From NCBI GenBank assembly GCA_025451315.1, contig JANWKP010000043.1, positions 1 through 37,862 on the forward strand: a DNA stretch of 37,862 nt, in the 5' to 3' direction. Position 1 is the stretch's first letter. Each line of letters opens with the position of its first letter. The stretch is from Nitrososphaerales archaeon (GTDB lineage: Archaea; Thermoproteota; Nitrososphaeria; Nitrososphaerales; Nitrososphaeraceae). A program made the translations under genes and the position numbers. Shown here one piece after another: positions 1-37,862 of the stretch. The notes beneath the pieces are model-generated. The model had not been told where the DNA came from. It was given only the letters and a program-made list of their open reading frames with translations, and did not search any database.

Positions 1-613
1 CTCCATCTAATTCAGGCCCTATTCCCCCAAGATCTCCTTCAACAATACCATAAAGTCCATACTCTTCTATTTTAGCAGGATCGTAGTTATATTGCCAAGT
101 ACCAGAAGCACCTACTATTACCTTTGCCTTACTACCATTCCTATTTTTAGCAGCGTTTATTCGTAAATGCAAGTCTCTATTATAAAGCTCATCATAAGAC
201 ATCATCTTCCTTCCAAAAGTAAAAGTCATAGTAACTGGACCCATTCCCAAAGGATCCATTTCATAGATTCCTACTACTTCAGTTTCCGGACCAATAAATT
301 TGTCTATATAATCAGGATGAGCAACGACTACGTCTCCTGGATTATAGCCATCGCTTAATAAAGAGGCTTCTAATTTTCTTAATCCATAGGGAGCAAAGTT
401 TGCTATACCATTGTTATGACCTATAGGATTACAAATGAAATCAAAGAGAACCCTAGGAGTAACTTGATTTTTTAAAATATAATACCAGAACGAATCTTTA
501 GATCTGTTAAAATCCAAAGCAGGAGCACAACCAAAAAAAGAAGCTAAAGATATTCCCCGATATGGAGACATTAAAGTACGATCAGCAGATAATACAACTT
601 TTGGATATTTCAT
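1..613 (-). CDS. B12-binding radical SAM family protein, N-terminal part, truncated by window edge
   Basis: Open frame read on the minus strand from ATG at 613 to the window edge: MKYPKVVLSADRTLMSPYRGISLASFFGCAPALDF...RVLFDFICNPIGHNNGIANFAPYGLRKLEASLLSDGYNPGDVVVAHPDYIDKFIGPETEVVGIYEMDPLGMGPVT. Resembles the N-terminal domain of archaeal cobalamin-binding radical SAM proteins; the radical SAM core is outside the window. Confidence 0.65.
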   Translation of the reverse strand, partial: MKYPKVVLSADRTLMSPYRGISLASFFGCAPALDFNRSKDSFWYYILKNQVTPRVLFDFICNPIGHNNGIANFAPYGLRKLEASLLSDGYNPGDVVVAHPDYIDKFIGPETEVVGIYEMDPLGMGPVTMTFTFGRKMMSYDELYNRDLHLRINAAKNRNGSKAKVIVGASGTWQYNYDPAKIEEYGLYGIVEGDLGGIGPELDG

Positions 614-749
614 TTTAATTAATCCTAATCATTGATTTTGACATATGGATGAATTTTAACCTTTCCCAACTTTCACCTAGATTTATTTAAGGAATTGTCA
701 TCTATAGTATATTTGTTAACTTACTCTTAAAACAAAATATTATATTTAG

Positions 750-956
750 ATGAAAAAAATGGTTTTCATGGAAGATAAAATTCATTGTAATATTTGTAAT
801 GTTTTTATTTACCTCACTAATATAGAGAACCATCTTACAACACCAGAACATAAGAATTCAAAAAACAGATATACAAAACAACTAAACTCTCTTGAGATAA
901 ATAATAATATAACTAATAAATCGACCTATTACAAATGGAAAAATACAAAAAATTGA
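750..956 (+). CDS. Small C2H2 zinc-finger-like protein
   Basis: 68 aa ORF with CNICNVFIYLTNIENHLTTPEH = C-x2-C-x11-H-x5-H; a start at the internal Met (MEDKIHC) is possible. Confidence 0.5.
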   Translation: MKKMVFMEDKIHCNICNVFIYLTNIENHLTTPEHKNSKNRYTKQLNSLEINNNITNKSTYYKWKNTKN

Positions 957-960
957 TATT

Positions 961-1737
961 TCATTCAAGGCTTCTTATATAATCTATTACAAAATTAATT
1001 GCTATAATTATTAAAGAAAAAGAGAGAATTTTACTTAATATATTATCGCTAATCAGATGAATTGTTCTTGAACCTAATTGTGCGCCTAAAAAAGCACCCA
1101 AAGCAAGAGCAATCCCATAACTATATTCAGGATGTTCTAAAATAATGTGAGTCAAAAGTCCTGTTATTGTACTTATTAAAAGTGTAAACTGAGCTGTAGG
1201 ACTGGCGTTAATCATTTTCAATTTATAAATTATAACTAGAATAGGAACAAAAATAATTCCTCCTCCTATTCCAAAAAGACTTGATATAATACCTGCACCA
1301 AAGGTTGCAGAAATTAAAATTAAAAAGAAAATTGGTTTTGGAGTTCTATCCAGTGTTTTATTGATAATTTTATTTTTAAAAAATATATACATTCCAACTG
1401 AAATTAATAATATAGCAAAATAAACCTTAAAATGTTCTAAGGAAATAAAATTAGAAAAAAATCCTCCAATAATTGATCCTGGTATAGCTGGTAAAGCGAG
1501 TTTTACTCCAAGAGAATAATTGATATACTTTTTTCTAATATATGTGAATGTAGATGAAAGACTAGTCGCAAATATTGCAATTAGACTAGAGCTTGCGATG
1601 ACAGTAGGAGGAAATCCCATATAAGTCAAGACTGGTGTCATGATTATACCACCACCTACTCCTATCAATGAGCCTATTATACCAGACCCAAATCCAATGA
1701 TAACGAGAATAATGAATAGTTCGTTCAAAGTATACAT
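961..1737 (-). CDS. TauE/SafE family sulfite exporter-like membrane protein
   Basis: 258 aa polytopic protein with two repeated glycine-rich motifs (GSGIIGSLIGVGGGIIMTPVL and GAGIISSLFGIGGGIIFVPIL) typical of TauE/SafE. Confidence 0.85.
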   Translation of the reverse strand: MYTLNELFIILVIIGFGSGIIGSLIGVGGGIIMTPVLTYMGFPPTVIASSSLIAIFATSLSSTFTYIRKKYINYSLGVKLALPAIPGSIIGGFFSNFISLEHFKVYFAILLISVGMYIFFKNKIINKTLDRTPKPIFFLILISATFGAGIISSLFGIGGGIIFVPILVIIYKLKMINASPTAQFTLLISTITGLLTHIILEHPEYSYGIALALGAFLGAQLGSRTIHLISDNILSKILSFSLIIIAINFVIDYIRSLE

Positions 1738-1960
1738 TGACTTTCATCATGTAAACAAGTTAAAGTTTATTCTCTTAATATCTTGACTCAAGAAAGCTGA
1801 TCGTCCAAATAACTAACTCTTCCTATTTCATTCTACATATAAGCATAGGTAGGTCTATAACTATAATCAAAGTTTCTTGTCACAACTAAAGCCATATCCT
1901 TTAATACTTTTTATTTATAAAATATAAGTATATCATTATTTATCATATTGTTATTTAAAA

Positions 1961-2989
1961 TTGAGAATTATTTTAATTGGATATGGAATTGTAGGTCAGA
2001 GTTTTACAAAACTATTACTTTCTAAATTGGTAGATTTATCTAATCTATACGGAATGAAGCCTAGGATAGTAGCATGCGTAGACAATAAAGGATCTGCAAT
2101 TGATACTTCTGGTTTAGATATACAGAGACTTCTCGAAATAAAAAAAAATAAAGGAACAGTTGGCGAATATTATAGCAATAAAACATCACGCCTAGAGCCT
2201 TTACAAATAATAGAAAATATCGATGCAGAGATTGTATTGGAACTGACTCCAACGAATTTAACAGATGGCGAACCAGGTTTATCACATATAACTTCGGCGA
2301 TGAAGTATGGTAAAAATGTAATTACAGTCAATAAGGGACCTTTATCAGTAGCTTTTTCATCACTTATAGAATTAGCTAACTATAACGGAATAATGTTTAA
2401 GTTTAGCGGGACAGTCGGTGGAGGCACACCTATCCTTGAATTTGCTAAGAGATGTTTAAAAGGGGATCGAATTGTTTCTTTTAAAGGTATACTTAATGGA
2501 ACAACTAATTTTATTTTGAGTAAAATGGAAGAAGGATTGACGTTCAAAAATGCACTAAAGGACGCTCAAATCAAGGGATATGCCGAAACTGTTCCATCTT
2601 TAGACATAGACGGGTTCGATGCTGCGGCGAAATTGGTCATAATGGCTAATTGGTTAATGGGAATGAAAGTTGCATTGGAAGATGTAAATAGAAATGGAAT
2701 TACAAAAGTAAAGACTCAAGAGGTTACCAAGGCAATAAAAAAAGGAAATGCTATCAAACTTATTGCTAGCTGTGAAAACAAAAGGCTTGTAGTTAAGCCT
2801 ATGGAGGTATCAAAGTTAGATCCTATATGTGTCAATGGAACTTTAAATTCTGTTACCTTTTCACTGGAGTATGCAGGTAATCAGACAATAATAGGACGAG
2901 GAGCTGGCGGAATAGAAACTGCTAGTGCAGTATTAAGAGATATGATAGAAATTCGGGAAAATATCATCAATGAAAAAAATTTCTCTTAA
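1961..2989 (+). CDS. hom: Homoserine dehydrogenase (TTG start)
   Basis: N-terminal Rossmann GYGIVGQSF; VNKGPL, SGTVGGGTPI, GILNGTTNFIL and DIDGFDAAAKL motifs. Confidence 0.9.
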   Translation: MRIILIGYGIVGQSFTKLLLSKLVDLSNLYGMKPRIVACVDNKGSAIDTSGLDIQRLLEIKKNKGTVGEYYSNKTSRLEPLQIIENIDAEIVLELTPTNLTDGEPGLSHITSAMKYGKNVITVNKGPLSVAFSSLIELANYNGIMFKFSGTVGGGTPILEFAKRCLKGDRIVSFKGILNGTTNFILSKMEEGLTFKNALKDAQIKGYAETVPSLDIDGFDAAAKLVIMANWLMGMKVALEDVNRNGITKVKTQEVTKAIKKGNAIKLIASCENKRLVVKPMEVSKLDPICVNGTLNSVTFSLEYAGNQTIIGRGAGGIETASAVLRDMIEIRENIINEKNFS

Positions 2990-3081
2990 TCTCTAAAAAA
3001 TTTTTAGTAAAACTTACATAAAAAGAATTATTACCCTGTGAGAAATGTTATGATTTAGTGTATAGAGACGAAAGAAAAGTT

Positions 3082-3453
3082 ATGAAAATAGCACCAGCAG
3101 TACTTCATGATGAACATAATAGGATTACAGATCCGTTAATGCTAATTACTCTATCCATTTTAATTTCTAAAGAAGAATCTAATAATATTACTTTTTGTTT
3201 AAAAAATTTTAGAAAGATAGATAGTCTTCTAAAAATCATTAGAAAAAAAATAATAATAAAAATAGTAAACCTAAGTATGCTATACTGGGAGAACAGACTA
3301 ATAACATATAGTAACATATCAATAAAATCTTTTGATAAAATACAGTATTACATTGATTTTATTATTTTGAGACGTTCTGGAAGAAATATAAGAATTGCAA
3401 TTACTTGTAAAAGGGCATTTGATGGCGGATCAAAATTTTTCTTATTAAATTAA
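3082..3453 (+). CDS. Hypothetical protein immediately upstream of endA
   Basis: ORF 3058..3453; an ATG at 3082 (MKIAPAVLHDEHNRITDPLML...) is a plausible start; stop is 2 nt before the endA ATG. Confidence 0.5.
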   Translation: MKIAPAVLHDEHNRITDPLMLITLSILISKEESNNITFCLKNFRKIDSLLKIIRKKIIIKIVNLSMLYWENRLITYSNISIKSFDKIQYYIDFIILRRSGRNIRIAITCKRAFDGGSKFFLLN

Positions 3454-3455
3454 TA

Positions 3456-4010
3456 ATGAAAAATAGTAAAATACAAGGTGAACTTGTAGAAAATAGAATC
3501 ATAATACATAATATTGAGAATTCTCGACATCTTTTTGGCAATGGATATTATGGCAAACCATTGGGAATCCCAAAACCAAAAGGAATTAATTTTGAATCCC
3601 CTCTCATTTTAGATTTAATTGAAAGTTATTATTTAATTCAAAAAGGAGAATTACAAATAACTCTAAACGAGAAGATTTTACCTCTAAAGGATTTAAAAAT
3701 AATTTGTAAAAAACAATACGACAAATTTGACTCAAAATATGTGGTGTTTCAAAATTTAAGGAACCAAGGATATATTGTCTCTCCTGGGATAAAATTTGGT
3801 TGCGATTTTGCGGTATATGAACGAGGTCCTGGGATCGATCATGCACCCTTTCTTGTTCAAGTTTTGACTAGGGAAGAACAAATTACGGCTTCAGCAATTG
3901 TTCTCGCTGGGAGACTAGCAACAACAGTAAAAAAACAATTTATTATTGCAATACCGAGACTAAGAGATCGAACAGTAGAATTCATAGGATTTGAGTGGTG
4001 GAGAGCTTAA
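3456..4010 (+). CDS. endA: tRNA-splicing endonuclease, catalytic subunit
   Basis: C-terminal nuclease domain: VFQNLRNQGYIVSPGIKFGCDFAVYERGPGIDHAPFLVQVL...VKKQFIIAIP, containing the Tyr/His/Lys catalytic triad. Confidence 0.9.
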   Translation: MKNSKIQGELVENRIIIHNIENSRHLFGNGYYGKPLGIPKPKGINFESPLILDLIESYYLIQKGELQITLNEKILPLKDLKIICKKQYDKFDSKYVVFQNLRNQGYIVSPGIKFGCDFAVYERGPGIDHAPFLVQVLTREEQITASAIVLAGRLATTVKKQFIIAIPRLRDRTVEFIGFEWWRA

Positions 4011-4404
4011 TATCTCAAGAACTAGATAATATTGAAATATATCATAAGGATATGATTTGTCAATTTATTGGGTTGAGTAGGTATAATTATTAATTAAAAA
4101 TACAACTAATAGATATTAGATCAAAATAGAACAATATAATCAACTAATAAAGTCAAGAATTGATCTTCACATATTAGTTTTTTTATTGTTATGTATTAAA
4201 GGAAAATAATTTGCCTTTATTGATGCGTGTCAAGTAATCATCTACTGATTGGAATAATAGGAAATACATGACTATATTTCGCCTGCCAATTACAATTTAT
4301 ATATAATTGCCTTAAAATATTATTATAATTACATATAATGTAAATAAAAGGAGTAATTAAGAGATTAGAATCATAATCACAAAGATAAAATATTCAATTT
4401 TTAT

Positions 4405-4638
4405 ATGGATTATATGGATCGTGTTAAAAGATTATCAACTGAACTTTTGGAAAATTATCCTGATAGATTTACTACAAATTTTGAAGAAAATAAGAAAACC
4501 ATTTTAAGTATCGCTATAATAAGATCTAAAATTCTGAGGAATAAAATGGCAGGTTATATAACTTCAAAGCTTGCACGAGAGGCAGAAGAGGAAAAATCTC
4601 ACTCAGATTACTCAGAAAGTCAAATGGAAGAAAGTTAG
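4405..4638 (+). CDS. rps17e: 30S ribosomal protein S17e
   Basis: MDRVKRLSTELLENYPDRFTTNFEENKKTILSIAIIRSKILRNKMAGYITSKL matches the S17e pattern (V-K-x-L-S-x-E-L-L-x-x-Y-P-D-x-F-T-x-x-F-E-E-N-K). Confidence 0.85.
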   Translation: MDYMDRVKRLSTELLENYPDRFTTNFEENKKTILSIAIIRSKILRNKMAGYITSKLAREAEEEKSHSDYSESQMEES

Positions 4639-4643
4639 AAACT

Positions 4644-4898
4644 TTGATTACGCTGAAATTATTAGGTGGAGTAAAATTTGCAGTAGGAAAGAGTTCTGTA
4701 GTGATTGATAAATCACAATCGACTGTGAAAGAGATTATTGAAGAGCTCAAAAATGAGGCTATAGAACCCAAAATATTAAATGAAAAAAATCTAATGGTTT
4801 CTGTTAATGGAATCGATTCTTCTGTTACTGGTGGTAAAGAGACAGTTATCAAAACTGGGGACGTCATTACAATAGTCACAATTATCCACGGCGGTTAG
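4644..4898 (+). CDS. MoaD/ThiS-family ubiquitin-like small modifier protein (TTG start)
   Basis: 84 aa, beta-grasp-like, C-terminus GDVITIVTIIHGG with terminal di-glycine. Confidence 0.8.
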   Translation: MITLKLLGGVKFAVGKSSVVIDKSQSTVKEIIEELKNEAIEPKILNEKNLMVSVNGIDSSVTGGKETVIKTGDVITIVTIIHGG

Positions 4899-4918
4899 AT
4901 AAATTAGAATAAAATAAA

Positions 4919-5440
4919 TTGGTTTTTTTCAAAATAGGAAAAAAATATGTATATTTTCATACTGTATTTTTTACTCAACACAATGATTTCACAAATATAG
5001 ATAAATTGAGAAACGAATTTCCTGATATTTTTATTCAAGGTTTAAATTCCGATATAATTTATAACTATGAACATATTTCTGAGATTTTAAAAATATCGAA
5101 TTTAGCGAAAATGAGAAGTATAATGTGTTCACAAAAAATAGAGTTAGATTTGTTGTTGAGAGTTATGGGAACAAATCAAATATCTCAAGCAATTAGGGAA
5201 GGCGGAGTAAAAATTGATCACTATATTACTTTTGTTGTATTAGCAAACAAGCGACAGATAAACAAGATTTACCAAAAACTTAATATTATATTTGGTAATT
5301 CTGTGGATAACATTTTTACAGATAAAAGAATGTTGAACAAAAAAATTGAACAATATAAAAAAAAATATAATAATGACTTTTTTGACGAAGAAAATACGAT
5401 TAAACTCCTTACCGAGATAGCAGTTTTAGTTATGAAATAA
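4919..5440 (+). CDS. Cgi121-like KEOPS complex subunit (TTG start)
   Basis: Segment KMRSIMCSQKIELDLLLRVMGTNQISQAIREGGVK resembles the CGI-121 core (E-x-L-L-x-x-x-G-x-x-Q-I-x-x-A-I). Confidence 0.65.
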   Translation: MVFFKIGKKYVYFHTVFFTQHNDFTNIDKLRNEFPDIFIQGLNSDIIYNYEHISEILKISNLAKMRSIMCSQKIELDLLLRVMGTNQISQAIREGGVKIDHYITFVVLANKRQINKIYQKLNIIFGNSVDNIFTDKRMLNKKIEQYKKKYNNDFFDEENTIKLLTEIAVLVMK

Positions 5441-5639
5441 ATTACTTGTATGGCTCTGCTAATTTAAGAAATATTGGCATATTTTTCCTCAAAATCATTG
5501 CTATTATTATTGTATCATTATACATAGAAACAAAGAATTGTATCCAATTATGTACATTAATAGATTAGATTACATTCATCTTGACATACCTAGATAGTAA
5601 TCGTCAAAATTTTCTATCAATTCTAAGTACTTGTTTATT

Positions 5640-5886
5640 CTCTCAGTCAGGTTATTAACAAACACAATCAATATACACCAAATCTTTTATATACCTATCA
5701 AAGTAATCGAATAAAATTTGTCGCTACAAAATGATTCTCTTCTGAATTGTAAATTCCAAGTACTGTTTTCCAGCCAGAATCTACTATAATACATATCCAA
5801 AGATATTTCCTAACTGTCTCAATCATAGTTCTATCTATGGTGAATGTTAGAAATACTGTTCCTTCCGTAAAACTTGCGGAAATCAA
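5640..5886 (-). pseudogene. Decayed IS6-like/ISNCY DDE transposase fragment
   Basis: Minus-strand frame FTIDRTMIETVRKYLWICIIVDSGWKTVLGIYNSEENHFVATNFIRLL resembles the DDE core (DETMI...YLW..I......LGI..S.ER..FVA..FI..L). The downstream continuation (VYKRFGVY...) contains stops. Confidence 0.6.
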
Positions 5887-6530
5887 ATCTTTGGATTACG
5901 TTACTATAGAAACATAACATTTTTTTCATTTCGTTTTTTACAACTTAAGAACTTTTTGTTGTTTGTGTCGAAAGCTAAATCTTTAGTTTTAATTAATAGT
6001 AATTCGAGTGCTCCCTTCTCCGTAAAATGCAAAAACTTGATGAGTTGTTATTCTGAGTTAAGAACTATTAAGAAAATAAATATATCCTTTTTATCTATCG
6101 CTTCTATTTTTCTCAATATCTTAATAATATTCTAAAAAGAATTTCCCTAAACTACAGCCAACATCGTGAAATTCTAGAAAATTTTAAGTAACAATATTTT
6201 ACTTGAGTGTAAGTAAATTGAGTCCATTACTCTATATAGAGTGATTGCTTAAATTCTCAATCATCATATTCATCTTTATGTGAATTTGGTAAATATTGGC
6301 TATCAGTTTATCAGTCTTAATATTAATATCCTACTTTATTGACAGAAATTCTTTCAAAATTACTAATTTGATATTTTTCCTACCATTTATTATTCATTCA
6401 TTAGAACTATAAATTTTAAAATGACGTCTTAATATTTACAATGAGCAATTTGAGTGAGGGTTATATTAATAGTATCAGTATTAGATAATTCTTATTTTCT
6501 CTTCTTTATATGACTCCTTTGATAGTAAGC

Positions 6531-7418
6531 CTATTTTTTATTTTTATATTTATCTTCTTTGTATAATAAATTAACGAACTGATACATTTTTACATAAGAA
6601 GAATTAAGATCATGACTTTCTTCAATTGAAGATTTTATATTTTTTAATTGTTTTGCTAATTTTTCGTCATTCTTATCATAGATCATTTGATAATAATCCA
6701 AATATTTTTTATGAAAGTTTTTAAGTTCTTTTTTAATAAATGGATTTTCTATGAATAAAGAATTAAGTAGTTCTATATCATCATTTAAAATGCTTTCAGA
6801 TAAAATACATTGTATCCTAAATGTATTTCCAGCATAAAATTTCAAATCTTTGTATTGATGTGATGCGATAACATCTGCAAATATTATATTCATATAATGA
6901 GTCAACCCCAAGACTACACCCATGATGTGGTCATGCTTAAGTGCACTTTCAATAGGTAAAATTTCAAAATTTTGAAATAGTTGTTTTACAAACTGAAATT
7001 CTTTTCTATAGTTTCTGACTGGAATGAATAAAATTTTTAAGCGCTTGTCGCGAGATGCTCCAGGACCAAACATAGGATGTATACAGATTGGGGAGATATA
7101 ATTTTGAATTTTAGTAAGAGAATTAAAAGATTTATTTTTAATAGAAGAAATATCAATTAATACGGAATTTCGTTTCATTATTTTAGAACATTCTGCTATA
7201 ATTTGTGGTATAATTCTCAATGGAATACAGAGAAATACGATATCAGAATCTTTGACACATGAATTAAAATCGAGTTCTATTTTTATATTTAGTTGTCTTT
7301 CTATTGAATACATATTTTTATCATATGCCTTTATACGAACGTTTTTATTATTTATGAAATACTTGATTATCCAAGATCCCATTCTACCTCCTGCACCAAT
7401 AACAGCAATTTCTTTCAT
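6531..7418 (-). CDS. tyrA: Prephenate dehydrogenase
   Basis: MKEIAVIGAGGRMGSWIIKYF (NAD-binding), IHPMFGPGA motif, position at the end of the aromatic cluster. Confidence 0.85.
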   Translation of the reverse strand: MKEIAVIGAGGRMGSWIIKYFINNKNVRIKAYDKNMYSIERQLNIKIELDFNSCVKDSDIVFLCIPLRIIPQIIAECSKIMKRNSVLIDISSIKNKSFNSLTKIQNYISPICIHPMFGPGASRDKRLKILFIPVRNYRKEFQFVKQLFQNFEILPIESALKHDHIMGVVLGLTHYMNIIFADVIASHQYKDLKFYAGNTFRIQCILSESILNDDIELLNSLFIENPFIKKELKNFHKKYLDYYQMIYDKNDEKLAKQLKNIKSSIEESHDLNSSYVKMYQFVNLLYKEDKYKNKK

Positions 7419-7432
7419 ACCAACTTGTGTAC

Positions 7433-8809
7433 CTATTTAAGATATTTTTCCAGAATATCTAATCCGTCATTCAACAATTTTGAGGATTGACAAGCAGAAA
7501 TCCTAATAAATTTTTTATAAGAATTTCCAAATCCACTTCCCGGTGCTATTGCTACTCCTTTTTCCAATAAATCATACACTAAGGAAATATCATCTGAATA
7601 ATTTTCAGATAAAATCTTGGGATAGACATACATTGCACCGTCTGGAAAAATAAATTCCGTTTTCATTTGTTGTAATCGTTTGCAAATGATTTTTATTCGT
7701 GACTGGATTAAATCGATATTTTTTTGAATATCGTTGCCTATTGCTGCTAAAGCTGAATATTGCATTGGTTCTGCTACTGATGTAATAGAAGTAGCCTGAA
7801 TCTTGCGCATTTTTGATATTATATTATTATTTGCTATTCCATAGCCTACTCTGAAACCTGTCATTCCATAAGTCTTCGAAAAAGATGATACCATTATACT
7901 TTGATCATACTTGAAATCTATGATACTATGATATTTACCAAAAGAATAGTCAGAATAAACCTCATCGCTCAATATATATAAATTATAATCTTTTGCTATA
8001 GAAACTATTTTCTCAAGTAAATGAGAATCAAGTACTTTTCCTGTTGGATTATTAGGATAGTTCAAGATAATCATTTTGGTATTAACATTTATTAGACTTT
8101 CGAGCGTTTTTAAATTAGGTGTCCATTTATCTTCTAGAGTTGTTTTTAATGTTCTTGTTTTTGCTCCTATAAAATCTGCACATTCTTTATAAGCTGGCCA
8201 AGAGGGTTCAATATTAATTAACTCATCTCCTGATTTTAACAACGAGCTTATAGCACAAAACACAGCAAACCTACCTCCAGGAGTAACTAAAACTTGTTCC
8301 GGTACAATGTTAGAGAATTTTTGAGATATTGCTCTACGTAGTTGGGGTATCCCAGAAATTTCAGTATAATGATATGTTTTATTGTCATATATTTTTGCTA
8401 ATTCTTCCTTAACTCTTATAGGGGGAGGATAATCAGGCTCACCAACTTCCATGTGAATTATTTTCTTTCCATTTTGTTCAAGTTCCTTAGCTTTCATAAA
8501 TATAGCAATATGTGTGGTATTTTTGTTACCATTATTTTGAACGTTTTGTAATTTTACCGATTCTGAAAGGAGAAGATTTAAAAGTCTTCCAGAAAATTCG
8601 ACATCCATTCCTATATCTTTTGTAAGGTTGAGAACAGCTTTTTTTATATCATTCTCTACTTTTTCATCTTCTATTTCAATTTTCAATTGTTGTTTGATAT
8701 TACCAATTTTTTTTGCTACTTCCATTCTATCATGAACTAGTTCAATAATTTGGTTTGTAATATTCTGCATTTCTTCTCTCAAATAATCCAGACTATGTTT
8801 TTCAACCAT
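7433..8809 (-). CDS. AroQ-type chorismate mutase fused to class I/II PLP aminotransferase
   Basis: N-terminal ~90 aa AroQ helical domain (LDYLREEMQNITNQIIELVHDRMEVAKKIGNIKQQ) followed by an aminotransferase fold (MEVGEPDYPPP, NYPNNPTGKV, SDEVYSDYSF, SSFSKTYGMTGFRVGY). Confidence 0.9.
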   Translation of the reverse strand: MVEKHSLDYLREEMQNITNQIIELVHDRMEVAKKIGNIKQQLKIEIEDEKVENDIKKAVLNLTKDIGMDVEFSGRLLNLLLSESVKLQNVQNNGNKNTTHIAIFMKAKELEQNGKKIIHMEVGEPDYPPPIRVKEELAKIYDNKTYHYTEISGIPQLRRAISQKFSNIVPEQVLVTPGGRFAVFCAISSLLKSGDELINIEPSWPAYKECADFIGAKTRTLKTTLEDKWTPNLKTLESLINVNTKMIILNYPNNPTGKVLDSHLLEKIVSIAKDYNLYILSDEVYSDYSFGKYHSIIDFKYDQSIMVSSFSKTYGMTGFRVGYGIANNNIISKMRKIQATSITSVAEPMQYSALAAIGNDIQKNIDLIQSRIKIICKRLQQMKTEFIFPDGAMYVYPKILSENYSDDISLVYDLLEKGVAIAPGSGFGNSYKKFIRISACQSSKLLNDGLDILEKYLK

Positions 8810-8810
8810 T

Positions 8811-9914
8811 TCAATAACCTCTTAGTACGCTAGGAATGAATCCAGCTTTAATTGCGTGATCTGACAAAACTATGGAAACAAGTCCTTCAACAATAGGAGG
8901 AGCGCGTGGAACAACACAAGGATCATGCCTTCCAGGAACTTGAAGATCTACTAAAGAATTTGAAAACATGTCCAATGTTCTTTGAGTTTTGGCAATGGAG
9001 GCTGCAGGTTTAAATCCTATTCTCATTGTAAGGGGCATCCCATTCGATAAGCCACCCAATATTCCACCAGCATTATTAGTTAATGTTACCACTTTTCCTT
9101 TTTCATTGATAAATAAATCATTATTTTCATAACCTGTCCTTTTTGTTCCCTCAAAACCAGAACCAAATTCGATTGCTTTAACGGCAGGTATACTAAATAA
9201 TGCTTTGCTTAAATCAGATTCCAAAGATGAAAAAATAGGTTCTCCTAGACCTACAGGTAATCCAGTGCTAACACATTCAATTACACCACCTAAAGAATTT
9301 CCTGACTTTCTGGCACTCATAATTGAATCTTTCATCTTTTCGGCTATTTGAGTATCGGGACATCTTACTTCATTAGTATAACGGCCTGCCTTTGCCTTCT
9401 CGAGGGAAATTTCCCCCATAGATATTTCTCCTATTTTTATAGTATAAGCAATTGTTTCTATTCCTAGAACATATTTCAATAATTTCTTACTTATTGCTCC
9501 AGCCATTACGAAACTTGCAGTCAACCTTCCAGAAAATCTACCACTCCCTCTATAATCTGCATAACCTCCGTACTTAATCATTGCAGGATAATCAGAATGT
9601 CCAGGTCTTGGGATTGTTTTTATCTTATCGTATGGTCGTGAATCAGAATCTTGATTCCAAATTACCATACAAATCGGTGCATTAGTTGTATGTGCATTAA
9701 ATGTACCTGAAAGAATTTCCACTTTGTCTTCTTCTTTTCTTTGTGTAGTAATACTAGATTGTCCAGGTTTTCTAAGATCTAAATCTGGTTGTATGTCAGA
9801 TTCTTTCAATGGAAGACCTGCTGGACAACCATCTAGAATAGCCCCTACACATCTACCATGGCTTTCTCCAAAACTAGTAACTATGAACCGTTCTCCTAGA
9901 CTGTTTCCACCCAT
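8811..9914 (-). CDS. aroC: Chorismate synthase
   Basis: GNSLGERFIVTSFGESHGRCVGAILDGCPAGL, RPGHSDYPAMIKYGGYADYRGSGRFSGRLT, RHDPCVVPRAPPIVE. Confidence 0.97.
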   Translation of the reverse strand: MGGNSLGERFIVTSFGESHGRCVGAILDGCPAGLPLKESDIQPDLDLRKPGQSSITTQRKEEDKVEILSGTFNAHTTNAPICMVIWNQDSDSRPYDKIKTIPRPGHSDYPAMIKYGGYADYRGSGRFSGRLTASFVMAGAISKKLLKYVLGIETIAYTIKIGEISMGEISLEKAKAGRYTNEVRCPDTQIAEKMKDSIMSARKSGNSLGGVIECVSTGLPVGLGEPIFSSLESDLSKALFSIPAVKAIEFGSGFEGTKRTGYENNDLFINEKGKVVTLTNNAGGILGGLSNGMPLTMRIGFKPAASIAKTQRTLDMFSNSLVDLQVPGRHDPCVVPRAPPIVEGLVSIVLSDHAIKAGFIPSVLRGY

Positions 9915-10002
9915 AACATCGTACCCAAAGATATCATAATCCTATATAATAGTGACTTTTAAAGAATTATAATGTTGTTTTTGTAATTTTATCGTTATCA
10001 TT

Positions 10003-11304
10003 TTATTTTGTTAAATTTACATTTGCACCAAGTCCTATGATTTCGTTTATGAAGGAAGGAAAAGAGACATCTATAGATTCGGCTCCACTCACCACGGATT
10101 TATTTGTTAACATAGATGCTATTGTAAATGCCATAAAGAGTCTATGATCATTATGAGAATCGAATACTACATTTTTCAAACGTTTAACTGGATTGATTAA
10201 AACTTCGTCTTCTTTTTCATAGATATCTACTCCCATCTTTTTCAATTCTTTAGTAATAATTGAAACTCTATCAGTTTCCTTGAATCTAGCATGAGAAATT
10301 CCAAAAATCCTCACGGGTTTTTTTGCTTTTAAAGAGATAATAGTTACTACCGGTAACAGATCAGGACAATTCACCAGATTACGTTCTATTCCATCAAGAC
10401 TATTTGATCCATTTACAATTAGTTCACCTTTTTCTTTATTTACTCTAATATCCCCACCCATCTCCCTAACAATATCAATAATTTCCATGTCTCCTTGTGG
10501 ATACGAAAAATTCAATCCTCCTACTGTTATTTGTCCTCCACATAAAATACCTGCTGCTATAATAAATGATGCAGAAGAAAAATCACCAGGGATAGTAAAA
10601 TGTGTTGGTGTGTATTTAGAGTTAGATATATAATAATTCAAATATTCTTTATTGTGCTTAATGGACACACCGAATTTTTTCATTGTTTCTAGAGTCGAGA
10701 TAATGTATGGGATTGATACCTGTTTTCCTTTAACTCTTATTTCAACATCTGTAAGAGCATAACAACAGGAAATCAATAATGAAGAAATAAATTGACTAGA
10801 AACTCCCCCTTCTATTGATACTAAACCACCTTTTATCCCGCCGCCTTTTACAATTAATGGAGGAGTATTTTTTTCATTGGAGGAAAAAGCGTTGACACCT
10901 AACTGATTTAGAGCTGATATTAGAGGTTTCATAGGTCTTGTCTTTAAACTATCATCTCCAGTAAGAATAGTATAACCATTTTTTACTAATGCGGCCATTG
11001 AACTTAAAATTCTAATGGTTGTTCCAGAGTTTTCTGCATTGATTACATCTTTTGGTGTTTCAAAATGATTTTTTCCTAGTATTTTGATGGAGTTACCATT
11101 TTTACTAACCTTTTCAATTTTTATCCCAAACATTTTGCAACCTGAAATAGTTGCTATCGTATCTCTACTAAGAAGTGGATTACTAATTGTGGTTATTCCC
11201 TCTGCAAGTGAGGCAATAGCAATTGCTCTATGTGTATAACTTTTACTTGGAGGACATTTTATATTACCTTCTAAAAATGATTTACGAATTTCTAGTTTAG
11301 CCAA
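10003..11304 (-). CDS. aroA: 3-phosphoshikimate 1-carboxyvinyltransferase (EPSP synthase)
   Basis: PPSKSYTHRAIAIASLAEG, AENSGTTIRILSSMAAL, SSQFISSLL, KETDRVSIITKEL, DHRLFMAFTIAS. Confidence 0.96.
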   Translation of the reverse strand: MAKLEIRKSFLEGNIKCPPSKSYTHRAIAIASLAEGITTISNPLLSRDTIATISGCKMFGIKIEKVSKNGNSIKILGKNHFETPKDVINAENSGTTIRILSSMAALVKNGYTILTGDDSLKTRPMKPLISALNQLGVNAFSSNEKNTPPLIVKGGGIKGGLVSIEGGVSSQFISSLLISCCYALTDVEIRVKGKQVSIPYIISTLETMKKFGVSIKHNKEYLNYYISNSKYTPTHFTIPGDFSSASFIIAAGILCGGQITVGGLNFSYPQGDMEIIDIVREMGGDIRVNKEKGELIVNGSNSLDGIERNLVNCPDLLPVVTIISLKAKKPVRIFGISHARFKETDRVSIITKELKKMGVDIYEKEDEVLINPVKRLKNVVFDSHNDHRLFMAFTIASMLTNKSVVSGAESIDVSFPSFINEIIGLGANVNLTK

Positions 11305-12151
11305 TTTTCTTTTCTATGCTCGCTTTGGAATTATTAATTTGGCAAACTAATGTTTTTCCATATCTTTCTAAAATACTTCTAATTGTAGTGAGATCCTTTT
11401 TCTCAAGAATAACTGCTATTGATGGTCCATTTCCCGAGATTGAAGCGGATAAAGCTCCATTTTCTATTGATAGAAGAATCGGATTATAATCATATCCCAT
11501 TAAAGAAGATACTAAAAGTCCATTCAAGGTCATAGCCTGCCAAAAATCAGATTTTTCTGCGAAACGAATTGCTTGATCGAAGAAGTCGGGTAAGATTTTT
11601 AATTTTAAAGGACTCTTTCGAGATGAATTATTAGGAAGAAGAACAAGAGCTAACAGATTAATAGGGCCATTTTCTCTTTTTAATAATTTATTAGAATAAT
11701 TATCTGTAATTACAAAACCACCGAAATAGCATGCAGTAGAATCGTCATAAGCTCCAGTTATTGTTATTTTAGCTTTTCGTGATGCATTAACAGCGGTATC
11801 TAAAACTTTAAAATCATCAATATTTTCTTCTACTACTCCATAACAGGCTAAAGATACTGCTGATGATACAGCACTAGAACTTTTCAATCCAAATCCAATA
11901 GGTATATCAGAAGAAACACTTAAAAAAATATCATTATATTGAAGTATTTTTTTAGGTATGCTGTTATGGATAATATATTTAAACAATTCACTATTCCTAT
12001 TATTATTAATGATCCTACCTTCTCCTTTACGCAAATGAATCTCTGCGGTGGTCTCGAGTGAAATTCCAAGGGCAGAGCCTTTACCAGTAGCAATAGCATT
12101 AACTATTGATATTGCACCATGAACTGTAGCTTTTGTGGAAATTGAAGTCAT
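11297..12151 (-). CDS. Archaeal GHMP-family shikimate kinase
   Basis: MTSISTKATVHGAISIVNAIATGKGSALGISL; PIGFGLKSSSAVSSAVSLA (GHMP ATP loop); SASISGNGPSIAVI. The start at 12151 overlaps the aroE stop; the longer listed ORF start is unlikely. Confidence 0.92.
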   Translation of the reverse strand: MTSISTKATVHGAISIVNAIATGKGSALGISLETTAEIHLRKGEGRIINNNRNSELFKYIIHNSIPKKILQYNDIFLSVSSDIPIGFGLKSSSAVSSAVSLACYGVVEENIDDFKVLDTAVNASRKAKITITGAYDDSTACYFGGFVITDNYSNKLLKRENGPINLLALVLLPNNSSRKSPLKLKILPDFFDQAIRFAEKSDFWQAMTLNGLLVSSLMGYDYNPILLSIENGALSASISGNGPSIAVILEKKDLTTIRSILERYGKTLVCQINNSKASIEKKIG

Positions 12152-12993
12152 TGAGGTTCCCCAAAGATACCAAATAATGCCTTTTTCATAGCATGAATAG
12201 GAGCATCGAGCCCTGTCCAAATCTTGAATGCTTGAGCTCCTTGTGCAAGAAGCATTTCATATCCATAAACAACTTTGGCATTAACATCCTTTGCCTTTCC
12301 TAATAAATCAGTAATTATCGGTTTATATATTATATCATAGACAATACTTTTTGGATTTATATTATCCCGTCCTATTGGACTGCTTTCATTGTTTAAGCCA
12401 ATTGAGGTAGCATTGACGATTAAATCGGATTGTAATGCAAGTTTAGAAAGATTATTGAAATCATCTTTATGAGTATTTAATCCTAATTTCAATCCGTGTT
12501 GGACAAGATTTGAAGCATTTTGAGTTGAACGATTAACTATAATGATCTCACCTATTTCTTTTTCATATGAAAGAGCCGTCACTATTGCGTAAGCTGCTCC
12601 ACCAGCACCCATTATCAAAACCTTAATGCCTTTGAAATCGATATTTCGTTTATAAAGAGGTTGAATAAAACCATACAGATCAGTATTATATCCAGTCAAT
12701 TGTCCGCCTTCATTTTTTACTGTGTTTACAGCATTTGATTTAGAAGCAGTATTATCTAATACATCAAGATATGGTAGAATTGAAATTTTATGGGGAATAG
12801 TAACATTAAAACCTGCAATACCAATTGACTTTAACGATTCTATTGATGTTTTAAGTTCTCTAGGAGGTACACGAAAAGAAATATAAGAGCTTTTGATTCC
12901 AAGTGCAGAAAATGCAGAATTTTGCATTATTGGAGACAATGAATGTTGGACAGGATCACCAATTATACAATATGTCTTAATTGGTGATGACAT
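12148..12993 (-). CDS. aroE: Shikimate dehydrogenase
   Basis: IGDPVQHSLSPIMQNSAF, GFNVTIPHKISI, AVNTV...GYNTDLYGF, MGAGGAAYAIV. Confidence 0.96.
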   Translation of the reverse strand: MSSPIKTYCIIGDPVQHSLSPIMQNSAFSALGIKSSYISFRVPPRELKTSIESLKSIGIAGFNVTIPHKISILPYLDVLDNTASKSNAVNTVKNEGGQLTGYNTDLYGFIQPLYKRNIDFKGIKVLIMGAGGAAYAIVTALSYEKEIGEIIIVNRSTQNASNLVQHGLKLGLNTHKDDFNNLSKLALQSDLIVNATSIGLNNESSPIGRDNINPKSIVYDIIYKPIITDLLGKAKDVNAKVVYGYEMLLAQGAQAFKIWTGLDAPIHAMKKALFGIFGEPQ

Positions 12994-13693
12994 TATCTAA
13001 AAAATATTTATTAATTCTTTCATATATTCTTCTCATTTCTATTACAGATAGCTGACCAGGAGCTATAGATTGTTCTAGAGATGCATAAGTAAAAGGAGAA
13101 TTTCTGTGAAATGTAGATAAAATTCTCGATATTATACCATAATCACCCATTGCAAATGCAATTAAATTACAATCCTTGAATTTATCATATAAATTCAATA
13201 ATCTGAAAGAATCTTTAATAGTTGTTGCCATTGTGACTAATTTTAAATTATTACTAAACCTTTTCATATCATAAATCTTTTTTTCTAGATATTCATTAGA
13301 AGGAGTATTGAAAAAATTATGCCAGGAGATGAGAACGTTTGACTTGTCTTTGAGATAATCGTTTAATGAATGGTCTGCACTAATGGTATCGTATTCTACA
13401 TCTAATAACATTGGATTTGTATCATACAGCATTTTTAGAATTTTGAGTCTTTCCAATTCGTTTCCATTAAATTTACCTTGTTGCTCACGTGATCTTAATG
13501 TAAATACGGATTTTGATTTTATTGATTCAATAATCTTCAATGAAGAAGGGATTTCCAATTGATCTAAAAAATCAAACCGAATCTCTAAAAAATCACTTAA
13601 TTCTAATGCTTTGTTTATAGAAGAAGATAATTCTTTAATTGTTTTTGCACCAATTGAAACGCAAATTCTTTCTGTCAAAGTAAACCTATTCAC
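12977..13693 (-). CDS. aroD: 3-dehydroquinate dehydratase, type I
   Basis: ICVSIGAKT, LEIRFDFLDQL, VFTLRSREQQGKF, LISWHNFFNTPS, KLVTMATT, AFAMGDYGIISR, SPFTYASL..SIAPGQLS. Confidence 0.92.
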   Translation of the reverse strand: MNRFTLTERICVSIGAKTIKELSSSINKALELSDFLEIRFDFLDQLEIPSSLKIIESIKSKSVFTLRSREQQGKFNGNELERLKILKMLYDTNPMLLDVEYDTISADHSLNDYLKDKSNVLISWHNFFNTPSNEYLEKKIYDMKRFSNNLKLVTMATTIKDSFRLLNLYDKFKDCNLIAFAMGDYGIISRILSTFHRNSPFTYASLEQSIAPGQLSVIEMRRIYERINKYFLDNVITN

Positions 13694-13826
13694 TAATACA
13701 ATTATTTAAGTGAATATAAATTTTTTAATTGCGTGAATAACTTATTATTAATTATTATCTAGAATTTGAAAACGTATACCTGATTAAGAAGAAAGATGAT
13801 TCGATGCAAAATAAATATAAATAAAT

Positions 13827-14720
13827 TTATACATTATGATGTGAAGGAATTTTTTTCCAGTTTGCTATCAGTGCTTCTGGTCTGATATGAATTGGTTCGA
13901 TTAATCGAGATCGAGCTAACTTTACATATTCATTAATAATATCTACTCCGATAAATCGACGTTGTAAATGGAAAGCAACTTTAGTTGTTTGTCCACTACC
14001 ATTAAAAGGATCTAAAATTGTATCTCCCTCATAAGAATATAATTTCATTAATCTGTATGGAATTTCCTCTGGAAATGGACATGGATGTTCTATATAACCA
14101 GGAGGAATTGGAGCGATATGCCATACTGAATTAGCGATTTCTTTCGTCCATTCTTCATGAGTTGCAGGTAATGTTTCTGTCCTTTCAGTTCTTCCACTGC
14201 TAACGTTCCCCTTTCTAAGAACTAAAATCAGTTCATGCATAATATTTGCTCTATAATATTTGGGGTATGGGTTAATAACAAATGAACCGTACCTATTAGT
14301 TCCACCAGTTACCTTGTGCCATACTATCTCTTCATGTAGGTTCCACTTCCCGTATGGTTCGACTAATTGTGATAAGACCATGTGGGGGAGTGGTAAGAGA
14401 GTCCCATTTACAACTTCATTAGCTATAACTATACAACAATAACCTCCTTCTTTCGTTGCATTGTATATTTTGTTATTAAATATATCGATCATCTCCTCAA
14501 GATATTCTTTTGTATTGATGTTGGATTTACCTCGATAATATGATCCATTCTTTGAGATATGTGCACTATAATCGATTGCATTTCTATATGGAGGAGATGT
14601 TATTGTTAACTGAATTGAATCATTAGGAATTTTAGAAATTATTTCTTTGCAATCGCCTGATAAAATTTTATCAACATAACTACGCTTTATTTTCATAATG
14701 GAAAATAAATTTTTAATCAA
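13827..14720 (-). CDS. DNA (N4-cytosine or N6-adenine) methyltransferase, TSPPY type
   Basis: Catalytic LTITSPPYRNAIDYSAH and SAM-binding GDTILDPFNGSGQTTKVAFHLQRRFIGVDI, plus SVWHIAP. A likely start is the internal MKIKRSYVDKILSGDC near 14696. Confidence 0.9.
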   Translation of the reverse strand: MIKNLFSIMKIKRSYVDKILSGDCKEIISKIPNDSIQLTITSPPYRNAIDYSAHISKNGSYYRGKSNINTKEYLEEMIDIFNNKIYNATKEGGYCCIVIANEVVNGTLLPLPHMVLSQLVEPYGKWNLHEEIVWHKVTGGTNRYGSFVINPYPKYYRANIMHELILVLRKGNVSSGRTERTETLPATHEEWTKEIANSVWHIAPIPPGYIEHPCPFPEEIPYRLMKLYSYEGDTILDPFNGSGQTTKVAFHLQRRFIGVDIINEYVKLARSRLIEPIHIRPEALIANWKKIPSHHNV

Positions 14721-14847
14721 TATTCAGCATGCTTTAAAATATTCGACTAACTAATAAAGAAATTTTATACAATAACAATTGAACTTATCAGAGATGAAAC
14801 AAGTATTTTTGTACTAAACAAACTAAATGAGTCCAAAGAAGAATTAT

Positions 14848-15918
14848 TCATTTTTCAAGAATGTATTCTTTAACTTCGACCCCAAAATGTCTTCCACTAC
14901 TAGGTTTAAAGTATCCTAAAATTTTATCTCCTTCCTTAATGGAAGTAACTGGCAATAATTCTCCATTATCCCTGATTAATTGAATTGTTTCTGCATTTTG
15001 GACTATAACAGTTCCTTCGATATTATCGCCAATTGCTTTAATTAACCTCAATGGTCTAGTTTCAATTTTACATCTCCCTACTGATACAGGTCGAGAATTT
15101 CCTTCCTTACTTACAATATATATCTCAGTTCCAGATTCTAACTCCGAAAGATATGTAGTTCTTCCATTAGGAAGAATAGTGTAACAATATACTGCTCCGG
15201 CATTAACTCTAAAAGGACGTGGAGAGGTAAAAGATGAACCAGCCGATTCATTGTGTAAAAGAAATAGAAAATTGGATTTACTTCCAACTAGCATCCCTTC
15301 TCATGTTTCAAGCATTGAAACAGTATCTACACATACTCTTTCTCCTATTCCTATATCTCTAAAACCTACAATTTCACATACTTTTATTTCAAATTTTTTA
15401 TCTTTTAGATATTGTTTAGATTCTTCTATTTCTTTAACATTTGCAGTTTGAAGTATCACCCCGTCTACACCCAATTCTAATATCGCAAACATTGTTCTTA
15501 CTTCCTCTGAATTTTTGGCAGTGGTGAAAATTTTTGCTCTTGTATTCTGTAAAGTAGCAATTATATTTTCCAATGGTATAATCTTCCAATTATCGGCATC
15601 TACGATAATATAATTAGCACCATTATAGATTGCATTTTCTATATCATGAATATCATCATTTGAGAAAACTTTTTTATAATAAGCCAAGGATTTTCCTTTT
15701 ATCTTATTTGAGATTAAATCTTCCATAGATTTGCAAATGATAATATCAGCCAGTTCAGATTCATAAATAATTTTAAAATTTTTCTTCCTTTTTATTTTAT
15801 TAGGATCTATAAGTAATGTATCACTTTCTTTTAACTGATCCAAAACTAAGTCCAGATTAGGAAAATCAGAAGGAGGCGCAATAATTAATTCTTTATTTTT
15901 TACTTTTTCTTTTTCCAA
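14848..15918 (-). CDS. 3-dehydroquinate synthase II (archaeal type), interrupted by an in-frame TGA at 15301..15303
   Basis: Two ORFs (15301..15918 and 14848..15294) in the same frame join as [35 protein letters not shown]...PRPFRVNAGAVYCYTILPNGRTTYLSEL. The family pattern is ...GxGDRVCVDTCSxxxxGEGMLVGS...RPFRVNAGPVHAY. Confidence 0.9.
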
Positions 15919-16693
15919 AGTTTTTCATTGCCTCACTAAAATTTTTTCGATCTATAATTATTTCACATAATGCTTTTATAAGAGAAGAAGGAGTATCATG
16001 TTGGAAAATATTTCTTCCAAAAGTAACACCTTTAGCACCGGCTTCAATAGCATTGGAGCACATTTCTAAAATGTCAGAGTCAGTTTTTGCTTTTGGACCA
16101 CCTGCAATTACAATAGGAACGGGACATCTTTTAACGACTGACCGAAAGGAATCTAAATCACCAGTATAAACAGATTTTACTATATCTGCGCCAGCTTCTG
16201 CACCGATTCGAGTAACATGCGCTACAATTTCAGGATCATATGGATTTTTTATGTTTTCCCCTCTTGGATACATCATAGCTAATAACGGGACATCCCATTC
16301 ATCACACTCATCAGAAATCATCCCCAAGATCTCTAACATTTCAGGTTCTTCTTTTGCACCAATATTTATATGAACAGAAACGGCATCGGATCCGAGTCTT
16401 ATAGCGTCTGCAACATTTCCCATAAGTACTTTTTTATTCGGATAAGGACTTAAAGAAGTGCTGGCAGACAAGTGTGTTATTAATCCTATGTTGGTAACTC
16501 TGGGCAAAGATTTGATAATCCCTTTGTTGATAATTACTGCTGTTAAGCCAGAATTTTCGCATTGATATATCATTTCATGAGGATTTTCTAGACCTTTTAG
16601 TGGACCATTAGTTATGCCATGGTCCATAGGAATACAAACCATCTTTCCATTTTTTGTAATTCTGTTTAACCTAATGTCTCTTCCTGAGACCAT
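15893..16693 (-). CDS. 2-amino-3,7-dideoxy-D-threo-hept-6-ulosonate (ADH) synthase, class I aldolase family
   Basis: RLNRITKNGKMVCIPMDHGITNGP, VHINIGAKEEPEMLE, MMYPRGENI, ADIVKSVYTGD, PIVIAGGPK, GVTFGRNIFQH; overlaps the DHQ synthase II start. Confidence 0.92.
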   Translation of the reverse strand: MVSGRDIRLNRITKNGKMVCIPMDHGITNGPLKGLENPHEMIYQCENSGLTAVIINKGIIKSLPRVTNIGLITHLSASTSLSPYPNKKVLMGNVADAIRLGSDAVSVHINIGAKEEPEMLEILGMISDECDEWDVPLLAMMYPRGENIKNPYDPEIVAHVTRIGAEAGADIVKSVYTGDLDSFRSVVKRCPVPIVIAGGPKAKTDSDILEMCSNAIEAGAKGVTFGRNIFQHDTPSSLIKALCEIIIDRKNFSEAMKNFGKRKSKK

Positions 16694-16794
16694 AAAGATG
16701 AAGGATATTTGTCCTACTTAAAAGTGATCTGCTATGTGTAAACAGTGTAAATAAGAAGAAAAATGTAATAAGACCAATTAGATTTTTATTTAAC

Positions 16795-17571
16795 TTAAGA
16801 ATTCTTAAAAGATATAACACAAATTTTTGGTAATATTCTTTTATGATTATTTTTTAATAACCTATTTCTTACTAATTCTACATCTTTTTTAGTACATCCT
16901 TTTGTTAGTAGATCTTTTTCTGTATCTTCTGAATTATTTTTATCGAGATATTTCAAAATAGCATCAATTTTTTCATATTCCATTCCTATTTCATCTTCGG
17001 CAGTTTGGTTTAACCATAAAGAAGGAGTGCTCTTTTTTAATAATATAGATTTTGGAACATTTAGGTGTATAGCTAATTCTCTTACCTCAGTTTTGTATAA
17101 GTCACATAACGGTAGAAGATCAGCTGCACCATCTCCAAATTTCGTAAAGTATCCAATCATCATTTCACTTTTGTCCGATGTACCTAAAACTAATCTGTTG
17201 AAAAAATTGGCATAGTAATAAATTAGAGCCATGCGAATCCTGGCAGTAAGATTACCTATAGCCATTTTTTCTAATGGTAGTAGATCTATGTATTTTTGTT
17301 TAATTTCTGTAATATCGATTATTTGATATTGTATATCCAATTCTTTACATAATTCAACAGCGTCTTCTAGATCATTCTGCTTTGAAACGTTTCTATCAGG
17401 TAAAATTAATCCCATTACTCTCTTGTTACCCAATGCTTTAGTAGCTAAACATACTGCAACAGAAGAGTCAATTCCTCCACTTAAACCTAATACTACTCCT
17501 TGAGATTGAGCTATGGATAATTCTAGTCTAATAAATTCAATAATACAATTTGCAATATCTAAAATTTTCAA
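16795..17571 (-). CDS. nadE: NH3-dependent NAD+ synthetase
   Basis: GVVLGLSGGIDSSVAVCLATKAL (PP-loop), LIYYYAN..NRLVLGTSDKSEMMIGYFTKFGDGAADLLPL. Confidence 0.95.
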   Translation of the reverse strand: MKILDIANCIIEFIRLELSIAQSQGVVLGLSGGIDSSVAVCLATKALGNKRVMGLILPDRNVSKQNDLEDAVELCKELDIQYQIIDITEIKQKYIDLLPLEKMAIGNLTARIRMALIYYYANFFNRLVLGTSDKSEMMIGYFTKFGDGAADLLPLCDLYKTEVRELAIHLNVPKSILLKKSTPSLWLNQTAEDEIGMEYEKIDAILKYLDKNNSEDTEKDLLTKGCTKKDVELVRNRLLKNNHKRILPKICVISFKNS

Positions 17572-17713
17572 TATATAAATTATTGTTAAATTATATATTA
17601 TTAAATCGATCTCTTATTAGTATCTAATTTTTTGAGATGGCAGTTGATAATAAAAAAATTATTTCATAGCCAAAAAAAGTTTTATTAGCTAAATTTGCTG
17701 AAATAATTAGACA

Positions 17714-18775
17714 TTGGCTGCCTCTAATATCAATACTTACGATAAAGCAGGAGTAAATATTCGAAAAATTCGTTCTACACAAAGAAATATTGGAAAAATG
17801 ATTACTGAATCATATTCTTTTCCAGAAATTGGAAAAATTACTTCGGGGTTTGGCCATTATTCTGGCTTAATAACTATAGGAAATAATGTTCTAGCATTAC
17901 ATACAGACGGCGTTGGAACTAAAATTCTTGTTGCCCAGCAGATGAAATGTTTTGATACAATAGGTATAGATTGCATAGCCATGAATGTAAATGATATTAT
18001 TTGTACAGGTGCACAACCTTTTGCATTTGTAGACTACATAGGTTTAAAAAAAGTTAACTTTGAATTGGTAAAAAAAATTATGAAAGGATTGGTCTCGGGA
18101 GCAAAAACAGCAAAAATAGCTATTGTTGGAGGTGAAACCGCTGTAGTTCCTGAATTGTTAGCGGGGGAAACTGAGGAAATGTTTGACCTTGCTGGCACTG
18201 CATTAGGAATGACACAAAATAAGGAACTTATTCTAGGGAATGAGATCAAAATTGGGGACATCATTTTAGGATTAGAAAGCAGTGGTTTGCATTCAAATGG
18301 CTATACATTAGCACGAAAGGTTTTATCAAAATATTCCCTCGACGAAATTCCTGAATTTATAACAAGATCTGTTGGAGAAGAATTACTCATTCCGACGAGA
18401 ATTTATGTTCAACCAATAATGGAATTGATCAAGGATAGAAAAATTACTATACATGGTTTAGCACATATAACAGGAGGAGCATTCACCAAATTAAAACGGT
18501 TAAATAATAAAGTAAGGTATAATCTTTCCCATTTATCTCCTCCTGCTGGCATTTTCAAGCAAATCCAAAAAGACGGCATAATAGATCTTAGGGAGATGTA
18601 TAGAACTTTTAATATGGGAATCGGTTTTTGTATAATTCTTCCAAAGGATAATGTTGATAAGACAGTAAGCATAATTGAAAAATATAATATTAAAGTCTCC
18701 CAAATTGGGGAAGTGGATTCAAAAGGTAATGGAAAAGTGATTGGAAAAGTTGAAAATAAGAAATATATTTTCTAA
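17714..18775 (+). CDS. purM: Phosphoribosylformylglycinamidine cyclo-ligase (TTG start)
   Basis: LHTDGVGTKILVAQQM, DCIAMNVNDIICTGAQPFAFVDYIG, GGETAVVPELL, GLESSGLHSNGYTLAR, HITGGAF. Confidence 0.95.
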   Translation: MAASNINTYDKAGVNIRKIRSTQRNIGKMITESYSFPEIGKITSGFGHYSGLITIGNNVLALHTDGVGTKILVAQQMKCFDTIGIDCIAMNVNDIICTGAQPFAFVDYIGLKKVNFELVKKIMKGLVSGAKTAKIAIVGGETAVVPELLAGETEEMFDLAGTALGMTQNKELILGNEIKIGDIILGLESSGLHSNGYTLARKVLSKYSLDEIPEFITRSVGEELLIPTRIYVQPIMELIKDRKITIHGLAHITGGAFTKLKRLNNKVRYNLSHLSPPAGIFKQIQKDGIIDLREMYRTFNMGIGFCIILPKDNVDKTVSIIEKYNIKVSQIGEVDSKGNGKVIGKVENKKYIF

Positions 18776-19039
18776 GTTCCGATAGTAATTATTAAAATCT
18801 ATGATTAATTTATTAACAATGAGCAATATCTAAATTTATAACTGAATATTTTTATTTTGGTAAAATATTAATTTTTATTATCCTAATATTCGAATTATAT
18901 ATTATTATGTTAAATTGTATTTACCACGATGATAAAATCTATAATCATTATTTGATTTATATTAAGTAACTTATTTCCATTGTTTGATTACAATTAATTC
19001 TAATTTATTGTAAAATATGAAAAATATTAAAAAAGGACA

Positions 19040-20650
19040 TCAAAGATAATTTTCAATTATTTCACATGTTCTAGCTATTCCTAGATCAATCAAATAATTT
19101 CCCAGTTTTGGTCCCCGTTCAGAATTAATAAGTATCTGGTAGAGTAGTCTAAAGAAATTTTTTGGTTCTATTTCATGTTTTTTTGAAGTTTCATAAATTA
19201 ATGTTTGAATATCATTTGCAACATCATTATCCTCATTTATTTGATAAGATCTTAGATTCGATACTAATTCCATTAATGCTTTCTTTTGTTCTATATCCAA
19301 CAATATATTCTGATATTCTTCATTCCCTAAAATATCTTGGGACCAATTAAAGGCAAGTTGAATTTTCTGTATTAAATCTTTTGATTTTTCACTAACTAAT
19401 CTATATTTTTTAAGTCTTTCGTATACCTTGTCTACCCGATCTTCTCCTTCAAATAGAGATGTTTGTTGAACAAGTAATCTATATGGTACGTGGTTAGAAT
19501 TTTTATTTGGTGAATTCAGGTGGTTAACATACTCATAAATACCTCTTACTTTAATCAACTTTGATTCATTGGTTTCTTTTAATTTACCAAAATACAAGTC
19601 TTCGTATAGATCGTATTCGTCCATTAATGAAGGAACATCGTCGATGGATATGTGTCTTGTTCCAGTTATTCGTTTGAATAACAATAAAAGAATAGATTGA
19701 GGCGTACCATATTTTAACCACTTTTGCGGCGTTAAAACATTACCAGTAGATTTACTTATTTTTTTGCCTCCTTTGTCCAAAAACATTTCATATTTTATAT
19801 GTAAAGGATGTGGAAAGTGTAATATTTCTTCACATATCCAATCATTTATTTTGACAGATTCCATAATATCTTTACCGTATGCTTCAAATCGAATATCAAA
19901 TATCTTCCATCGTGCAGCAAATTCAACTTTCCAAGCTAGTTTTCCTTCAGCCTTTCCAATGTCAGCTTCACCCTTATAACTACATCCTTTAATTTCGTTA
20001 TTTCCAATTTTCGTGTCAGAACATTCATATAATACTTTTTTATTTTTGGCTAAATATTTATAGGCATGAGCTACATAAAGTTTTCCACAGTTTTTACAAA
20101 TAGGAAAATAAGGTAACTCGTTAAGGAACTTATTTTGGCCGACAAATTCTGAAATTTTTCGACCCAGATATTCACTTTGTGTAAGGATTTGATCGATGAC
20201 ATCAATTAATATGCCACTTTTGTAGACGTCTGTAGCACTTTTAAATACATATTTAACGCTAACACTATTCAATCCGTCAAGAAGTAAACTACTCATATGA
20301 GAACCATAAGAATTATGACAATCGCCGAATGGATCTGGGATTTGTGAAACAGGTTTAGCAATATGATCTTTGAGCCATGTAGGAAACCCAGAAGGGATTT
20401 TTCTTAATCCATCCATATCATCAGAATAAGCGATTAATTCAGAATTATATCCTAAGTTTTGCAAGGCTAAGCTGATACCATAAGCCCGGACTGCATCTCC
20501 CATACTACCTATATGAGGTATTCCCGAAGCCCCTAATCCACTTTCTACTCTTATTGATTTCATATTTCGGTTTAATTTTTTTTCTCTAACGATAAGATTA
20601 TTTGCTACCTTATCTAGCCAAGTTCCTTTCCCAATAATATTTTCTCTCAT
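19040..20650 (-). CDS. lysS: Class I lysyl-tRNA synthetase
   Basis: HIGH-like SGLGASGIPHIGSMGD and KMSKS-like GKKISKSTGNVLTPQ; Zn-type Cys cluster CKNCGKLYVAHAYKY. Confidence 0.93.
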   Translation of the reverse strand: MRENIIGKGTWLDKVANNLIVREKKLNRNMKSIRVESGLGASGIPHIGSMGDAVRAYGISLALQNLGYNSELIAYSDDMDGLRKIPSGFPTWLKDHIAKPVSQIPDPFGDCHNSYGSHMSSLLLDGLNSVSVKYVFKSATDVYKSGILIDVIDQILTQSEYLGRKISEFVGQNKFLNELPYFPICKNCGKLYVAHAYKYLAKNKKVLYECSDTKIGNNEIKGCSYKGEADIGKAEGKLAWKVEFAARWKIFDIRFEAYGKDIMESVKINDWICEEILHFPHPLHIKYEMFLDKGGKKISKSTGNVLTPQKWLKYGTPQSILLLLFKRITGTRHISIDDVPSLMDEYDLYEDLYFGKLKETNESKLIKVRGIYEYVNHLNSPNKNSNHVPYRLLVQQTSLFEGEDRVDKVYERLKKYRLVSEKSKDLIQKIQLAFNWSQDILGNEEYQNILLDIEQKKALMELVSNLRSYQINEDNDVANDIQTLIYETSKKHEIEPKNFFRLLYQILINSERGPKLGNYLIDLGIARTCEIIENYL

Positions 20651-21442
20651 TTTATCATACCATATTATTATTTTAACAAGTTTGATTTGTTATAATTCTA
20701 AGGAATACTTCTACTTTTAATCCTATTGTATACATAGTTCAAAATCTCACAATACTATATAATTAGTACAATGATATTCCTAAATATTAGAAATAATATA
20801 ATAAAGATTGTCTGTTTTAGTTTACTTATTTATAGAGTCGGCTACTCTTCTTAATTTTTGGCAGAAGATTCGAAGACTAGATTTATCCAGTATTTGGAGA
20901 TCTCATGCAACCTTATAAAACTTAAAATCTCCGAATCAATATTTAGAATATTAAAAATTGTATTATTCTACATAAGACTATATTTTTTATAATTTCTTCT
21001 TTTGTTCTACATATATTTTTGACAAATATATTTAGAATACCGAAAATAAAAAAAAGGTACAAAGAAGATACTCTTATACAAAGTAGAATGCATTATGTTT
21101 ATGAGAATTTTACCATTGAGAAATAGTGGTCCACTTAGTTGATCCTAATAAATAACCTTTGTTGGATAGGTGGTATTTTCTTGAATTTATCACTATGTAA
21201 TCAGTCTTCATAGCTTTTTCTTTCTCAAATGTATTAAGTTAATTGGTTACATAAAAATATAGCTTAGTATGGGTACTTATTATTATTAGAATAAAATAAA
21301 TATAATTCCTTTATTAAATTAACAAAAAATCCAGGAACATTTTCTGTTAATAAAGAGGAAAGAAAATTATAGAAGTAGCATTTTCTCCAAAATAATCTTT
21401 TACATCGTAACAACTTTATAACCTAAATTTAATGATATCTAT

Positions 21443-23038
21443 TTATTTTAATTGTTTTGTAACATACGGACCGTTTTGAACATATCCTAATTTTCTATAA
21501 TAAGCCCGTGTTCCAATAGCGCTGATAACAGATAATTTATATATATGGAATTCATCTTTAGTTATTTTTTCTGCTTCTTCCATTAAACGCAAACCACGAC
21601 CACTATGTTGAAATGAGAAAGAGCTGTTTTCTTCTCCCACATCTACAACTTGACCATATACATGTAATTCTCTAATTATAGCTGAACCTTTGTAATTGTC
21701 ATCATTTAATTCCTTTCTATGTGAATATGGAATATTTCTCAATCTCAGGAAACCAAATAGTAAATTTTTATCATTATTTTCCATGGACAAAAAAACTTCT
21801 TTTCCTTCAGATGCTATGTAATTAATTCTATTAAGTATTATTTCCTGATTAAGATTTTTAAGTTTTTGGAGTCCTGCTTCTCGGCACCTTATGCAATTAC
21901 ATTTTAACCCAAGATCCTTTAATTTTGTTATGGCTATTTGTCGTATATTTCCCTTTTTTTCTCCTGCGATAATATCAGAACTCTCAATTTCTCTTTGAAT
22001 TCTCATTATTCTAACCCAAGGTGGTATTAATTTTTTTACTTCTACAAGGATATTTACTAAATCTTCCTCGGTGTAAGATTCATATTTTCTATTCATATAT
22101 AGTTTATATAATCCGGTATTTTTTAGAACCAGTGTAGGATATATTTTCAGCATATCAGGTTTAAATGAATTATTTTGTAACAATGTTTTAAAGCCTCTAA
22201 TATCACTTTCTGGTGTAGCTCCAGGCAGGCCAGGCATCATATGTGCTACAATTTTGTATCCGCAATTCTTTGCAGTTTGGAATGAATTTTTAATGTCTCT
22301 TAAATTGTGTCCTCTGTTAACTATTTTATAAATATTCTCCTGCATTGTTTGGACACCCACTTCAATCCTCGTTATTCCGAGTTCTAACATCAAATCTACA
22401 TGTTTTTGTTTACAATAATCAGGTTTTGTTTCAACTGTAAATCCTACACACCGAATCTTACCGTATTCATTCTTTCTAAACGATTCCTCTAGACTGGTTG
22501 AAGAAAGATCGTCATTTAAAGCGTCAAAACATTTTTTAACGAACTCTCTTTGATAATTTTCCGGCATAAACGGAAAAGTTCCGCCCACAATTACAAGTTC
22601 AATTTTAGTAATATTATGACCTCTTTGATAGAGTTGATTAAGTTTTGACTTAACTTGGTAATATGCATCATATTCGAAAGACTGAGCTATTTTTGTAACG
22701 GGCTCAGTACCAACATAACTCATTGGAGTATTATATTCCAATCCTCCTGGACAATAAATACACTTGCCATGAGGGCAATCGTATGGTTTTGGCATAACTG
22801 CGATTACTGCAACACCAGACGCAGTTTTTGCTGGTCTAACTACTAGAATTTGCCTATAATTACTATTTTTTGAAAGATAGGGTATAATATGCTCTTTCTT
22901 GGGAACCACAGACAATTTAAAAGCAGAACATGTTAAACTTATAATTTTGTTGATTTCTTTAGGTGACATAATATTACTATTATTTTCTAATTCCATAGCA
23001 ATAGATTTACAGGCTTGAGAATAGCAAATAGACTCCAT
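21443..23038 (-). CDS. elp3: Elp3-like radical SAM/GNAT tRNA uridine modification enzyme
   Basis: CPHGKCIYCPGGLEYNTPMSYVGTEPV, IELVIVGGTFPFMP, CVGFTVETKPDYC, TRIEVGVQTMQENIY, C-terminal GNAT QHSGRGLRLMEEAE...YYRKLGY. Confidence 0.96.
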   Translation of the reverse strand: MESICYSQACKSIAMELENNSNIMSPKEINKIISLTCSAFKLSVVPKKEHIIPYLSKNSNYRQILVVRPAKTASGVAVIAVMPKPYDCPHGKCIYCPGGLEYNTPMSYVGTEPVTKIAQSFEYDAYYQVKSKLNQLYQRGHNITKIELVIVGGTFPFMPENYQREFVKKCFDALNDDLSSTSLEESFRKNEYGKIRCVGFTVETKPDYCKQKHVDLMLELGITRIEVGVQTMQENIYKIVNRGHNLRDIKNSFQTAKNCGYKIVAHMMPGLPGATPESDIRGFKTLLQNNSFKPDMLKIYPTLVLKNTGLYKLYMNRKYESYTEEDLVNILVEVKKLIPPWVRIMRIQREIESSDIIAGEKKGNIRQIAITKLKDLGLKCNCIRCREAGLQKLKNLNQEIILNRINYIASEGKEVFLSMENNDKNLLFGFLRLRNIPYSHRKELNDDNYKGSAIIRELHVYGQVVDVGEENSSFSFQHSGRGLRLMEEAEKITKDEFHIYKLSVISAIGTRAYYRKLGYVQNGPYVTKQLK

Positions 23039-23338
23039 AATAATTACTTAATAATCTAACTACACAGAGAGATTTAAAAATATTTATTAATAAAAATAAA
23101 ATATTGCTTATAAAGATATCTTACTATTTATTAGCTCCTGAAACAGTCTTAGATAAACAAAATTATACTGTTAATTATTAAATAAACCAGCATTCAATAT
23201 GTTAGCTTAGCAAATAAATTATTTCTTATTCTCAAACATCGCACGATTCCACTATACTTGCATAAAGAGAGCAATCATATATACGGTACGGCAACAAATA
23301 GCTTGTTACATTAAGGCAAGATAAAGAAGAGTTATCGA

Positions 23339-24073
23339 ATGTTTACAGAATGGCTTGTTGAAGCATATTATTTAAGATTATTTTTACAACTATTCAAAAT
23401 ACTACATTATACAACTCTACAGAAATTTACATATAGAATCAACATCAAGATGATTGAAAAAGTTAATCTCATCTTTTATTCTCTTTACAGGTATAAGACA
23501 CATATTTACTGGAATAGATTCAACTGGATTTAAAATATCCCATCCATAAGAATATTTTGCAGATAAGGTCAAATTGAGAAAGAAATATGCTAAATTATAT
23601 AATGGTCTAACAGATGCTCTAACCCAGATAATTTGTAATATCAAGGTAAGACGAGCACCCACAAAAATATATGACACGTCAAAATAGCTTCTTTTTTATA
23701 GCAATAATATCAAAAATAAAATCATTATCTATAATTGTTACAGATAAATCATATGACAGCGAAGATAACCATGTACTTGTGAGAGAACTACATTATTTCA
23801 GCGTTATACATCTAGATATAGGATAACAGAATGGAAATGAAATGTGGATACAAGATGATCCTGCATAACCAGCATAAAAAGGATGAAAATATTTTATATA
23901 TCATAAAAAGGTTATTTGGAGAACTTATAACAATTCACAGACTGGTGAAATTGGTTATTATGCGGATGTTTTCTACACAATTCTTTTATGTAATCGCTTA
24001 TAGATGTACACAAACGCAATATTATAGCAATTTACCAATGGAAAAACTTATTTTAAGACGGAGCCTTTTATAG
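23339..24073 (+). pseudogene. Decayed IS5-like DDE transposase
   Basis: Reading across frames gives FTEWLVEAYYLRLFLQL.KILHYTTLQKFT, then GIRHIFTGIDSTGFKISHP*EYFADKVKLRKKYAKLYNGLTDALTQIICNIKVRRAPT, then VTDKSYDSEDNHVLVRELHYFSVIH, then QHKKDENILYIIKRLFGELI. This is DDE transposase order with in-frame stops and frameshifts. Confidence 0.85.
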
Positions 24074-24117
24074 TAATATAATCAAGACTTATAAGAAAAT
24101 AAAACTAAAACAAAATA

Positions 24118-25062
24118 ATGAGAGTTACGTTGTTTTCTCATGAATCGGATGTTGACGGTATTTTTTCTTTGGCAATAGGTTTAATTAGATATCCTCAAGC
24201 TAGAATTTTTTTTCTAGATTATAGCAAAGAAAGCTTCATGAAAATTATTAATCAAATTTTTTTTTCAATCGAATCCCAAGAAAAAAATATTTTCATAGTG
24301 TCAGATCTTGGTTTTAACGATAATTTGTTAAGTATTTTTAAAAGTGCGTTTCTATCTTGTAAAAAAACAGAGAACCAAGTTATTTGGGTCGATCATCATC
24401 CATGGTCTAAAAATACAATAAATGAGGTTAATCCTCTTATTGAGTTAATATTAGATAATTCAGGAAACAAATGTGCCTCAGAATTAATGTATGAACGATT
24501 CTTATATGATAATGGATATGCTAAACATTTATCTAAATTAGCACATACAATAGATTTTTTTACCAAAGATCGGTATATTACTCCGTTACCAGAAATCATA
24601 AGATATTATCTCAATTTTAACAATTCCTATGAAAGATTAGGAAAACTTGCCATTAAAATATCAAACGGAATATTATGGGATATCGAGTTGAGTGAAGATT
24701 ATAGAATATACGAATCCTTGAGAGATTCAGATAAAAGGCAAGTATTAAATGACTTGAAAATAAAGAAAATTGATGATCTAAATGTTGTCTTCGTTAGATC
24801 ATCACCATACATTCAAACAAGTTTATTTTCAGAAGAGGTATTCAACCTCACTAATGCAGATGTCGCTATATTTTATGGAAAAAATGGCAAAATAAGTATC
24901 AGAAGAAACAATGACAAAATTGATTGTAATGAAATTGCTTTAAATTTAATCGATGGAGGAGGTCATAAATTTGCTGCAGGAGGAACGATACGAAGTGACC
25001 CAAACAAAATAGAAGATATCATTTTAGAAATTGAACAAACCATACATAAAGTAAAATTATAA
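24118..25062 (+). CDS. DHH/DHHA1-family phosphoesterase
   Basis: SHESDVDGIFSLAIGL, VSDLGFND, VIWVDHHPWS, and C-terminal DGGGHKFAAGGTIR (DHHA1). Confidence 0.85.
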   Translation: MRVTLFSHESDVDGIFSLAIGLIRYPQARIFFLDYSKESFMKIINQIFFSIESQEKNIFIVSDLGFNDNLLSIFKSAFLSCKKTENQVIWVDHHPWSKNTINEVNPLIELILDNSGNKCASELMYERFLYDNGYAKHLSKLAHTIDFFTKDRYITPLPEIIRYYLNFNNSYERLGKLAIKISNGILWDIELSEDYRIYESLRDSDKRQVLNDLKIKKIDDLNVVFVRSSPYIQTSLFSEEVFNLTNADVAIFYGKNGKISIRRNNDKIDCNEIALNLIDGGGHKFAAGGTIRSDPNKIEDIILEIEQTIHKVKL

Positions 25063-25124
25063 AATAATGATTAAATTATATGTTTAGAGTTTAATTTGAT
25101 AATAGAATTAAAGTAGAGAATAAA

Positions 25125-25763
25125 ATGATGATATTAGATGGAAAAAAAGAAGAGGATCTAATCAAATGTCAAACGATAATTAAACATGGGGGAATAATTG
25201 TTTATCCTACAGATACTGTTTATGGTTTAGGTTGCGATCCCTATAACAAAAAATCAGTGGAAAAAATTTTCAGAATAAAAAATCGTATTATAAAAAAAGC
25301 GTTACCTATTTTAACTTTTGACATTAGACACGTAGAAAAAATAATGTTTTTAGGTGAGAGTGGTAGAAAATTAGCTCATTCTTTTTGGCCTGGTCCTTTA
25401 ACAATAATAGGAACTTTAAAAGATTTGAATATTCCACAATTGATTACTGCAGGTCAACAGACAGTCGGTATGAGAATTCCCGCTAACATAGAAACCTTAA
25501 ATTTATTAAAATTTTGCAACTTTGTCGTTGGCACAAGTGCTAATGTATCAAATGAAAGTTCTTGTATTTATGCTAGTGAAGTAATGAAATCTCCGCTGGT
25601 AGGATATGATGCTATAGTTATTGGAGATGATGAGAAACCTAAACACCCATTTTCTTTTAAAGGGTCAACAATAGTTGATATTTCTACTCCAAATCTTAAG
25701 ATAGTTAGAGAGGGAGTGATAAAATCGGAAACTATTTACGAAATTTTACATCAGTACAAATAA
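25125..25763 (+). CDS. Sua5/YciO/YrdC threonylcarbamoyl-AMP synthase
   Basis: GGIIVYPTDTVYGLGCDPYNKKSVEKIFRIKNR, LAHSFWPGPLTII, VGMRIPAN, VGTSANVSNESS. Confidence 0.92.
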   Translation: MMILDGKKEEDLIKCQTIIKHGGIIVYPTDTVYGLGCDPYNKKSVEKIFRIKNRIIKKALPILTFDIRHVEKIMFLGESGRKLAHSFWPGPLTIIGTLKDLNIPQLITAGQQTVGMRIPANIETLNLLKFCNFVVGTSANVSNESSCIYASEVMKSPLVGYDAIVIGDDEKPKHPFSFKGSTIVDISTPNLKIVREGVIKSETIYEILHQYK

Positions 25764-26314
25764 TGGATTTTAATTTATTGATCACTACTTACAGACATAG
25801 AGAATTCGATGCTCTTGATGAAATAAATGTATTACTCTCACACTTTGGTGTTGATGCCCCCATGATAGAAATCCAAAAAGTTTCAGGTATCTTACTTGCA
25901 TTTACTAATTTAAACCCATTTGACTTGATGGCTAAATTTAAAAAATTATTGGCTGAAGAACCATGGCAATTTAGATATATCCTAAGAGTGATACCTATAG
26001 AGAAGTCCCTATCTACAGATCTTAAAAATATTGAAATAGAAGTAGAAAAACTTACAACTAGAAAAATAAAATCAAATGACTCATTCAGAATCTCAGTAGA
26101 AAAGAGACATACATCAATGAGAAGTAAAGAGATTATATCTTTTATAGCAAATAAATTAAGTAGATTTAAAGTTTCATTAGAGAATCCTGATTGGATTATA
26201 TTGATTGAAATTATTGGTAATAAAACTGGAATTTCAGTATTGAAGGAAATAGATATTTTTAATTCAATAATGGAAAAGAGAAAGGCAGGATATTTATTAG
26301 AATTCTCTGGCTAA
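25763..26314 (+). CDS. THUMP-domain protein (Tan1-like)
   Basis: LLITTYRHREFDALDEINVLL, RYILRVIPIEKSLSTDLKNIEIEV, FRISVEKRHTSMRSKEIISFIA, NPDWIILIEIIGNKTGISVL. The ATG overlaps the Sua5 stop region. Confidence 0.8.
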   Translation: MDFNLLITTYRHREFDALDEINVLLSHFGVDAPMIEIQKVSGILLAFTNLNPFDLMAKFKKLLAEEPWQFRYILRVIPIEKSLSTDLKNIEIEVEKLTTRKIKSNDSFRISVEKRHTSMRSKEIISFIANKLSRFKVSLENPDWIILIEIIGNKTGISVLKEIDIFNSIMEKRKAGYLLEFSG

Positions 26315-26450
26315 TTGTCATAAATTCCTATCAATTATTTTTGCAGAAAATATTTGAAAAGTAATAGTTTAATTAATAATATTAATTCGATTTTATTAAA
26401 AATATAATTAAAAAAATATTTATTAAATAAGCCTTATTCTCTTTTAATTT

Positions 26451-27389
26451 ATGCCTGGTAAAAATCATTTTTTTGGCAAAGATATAGTTTCAATTAGAGA
26501 TTTTTCTAGAGATGACTTAGAATTCATATTTAATTCAACGGATAATATTCAGCGATTAAAACCTGAAGAAAAAAGTGAACTGGGCAGAGGAAGAACGCTC
26601 GGTTATATTTTCTATGAACCAAGCACTAGAACTAGAATGAGCTTTGAAGCTGCAATGGCATCGCTGGGGGGAAGTTCGATAGGAATTTTTGATTCAAAAT
26701 TTTCTTCTATAGAAAAGGGTGAATCTCTTGCTGACACTATAAGAATAATGGATTTGTATTCTGATGTTATCGTGCTTAGACATGCAAGGGATGGTTCTAG
26801 CAGATATGCAGCAGAGCTTTCGTCTAATCCAATTATCAATGCAGGAAGTGGAAGTGAAGAGCATCCTACACAAGCAATGCTTGATCTGTATACCATTCTT
26901 AAAGAAAAAGGCAAGATAGACAACTTGACAATAGGAATAGTTGGTGATCTAAAATATGGCAGAACTGTATATTCGCTATTGTATGGATTAAAAAATTATC
27001 ATGTAGACGTACATCTAATTTCCCCACCCAGCTTGGCAATAAGAAAAGAATCTATTTTTGAATTTGAAGGGATAATGAACATTAAACACTATGATTATCT
27101 CGATGATATAATTCCCAAACTAGACGTGCTATATGTGACTAGAATACAGAAAGAAAGATTTCCTGATACTCAAGAATACGAAAAGGTAAAAGGCACTTAT
27201 AGAATAGATGATAAAATATTAGAGAATGCTAAAATTGACCTATCAATAATGCATCCTTTACCTAGATTAGATGAAATTTCTCATACTATAGATTATACCA
27301 AGAATGCGATTTATTTTAAACAAGCAGCTTATGGGAAGGCGTTACGTTCTGCTTTATTGGCTTTAATATTGAATGGAGACCCCTTCTAA
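26451..27389 (+). CDS. pyrB: Aspartate carbamoyltransferase catalytic subunit
   Basis: LGYIFYEPSTRTRMSFEAAMASLGGS, VIVLRHARDGSSRYAAE, NAGSGSEEHPTQAMLDLYTI, VGDLKYGRTVYSLLYGL, MHPLPRLDEIS. Confidence 0.96.
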   Translation: MPGKNHFFGKDIVSIRDFSRDDLEFIFNSTDNIQRLKPEEKSELGRGRTLGYIFYEPSTRTRMSFEAAMASLGGSSIGIFDSKFSSIEKGESLADTIRIMDLYSDVIVLRHARDGSSRYAAELSSNPIINAGSGSEEHPTQAMLDLYTILKEKGKIDNLTIGIVGDLKYGRTVYSLLYGLKNYHVDVHLISPPSLAIRKESIFEFEGIMNIKHYDYLDDIIPKLDVLYVTRIQKERFPDTQEYEKVKGTYRIDDKILENAKIDLSIMHPLPRLDEISHTIDYTKNAIYFKQAAYGKALRSALLALILNGDPF

Positions 27390-27518
27390 TATTTGCTAAT
27401 CTTAATATTTAGTGGAATTAATCAACTTATTATTGCAATTTGCAGAAATAAGTTAAGTATAGTTTTCTAATATAACATAAATTACTTGTGTCTAAAAAAA
27501 TAGTATGAAGTATCTGAG

Positions 27519-30248
27519 TTACCCTGATACACAGCTACTGAATCCGCATTCTATACACATATTACAACCTTCAGTAATAATGAGTTTGGATTTACATGTT
27601 GGACATATCTCGTCCTCATAGATTTCTGGAAGAGGTTTTTGAATGAATTCTATATGTCCTGTATCTTTAGTCGGCTCTCGTGGGGATACAAGCATCTCGT
27701 TTACAACATAGTCGGTTACTTCAGGATCGGCCGTATTAATTAGCTTAGAAACATACTGAGTTACATATGGTTCTTTTATTTGTGATTGAATATATTCCTT
27801 GACATACTTACTAGGTTTTACTATAAATGATTTTTCTAATGTATTAGTTCCTGTAATATGTAAGACTTGTTCACTTCTTGAACCATCTCGATATACAGTG
27901 ACACCCTTTAATCCCAACTCATGCGCAAGTAGATATGATGATTTAACGTCTTCGACGGTAACATCACCTGGCATGTTAATAGTTTTTGCAATGGCATTAC
28001 TTATCCACCTTTGCCATACTGATTGAGCCATTATATGATCTGTCCAATGAATATCGATTGCTGTTGTAAACAAGGACTGTATCCATAATGGTATCTCATT
28101 TAATCCTCTAACTGATCCGTAATTATTAGCTATCTTAGTTAAAATATCATCGTTGTATAGACCATTCTCCTTTAATACATTTTCAAATATTTTGTTGGTA
28201 TAGAAAAATCTCCCTACAGTAACACGTTTTTCAAACACTAATGCAAAGACTGGTTCTACGCCATTAGAACAATCTGCTATCATTGAGAGAGTTCCAGTAG
28301 GAGCTATAGTAGTGGTCCAAGAATTACGAATTCCGTATTTCTGAATTTTTTCAATTAAAGAATCCCAATCATACGAATGATTTTCTTTTGGTACTTCATA
28401 ATATCCAGCTACGGGAATTTTTTCTGATACATATTCACTTTTTTTGTATAAAGGAAATGAACCTCTTGATTTAGCAATTGCTACGCTTTCTTCCATACTA
28501 TAATAAGTTAATGTTTCAGCAAGTTTATTCATGAACTCGTACCCTTCTTGTGAGGCATAAGGTATACGTAATGAAAATAAAAGATCAGCTATTCCCATGA
28601 TTCCTAAGCCTATTCGTCTTGTAAGTTTGGTATTATAGTCTATTTCATCTACAGGATATTTATTGGCATCTATGATATTATCTAGGAATCTCGAGGAGAT
28701 TCTTATAGCTTGTTCATATCTAGACCAATCAAATTCATACATTCCATCTGCCTTTCGTTTTACAAAATTAGATAAATTAATGGATCCAAGATTACATGAT
28801 TCATATGGATATAATGATTGTTCTCCACAAGGATTAGTAGCTCTGAGAGGTCCTTCTTTAGCTTTAATACAGGGATTGTACTTGTTTATGTTATCGAAGA
28901 AGATAATACCAGGTTCTGCGCTTTTCCATGCACTTAATGATATAAGATCTATGAGTTGATGGGAATCAATCTGTTTAAGAGGTTCATGAGTTCTAGGATT
29001 TCTGAGAGTATACTTGTTGTTATTATTAATAAGAGCCTTCCAAAAATCATCCCATAATCCAACACTTACATTAAAATTTTCAAAAACACCAGGCTTTGTT
29101 TTTGCAGTGATAAATTTTTCAATATCTGGATGCCAGACTTCAAGAATCCCCATATTAGCTCCACGTCTTTTTCCTCCTTGTTTAACGACATCTGTAATCG
29201 TATCTATAATTCGCATAAAAGACGCAGGACCAGAAGCAACTCCTGAAGTAGATGCCACAATATCACCTTCTGGTCTCAAATCAGAATAATTAATTCCCAC
29301 ACCGCCTCCAGATTTAAAAATCATAGCTGCATCTGATGATGTTTTCATGATTTTTTCCATGTCATCAGGCATATCCAAAACAAAACATGCAGAGAGTTGT
29401 CCTAAACGGGCGCCTGCATTCATTAAAGTAGGAGTATTTGGAAGAAAATCTTTAGATACCATTAACCCATAATATTCTTTAATTCGGTCTTCATAAGAGG
29501 TAAACTTTCCTTTAAATATTAGTTTTAAAAGATCTTTAAAAGACGTCTTCATTTGTCCTTTTGAAGCTAACTGAGTGTATAATCGAATGAGCGATTCAAA
29601 ATGATATTTATTCAAGTAATAAGACCCTATCTTTAGTTTAAGGTCAAAGTCACTTATTTTATCATAATATGCAGTAGCTTCTGTAGTATTTTGATCGTAT
29701 CCACCTGGTAGGTGAAATATATGTGGATCGTGTAACAAATCAGAAATGGCAACAAGAATAGCTACACGCTCAAACATCTGTTTAGGTGCTTCAATTATTT
29801 CATTACTGTCATTTCTTAAAAGATAACGTGAAGATAAGACGCGAAGAGAATTTATATCAAAATCCTTATCAACTTCATCAAGGTTTTTCTTATTTAAAAT
29901 TTTTATTTTGTCTTCTCTGATTTTTCTTCTTTCGTGTCTATAAAGAATATAAGCTTTGGCAGTATCAGATAATCCATCTTCAATAAGAATAGACTCAACA
30001 ATATCTTGAACATCTTCAACGCTTGGTATGAAAGATTTATCAAATGAAGTACTATTAAAGGTCATTTTTTTAACGACTTTATTAACAAGTTCTTCTGCTA
30101 ATTGAAAATTAGGTTTTCCTGTTGCAATCAAAGCTTTATAAATTGCCTGTGATATCTTTGATTCATCAAAATTTACTACTCTACCATCTCGTTTCTTTAT
30201 TTTAAACACTGATTTATTTTTAGTTTTGTCTATTTCTGATAGTCCCAT
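27519..30248 (-). CDS. nrdJ: Adenosylcobalamin-dependent (class II) ribonucleoside-diphosphate reductase
   Basis: N-terminal ATP-cone (FKIKKRDGRVVNFDESKISQAIYKAL), DFLPNTPTLMNAGARLGQLSACFVLDMPDDM, GGVGINYSDLRPEG, ATNPCGEQSLYPYESCNLGSINL, TGTLSMIADCSNGVEPVFALVFEKRV, C-terminal CPTCKSKL..CNMCIECGFSSC. Confidence 0.95.
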   Translation of the reverse strand: MGLSEIDKTKNKSVFKIKKRDGRVVNFDESKISQAIYKALIATGKPNFQLAEELVNKVVKKMTFNSTSFDKSFIPSVEDVQDIVESILIEDGLSDTAKAYILYRHERRKIREDKIKILNKKNLDEVDKDFDINSLRVLSSRYLLRNDSNEIIEAPKQMFERVAILVAISDLLHDPHIFHLPGGYDQNTTEATAYYDKISDFDLKLKIGSYYLNKYHFESLIRLYTQLASKGQMKTSFKDLLKLIFKGKFTSYEDRIKEYYGLMVSKDFLPNTPTLMNAGARLGQLSACFVLDMPDDMEKIMKTSSDAAMIFKSGGGVGINYSDLRPEGDIVASTSGVASGPASFMRIIDTITDVVKQGGKRRGANMGILEVWHPDIEKFITAKTKPGVFENFNVSVGLWDDFWKALINNNNKYTLRNPRTHEPLKQIDSHQLIDLISLSAWKSAEPGIIFFDNINKYNPCIKAKEGPLRATNPCGEQSLYPYESCNLGSINLSNFVKRKADGMYEFDWSRYEQAIRISSRFLDNIIDANKYPVDEIDYNTKLTRRIGLGIMGIADLLFSLRIPYASQEGYEFMNKLAETLTYYSMEESVAIAKSRGSFPLYKKSEYVSEKIPVAGYYEVPKENHSYDWDSLIEKIQKYGIRNSWTTTIAPTGTLSMIADCSNGVEPVFALVFEKRVTVGRFFYTNKIFENVLKENGLYNDDILTKIANNYGSVRGLNEIPLWIQSLFTTAIDIHWTDHIMAQSVWQRWISNAIAKTINMPGDVTVEDVKSSYLLAHELGLKGVTVYRDGSRSEQVLHITGTNTLEKSFIVKPSKYVKEYIQSQIKEPYVTQYVSKLINTADPEVTDYVVNEMLVSPREPTKDTGHIEFIQKPLPEIYEDEICPTCKSKLIITEGCNMCIECGFSSCVSG

Positions 30249-30458
30249 ACAATTTCGCCGTCCAAATTCAAGATATATCTTAGATAATATAACACTTAAA
30301 TTTTATTATTATACAACATAATTAGCTAAAAATTATATTATTAAATAATCTTATTTGATCTCTTGCAGCCTTCCAGAATGGACAGGATAGTATAAAAAAT
30401 TAGAGTTGTTGCTATTATTAATATAACGTGACTAAGTTCAAGGCAAAATAAGCCAAAA

Positions 30459-32615
30459 CTATGTAGAGATTGAGGAAATTTTACAAGACTCACATTTCTC
30501 ACAAATTTTTAAATCAGCGATAAAAAAACGTTCTCCACAAATATTACATATCGAGAAATTTTGAGCAAGATAAAAAAACGGAAGATTTGCAAAAGATTTA
30601 AGGATCTTTTTTACATCTCCAATGTCACTAATATTAGTAATATCCAGATCAATAGAAACTCCTCCTTTAAGAAGACCCTCGAGAGATGAATAATATTCTA
30701 TTATTGGATCCAAATCGATAGAATTTGAAATAATTTTTTCGCCATCAATAATTAATCCTTGTGAATAAATCAAATTTTCGCCATTATTAATCGTTAATGA
30801 TTTTCCATATTTCTCAATATCCAAATCTTTGAATCTAAAAGCACTATCGTCTTTTAGCATTGTTATCCTTATTTCAGCATTTTCTTGATTTTCTTTGTTC
30901 TTCTCATTGATTATATCAATAGCAGTTTGAATGACCTTTTTTATCACGTTATCACCGTTTTTTTCTGGAGTATATCCTAAAATTTCGTATACAGATTCCT
31001 GGATGCCCACTAAATTAACCATAGCCTCAATTTTACCCAATTTCAAGTTTGATGTAGTTTGACTAATTATAGGAATTGTTCCCTTTTGAATAAGATCCGA
31101 TACAGAGAGAAAACGCTGTGTAATTATTGAAAGCAATGGTTTCAATAATATTGCTAGTCTCGCCCTAAAGTATGTTTCGTCTTTATTTGATTGATATGCT
31201 ATTCTTGGAAGATTAATTGATAATGATTGTAACATCACAACTGTACTTGTATTTGGCATTTCTTCAGATTTAGATAAACCATATCTTGCACGAACTTTAT
31301 GTTTTGAAAATGATATTATACCTCCAACTTTGGAAAGTCGTAAAAGTTTATCAATAAAAGGATCAAGAGAAGTAAGATCATCATAAACAATTGAGAGAGC
31401 AATTGTTGGAATCGGTGTAATAGTTATATATTTTTCATATCCTTCTAGTAATGAATTTACTATCAGAGCATCATACTTACTCAAATTAATAGATATTGTA
31501 ATATTTGGAGAAAAAGAACCATATGAAGAGATTGTAGAAGTTAAAAAGAAAATGTTTGCTATATTATCCTTTCCAACTTGACCTATTTCGCTTTTCTTTT
31601 GAAGAAAATCTAAAAATCCTTCAACAACAATTTCTCTTGAGGCTTCTCTGCTTAATAAAGAAAAGATAAGTGGTATAACTGATTCTGGTGTTTGCAAGGT
31701 ATTAGATCGGAGAATTCTAGATACGCTTAGATATCGTCCCTTTATATCTTCAAAAATATCAATTATAGAATTAATATTAATAAACATAGCATCTGGAATA
31801 ATATTCCAGAATCCACTTTTACCTATATTGATCTCTCCAGTCAAGTGCATATCAACAATATCCTTTGGAAGAGAACTGTTCAAAAGATATTCTGTAAAAA
31901 TTGATTGTGAAGTTTTAACAACAAGATCAGGAATTTCCATATTACGAGTACTAGTTTCATGAATAAGAGACACCATATCAGATGGAGGAAGTCCTAACCT
32001 AGCAAGCTTATTTCTATAATCGTCATGACCATGCTCAATTAGTATTGAATTGGTCATTTCCCTTATTAGAGAAGACGTAAGATAAGATGTTTGAAGTTTA
32101 TAAATTTTATTTTCAACCTCTTCTGTAATTTTATGTGCAAGTTCTAATGGCATGTTAGCTTCTCTTACTAAAGATTGAATTATCTTATTAGAGTCGAATT
32201 CTTCAATTGAAGGTTTTGTAGTCCTCACGTATAATTTACCACTTTCTATAATTGATCTTTCTTCAATTTGACGTGCTAAACTTAATACTAATTTACCTAG
32301 GTTAGTAATTGTATATCGTCTTTCTGCTTTATTGAGAGAGACCAAGGATTGACGTAGTAATTTTCTTAAATGATATGCAAATTTGCCTGATTCTTTTTTG
32401 GATTTAAACCCTGCAAGAGACTTTAATTCAGAATAAGTCAAAGGACCTTTAGAATAAAGAATTCTAAGTATATCAATACGATTTGGGCTAGCCATAACAG
32501 AAAATATCATTCTCACCCTTCGCGAGGCGGATTCCAGAATACTGCCATGTTTGGATCCTGTCTTATTAACTATTTGTGATTGTACTCGCTCCATTGCACC
32601 GGTTATGAATAACAA
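30459..32615 (-). CDS. ArsR-like HTH + ATP-cone + NrdD-like (putatively non-catalytic) protein with C-terminal Zn ribbon
   Basis: HTH: VMASPNRIDILRILYSKGPLTYSELKSLAGFKSKKESGKFAYHLRKLLRQSLV. ATP-cone: VRTTKPSIEEFDSNKIIQSLVREANMPLELAHKITEEVENKI. C-terminus CNICGERFFIADLKICEKCESCKISSIST ends without a glycyl-radical RVxGY-type tail. Confidence 0.75.
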   Translation of the reverse strand: MLFITGAMERVQSQIVNKTGSKHGSILESASRRVRMIFSVMASPNRIDILRILYSKGPLTYSELKSLAGFKSKKESGKFAYHLRKLLRQSLVSLNKAERRYTITNLGKLVLSLARQIEERSIIESGKLYVRTTKPSIEEFDSNKIIQSLVREANMPLELAHKITEEVENKIYKLQTSYLTSSLIREMTNSILIEHGHDDYRNKLARLGLPPSDMVSLIHETSTRNMEIPDLVVKTSQSIFTEYLLNSSLPKDIVDMHLTGEINIGKSGFWNIIPDAMFININSIIDIFEDIKGRYLSVSRILRSNTLQTPESVIPLIFSLLSREASREIVVEGFLDFLQKKSEIGQVGKDNIANIFFLTSTISSYGSFSPNITISINLSKYDALIVNSLLEGYEKYITITPIPTIALSIVYDDLTSLDPFIDKLLRLSKVGGIISFSKHKVRARYGLSKSEEMPNTSTVVMLQSLSINLPRIAYQSNKDETYFRARLAILLKPLLSIITQRFLSVSDLIQKGTIPIISQTTSNLKLGKIEAMVNLVGIQESVYEILGYTPEKNGDNVIKKVIQTAIDIINEKNKENQENAEIRITMLKDDSAFRFKDLDIEKYGKSLTINNGENLIYSQGLIIDGEKIISNSIDLDPIIEYYSSLEGLLKGGVSIDLDITNISDIGDVKKILKSFANLPFFYLAQNFSICNICGERFFIADLKICEKCESCKISSIST

Positions 32616-32686
32616 GTAATTAAAGCTACTTTGTAAAGTTTTTTATACAATTAATGTAATGGATACTAATCAGGATACTCTTTAAA

Positions 32687-33304
32687 CTAAGCTTCCAATA
32701 ATACTCTGGAATTTTTAGTTGAGATTTCATTTTGCTTGGAAATATGCTGAATATTTTTACTAATGTTAATAGGAATAGCGGGAATCTTCGACCTTGTTTC
32801 TTCTTCCATGATAGTATGTACTTCATTAAGAATTTCTAGTGCATCAGAATTAACAGGAATAGAGATATGATCTACATTTACATTCACATTTGACTGTATC
32901 AAAATTTCTGATGATAATGTTGTCATTTCGGAAATTATACTAGCAGCGGCAGGAATGGTTCTAGTTATATCATTCTTCACTTCCTTAACTGTTTCGATCA
33001 TTGGATTAATAGTGTCAAGAATCTCAGCAAATTCAGATATTGTAGAAAATCTTATTACTATTATTTCTAAACTCATTAATAGTTTCTGGGTAGTACGTTT
33101 AATTTTTCTAATATTCACTAATTCGTTTGCTAATGCTTTTGCACGTACTTTATCCCCATTTTTTATATTTATAATTACCTTGTTACGCAACTCTTTATCT
33201 AGATTATTAAATCGGTTATTCATTATCCTCAGCTTTGCTAGTTGATTGTTAACAACGGTACTTGCATTAGAGAGCTTTGTTTTTATCTGAGGATACTTTT
33301 CCAT
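32687..33304 (-). CDS. CdvB/ESCRT-III (Snf7-family)-like protein
   Basis: Helical, basic N-terminal region (LSNASTVVNNQLAKLRIMNNRFNNLDKELRNKVIINIKNGDKVRAKALANELVNIRKIKRTTQKLLMSLEII) and a downstream proline-containing motif (SKIPAIPIN). Start at internal Met MEKYPQIK preferred over 33370. Confidence 0.75.
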   Translation of the reverse strand: MEKYPQIKTKLSNASTVVNNQLAKLRIMNNRFNNLDKELRNKVIINIKNGDKVRAKALANELVNIRKIKRTTQKLLMSLEIIVIRFSTISEFAEILDTINPMIETVKEVKNDITRTIPAAASIISEMTTLSSEILIQSNVNVNVDHISIPVNSDALEILNEVHTIMEEETRSKIPAIPINISKNIQHISKQNEISTKNSRVLLEA

Positions 33305-33416
33305 AAGTTTGTTAATATGGTAATAGAATGTTAAGGTTATAGTTAAGTGAACTAGACAAATTGATTTCATTAAATTTAGTTATTTTGTTTCAAATAATGA
33401 TAAGTAAATAAAATGA

Positions 33417-33803
33417 TCAAAGTTTTTTCAAAACTAATCCATGTTTTACGTCGAACCCATTAACTTTAACTTTTGATCCGATTGGCAGATCTGCAGGTTT
33501 TTTAATACCGGGTAAAAATCCTGAAGCCCGAATCGAAACATCATCTAAGGTGAACACAACCCAGGCATAACCATCGACATCCTCGAATCCCTCAGGAGGG
33601 ACTGTATGAATAGTAAATGTATTTACATAACCTATACCAGGATACTCTATTAATTTATATTTTCTTCCATGGCAGTTTTCGCAGTATAGTACTGTTGCAA
33701 TCCTTATAGTGCTACAATCATTACATCTCTTTGCTAATATCTTGGATTTTTGCACAGATTCAATAAATTTTTCTCTTACTACTGAAGGATTAAGATTAGT
33801 CAA
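33417..33803 (-). CDS. DUF35 OB-fold/rubredoxin-like Zn-ribbon acyl-CoA-associated protein
   Basis: AKRCNDCSTIRIATVLYCENCHGRKYKLIEYPGIGYVNTFTIH...AWVVFTLDD (Zn ribbon C-x2-C...C-x2-C plus OB-fold). Confidence 0.88.
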   Translation of the reverse strand: MTNLNPSVVREKFIESVQKSKILAKRCNDCSTIRIATVLYCENCHGRKYKLIEYPGIGYVNTFTIHTVPPEGFEDVDGYAWVVFTLDDVSIRASGFLPGIKKPADLPIGSKVKVNGFDVKHGLVLKKL

Positions 33804-33810
33804 TTGCTGA

Positions 33811-34968
33811 TTAATTCACCTTTTTAAAGATATGGACGGCTGCACTAGCACCAGTAGCACCAAAATTATGAGTTAAAGCGATTTCTGCATCTTTAATGGT
33901 TCTTTCTCCAGCTTGTCCAGAGAATTGTTCAAAAACTTCAACAATTTGACCTATTCCTGTAGCTCCAATAGGATGACCTTTTGACTTTAATCCTCCTGAT
34001 GGATTAATAGGAATCTTTCCTTTTCTGGAAGTAGCTCCATCTCTAATTTCTCTAGCTGCTTTACCTTTTTTGAAAAAACCTAGATCTTCCACATCTATTA
34101 TCTCTGCGATAGTAAAACAATCATGGACTTCAGCAAAGTCCACATCTTTAGGTGATATCCCAGCCATTTGATAAGCTTGATTAGCAGCAATAACTGTACC
34201 AGGAATAGTTGTTATATCCTTTCTACCTTGAACCGCAGCTGGTGAACCTCCTCGTCCCGATCCGATAACTTGAATATATGGTTTTCCACTTTTTTTGGCG
34301 AAATCTTCATTGCAGAGAATTAGTGCTGAGGCGCCATCTGAAAAAGGACAACAATCAAGTAGTTTTAATGGAGATGCAACTACCGGTGAATTAAGCACAT
34401 CTTCAACAGTTATCTTTTTCCTCATATGGGCCTTAGGATTTAGTAACCCATTTTCATGGTTTTTAACAGCAACATGTGCTAGGTCTTCTTCATCCGCTTT
34501 ATACTTAGTCATATATGCTCGAGCGATGGATGCAAATAAACCAGGGAATGAAGCACCATTTCCACCTTCATAAAAGAAATCAGAACAATATGAAAATAGA
34601 GTTGTACTCTGAGTTGTTCCAGTATGAGTTATTTTTTCTACACCTAAAGCCAAGACACAGTCATAAAATCCAGCACGGATATTTGCGAATGCTTCCCTAA
34701 ACATCACGGAACCAGATCCACATGCTGATTCAATAGTCAAACCTGGAACATGAGAAATTCCCAAATTGCTCATGATAACTGGAGCGATATGCACCTGCTT
34801 ATCTGCTACACCAAAAACATTTGAAATATATCCAGCTTTAATATCATTAGGTGAAATCCCTGCAGATTCAATTGCATCAACGGATGCACTAAGGGCTATT
34901 TCTATAATACTTTCATTAAGCTTACCATATTTAGTACTACCAGCTCCTAAAATACATACATTCTCCAC
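33811..34968 (-). CDS. Thiolase-family protein (archaeal acetyl-CoA C-acetyltransferase-like)
   Basis: LTIESACGSGSVMFREAFANIRAGFYD, EVHDCFTIAEII, NPSGGLKSKGHPIGATGIGQIVE, LTHNFGATGASAAVHIF. Confidence 0.92.
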   Translation of the reverse strand: MENVCILGAGSTKYGKLNESIIEIALSASVDAIESAGISPNDIKAGYISNVFGVADKQVHIAPVIMSNLGISHVPGLTIESACGSGSVMFREAFANIRAGFYDCVLALGVEKITHTGTTQSTTLFSYCSDFFYEGGNGASFPGLFASIARAYMTKYKADEEDLAHVAVKNHENGLLNPKAHMRKKITVEDVLNSPVVASPLKLLDCCPFSDGASALILCNEDFAKKSGKPYIQVIGSGRGGSPAAVQGRKDITTIPGTVIAANQAYQMAGISPKDVDFAEVHDCFTIAEIIDVEDLGFFKKGKAAREIRDGATSRKGKIPINPSGGLKSKGHPIGATGIGQIVEVFEQFSGQAGERTIKDAEIALTHNFGATGASAAVHIFKKVN

Positions 34969-35139
34969 AGCCTAAATTATGAGTTGTATTATAAAAATGT
35001 TAGACAGCTCAAATACAAATATTCATATTTACTATGAAATATATGATTTAAGTGTATGAGTTAACCTTCATTATCGATTATTAATATTGATTAATAATAA
35101 TTGTAAATATTTATTAACGAAATATAAAATATAAAAATC

Positions 35140-35244
35140 ATGAAGAAAGATTTTAAAAAAACTCATGCTTATAGTGAAAAACGATCTCGTAGCAAAAAGG
35201 TAGCAAAATTAGAGAGAAGACTTCGAAAAAAACCCAAATACTAA
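35140..35244 (+). CDS. Very small basic protein (34 aa)
   Basis: ATG-to-TAA ORF: MKKDFKKTHAYSEKRSRSKKVAKLERRLRKKPKY. Below the ORF-track length cutoff; highly basic. Confidence 0.4.
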   Translation: MKKDFKKTHAYSEKRSRSKKVAKLERRLRKKPKY

Positions 35245-35272
35245 AGTTATTCTTAGGTTTAATAATAAATAA

Positions 35273-35413
35273 ATGAATGAACCTTTTACAATAATCAATT
35301 TGAATAAAAAAACAGAAACTAAAAACAAAATTACGAAAAAGGGAATTGTTATAACAGCATTGATTGTTATTGGAATTGTCGGAGCTAGTTTTATTGTTTA
35401 CCTAGTTCCCTGA
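35273..35413 (+). CDS. Small single-pass membrane protein (46 aa)
   Basis: MNEPFTIINLNKKTETKNKITKKGIVITALIVIGIVGASFIVYLVP: positively charged juxtamembrane region followed by one hydrophobic helix. Confidence 0.45.
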   Translation: MNEPFTIINLNKKTETKNKITKKGIVITALIVIGIVGASFIVYLVP

Positions 35414-35903
35414 GTATGTGTTATCTCATTATACTGTAAATAGTTTAAAATTTCAACTTTTAAAGGTTATATCAGTATTATTAAACAAAACATTATGTAT
35501 TAATTATAAATTATACATATATGCGATGTTTTTAAAATCTAATAAAAAGTATTTATTATCATATAAATAAATTTTCCATTTTGCGATAGAAAGCATATTT
35601 AAAACACCTATATAAATTAGATAAAGATAGTAGTAAACCAGCTATTTCTACTCTAATGACCATGGGATTATTTGAAAGTATTCGAAACTCCTTATTGTAT
35701 GGATTTTTTATATTTTAACTTTCTTTGACTTCCTAAAGAATTGGAATCATTTAAGGATAAAAGAAATTATATGTAGATATAGAATGGTATTCAACCCTAG
35801 GTGTTTTGGTAACAGAACAGAAAATCAAAGGAAGATAACTTTTTAATTAGTGATTCTTTTTTAGATTAAACTTTATCTATTATATTACATTTATAAAAAG
35901 GTA

Positions 35904-36374
35904 TTAGTTTGATGGATTGAATACTGTTACCGCTGATTTTTCGATAGTTATTTTTTTATACTTTTCTATAACTTCTCTCAATGTATAATCCCATCCATGT
36001 TGTAGGTCTTCAATATTATCCGTTTCTGCAATTGGATGTATATAGTTCTCGTTGTGATTTGTTGAGGCGATAAACTGTGCATTATCTATTTTTAAATCTG
36101 AATCAAATAGTAAACATATAGCATACTCATTCCCCTTATCATTAGTCCAAAGTTGGATTTTTTTGTGAATAATATTCTTTTCATTACCGATTTTGTTAAC
36201 CTCATTGAGATGAATATTTAATTTTTGTAATTTTTTTTTATCAATAATTTTCTTAAATTTATATTTATGGATTTTGGATTTACTTAGTTTATCCTCATCA
36301 TAAGGATTAAGAGGCGACAATTGAGTATTCATATAAACATTATTGACAATTTTATTTATACTGTTATAATACAA
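35904..36374 (-). CDS. Hypothetical protein
   Basis: 156 aa ORF in an otherwise low-coding region; no family recognised; a likely internal start is MNTQLSPLNPYDEDKL. Confidence 0.4.
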   Translation of the reverse strand: MYYNSINKIVNNVYMNTQLSPLNPYDEDKLSKSKIHKYKFKKIIDKKKLQKLNIHLNEVNKIGNEKNIIHKKIQLWTNDKGNEYAICLLFDSDLKIDNAQFIASTNHNENYIHPIAETDNIEDLQHGWDYTLREVIEKYKKITIEKSAVTVFNPSN

Positions 36375-37484
36375 CTACAAAAAAATACAAACTTGGATAT
36401 AATAATTATTAAACGGTAGATTTTAGCAAGAAAATAAATCGTATAAAACTAATTCTTTTAACTATTATATTAATTTCAATCTCTATTTTGGTATAGATTC
36501 CAACGATTAGAAGACCTATAATTTTTCATTTGAAAATTCACATTATTTCTTACATGGTAAATTATTTACTATGATAAATAGAAGTAGAGTATTTCCTGAA
36601 ATAATAAAATTAAAAATTACAAGTCGAGTAGATTTACATAAGGATAAAAACTTTAGGCTGATGATTGCTTTCTTCTTTTATTGATAAAATTTATCAGATA
36701 ATATAAATTTTCAAATATTAAAATTTGACAAAAAATATGAGGTTCTAATTTTAAAAAGTACATGAACTCTAATATTAGTAATATTCCCGTATAAAATATG
36801 ACAAGATTAATAAAAAAAATCTGGATCTTCTATCTGAAAAATAATAAACAATCTTTTTTTATTTATAACAAATAATTAGTTATTATGAAAGTCACAACTG
36901 TCTATAGCCTTTTGATTCTTTTTTCCAATACTAATTATCATACAAAATATTGCAGGACAAAGTTTTTAAAATATAGTACCTTATGTGTAGATATCTACAA
37001 AATTATCTTTAAACAAACTTTTTAATCTGCCTACATTTACTGAGGACCATAATACACTTTCAGACTTATTTTCACTATTTTCATAAACCATCTTTTAAAA
37101 TTTTTATAATAACGCTCAAAATTTTTCGTGAGTTTCTACTTTGTATCCTTTGCTATCCATCAATTTAAAAAGTAATTTAACATATTGTTTTGTAACTTAA
37201 GAATAAGATTTCTCAAGTTGTTTTCTCATTTAAAGTATAGCACTCATACACCTAATAATAGTTAAAATACTCTTTTTTTCTTGCATAGCTTAAAATCTTA
37301 ATTCATCAGTTTTATCATTTCCATCATGATCTATTTTTATTAAATCAATCCAGTTTTCTAGCCTTTTTCCCTATTGTACCTTCTCTCATTTTTAAATTGG
37401 ATTAAAAATTAAGAGATTGCATATTATCTTATGCATGACTTAAGGATTTAAAATGTTCAATTAGTTAACTGTTCTTTATTGTTA

Positions 37485-37502
37485 GAAGGGATTCGAACTG
37501 AG
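37485..37502 (-). other. tRNA T-arm-like fragment A
   Basis: Reverse complement CTCAGTTCGAATCCCTTC contains the TTCGAAT T-loop consensus; no remaining tRNA body found. Confidence 0.35.
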
Positions 37503-37510
37503 AAATTCAG

Positions 37511-37575
37511 CGCCGGGAGAGGGATTCGAACCTCGTAGTCAATCTCGGGGGTTCTTTAATAGATTTCGAGGAAAC
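37511..37575 (-). other. tRNA 3'-end-like fragment B (possible pseudo-tRNA or att remnant)
   Basis: Reverse complement ...AACCCCCGAGATTGACTACGAGGTTCGAATCCCTCTCCCGGCG resembles a T-arm plus 3' acceptor strand. The matching 5' acceptor GCCGGGA (plus-strand TCCCGGC) is absent from the downstream plus sequence to the window end. Confidence 0.45.
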
Positions 37576-37862
37576 CTAATTGATATTTTAGATCTAGAAA
37601 GAAAAAATAGAGATAGATTTGCTATGGAGAATAATCAAAAATTAGGGATTTGGTAAAAACAATTACCCCTTATAATACCAATATATTTGTTGATCACCCA
37701 TCAAAGTTAGGCAATGGATCGGTAGTTAAGATGGTAATCCTCCTATTCTAACTAAAGGAATAAGATTTCCAGAAGAGTCTTGGATTGACAACCACCACTA
37801 ATGGCAGCATAATCGTCATTACACTCAACACTTGACATTAGTGATTCATGAGGAAAATGGTC

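Follow-up and report, generated by a model that had tools for sequence, protein, structure and literature searches.

A dead class III ribonucleotide reductase joined to a putative DNA-binding domain in ammonia-oxidising archaea: a candidate analogue of NrdR

NrdR is rare in archaea (PMC9110341), so that the way in which expression of archaeal ribonucleotide reductase (RNR) genes is set is largely an open question. This question is raised by the window analysed here, a stretch of 37,862 nucleotides from a Nitrososphaerales archaeon, in which a gene of unusual composition precedes the RNR gene nrdJ. A preliminary description of the locus had taken its product for a repurposed, non-catalytic RNR fused to a DNA-binding domain and acting as an archaeal counterpart of NrdR. 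The gene, here called the pseudo-NrdD gene, and its parts are as follows (evidence in brackets):

30459..32615, minus strand: pseudo-NrdD gene, putative regulator; TTG 32615 in the list of open reading frames, with ATG 32594 as the likelier start (domains, family, structure)
32240..32519, minus strand: winged helix-turn-helix (HTH), residues 33-125 (Pfam, helices and wing of the model, identity within ammonia-oxidising archaea)
31980..32240, minus strand: ATP-cone, residues 126-212, with a VRTS-type variant of the KRxG loop (Pfam; 60/60 homologues)
30576..31970, minus strand: degenerate NrdD barrel, residues 216-680, without thiyl Cys, first-strand Cys and NxN flap (Pfam, alignment, structure, motif counts)
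30462..30548, minus strand: C-terminal zinc ribbon C690/C693/C705/C708; the protein stops before the RVxGY glycyl-radical loop (alignment, motif count)

The open reading frame encodes 718 amino acids, or 711 if translation starts at ATG 32594 (residue 8). The latter is probably the true start rather than TTG 32615, because homologues begin with MEQ or MER aligned with residue 8. In Pfam searches the N-terminal region matched DUF7347 (an HTH family, PF24038; residues 37-111, E=3.4e-10, 40.5 bits with a gathering score of 27.6) and HTH_20 (E=2.5e-6). The ATP-cone behind it was found at residues 129-200 (PF03477, E=4.6e-10), and NRDD was matched at residues 455-711 (E=3e-15). HTH, ATP-cone and NRDD matches each exceeded the curated cut-off, and the same three-domain set was present in 60/60 homologues scanned. 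The N-terminus had been called ArsR-like; a winged HTH is present, while the family profile NF033788 stayed at 23 bits, short of its cut-off of 55. The nearest homologues of the 718-residue protein are named Nitrososphaeraceae, and the gene is the sole NRDD match in the source genome.

Structure prediction was compared with solved proteins, as the preliminary description had proposed for its presumed remnant of an NrdD-type barrel. A first AlphaFold model, built from 26 sequences, had a mean pLDDT of 75 and a poorly resolved HTH. A second, built from an alignment of 60 homologues, reached a mean pLDDT of 85.3, with about 90 in the HTH. The HTH is modelled as a helical core (helices 25-41, 44-56, 61-68 and 73-88) with a two-strand wing (92-95 and 100-103), after which a long helix leads to the ATP-cone. 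Solved NrdD structures were the first matches of both models (4coj_B, E=3.6e-15, for the first; 4col_B, E=9.5e-17, TM 0.53/0.63, for the second), which together with the NRDD match bears out the remnant barrel. All Foldseek matches at E<=0.001 were RNRs, class III on top, except for one, another glycyl radical enzyme.

Loss of catalysis was assessed against catalytic archaeal NrdDs from the same phylum (22 for motif counts), with the following results: (i) the glycyl-radical loop, before which the protein had been said to end, was found in 0/128 homologues and 22/22 catalytic NrdDs; (ii) the thiyl-radical CC was likewise found in 0/128 and 22/22, a single regex match inside a zinc ribbon being set aside; in the alignment the Cys pair QCC reads xxG in the family, and none of 29 aligned homologues has CC at the two thiyl-radical columns; (iii) the first-strand Cys is missing from the HTH-bearing family in the same alignment; (iv) the NxN substrate flap (described in PMC11226230), which reads ENAN or ENSN in catalytic NrdDs, is missing from both the window protein and its aligned homologues; a motif scan for it was less clean, with three stray regex matches in 128 homologues and 17/22 catalytic controls. 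All catalytic elements examined are thus lost, as the description of a non-catalytic RNR implied. The four Cys (CxxC...CxxC) of the zinc ribbon, a feature also noted there, are retained in 127/128 homologues. In one Nitrosopumilaceae copy (L100, 6818-8896) the frame stops before the ribbon, by frameshift or true loss.

An active class III RNR that merely carries an extra DNA-binding domain would explain the NRDD profile match. It would have to work although all 128 homologues have lost the glycyl-radical loop and thiyl Cys, and those in the aligned set have lost the remaining catalytic elements too; we consider it extremely unlikely, and the sequence effectively refutes it. The window protein scores 51 bits against the NrdD equivalog profile, whose cut-off is 326. 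The NrdG activase profile gave only sub-cut-off matches in the source genome; it is not decisive in archaea, because genomes with an intact archaeal NrdD likewise stay below the cut-off.

In a tree of 51 proteins all catalytic NrdDs grouped in a single clan (100% bootstrap) that excluded the HTH-bearing family; the copies of ammonia-oxidising archaea (AOA) formed one group (100%) nested among the remaining HTH-bearing copies. A profile search of phylum genomes gave matches in 271/398, some of them weak, which may include plain NrdD or HTH proteins. Among the matching genomes are 74/74 of those sampled from the window's order. In IMG/VR three NrdD/ATP-cone fragments were the only viral matches, and the full architecture was not found. 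Mean identity within AOA (30 copies) is 92% for the HTH, 74% for the ATP-cone and 39% for the barrel, and that of the neighbouring nrdJ is 70% (20 loci). The strongest constraint thus falls on the HTH, as expected of a part that contacts DNA. For most relatives outside AOA the NRDD match has an E-value of about 1e-53 to 1e-95; for AOA it is about 1e-15 to 1e-23 or weaker. This fall suggests relaxed constraint on the AOA barrel, and the copies appear to form a graded series, with moderate degeneration in relatives and strong decay of the barrel in AOA.

The quick divergence of the barrel and the drop in profile scores in AOA are also what a decaying pseudogene or an assembly artefact might show. 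An open frame of about 680-780 amino acids is, however, kept across roughly 130 genomes, with a near-invariant HTH and universal presence in the order. The architecture therefore represents a conserved family, neither chance nor a decaying pseudogene; we give the latter explanation practically no credence, conservation having effectively refuted it. By sequence comparison, AOA and many of their relatives possess a dead NrdD copy joined to a putative DNA-binding domain.

In the family the phosphate motif of the ATP-cone is VRTS, and VRTT in the window copy, in place of the classical KRxG. Since the same variant occurs in two catalytically intact NrdDs (L088 and L092), nucleotide binding by the variant cone is plausible.

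The link to RNR genes was judged from the gene neighbourhood:

27519..30248, minus strand: nrdJ, coding for a class II (B12-dependent) RNR that carries an ATP-cone of its own and is presumed to be the target or a partner (open reading frame, profiles, synteny)

As had been described, nrdJ follows the pseudo-NrdD gene on the same strand and has its own ATP-cone; the distance is 210 bp, and the cone is matched at E=1.9e-20. The order thiolase, OB protein, (CdvB-like protein in Nitrososphaeraceae), pseudo-NrdD and nrdJ is conserved in AOA. With the window excluded, nrdJ comes next in 51/52 AOA loci that have enough downstream sequence. The sole exception belongs to an AOA clade without nrdJ inside 1.5 kb (L026, downstream of 3447). 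The CdvB1/B2-like (ESCRT-III cell-division) gene lies at 32687-33370 (minus strand), directly upstream of the pseudo-NrdD gene and on the same strand in Nitrososphaeraceae. Its NCBIfam match (E=4e-19) is below the cut-off, and no such gene was found at the corresponding place in Nitrosopumilaceae loci. In one locus (L013, 8180-12001) a stretch of about 1 kb, possibly an intein or insertion, breaks up nrdJ near residues 459-474; long open reading frames in G332 (1276 amino acids) and G043 (1009 amino acids) may resemble it.

Outside AOA an RNR gene follows directly on the same strand in 10/74 loci (nine intact nrdD, one nrdJ). The other 64/74 copies adjoin no RNR gene, which makes the linkage argument uneven. 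Usually a convergent carbamoyltransferase gene comes next instead; in the window an aspartate/ornithine carbamoyltransferase gene (26451-27389, plus strand) is convergent with nrdJ. Its position directly after the pseudo-NrdD gene in many relatives suggests that the slot between them has either lost or acquired an RNR gene. A survey of nrdJ neighbourhoods, proposed in the preliminary description, thus upheld the linkage within AOA and failed to extend it to most other copies. Over all loci the downstream slot holds five RNR families. Two of them are NrdD families with 40-44% mutual identity; the remaining three are NrdJ families (those of AOA, L073 and L095; 30-44% identical), and the NrdJs of L073 and L095 have no ATP-cone. 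That different RNRs have filled this slot repeatedly is the strongest evidence for a functional connection.

These neighbourhoods bear on two further explanations. The protein might be a DNA-binding regulator chiefly of other genes, placed beside RNR genes by inherited gene order. The many non-AOA copies without an RNR neighbour fit this, as do the lack of a motif common with nrdJ (see below) and the likewise conserved carbamoyltransferase gene, which would make the region simply syntenic. Five RNR families in one slot are hard to obtain by inheritance alone, however, and the predicted sensor parts are RNR parts; we regard this explanation as rather unlikely. Alternatively, the protein might be a non-catalytic RNR partner that attaches to NrdJ or NrdD and modulates the enzyme via a second ATP-cone, the HTH serving protein contacts or autoregulation only. 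An RNR large-subunit fold with an ATP-cone, the stable pairing with nrdJ in AOA and the two partner NrdJs devoid of a cone would suit such a role. It is distinctly improbable given that the best-conserved part is the HTH (92%), which points to DNA contacts, that AOA NrdJ already has an ATP-cone, and that the partners change class, which makes a conserved interface unlikely.

Regulation of the gene itself was approached through its promoter:

32617..32637, minus strand: promoter-proximal element TTTACAAAGTAGCTTTAATTA, 22 nt upstream of the ATG, a candidate operator for autoregulation or else a core promoter (conservation, genome search)

In 19 Nitrososphaera-type genomes the 20-bp block TTTACAAAGTAGTTTTAATC of this promoter, whose end lies some 20 nt ahead of the ATG, shows 0.58 mismatches per 20 bp, as compared with 3.8 to 4.9 for the other genes of the locus. 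The element TTTACAAAGTAGCTTTAATTA has one copy in the source genome. In four genomes searched the 20-bp element was present at the pseudo-NrdD gene; elsewhere there were two matches with three mismatches, both in one genome and at control level. Given that it lies where an archaeal core promoter would be expected, it may be either an operator overlapping the promoter or just a promoter of unusual sequence. The sequences at this position are different in Nitrosocosmicus and Nitrosopumilaceae, and the latter conserve the thiolase promoter better than that of the pseudo-NrdD gene.

No operator common to the pseudo-NrdD gene and nrdJ stood out clearly from shuffled controls; the only signal was an AT-rich word in Nitrosocosmicus, and it was weak. 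A search with one approximate NrdR-box consensus gave no match near 30249-32640 and a single three-mismatch match at 6229, which is at chance level.

NrdR itself (TIGR00244) was found above the cut-off in 35/397 genomes, nearly all of one family (f5). It was absent from the AOA genomes in this search, and the source genome gave no match at E<=0.001. Members of that family, and also G305, have NrdR directly preceding a different nrdD, which makes an archaeal nrdR-nrdD pair (G190 C11, G184 C1, G328 C2, G305 C20). G305 has both arrangements, with NrdR beside one nrdD and pseudo-NrdD beside another.

Pseudo-NrdD resembles NrdR in coupling an ATP-cone to a putative DNA-binding domain, in lying beside or upstream of RNR genes and in being possibly autoregulated. 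NrdR is, however, a protein of about 150 amino acids with an N-terminal DNA-binding zinc ribbon and an RRRR motif, whereas pseudo-NrdD consists of a winged HTH, a cone and then a full dead RNR barrel; its zinc ribbon is C-terminal, and its N-terminus is a winged HTH instead of an NrdR-type ribbon. With NrdD (class III anaerobic RNR; PF13597, TIGR02487) it shares the barrel fold, N-terminal ATP-cone and C-terminal zinc ribbon; it differs in the lost catalytic elements described above and in the added HTH. By these sequence features it is a member neither of NrdR, whose defining features it lacks, nor of functional NrdD. ArsR/SmtB-type winged HTHs and DUF7347 are similar in HTH fold and in sequence across residues 37-111; pseudo-NrdD differs in that its HTH is fused to a predicted RNR-derived sensor. 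WhiA, a transcription regulator related to homing endonucleases (PMC3781837), would offer a parallel in the reuse of an enzyme fold in a regulator, a role that is predicted here; fold and lineage are different. ATP-cone regulators such as NrdR and enzyme-derived regulators are thus already known kinds. A keyword search of the literature, with most subscription journals outside its coverage, yielded no report of a regulator built from a complete RNR, and the terms looked for on HTH, DNA-binding or transcription do not occur in two full surveys of the RNR family (PMC9669993, PMC9531940).

Taken together, we consider it probable that pseudo-NrdD is a transcription regulator of RNR and dNTP supply, analogous to NrdR and not homologous to it as a whole; by analogy it may work like NrdR. 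In favour of this reading are the architecture in 60/60 homologues, the NrdD fold with its catalytic motifs lost, the separate NrdD clan, the conservation of the HTH, the presence in 74/74 genomes, the 51/52 loci with nrdJ, the five RNR families in the slot (two of the NrdJs having no ATP-cone), the absence of NrdR in AOA, the highly conserved promoter element of the gene, which is close to single-copy, and the arrangement in f5, where NrdR occupies the corresponding position beside a different nrdD. Against it are the failure to find an operator common with nrdJ, the 64/74 non-AOA loci with no adjoining RNR gene, the AOA locus L026 without nrdJ, the ATP-cone with no canonical KRxG, and a promoter element that is possibly ordinary core promoter. 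The proposed archaeal counterpart of NrdR is thus partly supported: the NrdD fold, lost catalysis, HTH fusion, linkage to RNR genes in AOA and lack of NrdR there hold, ATP/dATP binding and regulation of nrdJ are predictions, and the linkage is uneven outside AOA.

The ancestor would have been a class III RNR (NrdD) that gained an N-terminal winged HTH, kept ATP-cone, barrel fold and zinc ribbon, and lost catalysis, as the sequence and fold comparisons indicate. The HTH would bind DNA. Adenine nucleotides would most likely be sensed through the ATP-cone, and dNTPs perhaps in the old specificity or active-site pocket, with a switch in oligomeric state as in RNRs and NrdR. Binding at its own promoter would then adjust expression of the gene itself and, in part through co-transcription, of the RNR gene next to it. 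All of these activities, from DNA binding and nucleotide sensing to autoregulation and RNR control, are inferred, and the whole looks like a sensor adjusting DNA precursor supply. Whether this is a new family of regulators made from a whole dead RNR, ancient in the phylum, that reads nucleotide levels via RNR-derived sensor parts and sets RNR expression whatever the RNR class, we judge to be evenly balanced.

Ammonia-oxidising archaea are very abundant in ocean and soil. If true, the proposal would supply the missing archaeal counterpart of NrdR, and it may link dNTP supply to replication in these organisms. As a universal, single-copy candidate in AOA, pseudo-NrdD brings the question of archaeal RNR expression within direct experimental reach. 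It would also show clearly how an enzyme can become a transcription factor and still retain the enzyme's allosteric sensor.
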